This document shows, one piece after another, positions 1 to 64,000 of a stretch of 64,000 nt of DNA (position 1 is its first letter; the number at the start of each line of letters is the position of its first letter). Below the pieces are notes generated by a model that worked only from the letters and a program-made list of their open reading frames with translations, made no database searches and was not told the DNA's origin. The DNA is from Sphingomonas sp. (GTDB lineage Bacteria; Pseudomonadota; Alphaproteobacteria; Sphingomonadales; Sphingomonadaceae), in NCBI GenBank assembly GCA_017418975.1, contig JAFOMG010000012.1, forward strand, positions 204,747 through 268,746, given 5' to 3'. The translations under genes and the position numbers were made by a program.

Positions 1-504
1 CGCATCGTCCGCCACGGCCGCATTGTCGGCGACATTCCCTCCGGCCACCGCCGGTTGCGAGTTCAATCCGTCCGCCGGCCGCGCGCCCGCGCAACCATGG
101 AGCTGCTTGTCGCCGATGCGGATATCGGCAGTGAGCGGCCGCTCTATCGCGGGATCGCCACCTTCGATGCAGCGTGCATCGCTGAAGCTGATCGTCACGG
201 GCGCGCCGGCGACGTCCTTGGTGGTCCACACCGCCTTGCCGCCACCGACCTGCGGCGAGACCGGATAGAATTGCGTCACGCTGCCCTCGGCCCCCCGCCC
301 GGCGAAGCGCGTGAGCGTAATCGATCCCGGCGCGACCTCCAGCGACCAGGTCAGCGCGTTGTCGGTGGCGCGCAACGGCTGGTCGAGCGGCACTTCGCCC
401 AGCCGCGGCCCGGCCGGGCTGGGCCTGGCCGCTGGCGCTTCGGTCTTCTCGCTCGATCCGCAGCCCGCGAGCGCGAGCAACGCGACAATGGCGAATGCGC
501 GCAT
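1..504 (-). CDS. Lipoprotein of the COG3650 type, 3' end beyond the window
   Basis: The reading frame starts at an ATG at 504-502 behind a good GGGAGG ribosome site and runs off the left edge without a stop. The N-terminus (MRAFAIVALLALAGCGSS) is a signal peptide with a lipobox, cysteine at residue 15, so this is an exported lipoprotein. The body has the pattern of the COG3650 family: a DNALTWSLEV segment, then RCIEGG and LHGCAR, where two cysteines probably form a disulfide. Function in the family is not established. It is divergent from the polymerase gene at 628 and shares the short intergenic region that contains the LexA box. Confidence 0.6.
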   Translation of the reverse strand, partial: MRAFAIVALLALAGCGSSEKTEAPAARPSPAGPRLGEVPLDQPLRATDNALTWSLEVAPGSITLTRFAGRGAEGSVTQFYPVSPQVGGGKAVWTTKDVAGAPVTISFSDARCIEGGDPAIERPLTADIRIGDKQLHGCAGARPADGLNSQPAVAGGNVADNAAVADDA

Positions 505-606
505 TTACCATCCTCCCTTGGCCGCGACCCTGCACGGGCCATGCATATCGGGTCAAGCCACGGGCCGCGCCCGGAGTTCCCGGTTCCGGCTATTACACGA
601 GATGAT

Positions 607-621
607 GTTCCTGTATTGTTC
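607..621 (+). promoter_or_regulatory. LexA (SOS) box, direct-repeat type
   Basis: The sequence reads GTTC, seven bases, GTTC. This is exactly the GTTC-N7-GTTC direct repeat bound by alphaproteobacterial LexA. It ends six bases before the ATG of the Y-family polymerase, so LexA binding would block transcription into that gene. The match is seen; the regulation is inferred. Confidence 0.8.
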
Positions 622-627
622 CAATCC

Positions 628-2025
628 ATGCCTGACGCGAGTCGCCTTGCCGCTGCCCTTTCGCCGCCCTCGCCGGCGCTCCAGGAGAGCGAAACCGGCC
701 CCCCGTTCCGTAAACCTTGTAAACTTCCGGCGCCGATCCTCGCCTTCCCACCCCGGCCGCTGCGCTGGCTCTATCTCGATCTCAATTCCTATTTCGCCAG
801 CGTCGAGCAGCAGCTGAACCCCGATCTGCGCGGCCATCCGGTGATCGTCGCGCCGGTGGACAGTGACACCACCGTCGCCATCGCCGCCTCGGTCGAGGCG
901 AAGCGGTACGGCATCTCCACCGGCACCCCGGTCTGGGAAGCCAGGCGCCTGTGCCGGGACCTGCGGATCACCCCTGCCCGGCACGAGAAATATGTCGAGT
1001 TCCACGAGGCCGTGCTGGCCGAGATCTGGCGGCACGTTCCCGTCACCCATGTGTGCTCGATCGACGAGGTCGCCTGCCGGCTGCTCGACAACGAGAATGA
1101 TCCGGCCGCCGCGGTGGCGCTCGCGCATCGGATCAAGGCGGGCATCCGCAGGCATGTCGGCGAATGTCTCACCAGCTCGGTGGGCATCGCGCCGAACCGG
1201 CTGCTGGCCAAGCTCGCCTCGGACATGCAGAAGCCCGATGGCCTGGTGGTGCTGACGGCGGACAGGCTTCCCCAATGTCTCTATCCGCTGCGGCTGCGCG
1301 ACATCGCGGGCATCGGCGCCAAGATGGAGAAGCGGCTGGCGCAGGACGGCATTCTCGACATCCGGCAATATTGCGAGCGCCGCCCGCGCGACGCGGGCAA
1401 TGCCTGGGGCGGCGTCAATGGCGACCGGCTCTGGTATCTGCTCCACGGTGTCGAGCTGCCCGACAAGCCGACGCAGAGCCGCACGATCGGACACAGCCAT
1501 GTGCTCAGCCCGCAGAAGCGCGGGCTCGAGCCCACCCGGCTCACCGCCCGCCGCCTCGCGCTCAAGGCGGCCAGCCGCCTGCGCCGCAAGGGCTATCGCG
1601 CCCGGCTATTGGTGCTCCATGGCAAGTTCGAGGACGACAAGTCCGGCTGGCGCGCATCGATCCGCCTGCCGGACACACAGGACAGCTTCGTCATCCTCCA
1701 TGCGCTCGACCAGCTCTTCCCCCGCCTGGCCGAAGCGGGGCGCCGCCGGCCCGGCGGCTTCCGGCTGCGCATGGTGGGCGTGACGCTCTGCGAAATCGCG
1801 GCGGTGGAGGGCGAGCAGGGTTCGCTGTTCGCCGCGCTCGATCCGGACGATCCGCTGGCCCGCGAGACGCGCACGCTCGCGCTCAGCCGCGCGATGGACC
1901 GGATTAACCATAGATTCGGCCGCAACGCCGTTTCGGTCGGCCCGTTGCACGGCGGCAGAATCGACCGGGTGGGGACAAAGATCGCTTTCGGACGTATTCC
2001 GGAAATGAGCGAATTCCATGAATGA
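628..2025 (+). CDS. dinB: Y-family translesion DNA polymerase (DinB/Pol IV type)
   Basis: Error-prone polymerase that copies past DNA lesions. The palm begins at about residue 46 with LYLDLNSYFASVEQQ (metal-binding Asp51) and continues with the catalytic SIDEV motif, then SSVGIAPNRLLAKLASD and the helix-hairpin-helix segment IAGIGAKMEKRL. A little-finger region and a tail of about 60 residues follow. At 465 residues it is longer than a typical Pol IV (about 350) because of a low-complexity N-terminal extension and the tail. The ATG at 628 is the only ATG close to the domain start and has no obvious Shine-Dalgarno, so the mRNA may be leaderless. The LexA box at 607-621 makes SOS induction very likely. 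No imuA or dnaE2 partner is nearby. Confidence 0.88.
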   Translation: MPDASRLAAALSPPSPALQESETGPPFRKPCKLPAPILAFPPRPLRWLYLDLNSYFASVEQQLNPDLRGHPVIVAPVDSDTTVAIAASVEAKRYGISTGTPVWEARRLCRDLRITPARHEKYVEFHEAVLAEIWRHVPVTHVCSIDEVACRLLDNENDPAAAVALAHRIKAGIRRHVGECLTSSVGIAPNRLLAKLASDMQKPDGLVVLTADRLPQCLYPLRLRDIAGIGAKMEKRLAQDGILDIRQYCERRPRDAGNAWGGVNGDRLWYLLHGVELPDKPTQSRTIGHSHVLSPQKRGLEPTRLTARRLALKAASRLRRKGYRARLLVLHGKFEDDKSGWRASIRLPDTQDSFVILHALDQLFPRLAEAGRRRPGGFRLRMVGVTLCEIAAVEGEQGSLFAALDPDDPLARETRTLALSRAMDRINHRFGRNAVSVGPLHGGRIDRVGTKIAFGRIPEMSEFHE

Positions 2026-2149
2026 CATCGGTGTCCGTCATCGGATCGTAATATTCCTGACGTGATACCGCACCGCACAATTGGAATGTAACTCTATAAC
2101 ACGAATCGCTTGACGATTCTTGCATGGTGAACGAAAGCTCCTGCCCGCT

Positions 2150-2530
2150 ATGAAGAAAGCCCCCTTTTTTGCCGCCGCCGCCGTGCTCCTGTCGCTCGCG
2201 GCCTGTGAGAACAAGCCCGAGGAAGTCACGGGTACCGCTCCCGACCCCCAGGCCGAAGCGCTGAAGAACGCCCCGAAGGTCGAACTGCCGCCGTCGATCG
2301 CTTCCTCGGTCTCGATGCGCTGCAAGGACAACACCGTCGTGTTCGCCGACTTCTACAAGGGCGACAAGCAGGTCCTGATCAAGGAGGCCAAGGACGGCCC
2401 GGGCAAGATGCTCAAGGCGCCGGAAGCTGGCCAGCCCTTCGTCGCCGAGGGCGGCTACAAGGTCACCGGCACCGCCAAGAACGCCACGATCGAGATTCCG
2501 GGCAAGGGCTCGCGCGCCTGCCACGCCTGA
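2150..2530 (+). CDS. Small lipoprotein, possibly MliC-like
   Basis: A 126-residue exported lipoprotein. MKKAPFFAAAAVLLSLAAC is a clean lipoprotein signal with Cys19. A TTG ten codons upstream (2120) is also in frame, but the signal peptide favours the ATG at 2150. The mature part has MRCKDNTVVFADFY near its start and a C-terminal Cys in GSRACHA. The two cysteines and the short beta-rich body resemble lysozyme-inhibitor (MliC) folds, but I regard that as a weak resemblance only. It is monocistronic, closed by the terminator at 2557-2587. Confidence 0.65.
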   Translation: MKKAPFFAAAAVLLSLAACENKPEEVTGTAPDPQAEALKNAPKVELPPSIASSVSMRCKDNTVVFADFYKGDKQVLIKEAKDGPGKMLKAPEAGQPFVAEGGYKVTGTAKNATIEIPGKGSRACHA

Positions 2531-2556
2531 TCGCGGCACTCAGCGTTTTCATCCAG

Positions 2557-2587
2557 GGGTCGGCGGGCATTCCCGCCGGCCCTTTTT
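2557..2587 (+). terminator. Rho-independent terminator of the lipoprotein gene
   Basis: An 11-bp stem (GGGTCGGCGGG against CCCGCCGGCCC, one G-U pair) with a CATT loop is followed directly by five T residues. It lies 27 bases after the lipoprotein stop codon and before the ParA start. Confidence 0.85.
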
Positions 2588-2622
2588 CATGCGAGGCTTG
2601 AAGGCGAAGGGAGCGAATCCAG

Positions 2623-3357
2623 GTGGCGACTGTCGCGATCTACAGCCTGAAGGGCGGTGTCGGTAAGACGACGCTGGCAGTGAACCTGGCCTGGGCCGCC
2701 GCTACCCTGTCCGCGCGGCGCACCCTGCTCTGGGATCTCGATCCCCAGGCTGCCGCCACTTTCCTGGTCGAACCGCAGGGCAAGACCCGCGACCAGGCCC
2801 AGGCGATCTTCACCAAGGACGTGGCACCGGCCAAGCTGGTCCAGCATACCGGCACCGAGCGGCTCGACCTGATCGGCGCGGACACGTCGCTGCGCGGCCT
2901 CGACCTGACGTTCCACGAGCTCGACAAGAAGAAGCGGCTGGCCAAGCTGCTCGCCGAGCTCGACCGGGCCTATGACCGGATGCTGCTCGATTGCCCGCCC
3001 GGCCTGACCGAGACGAGCGAGCAGGTAATGCGCGCCGCCGACCTGATCGTGGTGCCGGTGATCCCTTCCCCGCTCTCCACCCGTGCCTTCGAGGAAGTCT
3101 CCGCGCATCTCGCCCGCAAGGGCGGCAAGGTGCCGCTGATGCCGGTCCATTCGATGGTCGACCGCAGGCGCAAGCTCCATGCCGAGGCCGTGGCCGCGCA
3201 TCCGGACTGGCCGGTGATCCCGATGGCGAGCATCGTCGAGGCGATGAGCGTGCGCCGCGCCGCGGTGGGCGCCTATGCCCCCCGCACACCCGGCGCCCAG
3301 GCCTTTGCCGGGCTGTGGCAAGCGATCGAGCGCCGGCTGGCGGGCAAGAAGCGTTGA
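2623..3357 (+). CDS. ParA/MinD-family P-loop ATPase
   Basis: Cytosolic deviant-Walker ATPase of 244 residues. Walker A KGGVGKTT lies at residues 9-16, the Walker A' LWDLDPQAAAT follows, and LLDCPPGL is the Walker B-like segment. The start is a GTG with AAGGGAG a few bases upstream. No parB or parS is adjacent, so this is an orphan ParA-like protein rather than the chromosome-partition ATPase. Such orphans position diverse cargos; the cargo here cannot be read from the sequence. Its stop overlaps the aat start (TTGA), so the two are probably co-translated. Confidence 0.85.
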   Translation: MATVAIYSLKGGVGKTTLAVNLAWAAATLSARRTLLWDLDPQAAATFLVEPQGKTRDQAQAIFTKDVAPAKLVQHTGTERLDLIGADTSLRGLDLTFHELDKKKRLAKLLAELDRAYDRMLLDCPPGLTETSEQVMRAADLIVVPVIPSPLSTRAFEEVSAHLARKGGKVPLMPVHSMVDRRRKLHAEAVAAHPDWPVIPMASIVEAMSVRRAAVGAYAPRTPGAQAFAGLWQAIERRLAGKKR

Positions 3358-4109
3358 GCCGCGCCCAGCCGCCCCAGCAGGAGCTGGACCCTGACCTGGT
3401 GCTGCGCGCCTATGCCATGGGCGTCTTCCCCATGGCCGATCATCGCGGCGCGGCCAGCGTCTATTGGGTCGAGCCCAAGCTGCGCGGCGTGCTGCCGCTG
3501 GACGGCTTCCACTTCTCTCGCTCGCTCAGGAAGCTCATCCAGGCGGGCCGCTTCCGCCTGACCGTCGATGCCGCGTTCGAGCGGATCATCCAGCTTTGCG
3601 CGGAGAGCGCAGCCGATCGGCCGGACACCTGGATCAACGGCCCGATCGAGCGCGTCTTCCTCGAGCTGCACCGCCGCGGCTTCGCCCATTCGCTCGAATG
3701 CTGGGACGGCGATATACTCGCCGGCGGCCTGTACGGCCTGGCGCTGGGCCGGGCCTTTTTCGGCGAGTCGATGGTCACGCGGGTCCCCAACGCCTCGAAG
3801 GTCGCGTTCGCGCATCTCGTCGCGCGGCTCGGGGCCGGCGGGTTCACACTGCTGGACTGCCAGTTCATCACCGAGCATCTCGCCACGCTCGGCGCGGTCG
3901 AAATTCCCCGCGACGACTATGTCGCGTTGCTGGCCGGGGCGCTGGGCGATTCGGCGGCCGGACTCTCCGCTGGCGCGCCCTCCGTCGACGGCGACTTCTT
4001 CGCGCTCGATGCGTTGCCCGATCCGCTGCCGCCCGCCGCCGGCGCCGGCACCGTGTCCGGCCCGCTATCGCGGAAGGTCATCGCGCAGCTCTTGGGCCAG
4101 ACGTCATAG
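3354..4109 (+). CDS. aat: Leucyl/phenylalanyl-tRNA--protein transferase
   Basis: Transfers Leu or Phe from tRNA to proteins with N-terminal Lys or Arg, creating N-degrons for ClpS/ClpAP. Family motifs are clear: LRAYAMGVFPMAD near the N-terminus, the WVEPKLRGVLPLD segment, then FFGESMVTRVPNASKVAF and LLDCQFITEHLATLGA. The TTG start at 3354 overlaps the ParA stop codon; no better in-frame ATG precedes the domain. At 251 residues it has an Ala/Pro-rich C-terminal tail beyond the core. That tail is encoded opposite the tail of the convergent DUF2155 gene, with 193 bp of overlap. Confidence 0.93.
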   Translation: MSRAQPPQQELDPDLVLRAYAMGVFPMADHRGAASVYWVEPKLRGVLPLDGFHFSRSLRKLIQAGRFRLTVDAAFERIIQLCAESAADRPDTWINGPIERVFLELHRRGFAHSLECWDGDILAGGLYGLALGRAFFGESMVTRVPNASKVAFAHLVARLGAGGFTLLDCQFITEHLATLGAVEIPRDDYVALLAGALGDSAAGLSAGAPSVDGDFFALDALPDPLPPAAGAGTVSGPLSRKVIAQLLGQTS

Positions 4110-4576
4110 ATCGGATGCTGGACCACGTTGAGCGCCGGGCGCTCCGCGAACAGCCAGCCCGAATGAACCCGGTGCCATTGCTTGTCGAGTTCGAGCACGT
4201 CGACCTGCACGAAGGCGCCGGTAAGCTGGTCCGCCTCCCAGGGCGCGGTCTTGTCGCAGGCCCTGAGTCGGACGATCACATCGCCGATCCGCACAGCCTG
4301 GCCCGGCTTCAGCTTGAACTCGCGCGCTTCGCCGTTGCGCTTGTTGAGGATGCCGAGCACCGCGATACGGTCCTTCATCGGCGTCGCCGCCGCATCCTCA
4401 ATCGCCTTGCCGTCACGATCGACCGTGATCACGCCGGCCGCCTTGTCCGAATCGTCACCGCCAGTGACGATCTCGTCCGAAACAACATTGTTCGTCGGGC
4501 CGCCGCCGCTGCCCGAGCAGGCGCCGAGCGCGAGCAACAGCCCGGCCGCGCCGGCTCCGGCACGGCAGCGGATCAT
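3917..4576 (-). CDS. DUF2155 exported lipoprotein
   Basis: A 219-residue protein starting with an ATG that overlaps the NDUFA12 stop codon (ATGA), which implies translational coupling. The N-terminus is a signal sequence with a lipobox-like LALGACSG. The DUF2155 core runs from about RIAVLGILNKRNGEAREF to HPIYDVWPKSC and has two conserved cysteines. The role in the family is unknown; it is commonly found next to NDUFA12 and aat in alphaproteobacteria. The last 45 or so residues are Ser/Pro/Ala-rich and lie antisense to the end of aat. Confidence 0.88.
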   Translation of the reverse strand: MIRCRAGAGAAGLLLALGACSGSGGGPTNNVVSDEIVTGGDDSDKAAGVITVDRDGKAIEDAAATPMKDRIAVLGILNKRNGEAREFKLKPGQAVRIGDVIVRLRACDKTAPWEADQLTGAFVQVDVLELDKQWHRVHSGWLFAERPALNVVQHPIYDVWPKSCAMTFRDSGPDTVPAPAAGGSGSGNASSAKKSPSTEGAPAESPAAESPSAPASNAT

Positions 4577-4965
4577 GCGCCGGGGGTCCAGGCCTCGTAG
4601 TCTCCGGTGGCGCGGGCGCGGTAGCCGCCCTTTTCCAGCGCGCCGCTCGGGCGATAGGCGAGTTGCGAGCCGGTCAGATTCATCTCGGCGGGCTTCTCCC
4701 ACGCCTTGGGCGCCGGCAGCGCCTGGTCCGGGGCCGAATCGATCTGGTGATGCAGCCAGCTGAACCATTCCGGCGGCACCCGGCTGGCGTCGTTCGAGCC
4801 GTTATAGATGACCCAGCGGCGCGGAATGCCGTTGGGATCCTGGCCGCCCTCGTAATAGACGTTGCCCAGATCGTCCTCGCCCACGCGCGTCTTGCCGCGC
4901 AGGCCCATCCAGGTGCCGAAGGTGGCGCCGTTCCACCAAGTGAAGGGATTGAGATTTAGACCCAT
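4573..4965 (-). CDS. NDUFA12-type accessory subunit of NADH:ubiquinone oxidoreductase
   Basis: A 130-residue homologue of the mitochondrial complex I subunit NDUFA12 (B17.2), an accessory subunit found in alphaproteobacteria and mitochondria. Recognisable segments are FTWWNGATFGTWM, VGEDDLGNVYYE and the core RRWVIYNGSNDASRVPPEW followed by WLHH. It is the upstream partner of the coupled DUF2155 gene. The core nuo operon is not in this window, as is usual for this gene. Confidence 0.93.
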   Translation of the reverse strand: MGLNLNPFTWWNGATFGTWMGLRGKTRVGEDDLGNVYYEGGQDPNGIPRRWVIYNGSNDASRVPPEWFSWLHHQIDSAPDQALPAPKAWEKPAEMNLTGSQLAYRPSGALEKGGYRARATGDYEAWTPGA

Positions 4966-5003
4966 GGGCGCGGATTAGCGAGGAGCGCGAGTGTAGGCAA
5001 TCT

Positions 5004-5495
5004 TTACTGCTTCTCCCAGCGCACCTTGTCGCCGGCCCGGATGCCGAGCTTCGCCGAAACGCCCGCATTGAGCTCGAGCACCGCAGCCACCGGCTCGCCC
5101 GATTTCACATTCTCCTCCGAGAACGGCACGGCATTCTCGCCGATCCGGGCAATGGTTCCGTCCGCGCGGATGAACAATATGTCCAGCGCGGTGGGCGTAT
5201 TCTTCATCCAGAAGCTCGCCTCGCGCGGCGGGCCGTCGGCCGGATAGGGCGCGAAGAGCATGCCGCCGTCCTGCGGGATGTTGGTGCGGAACATCAGCCC
5301 GCGCTCCTGCTCGGCCGTGGTGCGGGCAAGCTCGACATGGAAGACGCGCGGGCCGCCGGCGCTGTCGACCGTCACCTCGACCTTGCGCACCGCCTGCGCC
5401 GCGGCGGGCCCGGCCTCCGCCTCGCTTTGGCACGCACCCGAGACGAGCAGCACCGACGCGGCGAGCGCCGCGCCCAACCCATGCAGGAACCTCAT
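5004..5495 (-). CDS. DUF192 family exported protein
   Basis: A 163-residue exported protein. The N-terminus MRFLHGLGAALAASVLLVSG leads to a Cys at residue 22, so it is probably a lipoprotein. The DUF192 domain fills the rest: VELARTTAEQERGLMFR, then GGMLFAPYP, ASFWMKNT and LDILFIRADGTI. The domain has no well-established function. The start lies 4 bp after the stop of the cold-shock gene, so the two form an operon; longer in-frame starts would lie inside that gene and lack the signal peptide. Confidence 0.88.
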   Translation of the reverse strand: MRFLHGLGAALAASVLLVSGACQSEAEAGPAAAQAVRKVEVTVDSAGGPRVFHVELARTTAEQERGLMFRTNIPQDGGMLFAPYPADGPPREASFWMKNTPTALDILFIRADGTIARIGENAVPFSEENVKSGEPVAAVLELNAGVSAKLGIRAGDKVRWEKQ

Positions 5496-5499
5496 CGTC

Positions 5500-6084
5500 T
5501 CAGCCGGTCCTTTCGACCGCCACGGCGAGCGGCCCCTTTTCGCCATCGACGATGCGCGCGACGAGCGACTGGCCGGGTTCGACCTCCTCGATATCGGCGC
5601 GGCGCAGCGTCTCCATATGGACGAATATATCGGCCGAGTCAGACTCGCGCACCAGGAATCCATAGCCCTTCAGGCGGTTGAACCATTTCACCGCCACCGG
5701 CTCGAACGGGCCGGCGGTGGCGATCAGCTTCACCCGGTCGGCGCGCTCGGCCTGGCGCTTGGGCGCCTCGATCGCCTGGCTGAGGTCGATCGAGAGGATC
5801 TCGCGCGCCTGCAGCCCCCGCTGACGCTGCACCGCCGTGCACTCCACCCGCGCGCCCTCGGGCAGCGAGCGGCGGCCATGGTCCTGGAGCACGGTGAAGT
5901 GGATCAGGATGTCGCCCACGGCGGCGTCATCGGCGACGAGAAAGCCGAATCCCCGCGTAACGTCGAACCATTTCACGACACCGGCAAAGACCTGGCTTTC
6001 ATCCGCCGGGTCCTCGCCAATCCCCCCGTTATCGTTCGGCGTGTCTGTATAGTCGTTCTGCGCAACCTGTTGGTCAGCACGCAT
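5500..6084 (-). CDS. Protein with two cold-shock domains
   Basis: A 194-residue nucleic-acid-binding protein with two OB-fold cold-shock domains. The first, at about residues 32-100, has the RNP1-like [16 protein letters not shown]; the second, at about 128-190, has [15 protein letters not shown] with [10 protein letters not shown] polar linker of roughly 30 residues joins them. Tandem-domain cold-shock proteins of this size are typical of alphaproteobacteria and act as RNA chaperones. The 74-bp leader before the start is AT-rich compared with its surroundings and contains a TTCCAT/ATGGAA palindrome. Confidence 0.92.
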
Positions 6085-6121
6085 TTCCTGTTCCCCCGAA
6101 CGGTCACATTAACATGGTATT

Positions 6122-6135
6122 TTCCATAAATGGAA
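6122..6135. promoter_or_regulatory. Short palindrome upstream of the cold-shock gene
   Basis: TTCCAT, two bases, ATGGAA, a perfect six-base inverted repeat. It lies in the AT-rich gap between recX and the cold-shock gene, 38 bases before the latter's start. It could be an operator, part of the recX terminator or a leader structure. The sequence does not decide which. Confidence 0.3.
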
Positions 6136-6158
6136 TTGCCTTTGTTGCCGATCTGGCA

Positions 6159-6695
6159 TCAAGCGCCGCCAAATGTGGTTTCCGGGTCCTCCCCCGGCGC
6201 CATGCGGACGATCGCGCGGGCCAGTCCCGGCGCATGCCCGGCACGGATCATCGCAGCCATCTGCTTTTCCTGGAGCGCGCGGTCTGCCACCTCGCGGGCA
6301 TAGGGGCCGATGCGCCGGCGCCGGGCAAAGACGATCGCGCTCGCAAGCGCCTCCGCCGCGAGCGCCGGCGCCAGCGCGGCGGCATCGGCTTCCTCCACCC
6401 CGGCGAACCGCAGCGCCTCGCGCACCCGGCGCGCGCCCAGCCCGCGCCGGGCCATCGCCCCGGCCTTGGATTCGGCATAGAGGCGGTCGTCGACATAGCC
6501 GAGTCCGGCCATGCGCTCGGCCAAAGCCTCCGGATCGGGCGATTTTTCTCCCTCCCAGCCGCGCTCGCACAGTTTTCGGGACAGATAGGCCGCAAGTTTG
6601 GCCCTTGTCGTAGCGTAACGTTCGACATAGCGGAGCGCGTAACGCTCCAGATCGGCGCTATTCAGCGGTGGCAGGGGGCGTCTCGGGGCAGGCAT
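6159..6695 (-). CDS. recX: RecX-family regulator
   Basis: A 178-residue RecX-type protein, which in characterised cases binds RecA filaments and limits RecA activity. Three-helix RecX repeats are visible: ERYALRYVERYATTRAKLAAYL, then GYVDDRLYAESKAGAMARRG with GARRVREALRFAGV, and an Arg-rich C-terminal repeat. I chose the start MPAPRRPLP, because the frame upstream of it lies in the region divergent to the acyl-AMP ligase gene and is not family-like. recA is not adjacent, and no LexA box is visible in front. Confidence 0.85.
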   Translation of the reverse strand: MPAPRRPLPPLNSADLERYALRYVERYATTRAKLAAYLSRKLCERGWEGEKSPDPEALAERMAGLGYVDDRLYAESKAGAMARRGLGARRVREALRFAGVEEADAAALAPALAAEALASAIVFARRRRIGPYAREVADRALQEKQMAAMIRAGHAPGLARAIVRMAPGEDPETTFGGA

Positions 6696-6816
6696 GCGCC
6701 ATGATTGTGCCACAGTGGCAACCGATTTTGAACGACAGTGCGTAGCAGAGGCTAGCCTCAAAAAATTCGTCGTGGGGGCACGACGTTGGCTACCACGCAG
6801 GGGCACGGAATAAAGA

Positions 6817-8589
6817 ATGGTATTGGACGTTACGGGATCGCTCGAGGCAGAAAAGGAAGCGGGAACGCTCGCGCCTACGCCTACCGATGACAGCCTGCCG
6901 CGTCGCCTTGCGGATTTCGAAACGCTGGGCGAAGCGCTCGACTATGCCGCCAAGGGCAAGCGCGGGCTCAATTTCCACGATGCGCGCGGCAACCTCGTGC
7001 GCCCCTATCCCTTCGCGGAGCTGCGCGAGGATGCGTTGAAGCAGGCCTGGCGCCTGATCGCCGCGGGCGTGAAGCCCGAGGACCGCATCGCGCTGATCGC
7101 GGAGACGGGCGCCGAATTCGCCTCGCTGTTCTTCGGCGTCATCTATGCCGGCGCCTGGCCGGTGCCGCTGCCGCTGCCCACCAGCTTCGGCGGCGCCCAA
7201 TCCTATATCGACCAGCTCACCGTCCAGCTGCAGAGCTGCGACCCTTCGATGCTGCTCTTCCCGCCCGAGATCGGCGCGATGTGCGCCGAGGCTGCGCGCG
7301 GCCGGGGCGTGCCGGGCGTGGACTGGTCCGAGTTCGTCCAGCGCGACGCGGTGCCGACGCCGCTGCCCGAGGCGAAGACGACCGACATCGCCTATCTGCA
7401 ATATTCGAGCGGCTCGACTCGCTTCCCGCACGGCGTGGTGATCACCCACCATGCCCTGCTCAACAACCTGGCGGCGCACAGCCACGGCATGCACGTGACC
7501 GATGGCGACCGCTGCGTCTCGTGGCTGCCCTGGTACCATGACATGGGCCTGGTCGGCTGCCTGCTCTCGGTCGTCGCCAACCAGGTCTCGACCGATTACC
7601 TCAAGACCGAGGATTTCGCCCGGCGCCCGCTCGCCTGGCTCGACCTGATCAGCCGCAACCAGGGCAACACGCTCAGCTACTCGCCGACCTTCGGCTACGA
7701 CATCTGCGCCCGCCGCATGTCGAGCCAGACCAAGGCCAGCGACCGTTTCGACCTGAGCCGCTGGCGCGTCGCCGGCAACGGCGCCGACATGATCCGCCCG
7801 GACGTGATGCAGTCGTTCGTCGATGCCTTCGCCGATGCAGGCTTCAAGGCCACCGCCTTCCTGCCGAGCTACGGCCTGGCGGAAGCCACCCTCGCCGTCT
7901 CGATCATGCCACCGGGCGAAGGCATCATGGTCGAACTGGTCGAGGAGACCCAGCTCTCGGGCGGCGACACCGCCCGCGGCGATCGCCCGCAGCGGTTCCG
8001 CGCCATCGTCAATTGCGGCGTCCCCGCGCGCGACATGACGATCGAGATCCGCGAGGAAGACGGCACGCCGCTCCCCGAAAAGGCGATCGGCAAGGTCTGG
8101 TGCAAGGGCCCGAGCGTGATGGTCGGCTATTTCCGCGACCAGGAATCGACCGATGCCTGCCTGGTCGACGGCTGGCTCGACACCGGCGACATGGGCTATA
8201 TGTCCGACGGCTACATCTACATCGTCGGCCGCGCCAAGGACATGATCATCATCAACGGCAAGAACCACTGGCCCCAGGACATCGAATGGGCCGTGGAGCA
8301 GCTGCCGGCGTTCAAGCAGGGCGACGTCGCCGCCTTCGCGATCACCACGCCGGGCGGCGAGGAGACGCCGGCCGTGCTGGTGCAGTGCCGCACCTCGGAC
8401 GAGCAGGAGCGCCTGCGCCTGCGTGACGAGATCCGCGAGCGCGTCCGCTCGGTGACCGGCATGAACTGCGTGATCGAGCTCGTCCCGCCGCGCACACTGC
8501 CGCGCACCAGCTCGGGCAAGCTCAGCCGCGCCAAGGCGCGCAACCTCTATCTCAACGGCGAGATCAAGCCCTACGCGCTCGCAGCGTAA
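6817..8589 (+). CDS. Fatty acyl-AMP ligase / acyl-ACP synthetase
   Basis: A 590-residue adenylate-forming enzyme that activates a fatty acid as acyl-AMP. All core motifs are present: the Ser/Thr-rich loop in QYSSGSTRFPHGVVITHHAL, YGLAEATLAVS, DTGDMGYMSDGYIYIVGR with the following KDMIIINGKN, and the C-terminal lysine in PRTSSGKLSRAK. The overall pattern is the FadD32/FAAL branch, which passes the acyl group to a carrier protein instead of CoA. No carrier protein, PKS or serine palmitoyltransferase lies next to it. In sphingomonads such an enzyme may feed sphingolipid or other lipid synthesis; that part is inference. Confidence 0.85.
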   Translation: MVLDVTGSLEAEKEAGTLAPTPTDDSLPRRLADFETLGEALDYAAKGKRGLNFHDARGNLVRPYPFAELREDALKQAWRLIAAGVKPEDRIALIAETGAEFASLFFGVIYAGAWPVPLPLPTSFGGAQSYIDQLTVQLQSCDPSMLLFPPEIGAMCAEAARGRGVPGVDWSEFVQRDAVPTPLPEAKTTDIAYLQYSSGSTRFPHGVVITHHALLNNLAAHSHGMHVTDGDRCVSWLPWYHDMGLVGCLLSVVANQVSTDYLKTEDFARRPLAWLDLISRNQGNTLSYSPTFGYDICARRMSSQTKASDRFDLSRWRVAGNGADMIRPDVMQSFVDAFADAGFKATAFLPSYGLAEATLAVSIMPPGEGIMVELVEETQLSGGDTARGDRPQRFRAIVNCGVPARDMTIEIREEDGTPLPEKAIGKVWCKGPSVMVGYFRDQESTDACLVDGWLDTGDMGYMSDGYIYIVGRAKDMIIINGKNHWPQDIEWAVEQLPAFKQGDVAAFAITTPGGEETPAVLVQCRTSDEQERLRLRDEIRERVRSVTGMNCVIELVPPRTLPRTSSGKLSRAKARNLYLNGEIKPYALAA

Positions 8590-9033
8590 GGCTAGGTGAT
8601 TCCCCTCCCTTCGGGGAGGGGGATTCCTCCAGGGGTAGGCGCCGAGCGCGCGCCGGAAGTTTCCGAAATTTACATTATGGGGCCCGATTCTTCCCCGGCG
8701 CGCAGCGATCGGATGCCTGCCAGCGCCACTGCGCAGGAAGATTGCGCGGCGCGATCCTATTTTTCCAACAGACTCAAGGCCCTGATAGAGGTTTCGCATA
8801 GCCGTTCGAGGCAAGCGGGCGAAGTCCTGCATCACGATGGGCCAGGCTGTATCGGCCTTCAGGCGCTTCGGCCCGCCCCTGCCGTCATCCTGGCCGTTGC
8901 CAGGCTCCACGGTACCTCCCGGTGCCTCCGGCACAAGGCCGGGTGACGGGGTGGAAAGGGCCAGCACGGCTCCCTCCAAATATCGATCTGTCCCAGGCCA
9001 TTCCCCTCCCGTCACGGAAAGGCAGGTGCACCG
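8590..9033. other. 444-bp region without a gene
   Basis: Apart from the GC-rich stem-loop at its left end and a small CCTGGC/GCCAGG inverted repeat near 8890-8905, I see no gene here. Short open frames exist but lack coding character and ribosome sites. Confidence 0.5.
8602..8621 (+). terminator. GC-rich stem-loop after the acyl-AMP ligase gene
   Basis: CCCCTCCC, three bases, GGGGAGGG, 13 bases after the stop codon at 8589. There is no T tract. The same stem occurs after the carotenoid oxygenase gene at 11023-11043, so this may be a dispersed palindromic repeat that also acts as an mRNA 3' end. Confidence 0.5.
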
Positions 9034-9603
9034 TCACCACCGCCCGCCGACCACCCGATCGATGAGCGCATCGTCCGCCGGGATCTGCCGGTCGAGCATC
9101 AGCATCGCCAGGCCGTGCGCGCAGGACCAGGCGTGGATGGCGACCATATCGGCGTCACCGCCATGCTCGGCCGCCGCGGCACGGGCATTTTCCTTCAGGA
9201 ACGCCATCGCGCCATCCTCATGCTCCAGCGCCGAGGGATCGGCATCGGGATTGGCGAAGATCAGCCGGAACAGCGCCGGATTGGCCAGCGCGAACCGGAC
9301 ATAGGCGGCACCCGTCGCCGCGAAACCCGCCTTGCCGCCGCCCGCGCGATCCGCCGCCTCGTGCTGCGCCTCCGACAGGCGCCGCAGCCCCTCGCTCGCC
9401 AGCGCGATCATCAGCGCCTTCTTGTCGGGGAAATGCCGGTAGAGCGCCGTCGCGCTCACGCCAACCGTCCGGGCGATCTCGCGCAGGCCCAGATCGTCGG
9501 CGGCGCGTGTCTCGAGCAGTTTCAGCCCGGCCTCCAGCGCCGCCGCGCGCAGATCGCCATGATGATAGGCCTTGCCGCTCTCAGATGTTGACACTGTTAC
9601 CAT
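9034..9603 (-). CDS. TetR-family repressor
   Basis: A 189-residue TetR regulator. The N-terminal helix-turn-helix is typical: YHHGDLRAAALEAGLKLL, then LGLREIARTVGVSATALYRHF with PDKKAL. The C-terminal ligand domain (AALAN-like PALFRLIFANP, HAWSCAHGLAMLML) is of the TetR_C/WHG type. It is divergent from the carotenoid oxygenase with only 44 bp between starts, and a large inverted repeat (9586-9630) spans that gap and the first codons of this gene. It therefore probably represses the oxygenase and itself. A GTG at codon 4 is an alternative start. Confidence 0.88.
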   Translation of the reverse strand: MVTVSTSESGKAYHHGDLRAAALEAGLKLLETRAADDLGLREIARTVGVSATALYRHFPDKKALMIALASEGLRRLSEAQHEAADRAGGGKAGFAATGAAYVRFALANPALFRLIFANPDADPSALEHEDGAMAFLKENARAAAAEHGGDADMVAIHAWSCAHGLAMLMLDRQIPADDALIDRVVGGRW

Positions 9604-9630
9604 TTGCTCGCTATGTGAACAGCGTCAACA
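9586..9630. promoter_or_regulatory. TetR operator and divergent promoter region
   Basis: TGTTGACACTGTT at 9586-9598 is mirrored by AACAGCGTCAACA at 9618-9630, 12 of 13 positions matching as an inverted repeat. The left arm contains TTGACA (9588-9593), which stands 17 bases from CTATGT (9611-9616): a credible -35/-10 pair for the carotenoid oxygenase gene. Repressor bound here would cover both promoters. Confidence 0.7.
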
Positions 9631-9647
9631 TAGCCCCGGAGACGACA

Positions 9648-11012
9648 ATGGCAAGCGCGATCGAACTGGACCAAGCGACCGATCACCCCTTCCTCACCGG
9701 CATCCACGCGCCGATGCGCGCGGAACTGACTCTTACCGAGCTTCCCGTCACCGGCACGATCCCGCCGGCGCTGAACGGCCAGTACATGCGCATCGGCCCC
9801 AATCCGGTGAACCCGGACCCCAAGGGCTATCACTGGTTCGTCGGCGACGGCATGGTCCATGGCCTGGCGATCCGGGACGGCAAGGCGCAATGGTATCGCA
9901 ACCGCTGGATCCGCTCGACTCCAGCCGCGGCGGCGCTGGGCGAATCCCCTGCCCCCGGGCCGCGCCACGGCCGCTTCGACACGGTGAACACCAATGTCGT
10001 CGAGATCGCCGGCGAGATCCTGGCGCTGGTCGAGGCCGGCAGCACGCCGGTCACCCTGTCGCGCGACATGGAGCGCCAGGCCTATGGCGACTTCGGCGGC
10101 ACGCTGGCGGGCACCTTCACCGCCCATCCGCACCATGATCCGCTGACCGGCGAACAGCATGCGATCACCTATGCCGCGATGGTGCCCGACACCGTGCACC
10201 ATGTCGTGATCTCGGCCGAGGGCAAGGTGGTGCGCGAGGAGCCGATCGCAGTCGAGCACGGCCCCTCGATCCACGACTGCGCCTTCACCGCCCGCTATGC
10301 GGTGGTGATGGACCTGCCGGTGACCTTCTCGCTGGCGGAAGCGATGCAGGGGACCCGCTTCCCCTATCGCTGGAACCCCGAGCATCGCGCCCGGATCGGC
10401 CTGCTCGCCCGCGACGGGCGGGGCGACGAGACGATCTGGATCGAGATCGATCCCTGCTACATCTTCCATGTCGCCAACGCTTATGACCTGCCCGACGGCC
10501 GGGTGGTGCTCGACGCGGTGACCTATGACAGCATGTTCGCCGGTGCGCCGGGCGGCCCCGACCAGAGCCCGCGCGGGCTCGAGCGGTTCGTGCTCGATCC
10601 GGCGACGCGCACCGCCGAGCGGCGCATCCTCGATTCCGCGCCGCAGGAATTCCCCCGCCCCGACGAGCGGCGCTTCGGCCAGCCCTATCGCTATGCCTAT
10701 ACGATGGCGCTGCCCGGGAACGGCTTCGCGATCGCCGGGACCCGGCTCTACAAGCATGACCTGGAGGCCGGCACACGCCAGATCCACGATTTCGGCCCGG
10801 GCCGGCATCCGGGCGAGTTCGTCTTCGTCCCCGCCGCGCCCGATTCGGCCGAGGACGCGGGCTGGCTGATCGGCCTGGTGGTCGACCTGCCGCGCGAGAC
10901 GACCGAGCTGGTGATCCTCGACGCGCGCGACTTCGCGGGCGCGCCGGTGGCGAGCATCCACCTGCCGCACCGGGTGCCGCCGGGCTTCCATGGGAACTGG
11001 ATCGCGGGGTGA
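9648..11012 (+). CDS. Carotenoid oxygenase (RPE65/CCD family)
   Basis: Non-haem iron dioxygenase of 454 residues that cleaves a double bond of carotenoids or stilbene-like substrates. The four iron-ligand histidines of the family can be placed in TAHPHHDP, SIHDCAFT, IFHVANAYD and the C-terminal GFHGNW. ALNGQYMRIGPNP near residue 40 is the usual N-terminal signature. The ATG at 9648 follows the TetR operator region directly. There are no crt genes nearby, so the substrate is open; the divergent TetR suggests induction by a ligand, possibly the substrate or product. Confidence 0.92.
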   Translation: MASAIELDQATDHPFLTGIHAPMRAELTLTELPVTGTIPPALNGQYMRIGPNPVNPDPKGYHWFVGDGMVHGLAIRDGKAQWYRNRWIRSTPAAAALGESPAPGPRHGRFDTVNTNVVEIAGEILALVEAGSTPVTLSRDMERQAYGDFGGTLAGTFTAHPHHDPLTGEQHAITYAAMVPDTVHHVVISAEGKVVREEPIAVEHGPSIHDCAFTARYAVVMDLPVTFSLAEAMQGTRFPYRWNPEHRARIGLLARDGRGDETIWIEIDPCYIFHVANAYDLPDGRVVLDAVTYDSMFAGAPGGPDQSPRGLERFVLDPATRTAERRILDSAPQEFPRPDERRFGQPYRYAYTMALPGNGFAIAGTRLYKHDLEAGTRQIHDFGPGRHPGEFVFVPAAPDSAEDAGWLIGLVVDLPRETTELVILDARDFAGAPVASIHLPHRVPPGFHGNWIAG

Positions 11013-11022
11013 GGAACGCGCG

Positions 11023-11043
11023 CCCCTCCCTGCAAGGGAGGGG
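11023..11043 (+). repeat. GC-rich stem-loop repeat after the carotenoid oxygenase gene
   Basis: A perfect nine-base stem, CCCCTCCCT against AGGGAGGGG, with a three-base loop. It lies 10 bases after the stop codon, with no T run. It is nearly the same sequence as the stem-loop at 8602-8621, consistent with a repeated intergenic palindrome used as an mRNA 3' end. Confidence 0.5.
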
Positions 11044-11118
11044 AGTCCGAGGAAAAATCCGCACATCCCGCTTCCCAGCCTAACCACTCGCTAACCAGCG
11101 CCGGGCTACACCCTCCGG

Positions 11119-13482
11119 GTGAACAGCCAGACGACCTCGCAATTCGCCCGGCCGCGCATCGATGCGCGTGCGCTTTTGGGCCTGTACGACCCGGCGGACA
11201 CCACCGACTGGGGGCCGATCCGCGCCGCCCAGCTGCATGCCGGCAGCCAGCTGGCGCTGTTCATGCTCGCCGCCAATGTGATCGGCGCCTCGCTCGTCAC
11301 GATCCTCCTCGCCCCGCTGGTCCCGCTCTGGCAGCTGGCGAGCTGGGGAGCGATCGTCGCCGCCGCGGGCACCGCGGTTGCCTTCCGCCGCCTCGCCAGG
11401 CGCCACCGCACCGCCGTCACCGCCACGCTGGGCGATGTGCGCGACACCGTGCTCGACGGGGTGGCGCTGGGCGCGGCCTGGTCGATCCCGCCCCTTGCCT
11501 TCGGCCATCTGGTGGATGCCAGCGCCGCGCTCGGCCTGTGGATCGTCGTCTCGCTGCTGATGACCGCCAGTGCCGTCGCCATGGCCGCGCTGCCGCTCGC
11601 CACCATCACCTTCGTCGCGATCGTCGGCACCGCGCTGGTGGTGACGCTGTCGCTGATCGCCTCGCCGATGCTCGCCGCCGCTTCCGCGCTGTTCACCGTG
11701 CTGCTCGTCATGGCCACCTTTGCGCGCGGCAAGGCGCTCGTCGTGATCCGCGCCGGCGAGATGGCGATCGCCGAGCGCGACGAGACGCTGAGCCTGCTCC
11801 TGCGCGAGAACGAGCGCGAGGGCGAGGCCGACTGGCTGTGGGAGATCGACGCGCAGCGCCGCGTCGCGCGCGCCAATCCGCGCTTCTCCAAGTCGCTGGG
11901 CGTCGATCCCAAGGCGATCAACGGCATGCCCTTCCTCCAGGTGCTCGCCGGGCCGACCTGGGAGGACGGCAATTTCGCCGCCGGCCTGCGCGACCTCGCC
12001 GAGAAGCTGAAGACGCGCGATCCCTTTCACGACCTGCTGCTGCCGGTCTTCGTCAATGGCGAGGAGCGCTGGTGGGAAATGTCCGCCAGCCCGCGCTACG
12101 ACGAGGGCGGCACCTTTATCGGCTTCCGCGGCGTCGGCTCGGACGTGACCGAGGCGCGCGCCTCGGCCGACCAGATCAGCAAGATGGCGCGGTTCGACAC
12201 GCTCACCGGCCTGCCCAACCGGCTGCTGCTCAACGAGACGCTGGCCCGCGCGATGGCCGAGGCGGAGAAATGGGGCTCGCGCTGCGCCTTCATGATGATC
12301 GACCTCGATCGCTTCAAGGCAGTGAACGACACGCTGGGCCACCCGGTGGGCGACCGGCTGCTGATGCGCGTCTCCGAGCGGCTCAAGCAGCTGATGAGCG
12401 AGAACGAGATGGTCGGGCGGCTCGGCGGCGACGAGTTCGCCGTGGTGGTGCGCGACGCGACCGACACGGCGGGCATCGAGCGGCTGGCCCAGGCCATCAT
12501 CGACACGGTCTCGCGCCCCTATGAGATCGACCAGAACACGCTGTTCATCGGCGCCTCGGTCGGCCTTGCCGTGGGGCCGCGCGACGGGCGCACCGCCGAG
12601 ATGCTGATCCGCTCGGCGGACCTGGCGCTCTATCGCTCCAAGGACACCGGCGGCGGCGCCTTCCATTGCTACGAGCCGCAGCTGCACATGGCCGCCGAGG
12701 AGCGGCGCGTGCTCGAGATCGCGCTGCGCAGCGCGGTCGAGAATGGCGAGATGCACCTCAACTACCAGCCCGTGGTGCTGGCGGACACCGGCTCGCTGGC
12801 CGGCTTCGAGGCGCTGCTGCGCTGGACCCACCCGGAATTCGGCGTGGTCTCGCCCGCCAAGTTCGTGCCGCTGGCCGAGGACGCCCGGCTGATCCCGGCG
12901 ATCGGCGAATGGGTGCTGCGCACTGCCTGCAAGGAAGCCGCGCGCTGGGATTCGGAAGTGCGCGTGGCAGTGAATGTCAGCCCCGAGCAGCTCCATTCGC
13001 CGAGCTTCGCCACCATGGTGGCGCAGGCCCTGGCCCAGTCCGGCCTGCCCCCCGAGCGGCTCGAGCTGGAAGTGACCGAGAGCGTGTTCATGCGCGAGGG
13101 GACCCAGGCGATCCATGTGCTCGAGCGCGTGCTCGAGCTGGGCGTGCGCCTGAGCCTCGACGATTTCGGCACGGGCTATTCCTCGCTCGGCTATCTGGCC
13201 CATACCCGGTTCAGCTCGATCAAGATCGACCGCAGCTTCGTCCAGGGCGCTTCCAAGGGCACCAAGGAAGCGATCGCGATCATCCGCGCGGTGGTGGCGC
13301 TGGCCGACAGCCTGGGCATGGCGACAACGGCGGAAGGCGTGGAGACCGAGGAGGAGCATCACATGGTGCAGCAGCTTGGCTGCACCAAGGTGCAGGGCTA
13401 TTATTTCGGCCGCCCGCTCCCCGTGCAGGAAGCGCGGGCGCTCGCCACGCGCCCGCCAGGCGGCGCCAGCGCCGCCGCCTGA
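11119..13482 (+). CDS. Membrane PAS-GGDEF-EAL cyclic-di-GMP protein
   Basis: A 787-residue dual-domain c-di-GMP enzyme. Five or so hydrophobic segments between about residues 45 and 210 form an N-terminal membrane sensor. A PAS domain follows (DWLWEIDAQRRVARANPRF to FRGVGSDVTEARA). The GGDEF domain has an intact GGDEF motif at residues 436-440. The EAL domain begins with FEALLRW (Glu564), and DDFGTGYSSLGYL is intact as well. Both cyclase and phosphodiesterase activity are therefore possible. The start is a GTG. The gene ends 9 bp from the convergent peptidase gene. Confidence 0.93.
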   Translation: MNSQTTSQFARPRIDARALLGLYDPADTTDWGPIRAAQLHAGSQLALFMLAANVIGASLVTILLAPLVPLWQLASWGAIVAAAGTAVAFRRLARRHRTAVTATLGDVRDTVLDGVALGAAWSIPPLAFGHLVDASAALGLWIVVSLLMTASAVAMAALPLATITFVAIVGTALVVTLSLIASPMLAAASALFTVLLVMATFARGKALVVIRAGEMAIAERDETLSLLLRENEREGEADWLWEIDAQRRVARANPRFSKSLGVDPKAINGMPFLQVLAGPTWEDGNFAAGLRDLAEKLKTRDPFHDLLLPVFVNGEERWWEMSASPRYDEGGTFIGFRGVGSDVTEARASADQISKMARFDTLTGLPNRLLLNETLARAMAEAEKWGSRCAFMMIDLDRFKAVNDTLGHPVGDRLLMRVSERLKQLMSENEMVGRLGGDEFAVVVRDATDTAGIERLAQAIIDTVSRPYEIDQNTLFIGASVGLAVGPRDGRTAEMLIRSADLALYRSKDTGGGAFHCYEPQLHMAAEERRVLEIALRSAVENGEMHLNYQPVVLADTGSLAGFEALLRWTHPEFGVVSPAKFVPLAEDARLIPAIGEWVLRTACKEAARWDSEVRVAVNVSPEQLHSPSFATMVAQALAQSGLPPERLELEVTESVFMREGTQAIHVLERVLELGVRLSLDDFGTGYSSLGYLAHTRFSSIKIDRSFVQGASKGTKEAIAIIRAVVALADSLGMATTAEGVETEEEHHMVQQLGCTKVQGYYFGRPLPVQEARALATRPPGGASAAA

Positions 13483-13491
13483 CCCCGACAA

Positions 13492-15102
13492 TCACTTCGC
13501 CGGCCCGCTCCGCCGCGGCTCGGTCGGAAACGGGCGCCGCGGGAAGGGCTTGTCCGCATTCGCCGCATTCCACAGGAAGCTCGCCAGGATGATCGAGGCC
13601 TGGCGCATGTCGTCGGCGTCGAGATGGTCGAACGTGTCCATCGACGTATGGTGCATGCGACCATAATCGTTCCAGTCCTGGATGAACTGGAAGCCCGGCA
13701 CGCCGACCATCTGCATATATTCATTGTCCGGCCCGGTATTGTCCGACGCGGCGACCGTGGTGGCCCCCATCGACGCGAAGGGCGCGAGCCATGCCTGGAA
13801 GATCGGCACGGCCGCCAGGTTGCGATAGGCATAGACGCCACGGATCTTGCCCGAGCCGTTGTCGAGATTGAAATAGACCGACATCTCGCCCCAGGTCGGC
13901 CGCTTCACGATCGGCCAGCTCATCGAGCGGAGCCAGAAGCGCCCGCCCGCGCCCACCCTGGGCTCGGCCGGCGGCACCCGCTCGGCCAGGCGCTGCTCGA
14001 CAAAGGCCGAGCTGCCGATCATCCCCTGTTCCTCGGCACCCCATAGCGCGAAGCGGATGGCACGGCGCGGGCGCGGCATTTTCGAGAGGATGCGCGCCGC
14101 TTCCATCACCATCGCCACGCCCGCGCCATTGTCCGCCGCGCCGTCCGCCGCCGCCGCGCTGTCGATATGCGCGCCGGCCATCACATAGGCGGCCTTCGGG
14201 TCGCTGCCGGGGATCTCGGCGAAGATGTTGTAGGCCTGCGGATCGCTGTCGTCATAATGGACCACGCTCTCGATCGCGAGCGTCGGCTCACGCCCGGCAT
14301 CGGCGAGGCGGACGAGGCGTCGATAATCCTCTGCGGCGATCTCGACCGCGGGCAGCGGCGCCTCGTCGCCCGGCGCGAAGCGATGGCCGTCGCCCATCAC
14401 CAGCTTGCCGTCCCGATTGGCGATCCGCGCATAGGCGAGCGCGCCCTCGGCCTTCAGGAACTCCTCCATCTGCCGCGGGAAGAAATAGGACTTCTCCAGC
14501 CGGGCCAGGCCATCGGACGTGAATTTGGGCGGCTCATAGACGGCCAGCCTGGCGAACTCCTCGGCAGTGACGGGCGACGCGGCCGGCGGAGTCCGCGCCT
14601 CGTCGGGGCTCGAGACCAGGACGATCCTGCCGGCCAGCTTGCCCTTCCACCGCGCGAAATCGGCCCGGCTCGTCATCGGCGCGAAGACGATCGGAGCGGT
14701 GATCACGCCGTTCGTCCCCGGCGTCCAGCTGATCGGGATGGCGGTGAGCGCGAGCGGCCGGGGCGCGATCATCCGCACGCTGGCGCGCTCCATCCACCAG
14801 CCGCGCCCGAAGGGGAAGCCTTCCTTGTGGACATTGGCGAGGCCCCAGCCGCGGAACTTCTCCTGCGTCCAGGCCTCGGCCTTGCGCGCGCCAGGCGAAT
14901 TGGTGAGCCGGCTGCCGATCTCGTCGCTCAGATAGCGCGCGATCTCCATCACCTCGCCCCGCCGCTGGCCCTCGTCGACGATGCGGTCGGTCATCTCGAG
15001 GTCCACGGCCTGCCCCCGGACCATGAGCGGCGAGACGCCGAGCGCCAGCGCGGCCAGGGCAGCGCCGCCGCGCAGAAGGATGCGGTGCGATTGGTTCTTC
15101 AT
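13492..15102 (-). CDS. Exported M28-family metallopeptidase
   Basis: A 536-residue secreted zinc peptidase. MKNQSHRILLRGGAALAALA is a signal peptide. Zinc-site residues of family M28 are visible: AGAHIDS (His312, Asp314), GAADN (Asp324), the EE pair in LWGAEEQG (357-358) and the C-terminal HHTSMDTFDHLD. A PA-like insert lies between residues 110 and 280. An ATG at 15114 overlaps the stop of the TonB receptor; I prefer 15102, preceded by GGTGAG. It is the last gene of a sigma-FecR-receptor-peptidase unit, suggesting that peptides or amino acids are the receptor's substrate. Confidence 0.87.
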   Translation of the reverse strand: MKNQSHRILLRGGAALAALALGVSPLMVRGQAVDLEMTDRIVDEGQRRGEVMEIARYLSDEIGSRLTNSPGARKAEAWTQEKFRGWGLANVHKEGFPFGRGWWMERASVRMIAPRPLALTAIPISWTPGTNGVITAPIVFAPMTSRADFARWKGKLAGRIVLVSSPDEARTPPAASPVTAEEFARLAVYEPPKFTSDGLARLEKSYFFPRQMEEFLKAEGALAYARIANRDGKLVMGDGHRFAPGDEAPLPAVEIAAEDYRRLVRLADAGREPTLAIESVVHYDDSDPQAYNIFAEIPGSDPKAAYVMAGAHIDSAAAADGAADNGAGVAMVMEAARILSKMPRPRRAIRFALWGAEEQGMIGSSAFVEQRLAERVPPAEPRVGAGGRFWLRSMSWPIVKRPTWGEMSVYFNLDNGSGKIRGVYAYRNLAAVPIFQAWLAPFASMGATTVAASDNTGPDNEYMQMVGVPGFQFIQDWNDYGRMHHTSMDTFDHLDADDMRQASIILASFLWNAANADKPFPRRPFPTEPRRSGPAK

Positions 15103-15107
15103 GTCGC

Positions 15108-17693
15108 TCACCATGCCTTGCGCAGCGAGACGCTGACGAAGCGGCCCAGCGGCGAATAGTTGGTCGAATCATAGTTGACGGTGGTCTCGTCGAACGACGC
15201 GAGATAGGGCGGCCGCGCGTCGGTGAGATTGTTCACGTACAGCCCGATCTCGAAGCCCCTCAGCGGGCCATGCGCCGCCGGCGCCTTCCACATCAGCGAC
15301 AGGTCGAGCGTGGTCATGTCGCCTCGCTGCACCGGCGGCGCGACGTTCAGATCGGTGATGGGCCCCGTATAGTTGGCGAACAGCGCCGCCGTGAATCCGC
15401 CGAAATGCCCGGTCGCGCCGCCGCGCCCGCGAAAGCGGGGCGGATTGAAATTGACCCCGGCGAGCTGGGTGAGCAGCGCGCTCGCGGTGTTTCGCTGATT
15501 GCTGCGCAACCAGCTCGCCTGGCCCGAAAGCGTCACGTCGCCGCTCGAGACCGGAATCCGATAGCTGCCGACCAGATCCACGCCCCTGATCCGCTGGCGC
15601 GCGGCGTTGACGAGCTGGTTGCGGATGATCGCCACCACCTTGGCCGGATCATAGGGCGTGCCGGTGTAGTTGCCGAGGCCCCTGCTGTCGCGGGCGATCA
15701 GCGCGGCCTGCTGGGCCGGGGTCGGAGCATAGTCGATGAACTCCTGCAGCGCGGGATTGTCCAGCACCTTGAGCGTGGCGTTGCTGACCGGCTGGATCAC
15801 CCGATCGGTATAGTCGATGTCGAAATAGGTGGCCGACAGCTTCAGGCCCGGCACCGCCCGGGGATGCAGGTCGAGCGTCGTCGACAGGGTTCGCGCGCGC
15901 TCCGGCTTCAGGTCGCGATTGCCGCCCGACGTGAACAGGACGGTCGATCCGGCGGGATAATTGCCCCCATAATAGAATGCGGGCTGGAGCCCGACCCGGA
16001 ACAGCTGGAACTCGTTGCGCAGCGTCGGCGCCTTGAACGAGCGCCCCCAGGACAGCTTGAGATCGAAATCCGGCGCCGGCGCATAGACCAGGCCGAGCTT
16101 GGGCGTGGTGACGCCGCCGAAGCGATCATATTCCTCATGGCGCAGCGCCGCCGAGATGGTCAGCTGGTGCAGGAAGGGCGAAGCGTTGGCGGCGGAGACC
16201 AGCGGCACGGAAAGCTCGCCGAAACCATAATAATTGCCGCGCCCGTCGCCGGTGGGCACGGCGGAGGTGGCGGAATAGACCTTGAGATGGTTGAAGCGAT
16301 ACCCCGCCCCCACCGCCAGCCGCACATCGCCGCCGGAAATGGCGAACAGCTTGCCGTCCGCGTCCAGCTCGCCGCCATAGGCGTAGTTGTCATAGATGCT
16401 GCTGCCGCCGTCATTATAGCCGGTGACCTTGTCGATATAATCGTCGAAACGGCGGGTCTTGTTGGCGCCGTAGGACGCGCTCAGCGACGCCTTCCAATCG
16501 CCCGGCAGGCGCCATGTCAGCGTCGGCGAGATCGCGTAATTCTCGTTGCTGAAGCGAGTCGTCGCGGCGAAGGCGACGGTCGAATATTCGGCGCCGTCGC
16601 TGTGGCGCCAGCTGTACAGGCCGTCGATACTGAAGGTCAGGCGATCGGTAAGGTCCTGGTGCGCGGTGACGAGGCCGCTGAAATGCTTGTGCGCATCGAG
16701 CAGCGTGTTGGGGCCGATGACGTAGCGGGTATAGTCGCGCTGATCCGATCGCACCGCGTTCTGCCGGTCATATTGCAGGGCGACCAGCGCGCCGCCGCCG
16801 CTCCAGCGGCCACCGCCGACCACGCCATATTCCTGCAGGAACCCGCCGCCGTCGGTAGCGGTGCCGAAACGCAGCGAGGTGCTCACACCCTCGAAGTCGC
16901 GCCGCAGGATGATGTTGGCGACGCCGCCGACAGCATCCGACCCATAGAGCGCGGAGGCGCCATCGGGCATGATCTGGAGCTCCGCCACCGCATCGAGCGG
17001 AATCGCCGAGACGTCGACCGCCTGCGCGGTGCCGTCATAGGGAAGCCGCCGGCCGTTCAGCAGGGTGAGCGTCGCGTCCGGGCCGAGGCCGCGCAGGTTC
17101 AGCGCGGAGGAGCCGGACGCATTGGTGTTGGCGGCCGTGCCCGCCTGGAACCGCGCGCCCGGATTCTGTCCGCCATTATAGTTGCTGGGGATGTTGCGGA
17201 TCACTTCGCCCAGGTCGCGCTGCCCGGCCTCGCGCATCTGGCGCTGGTCGATCCGGACCACCGGCGAGGCGATGGGGGCCCCGGCGATGTGAGTGCCGGT
17301 GACGACGATCTCCTGCTCGGCCGCGACGGCTTTCTCGAGGTCCGGCTCCCCGTCCTGCGCGACGGTCGTGCCGGCCGTCCCGGCGACGACGACGAACACG
17401 CCGCGCGCGCTGCGCGAGACGCTCAACCCCGATCCGCGGATCAGCGCCGCGATCGCCGCATCGGCGGTATAGGAGCCGTGCAGCGCATTGCTCCGCTTGC
17501 CGCGCACGGCTTCGCCGCGGAACACGATCTGCTCATGAGTCGCTCCCGCGACGGTCTTGAGCGCGGACTCCATGTCCTGTGCGGGAATGTCGAGCCGATA
17601 GCTGGCCTGCATTTGCGCCGATACCGGCGGGAGGCAGCTCGCGACCGCCATCACGGCGGCCCCCATGCGAAGCAGCGCCATCGATCCCCTCAT
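15108..17693 (-). CDS. TonB-dependent receptor with signalling (STN) domain
   Basis: Outer-membrane transporter of 861 residues. After the signal peptide comes an STN domain (YRLDIPAQDMESALKTVAG to SVSRSARGVFVVVAG), which talks to a FecR anti-sigma factor. The TonB box is EQEIVVTGTH, the plug follows (LNLRGLGPDATLTLLNGRR, DGASALYGSDAVGGV), and the barrel ends in an aromatic residue (VSLRKAW). I chose the ATG at 17693, with AGGGGAAC upstream, over a longer frame. The upstream FecR and ECF sigma genes and the downstream peptidase form one transcription unit, with 131 bp between FecR and this gene. Confidence 0.92.
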   Translation of the reverse strand: MRGSMALLRMGAAVMAVASCLPPVSAQMQASYRLDIPAQDMESALKTVAGATHEQIVFRGEAVRGKRSNALHGSYTADAAIAALIRGSGLSVSRSARGVFVVVAGTAGTTVAQDGEPDLEKAVAAEQEIVVTGTHIAGAPIASPVVRIDQRQMREAGQRDLGEVIRNIPSNYNGGQNPGARFQAGTAANTNASGSSALNLRGLGPDATLTLLNGRRLPYDGTAQAVDVSAIPLDAVAELQIMPDGASALYGSDAVGGVANIILRRDFEGVSTSLRFGTATDGGGFLQEYGVVGGGRWSGGGALVALQYDRQNAVRSDQRDYTRYVIGPNTLLDAHKHFSGLVTAHQDLTDRLTFSIDGLYSWRHSDGAEYSTVAFAATTRFSNENYAISPTLTWRLPGDWKASLSASYGANKTRRFDDYIDKVTGYNDGGSSIYDNYAYGGELDADGKLFAISGGDVRLAVGAGYRFNHLKVYSATSAVPTGDGRGNYYGFGELSVPLVSAANASPFLHQLTISAALRHEEYDRFGGVTTPKLGLVYAPAPDFDLKLSWGRSFKAPTLRNEFQLFRVGLQPAFYYGGNYPAGSTVLFTSGGNRDLKPERARTLSTTLDLHPRAVPGLKLSATYFDIDYTDRVIQPVSNATLKVLDNPALQEFIDYAPTPAQQAALIARDSRGLGNYTGTPYDPAKVVAIIRNQLVNAARQRIRGVDLVGSYRIPVSSGDVTLSGQASWLRSNQRNTASALLTQLAGVNFNPPRFRGRGGATGHFGGFTAALFANYTGPITDLNVAPPVQRGDMTTLDLSLMWKAPAAHGPLRGFEIGLYVNNLTDARPPYLASFDETTVNYDSTNYSPLGRFVSVSLRKAW

Positions 17694-17824
17694 CCCTGTT
17701 CCCCTGTATCGCTCCTCGTTCGCCGGGAGCTTCCGGGAAGAAAGACGCACGAGGGGCGATATCGCGAAACGCCCGGGCCGAATGGCGTTTTCCCCTCAGT
17801 CGCCAGAGGAATCGCTGCCCCGAC

Positions 17825-18865
17825 CTAGCGTTCGGGCGCGCGCAGGATCAGGGTTTCGCCGCGCCGCAACTTGCGCAACCCGTAGAGCGTGACGACGCCG
17901 TCGACAAAGGCTTCGGTATCGCCGGCGTTGAACGTGCCGCTTACCGGCAGCGCCGCGGTGACGGGATCCTCGATCGCCAGGCTAGCGCCGGAATAGCGAT
18001 TGACTCGCTCCACGGCAACGCCCAGCGGCTCGTCCGAGAAGACGAGCTGCCCCTGTTCCCAGGCGGAACTGCGTGCCGTGTCCACCGCCTCGAGCCGCGC
18101 CGCCGCCGAAGCGCCGGTGGGAATGATCAGCGCGGTGCTGGGTGCGAGCATCCGGTCCGCCGGCGTTCGGCCGTCCCCCTGGAGCAGGACGTGGCGCGGT
18201 GCCTGGTCCGCGGGTCCGTCCTCGAGTACCGCGACCGAGCCCTGGTAGAGCACCACGCGCACCTCGGCCCGGAAGAGCTCGACGCTGAACGCGGTTCCCG
18301 TCGCGACCACCATCCGATCGCCGGCCGTGACCGTGAAGGGCCGCCGCGGATCCTTGGCGACTTCGAACCGCGCCCGCCCGCCGAGCAGGCGCAGCGCACG
18401 ACGCTCGCCGTCATAGCGCACCTCGACGGCGCTCGCCGCGTCCAGCGAGAGCCGCGATCCGTCGTCCAGCAGGACCACGCGGCGCTCGCCGATCCCGGTC
18501 CGATAGGTTTCGCCGCGCGGATAGAAATGGAAGGTGGCAACGATCAGCAGCAGGCAGGCGGCGAGCGCCCCCAGCGCGTGGCGCAGCTCCGGTCTCCAGC
18601 CGCGCGGGGCGCGACGATCGGTCTGGCTGAGCGCCTTCAACGCGTCGGCGCGGACCGCGACCAGCTCGGGGACTTCGGCGGCCTCGCCCGCCCCTCGCCA
18701 GGCTCGCGCGATGCTGGCGAGCGCCTCGCGATTGGCCGGATGAGCCTCGAGCCACAATTCCAGCTCGAGCTCCTCCTCCAGGGCGATCGGCCCATCATGG
18801 AACCGCATCAGCCATGCCGCCGCCTGCTCGCGGGCCGCTTCCGGATCGCCGCCGCTCACCGGCAT
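17825..18865 (-). CDS. FecR-family anti-sigma/sigma regulator
   Basis: A 346-residue inner-membrane regulator. The N-terminal DUF4880-type cytoplasmic domain has AAAWLMRFHDGPI and LEAHPANREALASIARAW. One transmembrane helix (HALGALAACLLLIVATFHF) follows at about residue 95-113, then the periplasmic FecR domain (GERRVVLLDDGSRLSLDAAS to FEVAKDPRRPFTVTAGD). It overlaps the sigma gene by 10 bp. In this family it relays substrate binding at the receptor's STN domain to the ECF sigma factor. Confidence 0.9.
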   Translation of the reverse strand: MPVSGGDPEAAREQAAAWLMRFHDGPIALEEELELELWLEAHPANREALASIARAWRGAGEAAEVPELVAVRADALKALSQTDRRAPRGWRPELRHALGALAACLLLIVATFHFYPRGETYRTGIGERRVVLLDDGSRLSLDAASAVEVRYDGERRALRLLGGRARFEVAKDPRRPFTVTAGDRMVVATGTAFSVELFRAEVRVVLYQGSVAVLEDGPADQAPRHVLLQGDGRTPADRMLAPSTALIIPTGASAAARLEAVDTARSSAWEQGQLVFSDEPLGVAVERVNRYSGASLAIEDPVTAALPVSGTFNAGDTEAFVDGVVTLYGLRKLRRGETLILRAPER

Positions 18866-19401
18866 TCCTCCATCGCCCCGGCCAGCGCCCCCAGGGCGCG
18901 CTGGACATGAATCTCGACCATGCGAACCGACAGGCCGAAGCTGTCCGCGATCGTGCGCTTGTCGATGTTCTCGATGCGATACAGCGTGAAAATCCTTCGC
19001 GTCTTCTCGGGCAGTTCGGCGATCGTGCGCGCGACGAGATCGAGATTCTCCCGCCCCTCGGCAACCCGGTGCGGGTCCAGCGGATCGATGCCCAGGAAAT
19101 CCTCGATCGCCCGGGCTTCCCGATAGCTGGTGCGCACCCGCTCGCGCCGCCCCTTGTCGCGCAGCAGGTTCGCCGCGATCCGGAAGACATAGGCATCCGC
19201 CATCGGCGCCTCGCGCTTCGGATCACGCACGATGCGGAAGAAGACGTCCTGGGTAAGGTCCTCAGCTTCCGGCAGGGTCTGGACGCGCCGCGCGAAGAAC
19301 GCGATCAGGGCGCGGCGCAGGCGCCGGTCGTTCTCCGTCAGATCCTGTCGCACGGCCTTGTTCAACGGCTTCAAATCCTCCGACAGCATAACGCGCGGCA
19401 T
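18856..19401 (-). CDS. ECF sigma factor, FecI type
   Basis: A 181-residue extracytoplasmic-function sigma factor. Region 2 is at about residues 25-95 (AEDLTQDVFFRIV, AYVFRIAANLLRDKGRR) and region 4 at about 125-175 (IAELPEKTRRIFTLYRIEN, IADSFGLSVRMVEIHVQRAL). It should direct transcription of the downstream receptor and peptidase when the substrate is present. Divergent from an AraC regulator across 174 bp; no obvious sigma-70 promoter could be assigned there. Confidence 0.92.
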   Translation of the reverse strand: MPRVMLSEDLKPLNKAVRQDLTENDRRLRRALIAFFARRVQTLPEAEDLTQDVFFRIVRDPKREAPMADAYVFRIAANLLRDKGRRERVRTSYREARAIEDFLGIDPLDPHRVAEGRENLDLVARTIAELPEKTRRIFTLYRIENIDKRTIADSFGLSVRMVEIHVQRALGALAGAMEECR

Positions 19402-19575
19402 CGCGGAATCCGAAATGCGAAATTGCCGCCCCCTTCCCCGGGGGAGAGCGTCGACCCGTTGCCGCGAGGATTAATTCTTCGTAACCTTTGCGCCGCTTCG
19501 GGGCACGTTCGCAGAATCCGCGTGCAGCTGCGGCCTCCCGTCTATAGAGTGGATCGCTTAAATGCCGGGAATCGA

Positions 19576-20568
19576 ATGGAATCCCCGTACGCTAGAGAAA
19601 CTCGGGAGTGTGGTTTGGCGTCGCATCCTGTCCGCGTTCACCGTTACACGACCGCAGATATAGCGCCCGGCGACCGCTTTGACGCGTGGCAGGGCTATTG
19701 GCCGAACATAGGCTCGCTCTTCCGCACCGAGCCGCTGGAGACCTTCCGGGTATCGAGCGAGCTGGTGCGGCTGGGCGAGATCGGTTTCATGTACACCGAC
19801 ATCGCCTCGCAGCGCTGGAAACGCGACAGGCGGCTCGTCGACATGGGACAGGACACCATCGCGGCCGTCGTGAACCTGGACGGCAAGGCAGCCGGCATCG
19901 CGGGCAGGAACGACTGGGTGCAGATGCCCGGCTCCGCGGTTCTCGTCGACCATAGCCAGACATCGCTCCACGATTCCGCCGGCGGGCGCAGCATCGGTTT
20001 TTCCGTGCCGCGCCGGCTGGCGATCGAAGCGGGGCTGGACCCGGCCAGCCTGCACGGCGTGGCGCTGAACCCCGCGGAAAGCGCGATGCTCGCCTCGCAC
20101 ATGCTGCAGGTGCGCGAGGCCCTGCCCCGCTTCACCGAGGGGGATGCGCCCCAGCTCGGCAAGTCGATGCTCGACGTGCTCGTGCTGACGCTCAAGGGTG
20201 CGAGCCGCACCGAGGCACCGGGCTTCCGCGAGGAGCCCGCCACGCTGATGATGCGCGCGCGCAAGGAAGTGCAGGCGCATCTCGGCTCGCCCGCGCTCAC
20301 CGTCGCCAATCTGTGCCGCAAGCTGGGCGTTTCGCGCAGCACGCTGCACCGGCTGTTCGAGGAAGGCGGCGGCGTCCAGGCCTATATTCGCGACATGCGG
20401 CTGGAGGCGGCGCGCCAGGCCCTGCTCAACCCGGAGAATCCCGAGCGGATCGGCGACCTCGCCGAGCGGCTGGGCTTCAGCGACGCGGCGCATCTGAGCC
20501 GGCTGTTCAAGGCGCGCTTCGGCGAAACCCCCAGCGACTGCCGCGCGCGGAGCCTGCTAAGCCGTTGA
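19576..20568 (+). CDS. AraC-family transcriptional regulator
   Basis: A 330-residue regulator. The N-terminal 190 residues look like an AraC-binding-like domain of the feaR/TetR-independent type (ASQRWKRDRRLVDM, LVDHSQTSLHDSAGG, GFSVPRR). The C-terminal HTH pair is clear: LTVANLCRKLGVSRSTLHRL, then IGDLAERLGFSDAAHLSRLF with KARFGETPSD. The ATG at 19576 lies 20 bases after a possible -10 (TATAGA). It is divergent from the FecI-type sigma gene, so it may act on that unit, but this is a guess from position. A small GTCCCG/CGGGAC hairpin follows the stop. Confidence 0.88.
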   Translation: MESPYARETRECGLASHPVRVHRYTTADIAPGDRFDAWQGYWPNIGSLFRTEPLETFRVSSELVRLGEIGFMYTDIASQRWKRDRRLVDMGQDTIAAVVNLDGKAAGIAGRNDWVQMPGSAVLVDHSQTSLHDSAGGRSIGFSVPRRLAIEAGLDPASLHGVALNPAESAMLASHMLQVREALPRFTEGDAPQLGKSMLDVLVLTLKGASRTEAPGFREEPATLMMRARKEVQAHLGSPALTVANLCRKLGVSRSTLHRLFEEGGGVQAYIRDMRLEAARQALLNPENPERIGDLAERLGFSDAAHLSRLFKARFGETPSDCRARSLLSR

Positions 20569-20702
20569 TGTCCCGAAGCGGGACCCGTGCCGCGATGCGA
20601 CATCGGTCCAATTCGGTGAGACAGGCGTTCAACAGCGAAATCCCCCCTCGGGACTAAGGAATTCCCCATGTCTGCCATGTGTCCCGCTGAGTCGCGGGGC
20701 CC

Positions 20703-23700
20703 ATGGTTCTCAAGATTTCGGGGGCTTCTGAAATGATCGATCGTGGCAACGGCGCGCGTGCGTCCAAGACGGTTTCGGCGCGCATGGGTCGCGAGGCGCT
20801 GCTGCGCAAGGCGCTGCTCGGCTCGACCGCGCTGATCGGCGTCGCGCTGGCCACGCCGGCGCTGGCCCAGTCGACCTACCCCACGGACGGCGGCACGATC
20901 TCGGGCACCGGCACCTATACCGACGCGACCGCGACCAATGGCGGCGTGACGGTGACCAACACGGTCAACGCCGGCGTCGTCATGGCCGATGTCACGATCA
21001 ACAACACCACCGGCGACCCCAACGGCATTGCCTACAAGCAGGTCTCCGCCGACGGCCAGAGCACGGTCCTCTACACCGCGGGCGCCAACACGCTGCGCAG
21101 CGACCAGAACGGCGCGGCACTTTCGCTGCAGGCGGCAAATGGCAACGTCACCTGGGCCATCGGCCAGTTCGACGAATCCTCGACCACGGACCTCACCGCC
21201 ACCTATGGCACTTATCTGATCGCCAACGGCTTCGTGAACGTCGTCGATTTCGGCACTGTCAGCAGCCTGCGCAACGTCACCGCCGACGGCGCCGGCGTGG
21301 CGGGCATCTATGCCAGCTCCAGCGGCTCCACGGTGAACCTGTCGCTGAAGGCGCCGGTCATCTCGGGCTTCGCCACCGGCATCTCCGCGATTTCGGCCGC
21401 GGGCGCCATCGTCACCACTACCGGCGGCTCGATCAGCACCCTGGCCAGCGGCACCGGGATCAGCGCGACCGCGAGCAACGCCGGGGCCCTGGTCATGGTC
21501 AGCTCGGGTTCGGCGATCAGCACCAGCATCGCCGGCATCGGCATCAACGCCTCGTCGAACAACGGCATCACCAGCGTGATCACCACTGCGGGCGGCACGA
21601 TCAATGGCGGCAGCGTCGGCATCCAGGTGAATGCGGCCCTGACCGGCCAGAGCAGCACCGTGACGGTGGGCGCCGCGATCGGCAATTCGACGCGCCCGAG
21701 CTCGGGCGTGGTGTTCCAGGGCACCGGCGTGGTCGGCGGCACCAACACCGTCAACGCCAACGCCAATATCAGCAGCGGCACCGGCTTCGCCGCGATCGGC
21801 TCCAACACCGTGAACTCGGATCTCGCGGTGAACGTGGCCTCGGGTGTGACCGTCACTTCGCAGGGCTCCTTCGCGATCCGCGCCGGCCGCAACATCACCG
21901 TGGTCAACAACGGCACGGTCAGCGCGACCAGCGGCGCCGGAACGGGCGTGAGCAATTCCCAGGCGCCATCCACTCTCAGCGTGACCAACAACGGCGCGAT
22001 GAGCGCCGGCGGCACCGTGGTGAGCGGACAAGGAACCACCAACGTCACCAATGCCGGCACGATCACCGCGACCAACGCCATGGCGATCTATTCGGGCCGC
22101 GGCGGCGCGATCACCAACAATGCCGGCGCCACCATCACCGGTGGTTCCAACGCGACCACCGGCTGGGCGATTCGCTTCGACAGCAGCACCTTCTCCGGGG
22201 GCCAGGTGGTCACCAACAACGGCACCATCACCGGTGGCGGCGCAGGTGCGATCCGGCTCGACGCCACCACCGCCTCGTTGTTCAGCCTCAATGCCGGATC
22301 GACCACGAACGGCCTGATCCAGGTCACCGGCAGCGGCGCGACCACCACCAATCTCGGCGGCACGCTGAACGGCAATTACGACGCCAGCGCCGCTACCGGC
22401 ACCCAGAGCTTCACGCTCGGCGCGACCGGCGCGATGCAGGGCGCGACCTTCGGCTCGGGCAACGACACCTTCACCTGGGGCGGCGGCAGCATCGGCGGCA
22501 CGATCGACGGCGGCGCGGGCACGGACACCTTCGCGGTCGACCTCGGTTCCACGACCAACCGCACGATCAACCAGAGCAGCTTCTTCGCCAACATCGTCAA
22601 TTTCGAAGCCTATAATCTCGTCTCCGGCAACCTGACGCTCACCGGCAGCAGCGACGGCGGACCGGGCTGGACGGTGGCGGGCGGCAACGCGACGGCGCTC
22701 ACCATCGACGGCGCGCTGACCAATGTCGCCGGCAAGGCGGTCACGCTCACCACCGCCGACCTGATGTTCATCAAGGCGGGCGCGCAGGTGAGCGCGACCG
22801 GCGACGTCATCTATTCGACCGCCACCGGCAACAACATCCAGACCAGCGGCACGATCACCTCGGGCACCGGCATGTCCTCGGGCATCGCGATCGGCAGCGG
22901 CACGGTCGATAACTTCGGCCTGATCACCTATGCCGCCGGCGGCTCGACCGCGACCCAGGGCAACGGCGTCTTTGCCAGCGCCAACCAGCTCACCCTCACC
23001 AACCATGCCGGCGCGAGCATCTATGGCCGCTGGGACGGCGCGCGCGCCAACAGCGGCGCCTATGTCGTCAATGACGGCCTGATCCAGGGCGACCGCTTCG
23101 CCGGCGTCGAGATCAGCGGCACCAGCGTGGTCTTCAACAACGCCACCGGCCGCATCTATGGCGCGACGAGCGAAGGCGCGGGCGTGCTGATCAACAGCGG
23201 CGCCGTCAGCGTGACCAACGCATCCGGCGGCCAGATCGTCGGTGCGGGCTATGCCGGCATCTACAATGGCGGCACCGGCCTGCTGAGCGTCAGCAATGCC
23301 GGCAAGATCGCCACCGGCACGCTCGACGGCTCGAACAACTATGTCCAGGGCGGTACCACCACGGCGATCCGCAGCGCCACCGCCAACATCACCAATAGCG
23401 GCCTGATCGAAGGCGCGTCGGGCGGCATCCAGGCCAGCAGCGACCTCACCCTCGTCAACACCGGCATGATCCACGGGACCGGCACCGGCACGCTCAATCT
23501 CGACGCCGTCTATGTCGGCGGCGTGGCGAACATCCTGAACGCCGGCACGATCAGCGAAGGCAGCGGCGCGGCCATCCATGCCAATGCCGGCGGCACGATC
23601 ACCAATGCGGTGGGTGCCACGCTGGGCGGCGGTACCATTCCCACGTCCGGCGCTGCCGTCTTCCTGAACGGCGGCACGTTCAACAATTATGGCCAGGCCG

Positions 23701-26700
23701 GCAGCGGGACCGGCGCTGCCGTGATCACCGGCAATGCCGGCGGCACGATCAACCTGTTCGCCGGCTCGGCCTCGGGCAGCATCACCGGCGGCTCCGGCAA
23801 CGACACGCTGGCGATCTACAACGGCCAGACCAATGCCAGCGCGGTCACGCAGGGCTACACCGACGCGGTGAGCGGCGCGGCGGGCAGCGTGACGCTGCAG
23901 AACAGCGGCACGCTGGCGGCGGCGATGTTCGGCGCGATCGACCTGGGCGGCGGCAACAACACGCTGCAGCTGCGCGGCGCGGGCACCGGCGCCCAGGCGG
24001 GCAGCTTCTCGCTCGCCACCTCGACCGGCGCGGGGACCATCACCAAGCTCGACGGCGGCACCTGGACCCTCACCGGCGCGGCCGCGGTGCCCGGCATCAC
24101 CGTCAACGCCAATGGCGGCACGCTGAACTTCCAGGGCACCAGCGGGGTCGGCACGATCAACGTCAATGGCGGCATCCTGCGCGCCAACGGCGCCGGCGCC
24201 TTCGGCAACGCGGCCGTCCATATGCTCACCTCGAACGTGCAGTTCGGCGCATCCGGCGTCTATGCGAACAGCTTCGTGCTCGACATTCCCGCGGTGCTGA
24301 ACGGCCAGCCGGTCGTGTTCGAGAACCTGTTCGGCGGCAACGCCATCCTGAGCGGCAACATCACCTCGGGCAGCGGCACCAACGCCGCCGGCCAGGCGAT
24401 CGGCACCTCGCAGGCCGTGACCTTCGCCGGTATCGGGGGCAGCCTGTTCAACCTCACCGGCACCAACAGCTGGACCGGCACCACCACGATCAACTCGGGC
24501 GTGACGGCGCGGGGCTCGACCACCGCGATCTCGGGCAGCGACATCGTAAACAACGGCACGGTCACCTATGCCCAGTCGGGCAGCAGCTCGAGCGGCACGG
24601 TGATCTCGGGCACCGGCGCGCTGCGGCTGGAAAGCGGCCAGGTCACGCTGACCGGGTCCAACACCTATACCGGCGGCACCACCGTCGCCGGCGGCCGCCT
24701 GCAAGTGGGCGACGGCACCACCAACGGCCGCATCACCGGCGCCATCACCGTCGATTCGGGCGGCACGCTGATCTTCAGCCGCAGCGACAATTACGACTTC
24801 GCCAGCGCGATCAGCGGCGCGGGCGACGTCCAGGCGCTCGGCACGGTCACGCTGAGCGGCCCGATCACCAACACCGGCGCATTCAACATCAACTCGGCCA
24901 CCGGCGGCACGATCACGCTCACCGGCGCGCGTAGCGGCGCGTACAGCGGCGGCGCCACTGCCGCCGCAGTCACCCTGGGCGGCGCCAGCAACATCCTGCG
25001 CGTCGGCCAGAGCGGCACGGTCGCGGGCGGCCAGTATCTCGGCGTCTATCTTGGCGGCACCGGGAACGGCGTCGACAATTTCGGCACGATCAGCAACACC
25101 GGCACCGCCCTCGACCAGGACTGGGGCAGCGCGATCGGCGTGGCCGCGACGAGCGGCACCTCGACCATCAACAATGGCTCGGCCAGCAACGCCACCGCGA
25201 CGATCAACGGCCGGAACACCGGCATCAACCATCTCGGCTCGGACGGCGTGATCGCCACCGGCCAGCTGTCGGTCAACAATTACGGCCTGATCGCCAGCAA
25301 CCTCGCCAACGCGATCGAGAACCAGAACGGCTCGGGCAACCTCACCGTCACCAACTACGGCACCGGCAGGATCGTCGGCCAGGGCAATGCCGGCGGCACG
25401 AACGGCTATGGCATCTACGCGATCGGCACGGGCACGCTCGGCCTCACCAATGCCGGCCTGATCGTCGGCCGCGTCGGCGGCGTCCTCACCGGCAGCGCGG
25501 CCAGCATCACCAACAGCGGCACGATCGCGGCCGGCACGCTCTCGGGCGGCACCAGCGGCACGCTGGTCGCGGGTGGCGGCAACGGCATCCAGGCCGTGGG
25601 CGGCACGATCACCAACCAGGCGGGCGGGGTGATCCGCGGCTCGTTCCTGGGCGGCAACGGCGACAACACCAACGCGATCACCTCGACCGCGGCGACCACC
25701 GTCAACAATTCCGGCCAGATCCTGGGCGTCGCGTTCGGTTCGACCTCGAACCTGCGCACCAACGGCGTCTATGTCTCGGGCGGCGCGGGCACGGTGACCA
25801 ACTATGCCACCGGCCTGATCACCGGCGGCTGGGACGGCGTATACGTCACGGCGGGCGGCACGGTGACCAATTCGGGCACGATCGCCGGCTATCAATATTA
25901 TGGCGTCGAGAACGCCAGCACCCTGACCAACAATGCCGGCGGCCGCCTCCTGGGCGTCGCCGGAGGCGCGTCGATGCTGGCGGGCGGGATCGTCAACAAC
26001 AGCGGCCTGATCGCCGCGGCGACCTACAACGCGACGACCGACACCTACACCCTCAGCGCCGGCACCGGTCTCACGCTCAGCTCGGGCAGCGTCTCCAACC
26101 AGTATAACGGCACCATCACGGGCGCCGTCGGCATCGGCGCGACCGGCGCGCTGAGCCTGGGCAACAACGGCACCATTACCGCCACGACCTATGCCGGCGT
26201 GAACCTGCTGGGCACCGGCAACACCATCTACAACGGAGGCACGATTACCGGCGGCACCAATGCGACGCTGGGCTATGGCGTGCGCTTCGTCCCCGCTGCC
26301 GGGGGCACGCTCAACAACCAGTCGGGCGGCCTGATCAGCGGCACCGCGGGCGGCGTCTATTCGGGAAGCGCGAGCGTGTCCGTCGACAATGGCGGCAATA
26401 TCGTCGGCACCGGCGCGGGGAGCCGCGGCGTCTATCAGCAGTTCGGCAACGCCACGGTCACCAACCAGGCGAGCGGCGTGATCGTCGGCCAGGGCTGGGG
26501 CATCCAGGGCGGCGCCACCGTGAACATCAACAACGCCGGCTTCATCGGCGCGGGCACGCTTTCGGGCGGCACCACGGGCACCTTCACGGCGAGTGGCACC
26601 GGCAGCGGCGTCGTCTTCAACGGCGGCTACCTCACCAATGGTGCCGGCGCGACGATCGTCGGCGGCAATTATGGCGTCTATTCGGGCGGCACCACCGCGG

Positions 26701-29700
26701 TGAACATCAACAACAGCGGCACGATCACCGGCGGCAATTATGCGATCTACCTGACCGGCGACAACGACAACACGGTCAGCCTCTACGCCGGCTCGGTCAC
26801 CAATGGCGCGATCGTGCTCGGCAACGGCAACGACACGGTCAACTGGTATGGCGGCAGCTTCACCAGCATCGAAGCCGGCGCCATCGGCTTCGACCGGTTC
26901 AACGCCAGCGTCTACACCCCGACCACGCTCGACCTCACCAAGGTCCGCAATTTCGAGCAGCTTTCCCTCAACGGCGGCGATCTGACGCTGAGCGGCGCGT
27001 CGGCGAACATCGGCGGCTGGACCGTCAACGACGGCACGCTGACGCTCGACGGCACTGTCCAGATCGGGAGCGACGGCAACGCGGTCACGCTGGCCAACAG
27101 CGGCACGAGCGTGACCATCGCCCATGGCGCCACGGTGATCGGCAATCTCGGCAACGGCGTCTTCGCCCAGGCCGGGACCATCGTGACCAATGCCGGCCTG
27201 ATCCGCTCGACCGACGCCAACTATAGCGGCGTCGCCATGGTCGGCGGCACGCTTGGGAACCAGGCTGGTAGCCTGATCGTCGCCGAAGGTAATGGCGTCA
27301 CCGTCTCGGCCGGCGCGAACACGATCACCAATGCCGGCATCATCGTCGGCCGCGCCGGCGGCGTGATCGGCAGCGACGACTATCAGACGCTGAACAACAC
27401 CGGCATCATCGCCGTCGGCACCGCGGCCAACACGGTCACCCAATATTGGCAGATCAACCAGGACTACAGCACCGGCGACGGCGTTCGGTTCACGGCCGGC
27501 GGCACGGTGACCAACACCCGCGGCGCCAATAATGGCGGCACCATCGTCGGCGGCGCCAACGGCCTGGTAATCACCGGCGGCGCGGCGACGATCGAGAATT
27601 CGGGCACCATCCAGGGCAGCAGCGGCTACGGCGTCTCGCTGGACACCGCCGCAGGCCAGACCTCGACGATCACCAACCATATGAGCGGCGCGTTCGTCGG
27701 CACCACGGGCGCGGTGCTGCTCGCCGGCGACGGCACGATCAACATGACCAACGAGGTCGGCTCGGCGATGTATGGCAGCATCGTGTCGACCGGCAACGGC
27801 ACGCGCAACATCGACCTGTCGGGCATCGTCTATGGCGATTACGACGCCAGCTCGGCCACCGGCAGCAACAATGTCACCATGCGCTCCGGCCAGATCCGCA
27901 ACGTGTATCTGGGCGACGGCGACGACAGCTTCACCTATTTCGGCGGCACGATCACCGGCATCGTCGATGGCGGCGCGGGCTATGACCGGCTGTTCGCCGA
28001 TTTCGGCGCCGGGCAGAGCTACAATGTCAGCCTGGCCAACTTCATCAACTTCGACAGCATCGGCCTGATCTCGGGCGACATGACGCTGACCGGCCCGAGC
28101 AACGATCCCGACCAGGCGATCTATGCCGGCATCGGCGGCATGCCCGCCGGCACGATCACCTTCGACGGCACCAGCGGCCTCACCGGCGACATCTATGTCA
28201 ATGGCGGCTCGATCCGCGCGGCAACGGCGGGCGCCTTCGGCACGGGCACGATCCACATGATCGACCCGACCGCGACCTTCGGCGCCACCGGCAGCTATGC
28301 CAACAACATCTCGCTCGAAGTCGTCACCCCGTCCTCGGCCAACCCGTCGACGCTGAACGCCGATGCGGGCGTGACCGCGACGCTGACCGGCGCGATCACC
28401 ACCGGCACCGGCGCGGGCGTGGATCCGAGCCAGGACCTGGTGATCGGCGGCCAGGGCACGATCATCCTCACCAACACCGCCAACAGCTGGCTGGGCACCA
28501 CCACGATCAAGTCGGGCGCGACGCTCCAGGGCGCGAGCGACACGATCTCCGGCTCCGCGATCGTCAACAACGGCACCCTTGCCTATCAGCAGGCCTATAG
28601 CGGCACCGTCGCGCAGAACATCACCGGCAACGGCTATGTGAGCGTGAGCGGCCTGGCGGCGGGCAACACTCTCACCTTCTCGGGCACCAACAATCTCAAC
28701 GGCACCTTCATGGTGTTCGACGGGTCGAACATCGCGATCAGCGGCGCGACCAGCACCGGCAATTTCCAGAGCGTCGATCTCTTCGGGGCCGGCAGCCGTC
28801 TCGACGTGACGGCGACGGGCAGCCTGACCAGCAGCGCCAACACGGTGGGCACCGACGGTGCGAACCAGAGCGTCTACAATCTCGGCGCGATCACCAGCAC
28901 CAACAATGTCGCGATCTATTTCGGCGGCACCGACGGCCTGCTCGACAATAGCGGCACGATCGCCGGCACCCGCGCCGTCTGGATCAATGGCGGCGACGCC
29001 CAGCTGATCAACCGCGCGGGCGGCACGATCACCGGCAACAGCAATTTCGCGCTGTATCTCGGCCAGGGCGGTACGATCGACAATTCGGGCACGATCCAGG
29101 CGCTCAATAGCTCTCCCGCCGTCTATGTCGCGGGCACGGCCGCGATCACCAACAATGCCGGCGGCCTGATCACCAGCCAGGGCACCACCATCGCCGCCTA
29201 TGGCGCCGGCTCGAGCCTGGCCAATGCGGGCAGCGTGACCTCGAGCAACGAGACCGCAGTCTATCTGGCGGCGGGCGGCACGGTCACCAACTCGGGCAGC
29301 CTCACCGGCGGCACCGGCGGCTATGGCCTGTGGACCAGCGCGGGCGGCACCTTCACCAACCAGGCGGGCGGCACGATCACCGGCGGCCTGGGCGGCATGT
29401 ATCTCGACGGCGCCACTCTGGTCACGGTGAATCTGGACGCGGGCTCGACCACCGGCAAGATCAGCTCGGGCGGCACCGGCGACCGGGTGATCAACATCCT
29501 CGGCACGCTGAACGGCGGCTATGCTGGCGGCAGCGGCGCCGACGCGATCACGCTGGACACCGGCGCGGTCGTCAACGGCACGCTCGACGGTGGCGCCGGC
29601 AACAACACGCTGACGCTGACCGGCACCGGTTCGGCGACGCTGGGCGCGGTGGCGAACTTCGGGAGCGCCACCAAGTCGGGCAGCGGCACCTGGACGCTGG

Positions 29701-32552
29701 GCGGAGCCACCGATGTCGCGGCCTGGACCGTGACCGGCGGCACGCTCGTCACCAATGGCGGCGCCATTTCCGACACCGCTTCGGTCGCCCTGACGGGCGG
29801 CACGCTGCAGCTCGGCGGCAGCGAGGCGATCGGCGTGCTGACCGGCTCGGGCAATGTGGCGCTCGGCACCAGCACGCTGGTGCTCACCAGCGGCACCGGC
29901 AGCTTCACCGGCAATTTCAACGGGACCAGCGGCGGTCTCCTGATCGACGGCGCGAATCTGAGCTTCGGCGGCCGGGTGAACTATGCCGGCCTCACCGAGG
30001 TCCGCTCGGGCACGCTGACGCTGACGACCGGCGCGCGCTTCAATGCAACCTCGACCCTGCTCGTCGATACCGCCGGGACGCTCGACCTGGGCACGACCGC
30101 AATCACGGTGGGCGCGGCGCGGCTGGACGGCACGCTCAACGGCACCGGCACCCTCGCCGCGCATGATATCGCGCTGAACGGCGCCACGGTGAACGGCAAC
30201 CTCTCCGGCAACCTGCTCACCCAGGCCTCGGGCACCTCGCGCATCGCCGGCACTATCGACATGGACGTGCTGGTGAGCGGCGGCACGCTGCAGCTCGCCG
30301 CCAATGGCCGGATCGCCGATAGTGCCACCGTGCAGGTCGATGGCGGCGCGACGCTCGATCTCCAGGGCTTCAACGACACCATCGGCGCCCTGGCGCTGGG
30401 CGGCACGCTGGCCGGCACCGGCACGCTCACCGCCAGCCAGTACCAGCTGACCGGCGCCACGGTGAACGCCAATCTCGGCGCGGGCACGCTCTACAATTTG
30501 GGCGGCACCTCGGTGCTGAACGGCACCGCTGGGGCCAACACCGTCACCGTCCAGGGCGGCACGCTGCGCCTCGGCGCCAGCGATCGTCTGGCCAGCACCG
30601 CGACGATCGGCCTCGCCTCGGGCGCGACCTTCGATCTCGGCGCCTATAATCAGACAGTGACGGGCATCGCCGGCACCGGCACGATCGCCTTGGGCACCGG
30701 CCGCCTGACCCTGTCGAGCGGCTCGAACACCGGCTTTGGCGGCGCGATCACCGGTTCGGGCTCGATCGACAAGCAGGGCGCCGGCACGCTCACGCTGGCC
30801 GGCACCTTCGCCACCACCGGCCGCTTCGACGTGTCGGCGGGCACGCTCGCCTTCTCGGGCTCCACCCAGGGCAGCATGCGCGTCCAGGGCGGCACGCTGA
30901 TCGGCGGCGGCACGATGGCGGGCGCGCTGACGATCAGCTCGGGCACCTTCTCGCCGGGCGGCCTCGCCACCGGTGGGCTGGGCGCGATCAACCCGATCGG
31001 CAGCTTCACCGCAGGCAGCCTGACCGTCAGCGGCGGCACCCTGCTCTTCGACTTCGGCGGCGCCAGCCTGAACTTCGCTTCGGACAGCATCAAGGTGAAC
31101 GGAACCGCCACGCTCACGGGCGGCACGGTGCAGGTCAACGCGCTGACCGCGGCGGCGAGCGACTATCGCTTCAACCAGCTCTACACGATCGTCCAGGCGA
31201 ACGCCCTCACCGGCACCTTCGCCAACGGCTCGGTGTTCGCCACCGTGGCGAGCAATCCGAACCTGAAGTGGCGCCTGCGCTACGATCTGGCCGCCAATGC
31301 CGTTGTCCTCCAGGTCCAGAAGAACATGGAGTTCAACGACGGCGTGGCGGCGGGCGACACCAACACGCTCGCAGTCGCCAATGCGCTCGGCAACTCGACC
31401 ACCGGCAATGCCTCGGATCAATGGGCGGCGACGCTCAACACGATCACCTCGCTCGATACGCAGCAGCGTGTCGCGGCGTTCAAGACCCTCAGCGGCGAAG
31501 CCCTGGCCAATGTCTCGACCGCGACCATCTCGGCGAACAATCTGTTCACCGACCTGCTACGCCGACGGGTGGGCGATGGCGGCGATGCGCTGATCGGCGG
31601 CGGGTTCGCCAGCGCGAGCCTGGCCGATGTCCGTACCACCAGCACGGCGGGCAACGGCTTCGCCAGCGCGCTCTCCGGCGCGACGCTGCCGGGCACCGAC
31701 AATGGCGAGGCGGGCAATGGCGGCATCTGGGGCCAGGTCTATGGCAGCTATCAGAAGCTGCTGGGCGACCGCGCCCATGCCGGCCTCGACACGACCGTCG
31801 CGGGCGTCGCCATGGGCGTGGAGACCCGGCTCGACGGGTTCACCGCGGGCATCGCCGGCGGCGTCGCGCAGATCGATGCGGACATGAACAGCCGCTACTC
31901 GACGGTGAGCGGCAACCAGTATCAGCTGGGCGGCTATCTGAGCTACGATGCGGGCAGCGCCTTCATCGCCGCTTCGGGCAGCTGGTATTCGAGCGACCTG
32001 AACAGCAAGCGCACGCTGGCCATCGGCACCACCACGGCGCTCGCCACCGGCGACATCCATGCCAATGGCTATTCGGTGGGCGTCTCGGGCGGCTTCCGCA
32101 CCGAGCTCGCGAACGGCCTGCGCCTCGCTCTGATCGGCAGCGCGAGCAAGGTCCGCGACCAGCGCGACGGCTTCACCGAGAATGCCACCGGCGGCCTGGG
32201 CCTGGAGATGGCTTCGGCGAACCGCGACCTGTTCACCGCGGGCGCGGAGCTGCGCCTCGGCGCCCGGGTGAAGACCGGCGCGGGCATGGCGATGCCCTGG
32301 GTCAGCATGGGCGTGCGCTACAATTCGGGCGATCTCGATACGGCGGGCACCGTGCGCTTCTCGGGCGCGCCGAGCGGCACCGGCAGCTTCGGCGTGACGG
32401 GCGTGCGGATGGCGCCGGTGCTCGGCACGCTGGGCGTGGGCATCGATGCCCGGGCCAGCAGGAATGTCCGCCTGGGCATCGCGCTGGAAGGCTCGGCGGG
32501 CGAGAACACGCGCGAGGGCCGTGCATCGGTCCGCGTGAAGATCGGCTTCTGA
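20703..32552 (+). CDS. Giant autotransporter with beta-helical passenger
   Basis: A 3949-residue type Va secreted protein. A long cationic N-region leads to the signal peptide (GREALLRKALLGSTALIGVALATPALAQ region, cleavage after about residue 56). Alternative starts are the ATGs at 20733 and 20784. The passenger is Gly/Thr/Asn/Ala-rich with hundreds of short beta-strand repeats of the NNAGTI, GGTITN and GTWTLTGA kinds, typical of a beta-helix with autotransporter-associated strand repeats. There is almost no cysteine. A linker near VFATVASNPNLKWRL precedes the barrel, which runs from about residue 3675 (GIWGQVYGSYQKLLGD) to the terminal VRVKIGF. Likely an adhesin or surface-layer-like fibre. 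It is monocistronic and ends at the hairpin 32633-32665. Confidence 0.93.
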   Translation: MVLKISGASEMIDRGNGARASKTVSARMGREALLRKALLGSTALIGVALATPALAQSTYPTDGGTISGTGTYTDATATNGGVTVTNTVNAGVVMADVTINNTTGDPNGIAYKQVSADGQSTVLYTAGANTLRSDQNGAALSLQAANGNVTWAIGQFDESSTTDLTATYGTYLIANGFVNVVDFGTVSSLRNVTADGAGVAGIYASSSGSTVNLSLKAPVISGFATGISAISAAGAIVTTTGGSISTLASGTGISATASNAGALVMVSSGSAISTSIAGIGINASSNNGITSVITTAGGTINGGSVGIQVNAALTGQSSTVTVGAAIGNSTRPSSGVVFQGTGVVGGTNTVNANANISSGTGFAAIGSNTVNSDLAVNVASGVTVTSQGSFAIRAGRNITVVNNGTVSATSGAGTGVSNSQAPSTLSVTNNGAMSAGGTVVSGQGTTNVTNAGTITATNAMAIYSGRGGAITNNAGATITGGSNATTGWAIRFDSSTFSGGQVVTNNGTITGGGAGAIRLDATTASLFSLNAGSTTNGLIQVTGSGATTTNLGGTLNGNYDASAATGTQSFTLGATGAMQGATFGSGNDTFTWGGGSIGGTIDGGAGTDTFAVDLGSTTNRTINQSSFFANIVNFEAYNLVSGNLTLTGSSDGGPGWTVAGGNATALTIDGALTNVAGKAVTLTTADLMFIKAGAQVSATGDVIYSTATGNNIQTSGTITSGTGMSSGIAIGSGTVDNFGLITYAAGGSTATQGNGVFASANQLTLTNHAGASIYGRWDGARANSGAYVVNDGLIQGDRFAGVEISGTSVVFNNATGRIYGATSEGAGVLINSGAVSVTNASGGQIVGAGYAGIYNGGTGLLSVSNAGKIATGTLDGSNNYVQGGTTTAIRSATANITNSGLIEGASGGIQASSDLTLVNTGMIHGTGTGTLNLDAVYVGGVANILNAGTISEGSGAAIHANAGGTITNAVGATLGGGTIPTSGAAVFLNGGTFNNYGQAGSGTGAAVITGNAGGTINLFAGSASGSITGGSGNDTLAIYNGQTNASAVTQGYTDAVSGAAGSVTLQNSGTLAAAMFGAIDLGGGNNTLQLRGAGTGAQAGSFSLATSTGAGTITKLDGGTWTLTGAAAVPGITVNANGGTLNFQGTSGVGTINVNGGILRANGAGAFGNAAVHMLTSNVQFGASGVYANSFVLDIPAVLNGQPVVFENLFGGNAILSGNITSGSGTNAAGQAIGTSQAVTFAGIGGSLFNLTGTNSWTGTTTINSGVTARGSTTAISGSDIVNNGTVTYAQSGSSSSGTVISGTGALRLESGQVTLTGSNTYTGGTTVAGGRLQVGDGTTNGRITGAITVDSGGTLIFSRSDNYDFASAISGAGDVQALGTVTLSGPITNTGAFNINSATGGTITLTGARSGAYSGGATAAAVTLGGASNILRVGQSGTVAGGQYLGVYLGGTGNGVDNFGTISNTGTALDQDWGSAIGVAATSGTSTINNGSASNATATINGRNTGINHLGSDGVIATGQLSVNNYGLIASNLANAIENQNGSGNLTVTNYGTGRIVGQGNAGGTNGYGIYAIGTGTLGLTNAGLIVGRVGGVLTGSAASITNSGTIAAGTLSGGTSGTLVAGGGNGIQAVGGTITNQAGGVIRGSFLGGNGDNTNAITSTAATTVNNSGQILGVAFGSTSNLRTNGVYVSGGAGTVTNYATGLITGGWDGVYVTAGGTVTNSGTIAGYQYYGVENASTLTNNAGGRLLGVAGGASMLAGGIVNNSGLIAAATYNATTDTYTLSAGTGLTLSSGSVSNQYNGTITGAVGIGATGALSLGNNGTITATTYAGVNLLGTGNTIYNGGTITGGTNATLGYGVRFVPAAGGTLNNQSGGLISGTAGGVYSGSASVSVDNGGNIVGTGAGSRGVYQQFGNATVTNQASGVIVGQGWGIQGGATVNINNAGFIGAGTLSGGTTGTFTASGTGSGVVFNGGYLTNGAGATIVGGNYGVYSGGTTAVNINNSGTITGGNYAIYLTGDNDNTVSLYAGSVTNGAIVLGNGNDTVNWYGGSFTSIEAGAIGFDRFNASVYTPTTLDLTKVRNFEQLSLNGGDLTLSGASANIGGWTVNDGTLTLDGTVQIGSDGNAVTLANSGTSVTIAHGATVIGNLGNGVFAQAGTIVTNAGLIRSTDANYSGVAMVGGTLGNQAGSLIVAEGNGVTVSAGANTITNAGIIVGRAGGVIGSDDYQTLNNTGIIAVGTAANTVTQYWQINQDYSTGDGVRFTAGGTVTNTRGANNGGTIVGGANGLVITGGAATIENSGTIQGSSGYGVSLDTAAGQTSTITNHMSGAFVGTTGAVLLAGDGTINMTNEVGSAMYGSIVSTGNGTRNIDLSGIVYGDYDASSATGSNNVTMRSGQIRNVYLGDGDDSFTYFGGTITGIVDGGAGYDRLFADFGAGQSYNVSLANFINFDSIGLISGDMTLTGPSNDPDQAIYAGIGGMPAGTITFDGTSGLTGDIYVNGGSIRAATAGAFGTGTIHMIDPTATFGATGSYANNISLEVVTPSSANPSTLNADAGVTATLTGAITTGTGAGVDPSQDLVIGGQGTIILTNTANSWLGTTTIKSGATLQGASDTISGSAIVNNGTLAYQQAYSGTVAQNITGNGYVSVSGLAAGNTLTFSGTNNLNGTFMVFDGSNIAISGATSTGNFQSVDLFGAGSRLDVTATGSLTSSANTVGTDGANQSVYNLGAITSTNNVAIYFGGTDGLLDNSGTIAGTRAVWINGGDAQLINRAGGTITGNSNFALYLGQGGTIDNSGTIQALNSSPAVYVAGTAAITNNAGGLITSQGTTIAAYGAGSSLANAGSVTSSNETAVYLAAGGTVTNSGSLTGGTGGYGLWTSAGGTFTNQAGGTITGGLGGMYLDGATLVTVNLDAGSTTGKISSGGTGDRVINILGTLNGGYAGGSGADAITLDTGAVVNGTLDGGAGNNTLTLTGTGSATLGAVANFGSATKSGSGTWTLGGATDVAAWTVTGGTLVTNGGAISDTASVALTGGTLQLGGSEAIGVLTGSGNVALGTSTLVLTSGTGSFTGNFNGTSGGLLIDGANLSFGGRVNYAGLTEVRSGTLTLTTGARFNATSTLLVDTAGTLDLGTTAITVGAARLDGTLNGTGTLAAHDIALNGATVNGNLSGNLLTQASGTSRIAGTIDMDVLVSGGTLQLAANGRIADSATVQVDGGATLDLQGFNDTIGALALGGTLAGTGTLTASQYQLTGATVNANLGAGTLYNLGGTSVLNGTAGANTVTVQGGTLRLGASDRLASTATIGLASGATFDLGAYNQTVTGIAGTGTIALGTGRLTLSSGSNTGFGGAITGSGSIDKQGAGTLTLAGTFATTGRFDVSAGTLAFSGSTQGSMRVQGGTLIGGGTMAGALTISSGTFSPGGLATGGLGAINPIGSFTAGSLTVSGGTLLFDFGGASLNFASDSIKVNGTATLTGGTVQVNALTAAASDYRFNQLYTIVQANALTGTFANGSVFATVASNPNLKWRLRYDLAANAVVLQVQKNMEFNDGVAAGDTNTLAVANALGNSTTGNASDQWAATLNTITSLDTQQRVAAFKTLSGEALANVSTATISANNLFTDLLRRRVGDGGDALIGGGFASASLADVRTTSTAGNGFASALSGATLPGTDNGEAGNGGIWGQVYGSYQKLLGDRAHAGLDTTVAGVAMGVETRLDGFTAGIAGGVAQIDADMNSRYSTVSGNQYQLGGYLSYDAGSAFIAASGSWYSSDLNSKRTLAIGTTTALATGDIHANGYSVGVSGGFRTELANGLRLALIGSASKVRDQRDGFTENATGGLGLEMASANRDLFTAGAELRLGARVKTGAGMAMPWVSMGVRYNSGDLDTAGTVRFSGAPSGTGSFGVTGVRMAPVLGTLGVGIDARASRNVRLGIALEGSAGENTREGRASVRVKIGF
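24110..24300 (+). repeat. Internal passenger repeat, copy 1
   Basis: Encodes NGGTLNFQGTSGVGTI to ANGAGAFGNAAVHML and FGASGVYANSFVLDI. It is clearly homologous to the stretch at 28150-28330, about 4 kb downstream in the same gene. Both copies are followed by a TNSWTGTTTI/ANSWLGTTTI segment and a VNNGT segment, so the duplicated block is longer than this core. Confidence 0.65.
28150..28330 (+). repeat. Internal passenger repeat, copy 2
   Basis: Encodes TITFDGTSGLTGDIYVNGG to TAGAFGTGTIHM and FGATGSYANNISLEV, matching copy 1 at 24110-24300. A second set of related modules (WGGGS, DGGAG, then NFE with SGxLTLTG) occurs near 22470-22660, 26840-27050 and 27930-28110, which points to growth of the passenger by segmental duplication. 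Confidence 0.65.
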
Positions 32553-32632
32553 CGACAGTCGGCGCCAGGGTGCGGAGGGCCTGGAATCCCGCTCCGCACC
32601 AGGCACCGTTGCCGGCCTCGCTTTGGGGGGCC

Positions 32633-32665
32633 GAGAGCCCGCGCAGGAGGACTGCGCGGGCTCTC
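32633..32665 (+). terminator. Strong hairpin after the autotransporter gene
   Basis: GAGAGCCCGCGCAG pairs perfectly with CTGCGCGGGCTCTC across a five-base loop, 80 bases past the stop codon. Only TT follows, so it is a GC-rich terminator without a real T tract. Confidence 0.65.
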
Positions 32666-32828
32666 TTGCCATTGGCCCCACCGCAACCGGGCCGAGCGCG
32701 CATGGCCCGGCCGAACCGGAAGAACGACCCCGATATCGATAAATCACAAATATTTCTGGTAACTTAGGAGAAACGCAACAGCACCCTTGCTCCCTCCCCT
32801 CCGTCGCGCTAGATGCGCGTTTCCGCAC

Positions 32829-32905
32829 AGGGGCGTAGCTCAGCTGGTTAGAGCGTCGGTCTCCAAAACCGAAGGCCCTCGGTTCGAATCCGAGCGCCCC
32901 TGCCA
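32829..32905 (+). tRNA. trnW: tRNA-Trp (CCA anticodon)
   Basis: The cloverleaf folds fully. The acceptor AGGGGCG pairs with CGCCCCT, the D arm is GCTC/GAGC, the anticodon stem TCGGT/ACCGA carries the loop CTCCAAA with anticodon CCA, and the T arm CTCGG/CCGAG has TTCGAAT. The 3' CCA is encoded. The usual alphaproteobacterial neighbours secE and nusG are absent here. Confidence 0.97.
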
Positions 32906-33014
32906 TTGCCGATACGGCACGCGATCTTCCTTCAACCGCAACGCCCTACGAAAAGCGCGCGAAGCCCTATGCGGCACGGCGCGTGCCTTGCGTCCTGGGG
33001 ATGCCAGCCATCCC

Positions 33015-33049
33015 AAAAAAGGGGCCAGCCAAGTGCATTGGCTGACCCC
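33015..33049 (-). terminator. Rho-independent terminator of the TonB receptor gene
   Basis: Read on the minus strand, a 12-bp stem (GGGGTCAGCCAA with TTGGCTGGCCCC, one G-U pair) with a five-base loop is followed by six T residues. It lies 36 bases beyond the receptor stop codon. Confidence 0.88.
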
Positions 33050-33084
33050 GATCCGGGAAGCGGAGGGAAGCTGGCCCGGAAGCG

Positions 33085-35886
33085 TCAGAAGGCCAGCCGC
33101 GCGCCCAGGACGAACTGGCGGCCGCTGTGCGTGAGCACGTTGAGACGATTGGTCGCATCCACGAACTGGTCGTTCAGTTCGTCGGTGAGGTTGATCATCT
33201 CCAGGCTGACCTTGAACTTGTCGGTGATGTTGTACGAGACCTGCGCATCGATGTTGGTCGTCGCATTGGTGCCGTTGTACGAATTGCCCTCCGTGCCCGG
33301 CACGGCGGTCAGATATTTCGAGCGATAGGCGACCGAGCCGCGGATCGAGAATTTCTTCGTCTCGAAATAGAGCGTGCCGTTGGCGGCGTGCTTCGACAGG
33401 CCGAGCAGCGGCGCCTTCACCGTGGTCGCGCCGCTGGCCGAAGTCAGATACTCGATGTCCGAGCTGACATAGGTGTAGTTGGCCAGCACGCCGAAATTGC
33501 TGAGGAAGCCGGGCAGGAAGCTGAGCGGCTGCTGCACATTGACCTCGAGGCCGCGCAGCAGGCCGCCCTTCGAATTGACCGGCTGGCTGACGATGAAGGC
33601 ATCGGTGGGGCTCGCCGTGGTGCCGTTGAGCAGCGAGGCGGGCAGGCCCAGGTCGCCGAAGGGCACGGTGGTGCTCAGCGTCTGGACGAAGGTGCCGATG
33701 TCCTTCTGGAACACCGAGACGGCATAGATCGCGCCGCGCATCGGATACCATTCGATCGAGGCGTCGAGATTGGTCGACCTGGTCGGCTTCAGGTCCGGAT
33801 TGCCCGAGCTGAAGGTGCGGTTGCCGCCCGAGACGTTGAGGTTGCCGCCCGGCGTGAGCGAGCCGATGCCGGCCCGCGCGATCGTCCTGGCGGCGGCGAA
33901 GCGGACCATCAGATTGTCGCGCACATCGACCACGAGATTGGCCGAGGGCAGCCAGTTCGCATAGCTGCGGTCCGCGCCGACCAGGTTCACCGTGCTGCCC
34001 TGGCTGGCATAGCCGGTGGAGAACTGGTCGGTCTTCACATAGCGAAGGCCCGCATCGCCGCGGATCGGGATGCCGGCATCGGCGAAGTTGAACTCCATCA
34101 TGCCCCAGGCGCCCAGATCCTCCTCGCGCACGGTGACGAACGAGCCGCGCGCGGTGGCATTCTCGATCCCGCCGATCGCATAGGTCGGGTTGCTATAGGT
34201 GTTGAGATAGGCCTGGAACGCCGCGAGGTTCGGCACCACCCAGGCAGTGGGCGTGCCAGCGGGCACATTCAGCCCGCGGCCGAAGCCCGAGAAGACCGTG
34301 GTGAGCGGTGCGAGCTGCGCCGCAGTGAGCGTGGTCACCACCGTCTCGCCCTGCAGGCGGCGCTGCTCGGTGGAGCTATAGTCGAATCGGCGCCAGTCCA
34401 CGCCCGCCTTGAGCTTCAGCTCGGGCGCGGTCGTCCATTCGAGGAAGCCCTTGGCGTTGGTGAAGCTGTTGTCCACCGTCTGCGGCCGGATGCGGACTTC
34501 CGAAGTGCCGTTGGTGAAGGCGAAGGTCGCTGCGCTGCTCACGTCCACGCCCGGCCGGATCGTCGGGAAGCGCGTCGAGAAATCATAATAGAAGCCGTTG
34601 GTGTTCGCGGCGTCGATCGTCACCGTGGTCTGGACCGGGTTGCGGAACTGCGAGCTCGAATAGCCGACCACCGCGCCGAACTTCAGCGACTCGCCGATCT
34701 TCTGGTCGAGCGTGCCGGTGAGCTGGTAGAAATCGGTGACCAGCTTGTCGTAGCGCGCCTGGGTGCGCAGATCCACATTGTCGAACGTGCCGCTGATGAT
34801 GTTGCGGTTGGCGTCGACAATACCCGAGCGGATGATCGTCTGCGGCTTGCCGGTGCCCGAGCGGCTGAAGCTGATCGCCTGGAACTGCGCTTCCTGGCGC
34901 GTGCCGTCGAGCCGCGAATAGAGGCCGTCGATCGAGATCAGCGTCTTCTCGCTCGGCTGGAACTGCACGCCCAGCGCCGCGCCCAGGCGCTTCTGTTCGA
35001 TCGCATAGCTCACCAGCCCCGGGATGCGCGGGTGATAGAGCGCGGTGGCCGGATTGCTGTCGTTGATCTGGGCGATGGTGTAGCCCGGCAATGTCGAGGC
35101 GGTGTTGAAGCCGTTGTTGAATCCGCCATAGGTCCAGCGCGTGATGTTGGCGCCCTCCTCGACCAGGGCACGTTCCTCATAGGCGACCGAGAGCAGCACG
35201 CCGAACCGCCCGTCCGCGGTGCTGGTGGTGAGCAGGGTCGAGACGCGCGGCCTGGCCTTGCGGGCAAGGTCGTTGTAGCTCGCCGCCGCCTGCACCACGG
35301 CCGTGGGCTTGCGATAGTCGAACGGACGCGCGGTCTGGAGATCGACCGTGCCGCCGAGCGAGCCTTCCTCGACGTCCGCCGTCGCCGTCTTGCGCACCGC
35401 CAGGCTGTTGAACAGGTCCGACGAGAAGATGTTGAAGTCGAAGCCGCGCCCGCGGTTCACGCCGCCCGAATTGTCGGTGCCGCCGGTGGTGCCGATCGCT
35501 TCCATCCCGTTGATGCGCACCCGGCTATATTCCGGGCCCAGGCCGCGGATCGAGATGTTGCGGCCCTCGCCATTGACGCGGCTGATCGCCACGCCGGGGA
35601 TGCGCTGGAGCGATTCCGCCAGGTTGAGATCGGGGAATTCGGCAATGTCCTCGGCCTTGATCGCGTCGATCGTCGCGGTCTCGTTGCGCTTCAGGTTGAG
35701 CGCGCTGTTGAGGCTGGCCCGGAAACCCTTGACCACGATCTCGTTGGCGGCACCTTCGTCCTGGGCCGGCACCGATGCCGCCGCCGGATCAGCGGCGGCG
35801 TCCTGCGCGCGGGCATCGGCAGCGGCGAGGACGGCGGCCGCGCTGGACAGGGCGAGGACGGATTTCAGGATTCGGGTGCGGGACAT
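33085..35886 (-). CDS. TonB-dependent receptor, Caulobacter type
   Basis: A 933-residue outer-membrane transporter. The signal peptide is MSRTRILKSVLALSSAAAVLAAADARAQ. The TonB box region ANEIVVKGFRASLNSALNLK and the plug (IKAEDIAEFPDLNLAESLQR, RNISIRGLGPEYSRVRINGM) are those of the large Caulobacter-type family that usually imports glycans or sugar derivatives. There is no STN domain, so no FecIR-type signalling. I chose the ATG at 35886 with GAAGG close upstream. It is divergent from an MFS transporter gene across 278 bp, in which the element 35988-36016 lies. The setting suggests oligosaccharide or sugar-acid uptake. Confidence 0.92.
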   Translation of the reverse strand: MSRTRILKSVLALSSAAAVLAAADARAQDAAADPAAASVPAQDEGAANEIVVKGFRASLNSALNLKRNETATIDAIKAEDIAEFPDLNLAESLQRIPGVAISRVNGEGRNISIRGLGPEYSRVRINGMEAIGTTGGTDNSGGVNRGRGFDFNIFSSDLFNSLAVRKTATADVEEGSLGGTVDLQTARPFDYRKPTAVVQAAASYNDLARKARPRVSTLLTTSTADGRFGVLLSVAYEERALVEEGANITRWTYGGFNNGFNTASTLPGYTIAQINDSNPATALYHPRIPGLVSYAIEQKRLGAALGVQFQPSEKTLISIDGLYSRLDGTRQEAQFQAISFSRSGTGKPQTIIRSGIVDANRNIISGTFDNVDLRTQARYDKLVTDFYQLTGTLDQKIGESLKFGAVVGYSSSQFRNPVQTTVTIDAANTNGFYYDFSTRFPTIRPGVDVSSAATFAFTNGTSEVRIRPQTVDNSFTNAKGFLEWTTAPELKLKAGVDWRRFDYSSTEQRRLQGETVVTTLTAAQLAPLTTVFSGFGRGLNVPAGTPTAWVVPNLAAFQAYLNTYSNPTYAIGGIENATARGSFVTVREEDLGAWGMMEFNFADAGIPIRGDAGLRYVKTDQFSTGYASQGSTVNLVGADRSYANWLPSANLVVDVRDNLMVRFAAARTIARAGIGSLTPGGNLNVSGGNRTFSSGNPDLKPTRSTNLDASIEWYPMRGAIYAVSVFQKDIGTFVQTLSTTVPFGDLGLPASLLNGTTASPTDAFIVSQPVNSKGGLLRGLEVNVQQPLSFLPGFLSNFGVLANYTYVSSDIEYLTSASGATTVKAPLLGLSKHAANGTLYFETKKFSIRGSVAYRSKYLTAVPGTEGNSYNGTNATTNIDAQVSYNITDKFKVSLEMINLTDELNDQFVDATNRLNVLTHSGRQFVLGARLAF

Positions 35887-35987
35887 CGCCTTCAGTCTCC
35901 CCATGAGATGCCGCTTCTTTGCCGAGCGGATTTGATTGCAGGCTGGTTAGCCGTGAAGGCGCGCGACAGGCCAACCTCAATCGAACA

Positions 35988-36016
35988 TGGATCGATGCGC
36001 TTCTTGCACTGATCCC
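35988..36016 (-). promoter_or_regulatory. Shared upstream element, copy at the TonB receptor
   Basis: ATGGATCGATGC, 12 bases, GATCC. The same 29-bp layout recurs at 44038-44066, with 21 of 29 positions identical. It lies 102 bases upstream of the receptor start, in the divergent promoter region with the MFS gene. Probably a binding site of a common regulator. Confidence 0.5.
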
Positions 36017-36164
36017 CAGCGACCTGGCCAAGGGCCGCCATGATCAAGCCAAGCCGGGACTGGATCATTCCCGTTTTTGGCTTGGACCCGGCCCCGGCCG
36101 CCCGGTAGGCCTGCAATGGCCACCAAGGCGCCGGCAACAGGCGCGCAGTGCGAAGGAGAGAGAC

Positions 36165-37475
36165 TTGACCGAGGGCAGCCGGCCCACGCGCGTGCGCCAT
36201 GCGATCATCGCACTGATCTTCGTGATCACCAGCGTCAACTATGCCGATCGCGCAACCTTCTCGATCGCGGGCAATGCGGCGGCGGGCGAGCTGGGGCTCA
36301 CCCCCGTGCAGACCGGCTATATTCTCTCGGCCTTCGCCTGGGCCTATGCGCTCTCGCAGATCCCGGGCGGGCTGCTGCTCGACAGGTTCGGCACCAAGCG
36401 CGTCTATGCCGCCGCGATCGCGCTCTGGTCGGTCTTCACCGCCAGCCAGGGGCTCGCGGGACTGGTGCCGATCCTCTCCGCCACGGCGATGCTGTTCGCG
36501 CTGCGCTTCCTGGTCGGCCTGGCGGAGGCGCCCTCGTTTCCGGGCAATGCCCGGCTGGTCGCCGCCTGGTTTCCCGCCGCCGAGCGCGGCACCGCGTCGG
36601 CGATCTTCAACTCGGCGCAATATTTCTCGATCGTCGCCTTCGTGCCGCTGATGGGCTGGCTGGCGCACAGCTTCGGCTGGCGATCGGTGTTCTGGACGAT
36701 GGGCGGGCTGGGCCTGCTCGCCACCCTCGCCTTTCTCCGCTTCATCCACAGCCCGGCCCGGCATCCCGCGATCAACCGGGCCGAGCGCGACCATATCGAG
36801 GCCGGCGGCGGGCTGATCCACATGGAGGACCAGGCCGGCGCATCGGCCGCGTTCGACTGGGCCAATATCGGCAAGCTGATCGCCAACCGGATGATGCTGG
36901 GCATCTATCTGGGCCAATATTGCATCAACGTGCTCACCTATTTCTTCGTCACCTGGTTCCCGATCTATCTGGTGAAGGAGCGCGGACTGAACATCATGCA
37001 GGCCGGCTTCGCCGCCGCGGCCCCTGCCCTGTTCGGCTTTGTCGGCGGGCTGGCGGGCGGCTATGTCTCCGATCGCATCCTGAAGCGCACCGGCTCGCTC
37101 GACTGGGCGCGCAAGGCGCCGCTCACCATCGGCATGCTGTTCGCCACGGCGATCATCGCCTGTGTGTGGGTGGAGCAGGAATGGCTGGTGGTCACGCTGA
37201 TGTCGGTCGCCTTTTTCGGCAAGGGCGTCGCCTCGCTCGGCTGGGCGGTGATGGCGGACGTGGCGCCGAAGAAGCTCGCGGGCCTTTCGGGCGGCGTGTT
37301 CAACATGTTCGGCAACATCGCCGGCATCGTCACGCCGATCGTGGTGGGCTATATCGTCGCCGGCACCGGATCGTTCGACCTCGCGCTGGTCTTTGTCGGG
37401 GCGCATTGCCTGCTGACGATCTTCGCCTTCCTCGTCATCGCCGGCCCGATCCGCCGGGTGGAGATCGCCGCATGA
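36165..37475 (+). CDS. MFS transporter, hexuronate/glucarate (ACS) type
   Basis: A 436-residue inner-membrane symporter with 12 predicted helices. The N-terminal pattern is of the anion:cation symporter family (ExuT/GudP-like): VNYADRATFSIAG, then AWAYALSQIPGGLLLDRFG and RFLVGLAEAPSFPGNARLV. The start is a TTG with AGGAGAG four bases upstream; no ATG fits the domain start. Its stop overlaps the ATG of the next gene (ATGA), so the two are translationally coupled. Together with the dehydratase at 43005 it suggests uptake of a hexuronate or aldarate. Confidence 0.87.
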   Translation: MTEGSRPTRVRHAIIALIFVITSVNYADRATFSIAGNAAAGELGLTPVQTGYILSAFAWAYALSQIPGGLLLDRFGTKRVYAAAIALWSVFTASQGLAGLVPILSATAMLFALRFLVGLAEAPSFPGNARLVAAWFPAAERGTASAIFNSAQYFSIVAFVPLMGWLAHSFGWRSVFWTMGGLGLLATLAFLRFIHSPARHPAINRAERDHIEAGGGLIHMEDQAGASAAFDWANIGKLIANRMMLGIYLGQYCINVLTYFFVTWFPIYLVKERGLNIMQAGFAAAAPALFGFVGGLAGGYVSDRILKRTGSLDWARKAPLTIGMLFATAIIACVWVEQEWLVVTLMSVAFFGKGVASLGWAVMADVAPKKLAGLSGGVFNMFGNIAGIVTPIVVGYIVAGTGSFDLALVFVGAHCLLTIFAFLVIAGPIRRVEIAA

Positions 37476-39304
37476 CCGTCGACCGCCGCCAGTTCCTGCT
37501 CGGGAGCGCCGCCGGTGCGATCGCCCTGCCCGCCACGGCCCACGCCGCCCCGGCCCGGCTGATCGCCAGGACCAGGATGGCCGCGCCGGGCTGGGCCGTG
37601 ATGCAGCGCCGGCTGCTCGCCCGCAACGCCGCCGCCTGCGAGGCCTTCTACGCCAGATATGTCGATGCGCGCGGCTGGCTGAAGGTGTTCGAGCGCTGGG
37701 GCGCCAATGACGGGCCCGACGATGCGGCGGAGGCGACCAACGACTGGCTGGTGCTGCACGCCCTGGGCGGATCAGACCGGATCCTGACGCTCGCCCGGCG
37801 TTTCTGGGAAGGGCATCTGAAGCAATATACCGCCGCCCGGACGATGGACGTACCGATCGCGCGGCAGGGCATGTATTACCGCGAATTCCCGGTCCAGATG
37901 GACTGGCAGCACAATAGCGAAGGGCTGACCAGCTTCAACGTGATGGGGCTCTCGATCCCCCGCGATCCCAGGCTGCTGGCGCGCACGATGCGCTATGCCG
38001 ATTTCTACACCGGCCGCGACCCGACGGTGCGGAACTACGATCCCGAGCGCCGGATCATCCGCAGCGTGATGAACGGAAGCCGCGGCCCGATGCTCCGCCG
38101 GGCGACCCCGCTCGACTGGGCCGGCGACCCGTTCGAAGCGGGCGAGCGCTTCCACATGGAGCATGGCGAGACGACCTATCAGCAGACGCTCGACCATTAT
38201 GACGAATATGGCGAGGTGGTCGGCGACAATCCGCTCAACCTGCAGGCGACCACGCTGGGCCTCAACGCCTATGCGCTGGGCGGCGGCGAGCGCTATCGCC
38301 GCTGGGCCCTCGACTATCTCGACGCCTGGGTGGATCGCGCCAGGGCGAACAACGATATTTTGCCTAGTCATATCGGGCTGGACGGCAGCGTGGGCGCCAA
38401 TTGGTGGCGCGGCGTCTATGGCTGGGGCTTCTCGCCGGTCGTGCCGCAGACCGGCAAGCGCGAGGACCGCAACCGCGTGCCGCGCTCGATCACGGCCTTC
38501 TTCAACGGCACGGTGCTGACCGGCGACCTTTCCTATATCGAGCTGTGGCGCCGCCAGAATGCGCGGATCAACGAGGCCGGCCGGCAGAAGGACGGCAGGT
38601 TCGAGGCGCCAACCATGTATGGCGCGCAGGGCTGGTATGGCTGGAAACCCGGCCCCTATCGCAGCAACGGCTTCGAGATCTGGTATTTCACCCAGGACCC
38701 GAAGGATCGCGCGGCGGCGGGCGAGCATCCCTGGGTGTCGTTCCTCGAGGGCCGGAACCCCGGCTATCCGATCGCGGCGATGCAGGCCGATCTCGACCGG
38801 ATCGCCGCGCGGGAACAGGCCCAGGCGGACGACCCGACCACGCCCGACACGCGGCTCGCCGACTGGCCGCTCGACATCAGCCCGGCAAGCGTCACCAGCC
38901 TGATCCAGCTGATGACGGGCGGGCTGCACATCGCCCGCCCGCCCTGGTCACCCACTTCGCCCAACCAGGGCGGTGTGCCGCTGCATTGCCGGCTGCGCTA
39001 TTTCGACGCGGACAAGCGGCGCGCGGGCGTGCCCGAGGATGTGGCGGCGCTGGTCCATGCGCTGGGCGATGCCGTGGCGGAGGTGACGCTGGTCAATCTG
39101 GGCAAGGTGGCCCGTACCGTGATCGTGCAGGGCGGCGCCTGGGCCGAGCACCGGATCGAGAGCGTGACGCTGGACGGGATCGAGACCCGGATCGGCCGGC
39201 CGGACTTCACGCTGCGGCTCGAGCCCGGCTGCGGCGCACGGCTCAGGCTGGCGATGCGGCGCTTTGCCAACCGGCCGACACTGGCGTTCCCCTGGGGACG
39301 GTGA
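37472..39304 (+). CDS. Tat-exported protein of unknown function, probably carbohydrate-active
   Basis: A 610-residue protein with a twin-arginine signal (DRRQFLLGSAAGAIALPATA). The mature part is rich in Trp, Tyr and helical segments (MYYREFPVQMDWQHNSEGL, NPLNLQATTLGLNAYALGG, GLDGSVGANWWRGVYGWGF), a texture like alpha/alpha-toroid glycosidases and lyases. A beta-rich C-terminal domain begins at about residue 510. I cannot assign it to a named family. Coupling to the hexuronate-type transporter and the nearby TonB receptor suggests it attacks the imported polymer or oligomer in the periplasm. Confidence 0.6.
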   Translation: MTVDRRQFLLGSAAGAIALPATAHAAPARLIARTRMAAPGWAVMQRRLLARNAAACEAFYARYVDARGWLKVFERWGANDGPDDAAEATNDWLVLHALGGSDRILTLARRFWEGHLKQYTAARTMDVPIARQGMYYREFPVQMDWQHNSEGLTSFNVMGLSIPRDPRLLARTMRYADFYTGRDPTVRNYDPERRIIRSVMNGSRGPMLRRATPLDWAGDPFEAGERFHMEHGETTYQQTLDHYDEYGEVVGDNPLNLQATTLGLNAYALGGGERYRRWALDYLDAWVDRARANNDILPSHIGLDGSVGANWWRGVYGWGFSPVVPQTGKREDRNRVPRSITAFFNGTVLTGDLSYIELWRRQNARINEAGRQKDGRFEAPTMYGAQGWYGWKPGPYRSNGFEIWYFTQDPKDRAAAGEHPWVSFLEGRNPGYPIAAMQADLDRIAAREQAQADDPTTPDTRLADWPLDISPASVTSLIQLMTGGLHIARPPWSPTSPNQGGVPLHCRLRYFDADKRRAGVPEDVAALVHALGDAVAEVTLVNLGKVARTVIVQGGAWAEHRIESVTLDGIETRIGRPDFTLRLEPGCGARLRLAMRRFANRPTLAFPWGR

Positions 39305-39405
39305 GCGGAGCGGGTGGAGGATAGGCTGCGATATTGACCATCCGCGCCCCAATAGCCGGCATTTGAACCACGAACTGGGTTTCCGGCCGCATCAGCGCGG
39401 GCGCT

Positions 39406-39672
39406 TCACCTGTGCTTGAAGGTCCAGCTTCGAGCTTCGGCTTCCTCGCCGTTGATCAGATACTTGATCTCATGCGTCTCGCCATTGGGCCAAATGACGA
39501 GTTCGCGCTCGCCAATGAAATCGATCTGCGCCGCATCCCCACTCTCCGGAGCATCCCAAACAAGAGTTAGCTTCTCACCAGGCTCCAACTCGAAGCACTC
39601 TGGCCAGGGTTCCACGGATATATAGATCGGGCCATCCTTTTCGTTCGAAAAGATCTGCTGAACCTTGGGCAT
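39406..39672 (-). CDS. Small protein of unknown function
   Basis: An 88-residue acidic protein (GPIYISVEPWPECFELEPGE, then LVIWPNGETHEIKYLINGEE). It has no signal peptide, helices or known motif; the predicted character is an all-beta domain. Its base composition is clearly less GC-rich, and its codon choice differs (AAT, GAA, TTA-type codons), compared with the genes on either side. That suggests it was acquired separately. I do not recognise a function. Confidence 0.55.
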   Translation of the reverse strand: MPKVQQIFSNEKDGPIYISVEPWPECFELEPGEKLTLVWDAPESGDAAQIDFIGERELVIWPNGETHEIKYLINGEEAEARSWTFKHR

Positions 39673-39737
39673 GCTCAGCTTGTATGCAGATGCTGGGCTA
39701 CCGACAAGACAAGCGCGTCACTCGATGCCGACAAGCG

Positions 39738-40268
39738 TTACGCAGGAACATAGGTCAGCCGGATCACCTGTTCGCCGATACGCTCGCTGGCCACCAGCCG
39801 GAGTGGCGGCCGGGGGCCGGCGAAATAGGGCTTGCCGCCGCCCAGCACCCCGGGATGCAGGTACATGCGGTATTCGTCGACCAGGCCAAACTGGGTCAGG
39901 GCGTGCGCCAGTTCCGGGCCGGAGACTTCGATTACGCCCTCATGCCGCGCCTTCAGCTCGCGCACCGCCGCTTCGAGATCCTCCCCGAGCAGCGTGGCAT
40001 TGGGGCCGACGGATTCCAGGGTGCGCGATGCCACCCATTTCGGCATGTTTCGCCAGGCCGCGGCATAGTCGCGCCTGGGGGCATCCCATTCCGGATGCTC
40101 GTCGTCCCAATAGCGCATCACTTCGTACATGCGCCGCCCATAGATGCTGCCGGCCAGGCCTCGCACATCGTCGATGAAATGTCGGAAGAGCGCGGGATCG
40201 GGCGCGAACGCCATGTGATCGACATAGCCGTCCAGCGACTGGTTCAACGCGTAGACCAGCTTCGCCAT
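39738..40268 (-). CDS. DHFR/RibD-C-like reductase family protein
   Basis: A 176-residue protein of the dihydrofolate-reductase-like RibD C-terminal family. Typical segments are MAKLVYALNQSLDGYVDHM at the start, then GRRMYEVMRYWDD, ASRTLESVGPNATLL and the NADPH-site-like VIEVSGPELAHAL with HPGVLGGGKPYF. Members are NADPH-binding oxidoreductases of mostly unknown substrate. It stands alone, with 269 bp of non-coding DNA upstream. Confidence 0.85.
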   Translation of the reverse strand: MAKLVYALNQSLDGYVDHMAFAPDPALFRHFIDDVRGLAGSIYGRRMYEVMRYWDDEHPEWDAPRRDYAAAWRNMPKWVASRTLESVGPNATLLGEDLEAAVRELKARHEGVIEVSGPELAHALTQFGLVDEYRMYLHPGVLGGGKPYFAGPRPPLRLVASERIGEQVIRLTYVPA

Positions 40269-40537
40269 GCGCGATCTCCTGTCGGGTATTCGCGGCGAGA
40301 CTAAGCGGGAAACGCGCATCCTGCAATGCGAGGCCAGTCGCCGGGCAAAGGGTCGCAGAAGTCGCGCCAGTGGCGGCTTTTCGGCACGCCTATTTTCCCT
40401 GATTTCCCGGCAAATGAGCGAATCACGCAACTTCCTTGCGCGCGCGTGATCCTATTTCCCCAACGGTTCAAAGAGCGGCCGGCATGCGCATCGCGCCTGG
40501 GGAGCGAAGCAAGCGCAATCCTACATTGCAAGCAAGG
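40269..40537. other. Non-coding region between the reductase and esterase genes
   Basis: 269 bp holding the promoter side of the reductase gene and the 3' side of the esterase gene. It contains TTTCCCTGATTTCCCGG near 40397-40413 and GATCCTATTTCCCCAAC at 40448-40464. The latter resembles GATCCTATTTTTCCAAC at 8753-8769. No gene or clear terminator is visible. Confidence 0.4.
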
Positions 40538-42085
40538 CTAGCCGCCCGGCTTGATATAAGGCGCGACCGACCAGAGCAGCCGCTCCTCCCGCCGGGGATC
40601 ATCCACCACCCGGCTGTCGGTATCGAAGAGCATCGTCGCCCGCTTCTCGAGATCGAAGCCCGGCCAGGCGGGCAGGCTCGCGCAATTGGGATCGCCGGTG
40701 CAAGCGAAGGCGAGGAAGGCGTCCGCCATCCGCCCGGCCAGCCGCCGCGCCTCGGGCCCATCGCCGGTGCGGGCGCCCTTCACGCCGATATTGTCGAACA
40801 CCAGCGGGATATCGAGCGTATGGAACGCCCCCAGGATGCCGCCCGCCTCGGGCGCGGGGAAATCGAGCTGGTACATCCAGGTCGGCGCGCCGATCCGCGC
40901 CCGTTCCTCGGCCTGGATGAGATGGCCGGGCCAGGAGCGGCCCGCCGTGCTCGCCGCCAGCAGGATCTGGCCGGGCGTCTTCTCCGGATAGATCTCGCGG
41001 TAGCGCTTCACCACCCAATCGGGCGCGACATCCTTGGTGACCTGCGCCGCGATCCGCTCGGCCAGATTGTCCCAGCTGGTGTCGCCGCGCCGGAGGATAT
41101 CGCCGATCCAGAAGCCGGTCTCGTCCCGCGTGTTGCCGACGATCAACGGGATATGCGCCGCCTCGCGCGGAGCGTCGGGCACGAAGGGATGGCGCGGCAG
41201 CACCCCATGATCGAGCGTCGAGACGAAGCTGATCTCGCCCTTCCCCTCCAGCGGATCGGTCATCCCCATCGCCTCGACCAGCCGCTCGACGGGCAGCACC
41301 TCGAGTGCGGCGACATCCGCCGCGCCGGCCCGGGCCATCCATGCCCTGGCGCGCGCGGTGGCGTGCATCGGGCCGGCGGCGGTGACGTGCTGGCCGCTCA
41401 TCGTCGCGGCGCGGTGGAAGAGCGGGCGCGCCTCGGGCATCGCCATCAGCGTCACGACCTTGGCGCCCCCGCCCGACTGGCCGAAGATCGTCACGCGCCC
41501 GGGATCGCCGCCGAAGCCGGCAATGTTGTCGCGCACCCATTGCAGCGCCAGCACGATGTCGAGATTGCCGACATTGCCCGATTCCGCCGGTCCGCCGAGC
41601 TGGGCGAGATAGGCATAGCCGAGCGCCGCCAGCCGGTGGTTGAGCGTCACCACCACCACATCGCCGCGGCGAACCAGCCGGCTGCCGTCATAGAGCGGGT
41701 CGGCCCCCGAGCCATGCGCATGCGCGCCGCCATGGAGATAGACCATCACCGGGCGCTTCCCGGCATCGAGCGCGGGCGTCCAGACGTTAAGGAACAGACA
41801 GTCCTCGCCGGTCGGCTCCTCCGCCCTGGTCTGCGGCGCGGCACGCCCGTAGCGCGTGGCATCGGCGATGCCCGGCCATGGCTCCGGCGGCAGCGCGCGG
41901 CGGAAGCGACGGGCACGCGTGTCGGCGCCGTAGCGAACGCCCCGGAAGACGAGCACGCCCTGCTCGTGCACACCCCGCACCCGGCCATGGCGCGTGGCCG
42001 CGACCGGATCGCCGGGCGCCCGCGCCAGCGCCGCGCCGGCGGGCAGCAGCATCGCGCCGCCGATCACGCCGCGCCGGTCGATCAC
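40538..42085 (-). CDS. Exported type B carboxylesterase
   Basis: A 515-residue alpha/beta-hydrolase of the carboxylesterase/para-nitrobenzyl-esterase family. An N-terminal signal (GVIGGAMLLPAGAALARA) exports it. The oxyanion hole HGGAHAHG, the nucleophile Ser204 in FGQSGGGAK, the acid in VGNTRDETGFW and the His in AFHTLDIPL form the catalytic set. The nucleophile elbow reads GQSGG rather than the common GESAGG. The GTG start overlaps the stop of the LysR gene (GTGA). In this locus it could remove acyl or methyl esters from a sugar-acid substrate; that is inference. Confidence 0.88.
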   Translation of the reverse strand: MIDRRGVIGGAMLLPAGAALARAPGDPVAATRHGRVRGVHEQGVLVFRGVRYGADTRARRFRRALPPEPWPGIADATRYGRAAPQTRAEEPTGEDCLFLNVWTPALDAGKRPVMVYLHGGAHAHGSGADPLYDGSRLVRRGDVVVVTLNHRLAALGYAYLAQLGGPAESGNVGNLDIVLALQWVRDNIAGFGGDPGRVTIFGQSGGGAKVVTLMAMPEARPLFHRAATMSGQHVTAAGPMHATARARAWMARAGAADVAALEVLPVERLVEAMGMTDPLEGKGEISFVSTLDHGVLPRHPFVPDAPREAAHIPLIVGNTRDETGFWIGDILRRGDTSWDNLAERIAAQVTKDVAPDWVVKRYREIYPEKTPGQILLAASTAGRSWPGHLIQAEERARIGAPTWMYQLDFPAPEAGGILGAFHTLDIPLVFDNIGVKGARTGDGPEARRLAGRMADAFLAFACTGDPNCASLPAWPGFDLEKRATMLFDTDSRVVDDPRREERLLWSVAPYIKPGG

Positions 42086-42972
42086 GCGCCGGCCGTCTGC
42101 GCGCAGAGCTGCCGCATCGGCTCGAGCGCGGGATTGGCGTTGTCGCGGCGCCAGGCCATGTGGAGCTCCACCGGATTCTCCGGATCGGTGCGCAGCGCAC
42201 GGAACTGCACGTCCATCAGGTGCAGGCCCGATGCCGATTGCGGCACCAGCGCCGCGGCAAGGCCCGCATGGACGAGGCCGAGCATCGAATGGATCTGGGT
42301 CACGTGCTGCACATGCAGCGGCGAGACGCCGGCATCGTCGAACAGCCGCACCAGCATGTCGTGGAAATAGCCCGCGCCCTGGCGGGCATACATGATCAGC
42401 GGCTCGTCATCGAAATCGGCGAGCTCGAAGGCGGGGCGGGACTGGCGCGGATCGCCGGGCGGCAGCGCCACCACCAGCGGCTCGCGCAGCACGCACAGCG
42501 TGTCGAATTCGTGCCGGTCTACCGGCGGACGGACGAAGCCGATATCGATCAGGCCGGTGAGCAGCGCATCGACCTGGTCGCCGCTCACCATCTCGTGGAG
42601 ATCGAGATCGATATTGGGCAGGCTCGCGCGCGCATTGGCGACGATGTGCGGGACCAGGCCATAGCCGGAGACCGCGGTGAAGCCGATCGCGACCTTGCCG
42701 GCATCGCCCTGGGCGACCCGCCGGGCCGAGAGCGAGGCGCTTTCGGCAAGCCGCACGATGCGCCGCGCCTCGATCAGGAAGACCTGGCCGGCGGGCGTCA
42801 GGCTCACCTGGCGGCTGGTGCGCTCGAGCAGCATGACGCCCAGGATGCGCTCGAGCAGCTGGATCTGCCGGCTGAGCGGCGACTGGGTCATGTTCAGGCG
42901 CTGCGCGGCGCGGCCGAAATGGAGTTCCTCGGCCGCGGCGACGAAACAGCGGAGCTGGCTGAGCTCGAACAT
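42082..42972 (-). CDS. LysR-family regulator
   Basis: A 296-residue LysR regulator. The N-terminal winged helix is standard (MFELSQLRCFVAAAEELHFG, RAAQRLNMTQSPLSRQIQLL). The substrate-binding domain follows from about residue 90 (VAIGFTAVSGYGLVPHIV). It lies 32 bp downstream of the dehydratase gene and is coupled to the esterase gene, so it is in the operon it probably regulates, whose effector is likely a sugar acid. Confidence 0.9.
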   Translation of the reverse strand: MFELSQLRCFVAAAEELHFGRAAQRLNMTQSPLSRQIQLLERILGVMLLERTSRQVSLTPAGQVFLIEARRIVRLAESASLSARRVAQGDAGKVAIGFTAVSGYGLVPHIVANARASLPNIDLDLHEMVSGDQVDALLTGLIDIGFVRPPVDRHEFDTLCVLREPLVVALPPGDPRQSRPAFELADFDDEPLIMYARQGAGYFHDMLVRLFDDAGVSPLHVQHVTQIHSMLGLVHAGLAAALVPQSASGLHLMDVQFRALRTDPENPVELHMAWRRDNANPALEPMRQLCAQTAGA

Positions 42973-43004
42973 GCCCCGGGTCTATCGCACCTCCGTGCGT
43001 GCTG

Positions 43005-43943
43005 TCACGCCGCGTGGACGACGGATTTGGCGGAGACGCGCTCCACCAGGGCTCGCAGTTCGTCATGCTCGGCGGCGGTGAGGTCGGTGAGCGGCGTGCG
43101 CACCGGTCCGGCATCGCGCCCGACCACGCGCATGCCGGCCTTGACGATCGACACCGCATAGCCGCGGCCCCGGTTGCGCAGCGCGATATAGGGCAGCACG
43201 AACGCCTTGAGCCGCGCCATCACCTCGTCCTGCCGGCCGGCGCGGACGGCGCGATAAAAGTCCAGCGCCCATTCGGGCATGAAGTTGAAGATCGCCGAGG
43301 AATAGGTGGTAACGCCCATGGTGAGATAGGGGGTCGCGAAGGTCTCGGCCGTCGGGAGGCCGCCGATATAGGTGAGCCGATCGCCCATCCGCGCGAAGAT
43401 GCGGGTCATCAGCTCGATATCGCCCACGCCGTCCTTGAAGCCGACCAGATTGGGGTTGCGCTCGCACAGGCCGGCCAGGGTCTCGTCGTTCACCACCGCA
43501 TTGTCACGATTATAGACGATCACGCCCAGGCCGGTGGAGCGGCAAACCGCCTCGATATGCGCGGCCAGCCCTTCCTGGCTCGAGCCGACCAGATAGGGCG
43601 GCAGCAGCAACAGGCCGTCCGCGCCCGCCTTTTCCGCGCCCCGGGCGATCTCGGTGGCGATGGCGGTGCCATAGCCGCAGCCCGAGATCACCGGCAGCCT
43701 GCCCGCCGCCTCCGCCACCGCGGCGGCGACGACGGTGACGACCTCGGCCGGCGTCAGCGAGAAGAACTCGCCGGTGCCCCCGGCGGCGAACAGGCCCGAC
43801 AGCTCGTGCGACAGCATCCAGGCGCAATGCTCGCGATAGGCATGCTCGACAAAGCCGCCATCGGCATCGAAATGCGTGACCGGAAAGGACAGGAGGCCGC
43901 CGCCGAGGCTGCGTGCCATTTCAACCGGATTCCAGCTCGTCAC
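43005..43943 (-). CDS. kdgD: 5-dehydro-4-deoxyglucarate dehydratase
   Basis: A 312-residue TIM-barrel enzyme of the DHDPS/NAL superfamily that converts 5-dehydro-4-deoxy-D-glucarate to 2-oxoglutarate semialdehyde with loss of CO2 and water. GGTGEFF lies at 55-61, the catalytic Tyr144 in [10 protein letters not shown] and the Schiff-base Lys170 in LVGFKDG. The EFF ending and the [10 protein letters not shown] stretch are typical of KdgD. The start is a GTG with AGGAGA seven bases upstream. It leads the operon kdgD-lysR-esterase. The expected glucarate dehydratase and semialdehyde dehydrogenase are not in the window. Confidence 0.88.
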
Positions 43944-44037
43944 GATCGTCTCCTAGTCGCCGCCCATCGGTCGAGGGCGGTCTTGGTTCGATCGCTAGCT
44001 ATTGAGTCCGCGGCATGCCGTCCAAACCAAAGCCGCG

Positions 44038-44066
44038 ATGGATCGATGCAAGACTTGGCTCGATCC
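44038..44066 (-). promoter_or_regulatory. Shared upstream element, copy at kdgD
   Basis: ATGGATCGATGC, 12 bases, GATCC, 95 bases upstream of the kdgD start, in the same orientation and at nearly the same distance as the copy upstream of the TonB receptor gene (35988-36016). CCAAACCAAAGCC lies just left of it. Confidence 0.5.
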
Positions 44067-44098
44067 GAATCGCTGCCCAGAGCCGGCCGGGCAACGGC

Positions 44099-45397
44099 TC
44101 AGCGCGCGGCGGCCTTGGGAAGCGGCACCGCCGAGACGGAACGTTCCGGACCGGGCACGAAGCTGCCGCCCATGGCCGGGCGGCGGGAACCGGGAGAGAA
44201 GGGAACGACCTCCGCTCCGCCGGCCCGGGGCGCCGCGGGGCGGCCCCGCAGGGCGCGCCGGTCGCGCCGCAGCCGCCGCAGGGGTTCCACCAGGCGCGCG
44301 ATGAGCACGTCCACGACCCCCTCGCCATGGGCCTGCTCCAGATAGACCAGCCCGGCGGCGGCCGCCGTCCACAACCCCAGGTTCAGCATCTCGGCCAAGA
44401 GGACATGGGCGGCGAAATTGGCCTCGATCGATGCCGCGAGCTTCAGATGCAGCACGACGAGCACGATCGCCACGAGGATCCCGGCCGCGCTTTCCTTGCG
44501 CCGGGGCGGCTTGCCCAGCAGGATCGCGAACCAGGGGATGAGGAGGCAGAACAGCACGCTGTCCGCCCGCATCACCAGCGCGGTCAGCGCCAGGCGGCGC
44601 TCCAGGGGCGTCCCGTCGCGCGCCTTTTGCAGCAGGGCGCCGCCCGAAAGCATGTCGAACTGATGCATCGCATCATTGTCGACCACGCCGCTCGCGGGCG
44701 GTCTGCCGGAAAAATCCATGCGATCGAAGCGAACGGCGCGGGCCTGGCCCGGCCCCGCGCCGATCACGCCGACACCGTTGCGGAGCCGCAATCGCACGCC
44801 GCCGTCCGGCGAGAAGCCGATATCGGCGCGGGGCGCGCTGAAGCTGTCCTCGCCGCGGCGGACGACGACATCCTCGAGATGACGCGTGCCCCCGCCTCCG
44901 ATGCCGCCGACGAAGATCGTGGTCCCGGCATCGAGCTCGATCGGCTGGCCGACCGGCAGGGGCAATCCATGCTCCCCCGTCTGGAGCTCATGGTAGATGG
45001 CGTCGAGCGCCCGCTCGCCGGCGGGCCGCAGCTCGAACCGGATGGCGAACTGGGCGCCGGCGACGAGCGCCGCGAAGGCGAGCGGAACCGCCATGATGCG
45101 CAGGCGGCTCATGCCCGCCGCCGCCGCGATCTGCCATTCGCCGCGCAGGATCATCTGCCGCACGGTGAGCGCCGAGGCCAGCATCAGCGCCACGGGCACC
45201 GCGGCGCTCAGATGCTCCGGGACCAGCGCGACGCTGAGCCGGACCAGCAGCGCCATCGCGTCGCTGCTCTTTTCCACTTCCGCGAGCAGGCGGCGCAGAT
45301 TCTCCAGGGCAAGGATCGCCGGAATGATCGAAACGATCACGGCGAACCGGACCGCGATCTTCGCGCCCCAGTACCGATCGAAGATGCCGCCGATCAC
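44099..45397 (-). CDS. LptF/LptG-family permease paralogue
   Basis: A 432-residue inner-membrane protein of the YjgP/YjgQ family. There are three N-terminal helices (IAVRFAVIVSIIPAILALEN, AAVPVALMLASALTVRQMIL, AVPLAFAALVAGAQFAIRF), a periplasmic beta-jellyroll-like middle (about residues 140-270) and three C-terminal helices. It ends in a long Arg/Pro-rich cytoplasmic tail not usual in LptF or LptG. True lptF and lptG normally sit together; this one is alone, 1 bp after a DUF2141 gene. It may move a different lipid or glycolipid. The start is a GTG. Confidence 0.75.
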   Translation of the reverse strand: MIGGIFDRYWGAKIAVRFAVIVSIIPAILALENLRRLLAEVEKSSDAMALLVRLSVALVPEHLSAAVPVALMLASALTVRQMILRGEWQIAAAAGMSRLRIMAVPLAFAALVAGAQFAIRFELRPAGERALDAIYHELQTGEHGLPLPVGQPIELDAGTTIFVGGIGGGGTRHLEDVVVRRGEDSFSAPRADIGFSPDGGVRLRLRNGVGVIGAGPGQARAVRFDRMDFSGRPPASGVVDNDAMHQFDMLSGGALLQKARDGTPLERRLALTALVMRADSVLFCLLIPWFAILLGKPPRRKESAAGILVAIVLVVLHLKLAASIEANFAAHVLLAEMLNLGLWTAAAAGLVYLEQAHGEGVVDVLIARLVEPLRRLRRDRRALRGRPAAPRAGGAEVVPFSPGSRRPAMGGSFVPGPERSVSAVPLPKAAAR

Positions 45398-45398
45398 G

Positions 45399-45920
45399 TC
45401 AGCTCCGCGGCGAGAAGCCGAAACCGTGCAGATACTGCATCTGCACGTTCACGGTCGTGATGCCGGCGCCGGCGACCACCCTGGCCTGCTCGATGGTCGG
45501 CTTGCTGCGCACCAGCGCCCGGTTCGCGGGTATGCCCGCGCCGTCGCTCCAGAAGGAGAATTTGTCGCGCCCCACGCGGTTGTGCCGGAGCAGGACCGCA
45601 TAGGTGCCCGGCTGCGGGACCCGCACGCAGATCGCCACATTGCCCGCGTTGGGCAGACGCGACCGGGTCCGGCGGAAGACCTTCCCCTCGGCGGCCAGGT
45701 CCGTGTCGGAGCGCAGATAGTCGCTTTCGTTCGCCGGATAGAGCTCGAGCCAGAGTTCGCCGCTGCGATCCTTCAGTCCCTGGACATTGACCTGGATGGC
45801 CGGGCCATGGCCGTTCCGGCAAAAATCCGAATCCTCGCCGATCTGCGCGCTCGCCGCCGACGCGGAGGCGATTGCAGTCCAGGCAATTGCCAAGGCGATC
45901 CCAATCCGCGTGCAGTGCAT
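45399..45920 (-). CDS. DUF2141 exported protein
   Basis: A 173-residue periplasmic protein with a clear signal peptide (GIALAIAWTAIASASAASA). The DUF2141 domain is visible in VNVQGLKDRSGELWLELYP, FRRTRSRLPNAGNVAICVRV and PGTYAVLLRHNRVGRDKF. Its function is unknown. It is the first gene of a two-gene unit with the LptF/G-like permease, separated by one base. Confidence 0.8.
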   Translation of the reverse strand: MHCTRIGIALAIAWTAIASASAASAQIGEDSDFCRNGHGPAIQVNVQGLKDRSGELWLELYPANESDYLRSDTDLAAEGKVFRRTRSRLPNAGNVAICVRVPQPGTYAVLLRHNRVGRDKFSFWSDGAGIPANRALVRSKPTIEQARVVAGAGITTVNVQMQYLHGFGFSPRS

Positions 45921-45999
45921 TCCGCGCCATCCCCCATCGTCTTCCCGGGGTCAGACGACGCGGCGCGGACCGACTCTCACTTCCGCCCGCGAAAAATCG

Positions 46000-47460
46000 T
46001 CATCGGCGCGCCGGCAGGTCGCGGCGGACATAGACGAGGAGGCGCTCGTCCTCGCGCGGCTGCGACAGCGCGAGCGCATAGTCGCGCCGCAAGGCCGCAT
46101 CGATCACGGCCTTGCTGTCCGCGTTCCAGGGCGACAGCGGCGCATCCAGCGTGACGATCACCGGCGGCCGCCCCGCGACGATCCGGCGGACTTCCGCCGC
46201 CTCGTCGGTGCCGGTCGCGCCCTGCTCGGCGGCATAGGCCAGGGTGGAGGGAAAGGCGTAGCGCGTGGGGACACAGGCATGCGCGAGGACATAGAGCGCC
46301 GAATCCCCGGCGAAGACATAGGGGCAGCCGGCCTGCGAATGCGCCTCGATCTCCCGCGCCGCCGCATAGATGCCCGTGCGATAATCGTGCTCGGTCGAGA
46401 GATGAAAGACCCCCAGCGCGAGCGCGGCGAGCGCGGTGAAGCCCTGGGCCAGCCGCGACCCGCCCAGCGCCGGGCCGGCGATCATCGCCAGCGGCGCGAG
46501 CAGCGGCAGCGCATAGTGATCGAAGAACGCGCCGATCATCGCGAAGGCGATCAGCGCGGCCGCCAGCCAGGCGAAGCAGAGCGCCAGTTCCTCGCGCCGA
46601 TCGGCGAAGCGGCGGGCGAGGACGGCGGCCAGGATGAAGGGCAAGAGCTGCGCCGTCGTTCCCGCCAGCCGCGCGGCGATCTTGCCGGCCGGATAGCCCC
46701 TTCGCAGGGCGATCGAGGCGAAGTTGGAGAACCAGAAGCTGTCGAACGCCGCCGGGCCCAGCGCCTCGAAATAGAGAATCGCGGCCAAGGTGGGCGCGAT
46801 GCCGAGCGCCGCCCACAGGATGCCGGCGCCAAGGGTGAGCGCCGGCCGCGCGCCGGCCCGGTGGAGATACCAGAGATGGGCGAGCCCGAAGAACGCTCCC
46901 TCCACCAGCGGCGTGTACTTGATCTGGATGGCGAGGCCGGCGAGCAGGCAGACGACCGCGCCGCTGAGGATGATCGCGCCGATCTCGCGGCGGCGCGCCC
47001 GCTCGGGCAGGCACAGGACCAGATATCCCCCCGCCGCCATCAGCAGATTGTAATAGACCGGCGTCTGGCCGCCGCGCCCGCTCAGGAACGACAGCCACAA
47101 CACATAGGCGCAGGCGGCGAGCAGCGCGCCGAGGGGGCGGGCGCCCAGGCGCCGCGCGCCCAGCGCCACGATCAGCCCCGCCGCCGCCGCGCACAGCGTC
47201 GCGACCAGCTGATAGGCGAGGATGCCGTCACCGGGCAGCAGCCGCATGGCGGCGAAGAGGAGGAACAGCCCGACCGGCTTGCGGTCCCAGATGTCGAGAT
47301 AGGGTAGCGCCCCGTGCAGCATCCGGTCGCCGACGAGCAGATAATATTGCTCGTCGACATGGATCGCCGGATTGCCGAAATCGCGCCAGCGCACCGCCAC
47401 CGCGAACACCAGCAGAATCAGGAACCACACCGCGTTCCGGCGCGCCTGCCCCCTCGTCAT
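46000..47460 (-). CDS. GT39-like polytopic glycosyltransferase
   Basis: A 486-residue membrane enzyme of the ArnT/PMT type, which uses a lipid-linked sugar donor and acts on the periplasmic side. The catalytic-loop motif IHVDEQYYLLVGDRMLHG with the acidic pair comes right after the first helix, followed by PYLDIWDRKPVGLFLLF. About ten hydrophobic segments follow and a soluble C-terminal tail. It is divergent from the GT2 gene across 207 bp. The acceptor is unknown; neighbouring envelope genes suggest a lipid or surface glycan. Confidence 0.8.
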   Translation of the reverse strand: MTRGQARRNAVWFLILLVFAVAVRWRDFGNPAIHVDEQYYLLVGDRMLHGALPYLDIWDRKPVGLFLLFAAMRLLPGDGILAYQLVATLCAAAAGLIVALGARRLGARPLGALLAACAYVLWLSFLSGRGGQTPVYYNLLMAAGGYLVLCLPERARRREIGAIILSGAVVCLLAGLAIQIKYTPLVEGAFFGLAHLWYLHRAGARPALTLGAGILWAALGIAPTLAAILYFEALGPAAFDSFWFSNFASIALRRGYPAGKIAARLAGTTAQLLPFILAAVLARRFADRREELALCFAWLAAALIAFAMIGAFFDHYALPLLAPLAMIAGPALGGSRLAQGFTALAALALGVFHLSTEHDYRTGIYAAAREIEAHSQAGCPYVFAGDSALYVLAHACVPTRYAFPSTLAYAAEQGATGTDEAAEVRRIVAGRPPVIVTLDAPLSPWNADSKAVIDAALRRDYALALSQPREDERLLVYVRRDLPARR

Positions 47461-47667
47461 TCCCCTCGCCCTTCACCGTTCGGCCCCGCCAAATCCTATG
47501 CGGTCCGGCCCGCGCCGTCATGGAAACTATTTTCGGGAAGCGATGTGGGGATCGCCTCTCGCGGTGTCGTCAGGGCGATATCGGGGAGAGCGAAACGCGA
47601 CGCCGGGCGAGAAATCCCGCCGCCGCCGCGCTCGATCTCGAGAGGTTGCCGGGGATTGGGACGGAAT

Positions 47668-48540
47668 ATGTACGTCGATCTGGAACGCGAGTTGCCGCTA
47701 TCGATGCGCCGCGCCGCGGAAGACGCCGCCGTGGACTGGACCGTGATCGTCCCGTTCTTCAACGAGCGGGAGCTTCTCGCCGACACCATCGCCAGCCTCG
47801 CGCGGCAGATCGTGCCCTTCCGGCTGATCCTGGTCGACAACGGCTCGACCGACGGCAGCGCGGCCGTCGCGGAGGCGGCGGCGCGCAGGCATCGCCTCGA
47901 CTATATGCTGGTCACCGAGCGCACGCCCGGCAAGGTTTCCGCGCTGCGTGCCGGTTTCGGCTGGTCCCGCACGCGCTGGACCGCGACCTGCGACGCCGAC
48001 ACGCTGTATCCGCCGCACTATCTCGCCACCGCGGGCGAGCTGCTGTCGCGGCGCAATTGCGTGACTGCCGGCGCCTATTTCGTCGACCCCGGCGCGAACG
48101 CGGACGACCGCGCGGCGCGGGCGGGAACGATCCGCCTGGCCGCCCGCCTGCTGCCGCGCCAGTCGCACGCCGGCGGCGCCGGCCAGGCCTTCTGCACCGC
48201 GACGCTGCGCGCCGTGGGCGGCTTCGATCCCGATCGCTGGAACTTCGTGCTGGAGGATCATGAGGTGGTCCACCGCATGATGCCCAGGGGCAGGATGCTC
48301 TATTCCGAGGCATTCTGGTGCATGCCGTCGCCCCGCGAGCGCGATCGCCATTCGATCCGCTGGAACCTGCTCGAGCGGCTGACCTATTCCGTCACCGCGC
48401 CCTGGGCGGGCGACTGGTTCTTCTATTCCTTCCTTTCACGGCGCCTCCGCCGACGCCGGCTGCTCAGCCAGTGCATCCGCGAGCGCCAGTTCCAGCAGAT
48501 CGAGGAGACCGAGCTTGTCCCGACTCATTCTGTGCGCTGA
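47668..48540 (+). CDS. GT2-family glycosyltransferase
   Basis: A 290-residue GT-A-fold enzyme. The nucleotide-sugar site shows VIVPFFNERELLADTI, then LILVDNGSTDGS, the metal-binding CDADTLYP and the acceptor-side LEDHEVVHRM. A hydrophobic, basic C-terminus (WAGDWFFYSFLSRRLRRRR) probably touches the membrane. The ATG at 47668 is the only good start. The downstream deacetylase gene starts inside its end with a 26-bp overlap, so they act together, as in hopanoid or surface-glycan pathways. Confidence 0.85.
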   Translation: MYVDLERELPLSMRRAAEDAAVDWTVIVPFFNERELLADTIASLARQIVPFRLILVDNGSTDGSAAVAEAAARRHRLDYMLVTERTPGKVSALRAGFGWSRTRWTATCDADTLYPPHYLATAGELLSRRNCVTAGAYFVDPGANADDRAARAGTIRLAARLLPRQSHAGGAGQAFCTATLRAVGGFDPDRWNFVLEDHEVVHRMMPRGRMLYSEAFWCMPSPRERDRHSIRWNLLERLTYSVTAPWAGDWFFYSFLSRRLRRRRLLSQCIRERQFQQIEETELVPTHSVR

Positions 48541-49417
48541 CGATTTCGCCTATTCGCGGGGGGTGAGCGAGACGATCGTCGAGCTCGCCAAGGCGGGCAA
48601 GCTCAACGCCATCAGCTGCATGACCGGCATGCCGGGCTGGCACGAGGACAGCCTGCTGCTCCGCACGGTGCCGCCGCATGTCCAGATCGGCCTGCACCTC
48701 ACCCTGACCGGCGAGCGGCCGCTCACGCCGATGCCGGAGCTCGCGCCGCGCGGCGTGCTGCCCGACATCAACACGCTTCAGCGCAGGGCGGCGCGCTGGA
48801 ACCTGCCGTTCGGCGAGATCGCCGACGAGATCCGCGCGCAGTTCGCGGCGTTCGTCCAGGCGATGGGCCGCGCGCCCGATTTCGTGGACGGCCACCAGCA
48901 TGCACATGCCCTGCCCGGCATACGCGAGATCGTGCTCGCCGAAGTCGCCTGCCGGGCGCCCCAGAGCTGGGTCCGCGCCTGCTCGGACCGGTTCTCCTCG
49001 ATGGTGCAACGCCCTTTCCTGGGCAAGGCGATCGGCAGCAGCTTCCACACCAGGGGCTTCCGCCGCGCCGCCGCCGCCTATGGCATCGCGACCAATGACA
49101 GCTTCGGCGGCCATTATGATTTCGCCAGGGACTATGCCCGGCTCTTCCACCGTTTCCTGCGCGGCGGGCGCGGCATGCATCTGGTGATGTGCCACCCCGG
49201 CGCCGGCGCGCGCGCGGACGACACGATCGCCGGCGCGCGGTGCCGTGAAGCGGAGACCTTGATCAAACTCCCGATCGCCGACATGGCTGCGCGCGCAGGG
49301 ATGGCGTTCCCCGGACGAGCGGAGGGTCGGCGCGAAAGTGTCGCAAGAAGATCTGAAGGCCATTTTCATTGCGCAGCGGCCCATGTTGCGGCGGCTTCTG
49401 GCCGCGCGGCTGGGTAG
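48515..49417 (+). CDS. YdjC/ChbG/HpnK-family carbohydrate deacetylase
   Basis: A 300-residue deacetylase of the YdjC family, which removes N-acetyl groups from amino-sugar compounds; HpnK acts in hopanoid glycolipid synthesis. Metal-site motifs are LILCADDFAYSRGV, GLHLTLTGERPL, FVDGHQHAHALPG and LVMCHPGAG. The start is a TTG with GAGGAG seven bases upstream. The last 25 or so residues past GMAFPGRAEG look non-family and overlap the sigma gene by 80 bp. No other hpn genes are nearby, so the hopanoid link is only possible. Confidence 0.85.
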   Translation: MSRLILCADDFAYSRGVSETIVELAKAGKLNAISCMTGMPGWHEDSLLLRTVPPHVQIGLHLTLTGERPLTPMPELAPRGVLPDINTLQRRAARWNLPFGEIADEIRAQFAAFVQAMGRAPDFVDGHQHAHALPGIREIVLAEVACRAPQSWVRACSDRFSSMVQRPFLGKAIGSSFHTRGFRRAAAAYGIATNDSFGGHYDFARDYARLFHRFLRGGRGMHLVMCHPGAGARADDTIAGARCREAETLIKLPIADMAARAGMAFPGRAEGRRESVARRSEGHFHCAAAHVAAASGRAAG

Positions 49418-49871
49418 TCGCGACGATGCCGAAGATGCACTCCAGGACCTATGGTTGAAGCTCGACCAGGTTCAGGCGCCGATCGCGCAGCCCGCGGCCT
49501 TCCTGTACCGGATGGCCGCGAACCACGCGACGGATCGCCGCATCGCGGCCGCGCGCCGCGTGGCGCGCGACGGTGCGTGGCTCGCGGCGCAGTCGCCGCC
49601 GCCCGCGATCGCCGACCCGGAAAGCACGATGGCCGCAGCGGACGATCGGCGGGCGCTGGAGCGGGCGATCGCCGCGATGCCCGAGCGCATGGCGACGGCG
49701 CTGCGCATGTTCAGGCTGGAGGAGCAGCCGCAACGGGCGGTCGCGGAGCATCTGGGTATCAGCGTGAGCGGCGTCGAGAAGCTGCTGGCGCGTGCCTATC
49801 GCAAAATTCACGATTCGCTGTCGGAGCCCGATGCTTCGGGCGAGACGAAAGGGGGCAGCAATGACGGCTGA
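49338..49871 (+). CDS. ECF sigma factor, module A
   Basis: A 177-residue FecI-type sigma factor. Region 2 has DDAEDALQDLWLKLDQV and AAFLYRMAANHATDRR; region 4 has AIAAMPERMATALRMFRLEE and AEHLGISVSGVEKLLARAY. The GTG start lies in the end of the deacetylase gene with GGAGGG 12 bases upstream. It should drive the receptor of module A. It resembles the sigma factor of the mirrored module B (57456-58052). Confidence 0.9.
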   Translation: MSQEDLKAIFIAQRPMLRRLLAARLGSRDDAEDALQDLWLKLDQVQAPIAQPAAFLYRMAANHATDRRIAAARRVARDGAWLAAQSPPPAIADPESTMAAADDRRALERAIAAMPERMATALRMFRLEEQPQRAVAEHLGISVSGVEKLLARAYRKIHDSLSEPDASGETKGGSNDG

Positions 49872-50805
49872 CCGAGTGGGCATCGTCGATCAGGCGATCG
49901 CCTGGCACTTGCGGCTCGCCGAAGCGGACGAAAGCGGCTGGGCGGCGTTCGTCGCCTGGCTGGAGGCGGATCCCGCGCATGCCGAGGCCTATGACCGCCT
50001 GGCAATCGGCGACCGGCTGCTGGACGCGGCGGCGTTCGCCCCGGCCCCCGCGCCCGTCGCCGACAACGACAATCCGCCCGCGCCGCGCCGCTGGCGGTGG
50101 GCGCTCGGCGGCGGCGCGGTCGCCGCGGCGCTCGCGGTGGCGGCGCTCCAGCCGGGCCTGCTCAAGCCGGCGTCGAGCACCTATGTCGTCGCCACGGCCA
50201 ATGGCGAGCGCAGGACGGTGACGCTCGGGGACGGCACGCGCATCGAGCTTGGCGGCGGCACTTCGATCCGGCTCGACCGCGCCGACGATCGCGTCGCGTC
50301 GCTCGATCGCGGCGAGGCGGTATTCCATGTGCGCCACGACGCGGCCCGGCCGTTCACGGTCGACGCCGGCGGCGTCGCGGTGCGCGACCTCGGCACGGTG
50401 TTCGACCTCGCCGTGGCGGACAAGCGGGTCCATGTCGCCGTGGCCGAGGGCTCGGTCATGGTCCGGCCGGAGCGCGAGGCGCTGCGCCTCGGCGCCGGGG
50501 ACGCAGTGGCGCTCGACCGGGGGAGCGGAAAGATCGCGCGCTCGCGCCTGGCGCCGGCGCTGGTCGGCGGATGGCGCACGGGCAGCCTTTCCTTCGACGG
50601 CGCCCAGGTGGGCGATGTGGCGGCGGCGCTGACGCGCCTCTACGGTACCGAATTGGTACTTGCCCCGAACTTGTCCAACAAACCCTTTACGGGCATGGTC
50701 CGCTTCACCGGAGCTGCCGATCGCGACGTACCGCATCTGGCCGAACTGATCAGGGCAACGTCGCGACGTGAGGGCAATCGCTGGATATTGTCGGAAACGC
50801 CATAG
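49861..50805 (+). CDS. FecR-family regulator, module A
   Basis: A 314-residue inner-membrane regulator. The cytoplasmic anti-sigma region has AIAWHLRLAEADESGWAAF and LEADPAHAEAYDRLA. A transmembrane helix (WALGGGAVAAALAVAALQPG) lies at about residue 80, then the periplasmic FecR domain (ERRTVTLGDGTRIELGGGTS, HVRHDAARPFTVDAGG). The ATG overlaps the sigma gene by 11 bp, and its end overlaps the receptor gene by 38 bp. All three proteins must be produced together. Confidence 0.9.
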   Translation: MTADRVGIVDQAIAWHLRLAEADESGWAAFVAWLEADPAHAEAYDRLAIGDRLLDAAAFAPAPAPVADNDNPPAPRRWRWALGGGAVAAALAVAALQPGLLKPASSTYVVATANGERRTVTLGDGTRIELGGGTSIRLDRADDRVASLDRGEAVFHVRHDAARPFTVDAGGVAVRDLGTVFDLAVADKRVHVAVAEGSVMVRPEREALRLGAGDAVALDRGSGKIARSRLAPALVGGWRTGSLSFDGAQVGDVAAALTRLYGTELVLAPNLSNKPFTGMVRFTGAADRDVPHLAELIRATSRREGNRWILSETP

Positions 50806-53161
50806 GGCCACGGCATGGGCGCCGGCGCTCGCGCTGCTGCTGGCGCTGCCGTCCCCGCCCGCATGCGCGCAGCGGACCACGCTGACGATACCGGCGACGA
50901 CGCTCGACCAGGCATTGCTGATGCTCTCGCGCCAGGCCGGCGTGGAGATCATCAGTACCGAGCCCGGCTTGTCGCGGGTGCGCACGGTCGCGATCAGCGG
51001 CGTCCCCAATCTGGCCGCGGCGCTCTCCCGCCTGCTCGCCGGCACCGGCTACAAGGCGGAGCGCGCCGGTCACGGATATCGCGTCGTGCGTGTGCGTATC
51101 GCCCCCGTTCCCCTTCCGCCACGACCCAGGCAGAGGCCCAAGCCGGCGCCCGCGCCGGCCACGGAACCCGCGGACTCCGACGAGATCGTCGTCGAGGCCA
51201 ACAAGCAGCGCGTGCCGCTGCTCCGCTATCCGGGCAGCCTGACCACCCTGCGCGGCAGCGACATACCGGCACCCTCGGGGAACAGCCTGTCGGACATCGC
51301 CGGCTCCACTCCGATCCTGCAGAGCACCCTGCTCGGCCCCGGCCGCAACAAGGTCTTCATCCGGGGCGTCGCCGACAGCAGCTTCAACGGCAGCACCCAA
51401 TCGCCGACCAGCGTCTATTTCGACGACGTCCAGTTGAACTATTCCGGCCCGGACGCGGGACTGCGGCTCTACGACATGCGCAGCATCGATGTGCTCGAAG
51501 GGCCGCAGGGCACGCTCTACGGCTCGGGAGCGATCGGCGGCGTGATCCGGCTGACCTCCAATCCGGCCAGCGTGACCGACACGTCCGCGTCGATGATCGC
51601 CGGCACCACCGTCACCGACGATAGCGAGCCCGGGTTCGACATGGCCGGGATCGTCAACGTGCCGGTGGTGCGGGACCGGCTGGGCCTGCGCGCGGTCGCC
51701 TATCGCGTGCGCGACGGCGGCTATATCGACGATGCGACCCGGCGCCTGCGCAACACCAATCGCGTCGACACGACCGGCGGGCGGCTGGCGCTGCGCCTCG
51801 ATCCGGGCGTCGGCTGGCGAGTCGAGGCCAGCGGCGCGATCCAGTCGATCGACATGCGCGACGGCCAATATTCCGACGCCGCCGGCAAGTCCCTGGTGCG
51901 CTATTCGCGCCTCGCACAGCCCTTTCACAGCGCGCTCTGGCTGGGCCGCGTCGTCGCTTCGAAGGACTGGGACAGCGGCTTGCGCCTGATCATCGCGAAC
52001 GGCATCGTCGCGCAGCATTCGGTCGAACAGTTCGACGCCTCGCCGCGCGGCCCGGGGCCGACGACGCGATATCGCGCCGACCGCGACAAGCTGCTCGTCA
52101 GCCACGAGACCCGCCTCTCGCGCTCGCTCGGCAACGGCAATTCCTGGGTGGTCGGCTTCGCGCTGGTCAGCGATCGCGACATTCTCTCGCGCGCGCTCGA
52201 AACCTCGGCCACGGATCGTTCGCTGATCGGCGTCACCAACGTGTCGCGCGCCGCCTCCCTGTTCGGCGAGGCGAGCTTCGCGGTGTCCGACGATATCTCG
52301 CTGACCCTGGGCGCGCGCGCCACCATGGGCCGCAACGACGGCGAACCCTCCAGCACCCCGCGCGGCGGCAGCTTCACCAAGGGGCGATCGACGCACCGGA
52401 TCGATCCCACCCTCGCCTTCTCCTGGCGGCTGGCCCCCATGCTCGCGATGTTCGGCCGCTTTCAGACGAGCTACCGCACCGGCGGCCTCGCGGTCGCGGC
52501 GGGGACGGGCCGCGTCGCGGACTATCTTTCCGATGTCATCCAGGTGGGCGAAATCGGCCTTCGCAAGCTGCGCGCCGGCCCGACCGGCCTCGCCTTCTCG
52601 CTGGATCTGTCGACCGCGCACTGGCGCAATATCCAGGCCGACCTCATCACCCAGCGCGGGCAGCCCTATACCGCGAATATCGGCGACGCCCGGATCCGCG
52701 CGATCGAGGCCAATTTCGATTGGGTGCCGATCGCCGGCCTCCATGCCGGCGGATCGATCTTCTTCACCGCCAACCAGGTGACCGGGCCGATCGCCAATGC
52801 CTCCCGGCGCGACAACCGGCGCCTTCCGGAAACACCGCCGCTCGCCGCCGCCGCCAGCCTCTCCTATAGCGCGCCCTCCCATCGTTTCGCGCCGCGTTTC
52901 GGCATGACCGCCAATTATGTCGGGCGCTCGGTGCTCGGTACGGGCGATTTCCTCGACATCAGCCAGGGCCGCTATTGGGTGATGGGCGCTTCGGCGGGCG
53001 CGCGCATCGGCCGCGTCGAAGTATCGCTCGATATCGACAATCTCTTCAATGCCGCCGCCAACCGGTTTGCATTCGGCAATCCCTTCACGCTCGTCGTGCG
53101 CGACCAGGCGACGCCGTTGCGGCCGCGCAGCGCGCGCCTTGGCATTTCCGTCAATTGGTGA
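50768..53161 (+). CDS. TonB-dependent receptor with STN domain, module A
   Basis: A 797-residue outer-membrane receptor and signal transducer. A signal peptide ends near PPACAQ. The STN domain spans about residues 38-108 (LTIPATTLDQALLMLSRQAG), then a Pro-rich linker, the TonB box SDEIVVEANKQ and the plug (KVFIRGVADSSFNGSTQSPT, GPQGTLYGSGAIGGVIRLTS). The barrel ends LGISVNW. It is clearly a paralogue of the module B receptor, sharing the FIRG-ADSSFNG and IQADLI-PYTANIG stretches. The GTG start lies within the FecR gene. Confidence 0.92.
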   Translation: MRAIAGYCRKRHRATAWAPALALLLALPSPPACAQRTTLTIPATTLDQALLMLSRQAGVEIISTEPGLSRVRTVAISGVPNLAAALSRLLAGTGYKAERAGHGYRVVRVRIAPVPLPPRPRQRPKPAPAPATEPADSDEIVVEANKQRVPLLRYPGSLTTLRGSDIPAPSGNSLSDIAGSTPILQSTLLGPGRNKVFIRGVADSSFNGSTQSPTSVYFDDVQLNYSGPDAGLRLYDMRSIDVLEGPQGTLYGSGAIGGVIRLTSNPASVTDTSASMIAGTTVTDDSEPGFDMAGIVNVPVVRDRLGLRAVAYRVRDGGYIDDATRRLRNTNRVDTTGGRLALRLDPGVGWRVEASGAIQSIDMRDGQYSDAAGKSLVRYSRLAQPFHSALWLGRVVASKDWDSGLRLIIANGIVAQHSVEQFDASPRGPGPTTRYRADRDKLLVSHETRLSRSLGNGNSWVVGFALVSDRDILSRALETSATDRSLIGVTNVSRAASLFGEASFAVSDDISLTLGARATMGRNDGEPSSTPRGGSFTKGRSTHRIDPTLAFSWRLAPMLAMFGRFQTSYRTGGLAVAAGTGRVADYLSDVIQVGEIGLRKLRAGPTGLAFSLDLSTAHWRNIQADLITQRGQPYTANIGDARIRAIEANFDWVPIAGLHAGGSIFFTANQVTGPIANASRRDNRRLPETPPLAAAASLSYSAPSHRFAPRFGMTANYVGRSVLGTGDFLDISQGRYWVMGASAGARIGRVEVSLDIDNLFNAAANRFAFGNPFTLVVRDQATPLRPRSARLGISVNW

Positions 53162-53177
53162 GACGGACGCATCCGTG

Positions 53178-54128
53178 ATGGAAAACCACCCGATGCCCGA
53201 GGATCCGAGGTCCGATCAGGAGCACCCGCAGCGCCAGCGCGTGCTGCGCTGGCTCGGCATCGCGCTGTCGGTCGTCACGCTGGGCGCCATCGTGTTCGCC
53301 GTTCGCGGGCTGGATTTCGGCGAGCTGCTGCGGTCCACGCCCGGCGACCCGCTGTTCTGGCTGGCCTTCATCGCTTCGTACCTGCTCGTCCCGGGCGTGG
53401 AATGGCTGATCTATCGCAAGCTCTGGCGCCTGCCGCCGAGCGGCATGCTGCCGTTGCTGCGCAAGCAGGTCGCGAACGAGCTGCTGCTCGGCTATTCGGG
53501 CGATGCGCAACTCTATCTATGGGTGCGCCAGCACGGGGGCGGCGCCAGCGCGGCCGCCGCGGTGAAGGACGTCGCCATTCTCTCCGCCGCCGCCGGCAAC
53601 GTCGCGACGCTGGCCATGATGGCGGCGACGGCACCGATGCTCTGGTCGCTGATCGATACCGGCTGGCTGCGCGCGCTGGGCATATCCATCGGGCTGGTGA
53701 CTCTCGTCTCGCTGGCGATCTTCCTGTTCCGCAACGCGCTGTTCGGCCTGTCGAGCCGCCAGCTCTGGCAGATCTTCGCCGCCCATCTGCTGCGTCTGTT
53801 CCTGTCGATCCTGCTGCTCGCGGTGATGTGGCACGTGCTCGTCCCCCAGGCGACGGTGGCCTGGCTGCTGCTGCTTGCCACGGTCCGCCTGATGCTCTCG
53901 CGCCTGCCGCTGTTCCCGAACAAGGACGCGCTGTTTGCCGGCGCGACGATATTCGCGCTGGGCGCCGGATCGGATACCTCGCGCGCGATCGCGCTGGTGG
54001 CGGCACTCACCATCGCCGCGCACATCGCCTTGCTGCCGCTGACCTATCTGCCCCTGCTGCGCAACTGGCTGCCCGGCTCCAACCGCGCCGGACGCGTGAA
54101 GGACCGGCCCATGATCGAGCCGGAATAG
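53178..54128 (+). CDS. Multi-spanning membrane protein between the two receptor modules
   Basis: A 316-residue inner-membrane protein with about eight hydrophobic segments (WLGIALSVVTLGAIVFAV, FWLAFIASYLLVPGVEWLIY, LGISIGLVTLVSLAIFLF and others). The texture, including a polar loop ELLLGYSGDAQLYLWVRQ, is somewhat like flippase or lysylphosphatidylglycerol-synthase membrane domains, but I cannot name a family. The ATG lies 17 bp after the module A receptor. It ends 13 bp from the convergent module B receptor, so it probably belongs with module A and may carry the imported ligand onwards. Confidence 0.7.
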   Translation: MENHPMPEDPRSDQEHPQRQRVLRWLGIALSVVTLGAIVFAVRGLDFGELLRSTPGDPLFWLAFIASYLLVPGVEWLIYRKLWRLPPSGMLPLLRKQVANELLLGYSGDAQLYLWVRQHGGGASAAAAVKDVAILSAAAGNVATLAMMAATAPMLWSLIDTGWLRALGISIGLVTLVSLAIFLFRNALFGLSSRQLWQIFAAHLLRLFLSILLLAVMWHVLVPQATVAWLLLLATVRLMLSRLPLFPNKDALFAGATIFALGAGSDTSRAIALVAALTIAAHIALLPLTYLPLLRNWLPGSNRAGRVKDRPMIEPE

Positions 54129-54141
54129 GCGCGCGGAACCT

Positions 54142-56493
54142 TCAGAAGCGCGCGTCGAGGCCCAGGCGGATGGTCCGCGGCCGCAACGGCGTCATCTGAT
54201 TGCGCTGGGCCAGGCCGAACGGGTTGCCAAAGGCGAAGCTGTTGCCGCGGACGTCGCCGAGGTTCGTGACGTCCAGCGAGATGCCGAACCTGCCAAAGCC
54301 CAGGCGGCTGCCGATGTCGCCCACGGAATAATTCCCCTGCGGGATATCGAGCAGCGGCCCGACGCCGAGCCGCGACGCTCCGACATGACGCAGAGAGGCC
54401 TCGCCGCTGAGCGTGATGCCCGACGCGATCTCGCGCCGCCAGGCCGCGACGGCGCGCGCGCCGTTGCGCGCGACGTTCGGCAGGGTCCGCTCGCCCGGAG
54501 CGACGAACTCCGGCGCGGGCGCGTAGAGATCGCTGTTATTCAGGAAGGCCGATGCGGTGATCGTCAGGTCCGGCGACGCGCGCCATATGATATCGCCATC
54601 CAGGCCATAGATCCTCCCGCTGCCGATATTGGCGGTATAGGGAAGGCCCGAGCGGTCGATGAGGTCGGCCTGGATATTGTTCCAGTCGGCATAGAAGAAG
54701 GCGGCGCGGACCGACAGGCGGTCGCGCTCCTGGTTGCCCAGGCGAATGCCGAACTCGCTCATGATCAGGTCGTCGGTCGCGAACTTGCGGGATTCCAGCG
54801 CGGATCCGGACGGCGCCACGGCCAGGCCGCCGGCCCGATATCCCTGCTGATAATGAAGGAAGGCCGAGAAGTTCCTGCTCGGGTGCCAGTCCAGCGCCAC
54901 GGTCGGCGAGAAGCGCAGCTCATTGATGAACGGCTCCTTCGACTTCTCCACCGGGCTGTCGAGCAGATTGCCGACGTTGCGCGCGAACGTCACTCGGCCG
55001 CCGATCGTGCCGGTGAGGCGACGGAACAACGGCCGCGAGAGCTGGCCGAATATGGCGGCCTCCGCCTGCTGGTTGAGAACGCCCGCGATCCGTGCGGGCG
55101 CCTCGGGAGGGCCGAGCGAACGGGACGATGCGCTGATGTTGTAGATGCTCGAAATGCCCACCACCCAGGGATAGCGCGCGCCGCCGCCGGACAGCCGCGT
55201 CTCCTGGTTGAAGAGCGTGATATTGTTGTTTTCCTCGTAGCGCACGGGCGCCCCGGAGCCGTCATGGCCCGTCGCGTCGAAGATGGTCCGCAAGTCGTGG
55301 CGGACGATCGACGTGGTCGAGACCAGCTCGGCACGCCGGAACTTCCGGCGCGCGGTTAGATAGGCCAGGTAATAGGTGTTCCTGAAGGGCTGGGCGATCG
55401 CATTGTCCCGGGTCAGCGGCGGATCGCCGCGCACCGTATACTGCCCGTCCTGGGTGGACGTGTTGTGGGTGGCGCTGCCGAAATCGACGGTGAAGCCCCA
55501 CAGATCCTCGACGCGCCAGGCCATGCGCTGGCCATAGCTGGTCGTATTGTTGATGTTTCGCCGACCGCGCGCGGGCGCGTCGATATACCCCGCCTCGCGC
55601 GTGGCGAACGCGACGAAGCGGACGGCGACCCGGCCATTGGCGATCGGCAGGTTGAGCATCGTGGCGCCATCGCCCCCCACGCCGCCGAGCCGGGTGCCGC
55701 TGACCCCGGCGGACACCGTCGTCGACAGTGCATGCGTGTCCGGTTCGTTGGGCACGAGGCGGATGATGCCGCCAAGCGAGCTCGCGCCGTAAAGCGTGCC
55801 CTGCGGCCCCACCAGCACTTCGATGCGCTGCATGTCATAGAGGTTCAGGTTCGGGTCCGGCGCGTTGTAGTTGAGCCGCACGTCGCCGAGATACTGGCCG
55901 ACCGTGGCCTGAGTCGGGCCGTTGAAGCTGCTGTCCGCGATGCCGCGAATGAACAGCTTGTTGCGCGCCGAGCCCAGATTGGTGGACCCGACCGAGGGCA
56001 GCAGCTTGGTGATCGCGGCCGTGCCCCCGGCGGCATTGCGCGCCACCCAGCCGGGATCGAGCGCGACCAGCTTGACCGAGCCCGGATAGCTGTCGATCGG
56101 GATCGACTGCTTGCTGGCGGTGACGACGATTTCCGGCGCCCAGTCGGGCAGGTCCGGCGGAGCGGGCGGCGACGGGCGCCTCTGGACCTGCTTCGCCGGC
56201 ACGCGTTTCCGCACGATGCGGACGGTATTGCGGTCGTAGAATATCGCTTCCGCGCCAGTCCCCCGCAAGGCGCGGTCGAGCGCGGCGCGCAGGGACACAT
56301 TGCCCCTGACGCCGGGGGAGCGCCGGGCGGCAAGGTCCGGGTCGGTCACCGCGATGGTGGCGCCGCCCTGCTCGCCCAGGGCGGCCGCGACCGCGCCCAG
56401 GCGGCCGGGCGGAACGTCGAACCGCTGCGCGTGCGCGATGCCGACACCGAAAAAGGAAGCCGCGGCGAGTGCCGCCCAGTTAACGTTCCGCAC
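54142..56493 (-). CDS. TonB-dependent receptor with STN domain, module B
   Basis: A 783-residue receptor. A signal peptide (AALAAASFFGVGIAHA) precedes the STN domain (FDVPPGRLGAVAAALGEQGG to FYDRNTVRIVRK), the TonB box PEIVVTASKQ and the plug (KLFIRGIADSSFNGPTQATV, GPQGTLYGASSLGGIIRL). The barrel ends IRLGLDARF. It is homologous to the module A receptor over the whole length. The GTG start overlaps the FecR gene by 14 bp. Confidence 0.92.
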   Translation of the reverse strand: MRNVNWAALAAASFFGVGIAHAQRFDVPPGRLGAVAAALGEQGGATIAVTDPDLAARRSPGVRGNVSLRAALDRALRGTGAEAIFYDRNTVRIVRKRVPAKQVQRRPSPPAPPDLPDWAPEIVVTASKQSIPIDSYPGSVKLVALDPGWVARNAAGGTAAITKLLPSVGSTNLGSARNKLFIRGIADSSFNGPTQATVGQYLGDVRLNYNAPDPNLNLYDMQRIEVLVGPQGTLYGASSLGGIIRLVPNEPDTHALSTTVSAGVSGTRLGGVGGDGATMLNLPIANGRVAVRFVAFATREAGYIDAPARGRRNINNTTSYGQRMAWRVEDLWGFTVDFGSATHNTSTQDGQYTVRGDPPLTRDNAIAQPFRNTYYLAYLTARRKFRRAELVSTTSIVRHDLRTIFDATGHDGSGAPVRYEENNNITLFNQETRLSGGGARYPWVVGISSIYNISASSRSLGPPEAPARIAGVLNQQAEAAIFGQLSRPLFRRLTGTIGGRVTFARNVGNLLDSPVEKSKEPFINELRFSPTVALDWHPSRNFSAFLHYQQGYRAGGLAVAPSGSALESRKFATDDLIMSEFGIRLGNQERDRLSVRAAFFYADWNNIQADLIDRSGLPYTANIGSGRIYGLDGDIIWRASPDLTITASAFLNNSDLYAPAPEFVAPGERTLPNVARNGARAVAAWRREIASGITLSGEASLRHVGASRLGVGPLLDIPQGNYSVGDIGSRLGFGRFGISLDVTNLGDVRGNSFAFGNPFGLAQRNQMTPLRPRTIRLGLDARF

Positions 56494-57466
56494 CTGCAGC
56501 GGTCATCGTCCAGCCTCCGGCGCTCGGCGCAACCGTCACGTCCAGGGCCGGTGTCAGGCGCTTGAGCTCGTCGGGGCCGGTGCCGCGCAGGGCGATCGCA
56601 CCGGAAAACGGGCGGTCCGCGATATCGGGAGCGGCGGCGATGCGCAGGCCGAGCGCCCTGCCGAGATCCGCCGCCACCTGCGACAAGGGTTCCCCGGAAT
56701 AGACGAGCCGCCCCGTCCGCCAGCCGCCGACCGAACCGATCGCGGCGCGAGACACCCGGGGAGTCCCGGCCGAAGACGGATCGAACACCGCCTGCCCGGC
56801 ATCCAGGGAGATCGTCCGCCCCCCGGACTCGTAGAGCACCTTGCCCTCGGCGACCGCCACGCGAACCGCCGCCGCGTCCCGCACCACGTTGAACACGGTG
56901 CCGACATCCACGACCTTGCGGCCGGCGACCTCGAGCGTGAACGGCCTGGCGCCGTCATGCTGGACCTGGAACAGCGCCTCCCCGGCTTCCAGCGAAGCGA
57001 AGCGCGGATCCTTGCGGTCGAAGCGCATGCGCGTCGCGCCGTTGAGGGTGACCTGCGTGCCCGCCTCCAGGCTGATCGTCCGGTGCTGCCCGGGTTCGGT
57101 CGTCACTTCGTACCGGCTGCTGGCCGCCGGCGGCAGCAAGGCCAGCGCAGCGACGGCCGCCGCGGCCGCCGCGCCGCCGCCGATCCCCCACCAGCGCCAG
57201 CCCGGCCGCTGTCGCCGGAGGCCGGCATCGGCATCGGCGTCGGCGTCAGCGTCGGCGTCGTTCGCCGCTTCCCGGAAGGTCACCCCGGGCAATAGCGGCT
57301 CCAGCGCGAGATCGGCCCGCTCGATCTCGTCGTAGAGCGCCGCGTGGAGCGGGTCCTCGGCCAGCCACTCGGCGAATCCCTCCCATGCCGCATCGTCGCC
57401 ATGGCGCAGGCGGATATGCCATTCGATGGCGCGGGCGCGCACGCTGTCCTGTGCCTCAGATGTCAT
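56480..57466 (-). CDS. FecR-family regulator, module B
   Basis: A 328-residue regulator starting with an ATG that overlaps the sigma gene by 11 bp. The anti-sigma part shows RAIEWHIRLRHGDDAAWEGF and LAEDPLHAALYDEIE. A tandem Asp-Ala run (NDADADADADADAG) encoded by a six-base repeat near 57226-57263 precedes the transmembrane helix at about residue 95. The FecR domain follows (QHRTISLEAGTQVTLNGATR, QVQHDGARPFTLEVAG). The Asp-Ala run is not part of the family and may vary in length between strains. Confidence 0.9.
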   Translation of the reverse strand: MTSEAQDSVRARAIEWHIRLRHGDDAAWEGFAEWLAEDPLHAALYDEIERADLALEPLLPGVTFREAANDADADADADADAGLRRQRPGWRWWGIGGGAAAAAAVAALALLPPAASSRYEVTTEPGQHRTISLEAGTQVTLNGATRMRFDRKDPRFASLEAGEALFQVQHDGARPFTLEVAGRKVVDVGTVFNVVRDAAAVRVAVAEGKVLYESGGRTISLDAGQAVFDPSSAGTPRVSRAAIGSVGGWRTGRLVYSGEPLSQVAADLGRALGLRIAAAPDIADRPFSGAIALRGTGPDELKRLTPALDVTVAPSAGGWTMTAAGAER

Positions 57467-58052
57467 GACGACCTCTCTCGATCCTGAGATGCCGCGAACC
57501 GCCGTCATCCCCATCAAGCCGAAACTTCGCGGCGGCAATGGCCTCATAGGCCCGGGCGAGATGCTTTTCGACCGCGCTGACGCTGATGCCGAGATCCGCG
57601 GCGATCCGGCGCTGGGGTTCGCCGTCGATCCGGAAGCGGCGGAAAATGGTGCGGGTCCGCTCCGGCAGCCCGTCGAGCACGCGCTGCAGGAGCGCGAGCT
57701 GCTCACGGGCGATCAGATGCGCCTCGACCGAAGGCCGCTCGTCAATCTCCCGTTCCTCCCCGCTATGCGCGTCGACCCAATCCTCCTCGCGCCGCACGCG
57801 CCGCCCCGCGGTGCGGCGCCATCCGAGGAAATGGTTGTTCGTCATGCGATAGAGATAGGCGCGCGGCTCGGCGACCGGGCCGATCCTCTCCTCCAGCAGC
57901 TTGAGATGAACTTCCTGGAGAATGTCCTCGGCCTCGTCCGCGGTCGCGCCGCGCAGCGAGAGATAGCGCGACAATGCGGAACGGCTCTCGGTGAAGGTCC
58001 GAACCAGACCGCCACCGGCGAGACTCTGCCCATCGCGCTCATCCTCCGACAT
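57456..58052 (-). CDS. ECF sigma factor, module B
   Basis: A 198-residue FecI-type sigma factor. Region 2 shows ADEAEDILQEVHLKLLEE and AYLYRMTNNHFLGWRR; region 4 shows LDGLPERTRTIFRRFRIDG and AADLGISVSAVEKHLARAY. The module is the mirror image of module A: sigma, FecR and receptor in this order on the minus strand. The upstream intergenic region (58053-58199) also serves the gene at 58200. Confidence 0.92.
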   Translation of the reverse strand: MSEDERDGQSLAGGGLVRTFTESRSALSRYLSLRGATADEAEDILQEVHLKLLEERIGPVAEPRAYLYRMTNNHFLGWRRTAGRRVRREEDWVDAHSGEEREIDERPSVEAHLIAREQLALLQRVLDGLPERTRTIFRRFRIDGEPQRRIAADLGISVSAVEKHLARAYEAIAAAKFRLDGDDGGSRHLRIERGRHDI

Positions 58053-58199
58053 GCCGCGGTACTAGCCCTGGAGCCGGCCACTAACAATCCGGTGCCGAGA
58101 GCGTAACGAGCGGCCCCGATCCCGGCGCGCGGAGGCGCCGATTTTTTTGATGAGGGTGGCCGAAGGCGCCGGTGTCTCAGGCAGGAAAGGAGACAGACG

Positions 58200-59441
58200 G
58201 TGCGCAACGAAACGCTGACCAGCCTGGAAATCACGGTGCTCGCGCTCGCCTGCCGCGATCCATTGTCGAGCATTCTGCCGAGGAAACGGCTTGCGCTCTA
58301 TCCGCTCGGTCCCCGTCCCCATTCGCCCCTGGCGAACCCGCGCCTGGAAGCGCTTCGCCGTTTCGCGATCCTGTACCGCCTTCACGGCCGGGACCTGCCG
58401 GCGGCCGAACGCGAGCGCATCCGGGCCGCCGGCTATGAACCGCGCCAGATCGCCGCGATCGAGGAATTCCTCGCGTCGACGGGCTTCCGGCAAGGCAGCG
58501 CATGGCGCCTGCCCGCGCGCAGCGCCCGAGGCTGGCGCACGATCTTCATCGGCTGGCGACGGCCTCGATGCCGGCGCGCGCGCCATCCCATCCCCAACCG
58601 CTCCCGCGAACCCCGCGGAGCCATTTTTGTGAGAGTATCCGTGAACGGTCCAATCAGCACGCCCTTCTGCCTGGCGATCGCCACCGCGCTTCTGACGCTC
58701 TCGAGCGCCCCGTCGGCGGCACAATCCCAGAACCAGGTCCAGCCGCAGCAACAGCGCAATGGCGACCATGTCGTGATCGGCGTCGGCATGGGCTATGGTC
58801 CGGCCTATCCGGGCGCCGAGGATTATCGCGCCTTGCCTCTTCCCGTGATCGACATTGCGTGGGGACCCTTCTTCGCCAATCTGCGCAACGGCATCGGCAT
58901 CAACGCCGTCGACACGGATCACGTCACGATCGGCGCGAGCGTGGCAATGATGCCCGGCTATCGCAGCAAGGACGCGCCCCGCGGGATCGGCGAGCTCTCC
59001 TTCGGTGCCGGCGCGCGCGGCTTCATGAGCCTCAAGGCCGCGGGCTTCGTCGCGACGATCGGCGCGACCAAGGGCTTCGCCGGGGGCACCAAGGGCCTCA
59101 TCGCGGATGCCAGCCTCTCCCGGCCGGTCTTCGTGTCGTCCCGCTTCATGCTCGTTCCCAGCGTCGCGGCGAGCTGGGCCGACGGCAAGCACAACGATCG
59201 GTTCTTCGGGGTGAACGCCGCGCAGTCCCGCGCTTCGGGCCTGCGGCAATATCGCCCGGGGAGCGGGTTCAGCGACGCTTCGGCCATGCTGACCGCCCAA
59301 TATCGCCTGACCGACCGCATCAGCCTTGCCGCCACCGGCGGCGTCACCACGCTGCTCGGAAGAGTGAAGGACAGCCCGATCGTCGCCCACAAGACCCAGC
59401 CGCTCGGCTTCGTGTCCGTTTCCTATCGCCTCGGCCAGTGA
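58200..59441 (+). CDS. MipA/OmpV-family outer-membrane protein with N-terminal extension
   Basis: The frame has 413 codons and begins at a GTG with AAAGGAG seven bases upstream. The first 95 residues or so (LALYPLGPRPHSPLANPRLE, RIRAAGYEPRQIAAIEEFLA) form a helical, charged segment that looks like a small cytosolic protein. A low-complexity basic linker follows. From the internal GTG at 58629 begins a normal signal peptide (PISTPFCLAIATALLTLSSA) and a MipA/OmpV beta-barrel (VVIGVGMGYGPAYPGAEDYR to VSVSYRLGQ). Probably two proteins share one open frame, with MipA made from 58629 (270 residues, GGAG upstream), or a stop codon was lost. MipA-like proteins sit in the outer membrane. Confidence 0.7.
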   Translation: MRNETLTSLEITVLALACRDPLSSILPRKRLALYPLGPRPHSPLANPRLEALRRFAILYRLHGRDLPAAERERIRAAGYEPRQIAAIEEFLASTGFRQGSAWRLPARSARGWRTIFIGWRRPRCRRARHPIPNRSREPRGAIFVRVSVNGPISTPFCLAIATALLTLSSAPSAAQSQNQVQPQQQRNGDHVVIGVGMGYGPAYPGAEDYRALPLPVIDIAWGPFFANLRNGIGINAVDTDHVTIGASVAMMPGYRSKDAPRGIGELSFGAGARGFMSLKAAGFVATIGATKGFAGGTKGLIADASLSRPVFVSSRFMLVPSVAASWADGKHNDRFFGVNAAQSRASGLRQYRPGSGFSDASAMLTAQYRLTDRISLAATGGVTTLLGRVKDSPIVAHKTQPLGFVSVSYRLGQ

Positions 59442-59831
59442 GAGGCAGCATCGATCGCAGCTTCTGAACCGGAAAGGGGAAGGCGCGGGCTGCCTTCCCC
59501 ACCGAACGGCGCGCCGGAACAACCGGCACGGCGATCACCGATGCGCCGGCAAGCCCTCAAAGCGCCCGATCGTCTTCGATACGGAGATATCCCGCCCCAT
59601 GGCCTCGGCATGCGCGCAATCGCCCCGCCTCGCGCCTGTTCACATTTTTCCAATATATATCAAAACCTTCACAGCACCCCTCATCGTCAAGCCATTATCA
59701 ACCATAATATCGACCGGCGTTTTTCGTCGAATGAAATCGATGTTTGGACGCAATAGATCCTTGCAAACCTTGTTCGTCCGCAACCACACAATTATCGATG
59801 ACAACAACTTCATTGGCATGCGAGTCGATCA
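59442..59831. other. 390-bp non-coding region before the repeat-protein gene
   Basis: The left part holds a hairpin (59476-59500). From about 59640 to the next gene the DNA turns clearly AT-rich (for example CCAATATATATCAAAACC near 59650), unlike the rest of the window. It must contain the promoter of the repeat-protein and oxygenase operon, but I could not pick a convincing -35/-10 pair. No gene is evident. Confidence 0.5.
59476..59500 (+). terminator. Hairpin after the MipA-like gene
   Basis: GGGGAAGGC pairs perfectly with GCCTTCCCC across a seven-base loop, 34 bases past the stop codon. No T tract follows. Confidence 0.5.
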
Positions 59832-60479
59832 ATGGAAAACACTGCGAACAATAGATCCATATTGACGAACCTATTCACAGAATTACTCGACGATGATAGG
59901 GTTCTATCTTCAAGCGAGCGAGGACTGATCACCAATCTACTCAAGAAGGCACGCGAAGAATCTACCGGGGATGCCGCACTCGACGCCGCCGTATCGCAAC
60001 GGCTGATATCCGCGACCATCGGATCGGTGAGCGGGAAGATCGTGAATGCGCTGGCCGATGAGCTGGTCCGCCAGCTGGTGGACGGGCATGGCACCGGTGT
60101 GCATTGGCCCGACACGCATCGGGCGCCGCAGGTGTCGCCCAGCAATCCGGGCAATCCGGAAACGGGCCAGGTGTCGCCGTCCAACCCCGGCAACAACATG
60201 GCGCCGCAAGTGTCGCCGTGGAATCCGGGAAACAATCCCGGAAGCCAGGTGTCGCCGTACAATCCGGGCAATTATCTGCGGTCGCGGGTGCCGCCCGGCC
60301 CGGGCACCCAGGTCTCGCCCACGCCTCCCGGCAGCGACATGGCGCCGCAGGTATCGCCCAGCAACCCGGGCAATCCGGAAACGGGCCAGGTGTCGCCGTC
60401 CAATCCCGGCAACCTCGCCCAGCCGCGGGAGCCCGGCGATGACGCGGTGCCGGGCGCCAAGCGCAAGCCGAAAAACTAG
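59832..60479 (+). CDS. Repeat protein with leader-like N-terminus, candidate oxygenase substrate
   Basis: A 215-residue protein without a signal peptide. Residues 1-90 form a helical, charged region (ILTNLFTELLDDDRVLSSSE, then KIVNALADELVRQLVDG). Residues 100-198 are a tandem array with a strict 13-residue period: units start at 100, 113, 126, 139, 152 (degenerate, cut to 8), 160, 173 and 186, with consensus QVSPxNPGN plus four variable residues. The tail is short and basic (AKRKPKN). It has no cysteine. Four predicted 2-oxoglutarate oxygenases follow directly, so I infer the array is their substrate, at Pro, Asn or Asp. The 5' part of the gene is AT-richer than its neighbours. I do not recognise a family. 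Confidence 0.75.
   Translation: MENTANNRSILTNLFTELLDDDRVLSSSERGLITNLLKKAREESTGDAALDAAVSQRLISATIGSVSGKIVNALADELVRQLVDGHGTGVHWPDTHRAPQVSPSNPGNPETGQVSPSNPGNNMAPQVSPWNPGNNPGSQVSPYNPGNYLRSRVPPGPGTQVSPTPPGSDMAPQVSPSNPGNPETGQVSPSNPGNLAQPREPGDDAVPGAKRKPKN
60129..60425 (+). repeat. Array of 39-bp coding repeats (13 residues each)
   Basis: Eight units in phase, seven full and one shortened to 24 bp. Typical core is QVSPSNPGN; variants have W, Y or TP in place of SN. The block of units 1-2 (NPETG spacer, then the next unit) recurs almost exactly as units 7-8, a sign of recent duplication. Synonymous differences between units show that selection acts on the protein. Confidence 0.85.
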
Positions 60480-60487
60480 CGCCGGAC

Positions 60488-61477
60488 ATGAGGTGCGAAG
60501 TGACTCCGCCCCGGCACGAGGCCGATCTCGGGCGGACAGGCGGGGCGGGTGTGAGCCCGGCCCCGCCAGGAGACCCGTTCTCACTTCACCAGCCCCGCGC
60601 GCCCGGCCTGGGCGCGCCGCCCAGCTATCTGGAGGCGGGGCTGTGGCGCGATCGCCTGCTCATCCGCAACGACACCGCGAGATTGCAGCTGAACCAGGCG
60701 CTTCGCGTCACCGGCGATGAAGTCGTCGTCCCCGATCCCGTCACCGGCATCGAGGCGCGGTTCACCGCGGAAAAGGCCATGCTGGCGCTGATCGGGCGGA
60801 TCTCCACCGATCCGGCGGAAATCGACGGCCTTCCCGATCCGCTGCGGGAGCGGCTGGCGGCGCTGGGCGTGCTGGTCGACGGCGATGCCGGCGCGGCCGC
60901 GCATGCGGCGTGGGAGCGGACGCTCCGTCAGGCCATGCAGGCGTTCCGTGAGGGCGGGCATGCCGAGCTGTCCGGCCTCCTGTGCCCGGCGGTCGTCGCG
61001 TTCCTCCGGCAGCGCTATCGCCACATGGCCCGCCACGCCGCGCTGCCCTATGGCGACCCTCAATGCCCGACCCGCTGGATCGCCCATAATGAAGCGGCGG
61101 CGCGCCCGCTGCATCAGGCGCTCACCCCGATCATGTCCGCGGTCGTCGGCGAGCCGGTCAAGCCGTCCTACCTATATCTCGGCGCATATGCGGAGGGGTC
61201 GACGCTGCCCCGGCATACCGACCGGGAACAATGCGCATTCACCCTGTCGCTGTTGATCGATTACCTGCCCGACATCGAAGGGCCATCGCCCTGGCCCCTG
61301 CATCTCCACCTCGATGGCGATGGCGAGCCCCGGTCGATCCGCCAGCGCCTTGGGCAGGGACTGATCTTCCGCGGCCGGGAAATCGCGCATTCGAGACCCG
61401 CATTGCCCGCCGGGCACATGTCGATCTCGATCTTCTTCCACTTTGTTCCCGAAGACTTTCGCGGGAGGATCGATTGA
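60488..61477 (+). CDS. 2-oxoglutarate/Fe(II) oxygenase with N-terminal winged-helix-like domain
   Basis: A 329-residue protein starting 8 bp after the repeat-protein gene. The C-terminal half is a double-stranded beta-helix: the iron-binding triad is His243 and Asp245 in LPRHTDREQCAFTLSLLIDY and His301 in GREIAHSRPALP, with Arg303 close by. The N-terminal region (about residues 45-135) has LLIRNDTARLQLNQALRV and ARFTAEKAMLALIGRI, ending ALGVLVDGD. It reads like a PqqD-type or winged-helix peptide-binding domain. I infer it recognises the leader of the repeat protein. The domain identity is not proven by sequence inspection. Confidence 0.7.
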   Translation: MRCEVTPPRHEADLGRTGGAGVSPAPPGDPFSLHQPRAPGLGAPPSYLEAGLWRDRLLIRNDTARLQLNQALRVTGDEVVVPDPVTGIEARFTAEKAMLALIGRISTDPAEIDGLPDPLRERLAALGVLVDGDAGAAAHAAWERTLRQAMQAFREGGHAELSGLLCPAVVAFLRQRYRHMARHAALPYGDPQCPTRWIAHNEAAARPLHQALTPIMSAVVGEPVKPSYLYLGAYAEGSTLPRHTDREQCAFTLSLLIDYLPDIEGPSPWPLHLHLDGDGEPRSIRQRLGQGLIFRGREIAHSRPALPAGHMSISIFFHFVPEDFRGRID

Positions 61478-62253
61478 GCGAGCCTGACCTGTCCGCCACG
61501 CTCCAGCGCCACGGCCTTGCGGAGCTGCTGGCCCATCATGCCGCGATCGCATCGGATCTGCCGGACCCCGCCGGCGACAAGGTGGCCGTCGCCGCCGCGC
61601 GCTGGCTGAAGCAATGGGCGGGGGATCCGCGCGCGCGCGCCGCCACGATCGAGGACTGGGCGCATCCGGCGCCCGTGCTCACCTGCGACGAGTTTCTCGG
61701 GCCCGGCGAGATTTCGGCTCTTGTCGATTTCGTCCTGTCGCGGGAAGCGGATTTCGGCGTCGGCACGCTCGTCGGCAACGAGCGGCCCGACATCTATGTC
61801 GATCGCAGCTTCCGCGCGGCCGAGACGCTCTTCGACCTGGGCCCGTTCCTGGCGCTGTTCGAGCGGCGCATCGAACGCTATCTGCCCTTTGTCTGCGACC
61901 ATCTTGGATGGCCGCCGTTCGAGCAGCACGGGTTCGAGTTTCAGCTGACCGCCATCCGCAATGGCGGCTTCTTCCGCCGGCACAATGACAACAGCCATCC
62001 GGCGACCCGGACCCGGCGGCTGACCTTCGTCTTCTATTTCTTCTGCTCGCCGTTGCAGCCGCTTGGCGGTGAGCTGCGCTTCGCGCCCAGGGGAGCGTGG
62101 CGCGGCCCGCTGGCGTTTCCGCCGATCGCGAACCGGATGATATTCTTCGACTCGTCGATCCCGCACGAGGTTCTGCCCGTCCGGGCGCCCACCGACGGGT
62201 TCGGGGCGGCGCGCTTCACGGTGAACGGCTGGATCCATCAGGATGATCGGTGA
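61474..62253 (+). CDS. 2-oxoglutarate/Fe(II) oxygenase, prolyl-hydroxylase-like
   Basis: A 259-residue oxygenase. The TTG start overlaps the stop of the previous gene (TTGA), and GGGAGGA stands four bases upstream. The fold motif is FEFQLTAIRNGGFFRRHNDN with His170 and Asp172, then LTFVFYFFCSPLQPLGGEL, His231 in SSIPHEVLPV and Arg247 in ARFTVNGW, the 2-oxoglutarate-binding position. The C-terminus is of the Piezo-independent P4H/2OG-FeII_Oxy_3 kind. An N-terminal helical stretch of about 90 residues may bind the substrate. It is part of the same operon. Confidence 0.78.
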   Translation: MSEPDLSATLQRHGLAELLAHHAAIASDLPDPAGDKVAVAAARWLKQWAGDPRARAATIEDWAHPAPVLTCDEFLGPGEISALVDFVLSREADFGVGTLVGNERPDIYVDRSFRAAETLFDLGPFLALFERRIERYLPFVCDHLGWPPFEQHGFEFQLTAIRNGGFFRRHNDNSHPATRTRRLTFVFYFFCSPLQPLGGELRFAPRGAWRGPLAFPPIANRMIFFDSSIPHEVLPVRAPTDGFGAARFTVNGWIHQDDR

Positions 62254-62257
62254 CGCC

Positions 62258-63193
62258 ATGGCCGTTCGCGACAAGGCCGCCACCTTCCGGCAGCTGATAG
62301 AGCCGCTGGACATGACGGCCTTCGTCGCCGGTGTCTGGGAGCGGCGCTCCATGGTGTTTCATGGCAGCCCCGAACGCTTCCAGGGGCTCGATCTGGATTT
62401 TGCGGCGTTCACCAGGGCGATCCACCATCTTCCGCCGAACAGCATTCGCGCCAACTCGGTCGAGAGCGACGGCACCGGCCGCTATCCCTATATCGACGCG
62501 GCAGATTGCCGGCATCGCTTCGAGCAGGGGCAGACGATCTGCGTGACCGAGCTCCAGACCTGCGCGCCCAGGCTGCTCGACCTCGCGCGGGACACGCACC
62601 AGGCCCTGGGCCTTGCCGGCACGGTCTGCGTCAACGCCTATCTGTCCCCGGCCGGGCGCGGGTTCGGCCTGCATTTCGACACGCAATCGGTCTTCATCCT
62701 GCAGCTCGAGGGCGAGAAGCACTGGCGCTATGGAGACGGCCCGGCGGTGGCATTTCCACCGGAGGGGATGGACGCCTGCCCCGATGCGGGGCGCCAGCGT
62801 TTCCGCGAGCGATATCCGGCGATCGCGCTGGCGGAACCCGGGGCTAGCGCCTGGCACCAATGCCTGTTGCGGCCGGGCGACGTGCTCTATCTGCCGCCGG
62901 GCACCTGGCACCAGGGCACGGCGGGAGACTATTCGCTGGCGCTGACGCTCACCTGCTGCACCCATGACTTTTCCGCGCTGCTGACGCCGCTGCTGCGGGA
63001 GACGCTGCTGCGGAGCGAGCCATGGCGGCGCAACTTGCCGTGCCGCGCGGCGGCGCAGGACGGCCGAACGCGGGAAGCCTTTATCGCGGATCGTATCGTG
63101 GAATTGCGGCAATGGGCCGAAGACCTGTCTCCCCCCGATCTCGCGCGGCTCTGGGAGGAGCTCGCGCCCGCCGAAGCGCGCGCCCGTCCGTGA
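62258..63193 (+). CDS. JmjC/cupin-type ribosomal-oxygenase-like dioxygenase
   Basis: A 311-residue enzyme of the cupin-4/JmjC group that includes bacterial RoxA. The triad is His139 and Asp141 in FGLHFDTQSVFILQLEGEKH and His218 in LPPGTWHQGTAG. RANSVESDGTGRYPYIDA and the LYLPPG turn are typical. The C-terminal helical stretch (AFIADRIVELRQWAEDL) corresponds to the winged-helix or dimerisation part of RoxA-like proteins. Start choice: ATG at 62258 with GGTGA upstream; an ATG at 62243 overlaps the preceding stop. RoxA enzymes hydroxylate Arg or His residues of proteins; here the substrate is inferred to be the repeat protein. Confidence 0.78.
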   Translation: MAVRDKAATFRQLIEPLDMTAFVAGVWERRSMVFHGSPERFQGLDLDFAAFTRAIHHLPPNSIRANSVESDGTGRYPYIDAADCRHRFEQGQTICVTELQTCAPRLLDLARDTHQALGLAGTVCVNAYLSPAGRGFGLHFDTQSVFILQLEGEKHWRYGDGPAVAFPPEGMDACPDAGRQRFRERYPAIALAEPGASAWHQCLLRPGDVLYLPPGTWHQGTAGDYSLALTLTCCTHDFSALLTPLLRETLLRSEPWRRNLPCRAAAQDGRTREAFIADRIVELRQWAEDLSPPDLARLWEELAPAEARARP

Positions 63194-63720
63194 TCTGCGT
63201 CTCGCCGGGCCTCGTGCCGGATGCCGTCTGCCATGCGCTCATCGGCTGCTTCGCGCGGCATATCCGGCACCTGGGCGGCGCCGACGACCAGCCGGCCTTC
63301 GCCCATCGCGTCCTGCGCCTGGGCCAGCTGAGCGCCGCGGCCCCGGCCGGCGATCGGAGCGTGCGGCAGATGCGCGCCATCCGATGGCTCGCGACCGAGC
63401 GTCTCCGTGACTTCTTCCGCGACCCCGGGATCCATCCCGAGGAAACGCAGATAGTGCGCTGGTCGCCGGGCGACGGACAGCCGCTCCATCTGGACATGAC
63501 CCGGGAAACGACGACCTATGCCGCGATCCTGTATCTCAATGATGACTTTCTCGGCGGCGAGACCTTTTTCGAGAACGGCGCGACGATCCGGCCGCGGACC
63601 GGAACGCTGGTCGGGTTCCACGGCGCATCGCTGCGCCACGGCGTGCGGACGGTGGTGGCGGGCACGCGCCTGACGATGCCGATATGGTTCACGGACCGGG
63701 AGGGCTGCGCGGAGCCGTGA
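63190..63720 (+). CDS. Prolyl-4-hydroxylase-type 2-oxoglutarate/Fe(II) oxygenase
   Basis: A 176-residue oxygenase of the P4H family. The GTG start overlaps the previous stop (GTGA). His100 and Asp102 lie in GQPLHLDMTRETTTYAAILY, followed by LNDDFLGGETFFENGATI, which is the classic P4H stretch, then His150 in LRHGVRTVVAG and Arg160 in RLTMPIWF. It is the last gene of the operon and the best candidate for hydroxylating the prolines of the repeats. The N-terminal part is short (about 80 residues), so the protein is compact. Confidence 0.8.
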   Translation: MICVSPGLVPDAVCHALIGCFARHIRHLGGADDQPAFAHRVLRLGQLSAAAPAGDRSVRQMRAIRWLATERLRDFFRDPGIHPEETQIVRWSPGDGQPLHLDMTRETTTYAAILYLNDDFLGGETFFENGATIRPRTGTLVGFHGASLRHGVRTVVAGTRLTMPIWFTDREGCAEP

Positions 63721-64000
63721 ATGGCAGCGGCGGGCCGACCGGCGACCGCGTCGCCCCCGTGGCGCCTCGCCGCCGTTCAGCGCCGTGAAGTTCGCGTCGA
63801 AGTCCGCGAACACCGTGCCGCTCCCCGCACCGCCCCGGAACGCACCGCTGCCCGGCGCTGCCGTCCGCGCGTCGATCGCCCCGGCATAGTCCAGGTTCGA
63901 CGTCCCGTCGTTGCTCACCAACCCCATCTGCCGCCCGCCGAACCGGTAGGTCCGCGTCAGCGGCTCCGCCGTCGACGGATTCCCGTCCGACTCCGCCCGG
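63721..64000 (-). pseudogene. Rhs-type repeat gene fragment, entering from the right edge
   Basis: Read on the minus strand from 64000, the frame gives AEPLTRTYRFGGRQMGLVSN, then SNLDYAGAIDARTA and TVFADFDANFTALNGGE. This texture is like the core-to-tip junction of sphingomonad Rhs/YD-repeat proteins. It stops looking like protein near 63760, and the open frame simply runs on antisense through the last oxygenase genes to 62929. So this is either a truncated Rhs remnant or a gene whose 3' end has been displaced here. Family assignment is by texture only. Confidence 0.4.

Follow-up and report, generated by a model that had tools for sequence, protein, structure and literature searches.

A Sphingomonas operon of a tandem-repeat protein and four 2OG oxygenases, probably for a hydroxylated peptide product

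What do four clustered 2OG oxygenases of Sphingomonas sp. act on? Their genes, P2 to P5, directly follow P1, a gene for a repeat protein (Table 1). Because some relatives of the enzymes are located in clusters for modified peptides, P1 probably represents an undescribed kind of hydroxylated peptide product. We infer the link between enzymes and peptide from the company that these relatives keep.

Table 1. Features of the operon. Positions refer to the window, the whole 64,000-nt stretch of Sphingomonas sp. DNA that was analysed.
Feature	Position	Strand	Description
P1	59832..60479	+	215 aa; putative precursor/substrate; leader-like N-region and tandem array
Array of P1	60129..60425	+	seven QVSPxNPGN-type units and one degenerate unit; residues 100-198
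Peptide representing one P1 unit			QVSPSNPGNNMAP
P2	60488..61477	+	2OG/Fe(II) oxygenase; predicted N-domain and DSBH domain; HTD...H triad
P3	61474..62253	+	prolyl-4-hydroxylase-like 2OG/Fe(II) oxygenase (PF13640); HND...H triad
P4	62258..63193	+	JmjC_2/cupin-type oxygenase (PF08007)
P5	63190..63720	+	small prolyl-hydroxylase-like 2OG/Fe(II) oxygenase; HLD...H triad

The five genes are tightly packed. The P1 stop and the P2 start are separated by 8 bases, P2 and P3 overlap by 4 bases, and P5 begins with a GTG that overlaps the P4 stop; from an alternative upstream ATG at 62243, P4 would overlap P3 too. The coordinates confirm the sequence-only reading, in which four packed genes with overlapping or nearly touching ends follow the repeat gene. 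In gene layout alone, this is the arrangement of a RiPP locus, a leader/array protein followed directly by P2-P5. The operon is also present in Sphingomonas sp. CBMAI 2297, where P2 is 99% identical and the five genes align without gaps. A homology search found P1 in two of 295 congeneric genomes, only in this species; the second genome (G279, P1 98% identical) is probably the same strain as CBMAI 2297. A plasmid search with P1 gave no match, and homologue searches found no independent operon with an array and four oxygenases beyond this species.

P1 consists of a leader-like, non-repetitive N-terminal region and an array, as had been proposed. The best period in residues 96-215 was 13, with 42% self-identity (z 13.5 against 200 shuffles), and residues 1-95 showed no repeat (z -0.7). 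QVSP occurs seven times in P1, compared with an average of 0.018 and a maximum of at most two in 20,000 shuffles of the array. The seven units start at residues 100, 113, 126, 139, 160, 173 and 186, and the degenerate unit of 8 residues starts at residue 152. The two strains differ by four amino-acid changes in P1, all at residues 6-28, and the array is unchanged. Pfam returned a single chance-level match (0.1).

All four enzymes carry the H-x-D...H triad that had been read in them, and it is invariant among aligned relatives: H243/D245/H301 in P2 (6 sequences), H170/D172/H231 in P3 (8 sequences), H139/D141/H218 together with K154 in P4 (9 sequences) and H100/D102/H150 in P5 (5 sequences). P3 matches 2OG-FeII_Oxy_3 (PF13640, 2.7e-15) and the P. 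putida P4H 4iw3 (E 0.0043). P5 gave sub-threshold matches only in Pfam and matched Prolyl 3-hydroxylase 1 among PDB sequences (1.1e-6). Judged by triad and similarity, P3 and P5 are prolyl hydroxylase-like 2OG oxygenases. P4 matches JmjC_2 (PF08007, 1.5e-22) and, by this match, its HxD...H triad and its lysine, is classified as a JmjC_2/ribosomal oxygenase-like enzyme. P2 matched no Pfam family; on its predicted fold it is a prolyl-hydroxylase-like 2OG oxygenase, and amino-acid halogenases such as HalB are also among its fold matches. Residues 65-131 of P2 form an N-domain of RRE-like topology in the predicted model, with four short strands within 66-93 and then helices within 96-125; the RRE order is given as three strands followed by three helices (PMC12710340). 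The best three PDB matches of this domain were MibB, TbtB and a TbiB1-leader complex, all non-significant (E 0.29-0.38), and its profile matched none of nine PqqD proteins. The sequence-only reading had named three oxygenase subtypes: one DSBH enzyme with an extra N-domain, two P4H-like and one JmjC/RoxA-like.

Relatives of P2 and P3 point to peptides. Outside this species, three P2 homologues reached E <= 1e-30 (G110, 6.5e-42; G876, 9e-35; G600, the same as UR115, 2.6e-34). In all three, a P3 homologue adjoins the P2 homologue, and AsnB, PqqD-like, HPr-kinase-like and sulfotransferase genes were read in the same loci. The AsnB of locus L060 matched the lasso cyclase model at 3.9e-59, which is under that model's curated cutoff. 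Across the genus, P2 matched in 59 of 251 genomes, its own included, and 20 loci were fetched, G110 and 19 weaker matches. We rejected the 19 as relatives of the operon: they read as lone 2OG genes in unrelated surroundings, with no P3-, P4- or P5-like gene matched, and in three (L039, L044, L051) the gene caller had missed the P2-like gene. It is the E value (at least 1.4e-13, against 6.5e-42) that separates them from G110, not identity (27-36%). The ORF lists around Sericytochromatia P2 homologues showed no linked oxygenase or repeat gene. At class level, 11 of 17 matched P3 loci were examined; five lie in lasso-like RiPP clusters and six outside RiPP clusters. Further P3 homologues are found in a lasso cluster of A. 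oryzae and a LanM/Nif11 cluster of Pseudanabaena.

P4 relatives occur in more varied settings. In a tree, P4 falls outside a fully supported 17-member clade of RoxA-like genes, and its nearest neighbour is the JmjC of an NHLP-type locus. One P4 homologue lies directly 3' of a six-gene run of NHLP-like precursors, of which the locus has eight in all; the one tested matched TIGR03793 (4.6e-23). Other homologues lie in ATP-grasp (graspetide-type), radical-SAM, repeat+SagB+HExxH and AsnB loci or near lanthipeptide genes. All 13 members of a single clade have a twin-arginine-type TDSD repeat protein next to the P4 homologue; the 26 remaining fetched P4 loci have none. At class level, 16 of 20 P4 loci lack this ORF, and the neighbours, where readable, are mostly ordinary genes. 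Peptide-linked P2/P3 homologues accompany short precursors, and P4 homologues accompany other repeat proteins. The pairs of twin-arginine-type repeat proteins and P4-like JmjC enzymes would fit an alternative in which P1 is no leader/core precursor but a mature hydroxyproline-rich structural or surface protein. Hydroxylation of its Pro/Asn-rich array would stiffen it or alter its assembly, as in collagen-like proteins or corallotide, with nothing cleaved. This alternative would also fit the prolyl hydroxylase likeness of P3 and P5 and the collagen-like biophysics of corallotide (PMC13097080). It would also fit the surroundings: operon and flank ORF lists, read by eye, held no linked protease, exporter or cyclase, which bears out the earlier claim that the cluster lacks protease, transporter and cyclase genes. 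However, no twin-arginine-type N-terminus was read in P1, unlike in the JmjC-paired repeat proteins, and relatives of P2 and P3 in lasso-like loci are linked to short leader/core precursors. We consider this alternative unlikely.

P5 relatives had housekeeping-like surroundings in 6 of 6 fetched loci, so we rejected them as support for a peptide role; the only P5-like gene in a peptide cluster was in a P4 locus (L103). Small molecules are frequent substrates of 2OG oxygenases. In a second alternative, P1 is a chance neighbour and the enzymes act on something else, be it a small molecule, a housekeeping protein or a free amino acid. The halogenase-like fold matches of P2, the housekeeping genes near P5 relatives and an NRPS gene near a Gloeocapsa P3 relative are in line with this. 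Against it stand the 8-base gap between P1 and P2, the linkage to peptides, in some loci, that relatives show for three of the enzymes, and a motif that the P1 array shares with P3-linked lasso-like precursors. This motif, [SD]P.{2,3}G, is present in 7 of 7 P1 units, ends 7 of 8 precursors from 6 of 7 P3-bearing lasso-like loci, and is absent from 5 of 5 control precursors and from both Nif11 peptides of the P3-bearing Pseudanabaena lanthipeptide locus. It was picked post hoc from sequences already seen, and the P3 loci form two related groups. Two precursor-like peptides without the motif (L135:7055-7246 and L136:13136-13318) were excluded from the eight because other clusters are nearer to both; with them, the motif occurs in 7 of 10 (Fisher p 0.026). 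Action on another substrate appears improbable.

A decaying or remodelled RiPP cluster, left without its cyclase, PqqD and protease genes and no longer productive, would explain the missing AsnB, PqqD-like and HPr-kinase-like partners and the lack of any PqqD (PF05402) match across the genome, but it is very unlikely given five open frames in both strains, intact triads and an array identical between two strains that differ little overall.

On balance, we favour, with modest confidence, a RiPP-like pathway in which hydroxylation of the P1 array by 2OG oxygenases is the only chemistry that the linked genes would provide. P1, seen here as an open gene, would be made by the ribosome, and its N-terminal ~97 residues may serve as a leader, to which P2 would bind through its RRE-like N-domain. 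From fold and relatives, P2 and P3, whose lineages also serve lasso-type RiPP clusters, would hydroxylate the array at S-P-x-(N/P)-P-G, probably on proline; P4 and P5 would add hydroxyls elsewhere, with asparagine and proline the likeliest targets. The outcome would be a polyhydroxylated repeat polypeptide. Leader release and export, if any, would depend on genes elsewhere in the genome, which encodes two C39-peptidase exporters away from the operon. The RiPP-like part of the sequence-only reading therefore gains from the company of P2, P3 and P4 homologues and the shared S-P-x-x-(x)-G motif, and loses from the many P3 and P4 relatives outside peptide clusters and, slightly, from the housekeeping-like surroundings of all six P5 loci and the Nif11 peptides that lack the motif. 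More tentatively, the operon might represent a new RiPP class matured by oxygenation alone, in which the RRE-like domain of P2 guides four 2OG oxygenases with three kinds of fold to proline, asparagine and possibly other array residues. The product would then be a bacterial counterpart of hydroxyproline-rich proteins. If the favoured pathway is right, several 2OG oxygenases would suffice for a peptide maturation pathway without a ring-forming enzyme. It would tie repeat substrates to tailoring enzymes of the lasso type and to RRE-type recognition, offer a compact gene set for studying the division of one array among several hydroxylases, and hint at a broader range of JmjC-repeat-protein pairs in Alphaproteobacteria (13 loci here).

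How does the operon compare with known systems? In the sequence-only reading, no described system was known to have its make-up; the claim needs qualifying because corallotide and the biphenomycin JmjC hydroxylases are known. The nearest precedent is corallotide, a group 15 graspetide from the cor cluster of Corallococcus, whose large precursor has five repeated motifs, each hydroxylated by the 2OG-Fe(II) oxygenase CorC of PF13640 (PMC13097080). A putative repeat precursor and a PF13640 oxygenase likewise occur here, as P1 and P3. In corallotide, however, an ATP-grasp graspetide synthetase acts first and the cyclised lysine is hydroxylated, by one oxygenase instead of four; the words JmjC and cupin are absent from that paper (PMC13097080). 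No ATP-grasp synthetase, which defines a graspetide when linked, was found in the operon proteins (Pfam/NCBIfam) or, by eye, in the flank ORF lists. Nor is this a lasso peptide operon, since the AsnB-type cyclase, leader protease and PqqD-type RRE are missing from the operon proteins and from the flank ORF lists read by eye. Three alphaproteobacterial lasso-like clusters (L036, L060, L136) share adjoining P3-P2 homologues and a core ending in S-P-x-x-G, but have a short single-core precursor instead of an array, contain AsnB, PqqD-like, HPr-kinase-like and sulfotransferase genes, and showed no match to a P4- or P5-like gene. In the 13 TDSD...GRG pairs, for which we know of no name, a JmjC_2 oxygenase related to P4 adjoins a repeat protein; the repeats are acidic/Gly-Arg, the N-terminus is twin-arginine-type, and the single oxygenase of ~400 aa belongs to a clade separate from P4. 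In biphenomycin clusters, the JmjC/cupin hydroxylases BipG/BpmG and PbsQ act on RiPP precursors (PMC12707348, PMC12257519). They resemble P4 as JmjC-type/cupin-like oxygenases, and hydroxylate a residue of a RiPP precursor as is proposed for P4, but target arginine-derived ornithine within MNIO/radical-SAM pathways, and the accessible parts of these papers mention no tandem array such as that of P1 (PMC12707348, PMC12257519). Finally, RRE-JmjC fusions join an RRE-like domain to an iron/2OG-type oxygenase, as is predicted for P2, and their bacterial homologues are reported in RiPP-like contexts; there the partner is a JmjC domain (PF08007) (PMC12710340), whereas here the RRE-like domain is predicted on the prolyl-hydroxylase-like P2.

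The genes for P1, the putative repeat precursor, and for four 2OG/Fe(II)-type oxygenases, P2–P5, lie on the + strand, adjacent genes being separated or overlapping by only a few bases. A MipA gene is located upstream, and the contig end coincides with the window end on the 3' side. In Sphingomonas sp. CBMAI 2297 (L002), whose P2 is 99% identical to the window P2, the genes downstream of the operon were named by reading their sequences and would be an RHS fragment, a HAD-type phosphatase gene and the flagellar genes fliR/flhB/flhA. Because of these flanks, P1–P5 is taken as a candidate unit. The unit is rare; P1 was found in 2/295 sampled congeneric genomes, both of this species, and had no match in plasmid records. 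At E <= 1e-30, P2 has homologues outside the own genome in 1/251 sampled congeneric genomes (G110) and in 2/337 sampled class-level genomes (G600 and G876). The N-terminus of P1 is free of repeats; the period-13 array after it contains QVSP seven times, vs at most twice in any shuffle of the array.

P3, a 2OG oxygenase (PF13640), resembles prolyl hydroxylases. P2 and P3 homologues adjoin each other in three loci, L036 (G110), L060 (UR115, which is G600) and L136 (G876). The neighbours of the pair there are AsnB, PqqD-like, HPr-kinase-like and sulfotransferase genes; these names come from reading the sequences and from comparison with annotated records, family-model support covering only part of them. 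For UR115 AsnB, the lasso cyclase model gave 3.9e-59, which is under its curated cutoff, the G110 kinase-like protein matched Hpr_kinase_C below the cutoff, and the G110 ATP-grasp protein matched PF14397 (4.3e-24). Class-level genomes gave 17 P3 matches besides its own, and among the 11 examined, five loci are housed in AsnB/PqqD-type clusters (L060, L134, L135, L136 and L139) and six lie outside them (L133, L137, L138, L140, L141 and L142). Plasmid records with P3 relatives carry RiPP-type clusters in 4/6 cases, two of which (UR115 and Tistrella, G818/L135) are also among the class-level loci; in the remaining 2/6 records, Gloeocapsa and Eleftheria terrae, the P3 relatives lie outside such clusters. 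In E. terrae, the gene after the P3-like one encodes a sulfotransferase with a P2-like region fused to it, with no obvious RiPP cluster.

Adjoining HPr-kinase-like or AsnB genes, precursor-like peptides with a W-x-P leader pattern were found. Their core end reads [SD]-P-x(2,3)-G in 7/8 precursors and 6/7 P3-bearing lasso-like loci (SPGTG, SPATG, SPNTG, DPSFG, SPSPTG twice and SPSPSG), A. oryzae being the sole locus without it. The motif was found in 0/5 precursors from lasso-like loci that gave no match to a P3-like gene, and in 0/2 Nif11 peptides from Pseudanabaena, whose locus does have a P3 homologue. All seven P1 units contain it (SPSNPG four times, SPWNPG, SPYNPG and SPTPPG), and 5,000 shuffles of the array gave a mean of 0.88 and a maximum of 5. 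Fisher p was 0.0047 for 7/8 vs 0/5 precursors, 0.015 when counted by locus and 0.026 with two set-aside precursor-like peptides included, for a pattern picked after the fact and for loci in two related groups. The motif shared by the P1 array and the P3-linked lasso-like cores is thus a lead rather than proof.

Each of P2–P5 has an HxD...H triad, which is invariant among aligned relatives. P2 matched no family in Pfam and NCBIfam. Its predicted model (pLDDT 70.8, residues 1-64 at low confidence, from an alignment of three sequences) has a DSBH fold, with HalB, SnoN, P. putida P4H and PHD2 as best matches. In this model, the N-domain has four short strands and then three helices. Searched alone against 350,542 PDB chains, it gave MibB, TbtB and a TbiB1-leader complex as the top three, at E 0.29-0.38, which is not significant. 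MibB and TbtB bear RRE (RiPP recognition element) domains, and the hits do not indicate where in these two proteins the alignment falls. The N-domain profile did not match any of nine PqqD-like proteins. Therefore, given these E-values and the failed profile comparison, the predicted RRE identity is suggestive only. A search of the own genome found no PqqD match, which would fit P2 bearing its own recognition domain. The P1-like stretch in the low-confidence tail of P2 may be a pseudo-substrate or chance; 23/2000 shuffles score equally high.

P4 belongs to the JmjC_2 proteins; among solved structures, its best relatives are YxbC and a putative asparaginyl hydroxylase. The own genome has two other JmjC_2 genes. 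An order-level search matched 75/296 genomes, own included. In 19 of these loci, 10/300 called genes passed the repeat test, none of them more than three genes away from the P4-like gene. TDSD...GRG repeat proteins account for eight loci; a ninth (L093) has the same kind but under the repeat threshold. In L090, the gene for a 463-aa repeat protein precedes those for a peptide hydroxylase of the aKG-HExxH type (TIGR04267), a SagB-type dehydrogenase, the JmjC protein and a trypsin-like protease. A pattern scan at order and class level found TDSD-type ORFs in 13/39 P4 loci, which make up exactly one JmjC tree clade (SH-aLRT 82); by reading, all 13 have a twin-arginine-like N-terminus. Their hosts are Sphingomonadales and other Alphaproteobacteria. 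The pairs had no match in the literature search, and we know of no description of them. At class level, only 4/20 P4 loci have a TDSD ORF; readable neighbours in the other 16 (L191 left out) are mostly ordinary genes, with a sulfotransferase-type neighbour in L190 and a short contig in L179. Other P4 relatives occur in AsnB clusters (L101 and L135), with a radical-SAM XyeB/YhhB-like enzyme (L089), and with an ATP-grasp maturase and exporter in L103, possibly a graspetide cluster with two oxygenases. In Azospirillum B510, the JmjC gene follows NHLP-like precursor genes, of which one of eight was tested and matched TIGR03793. A 46-row tree places 17 RoxA-like genes in a clade that has full support and excludes P4; P4 sits with the protein from B510 (SH-aLRT 93), a grouping that is unsure because both branches are long.

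Coordinates of the operon and of related features
Locus	Positions	Feature
Window	59832-63720	P1–P5
Window	59442-60122	P1 leader part and upstream region, G+C 0.55-0.56 vs 0.68-0.70 in array and P2–P5
Window	60530-60625	P2 residues 15-46, like P1 repeat (GVSPAPPGD)
L003; L004	2079-3545; 7185-8663	Sericytochromatia P2 homologues; N-terminal extensions resembling extra N-domain copies, by eye
L056	10633-12759	E. terrae plasmid: sulfotransferase/P2-like fusion beside P3-like and Asp/Asn hydroxylase genes
L057; L201	5669-7358; 13119-14815	Azospirillum plasmids, two strains: three consecutive 'tail fiber protein' genes near lasso-like and oxygenase genes
L065	3943-17481	B510: six consecutive NHLP-like precursor genes (eight in locus), then JmjC_2 oxygenase, exporter genes
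L089	8261-11020	G548: 103-aa Gly/Tyr/Asn-rich peptide, XyeB/YhhB-like radical SAM/SPASM enzyme, JmjC_2 gene, consecutive
L090	174-5415	G431: 463-aa protein (repeats: LQDLVALLDQQQQQGGGKA) and the HExxH hydroxylase, SagB-like dehydrogenase, JmjC and trypsin-like protease genes after it
L103	3534-11007	G347: exporter with C39-type N-terminus (by reading), ATP-grasp peptide maturase, JmjC, P5-like 2OG oxygenase, grouped
L178	5379-6731	Gene passing repeat test, beside TDSD gene (class level)
L194	13363-14340	Gene passing repeat test, not adjacent (class level)
L209; L210	5676-11327; 5039-9653	C39 exporter loci of own genome: small proteins resembling double-glycine peptides
L091	8860-10806	TDSD-x(n)-GRG protein directly adjoining JmjC_2 oxygenase
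L183	8094-9834	Same pair
L092, L093, L095, L096, L097, L099, L100, L108, L178, L184, L189		Same pair

P5 is small, and its best relative among solved structures is Prolyl 3-hydroxylase 1. All six fetched loci of its relatives have housekeeping-like surroundings by reading (genes such as dnaX, lon, glutamine synthetase and clpB), counting L160, where the P5-like gene is absent from the gene calls. The only peptide-type cluster with a P5-like gene is L103 (34% identity, 1e-7).

In summary, RiPP precursors and repeat proteins accompany part of the P2, P3 and P4 lineages. The sequence-only reading had proposed that P2–P5 hydroxylate the P1 array as a RiPP-like substrate. The array has the P3-linked lasso-like motif, and a P1-hydroxylating pathway is the simplest account. 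The two C39 exporters of the own genome are located away from P1–P5. Among titles and abstract openings, with subscription journals mostly outside, no paper was recognisable as describing a repeat-bearing precursor served by several 2OG oxygenases in the absence of a cyclase. Within that literature, the nearest described systems are corallotide (PMC13097080), the JmjC hydroxylases of biphenomycin (PMC12707348, PMC12257519) and RRE-JmjC fusions (PMC12710340).
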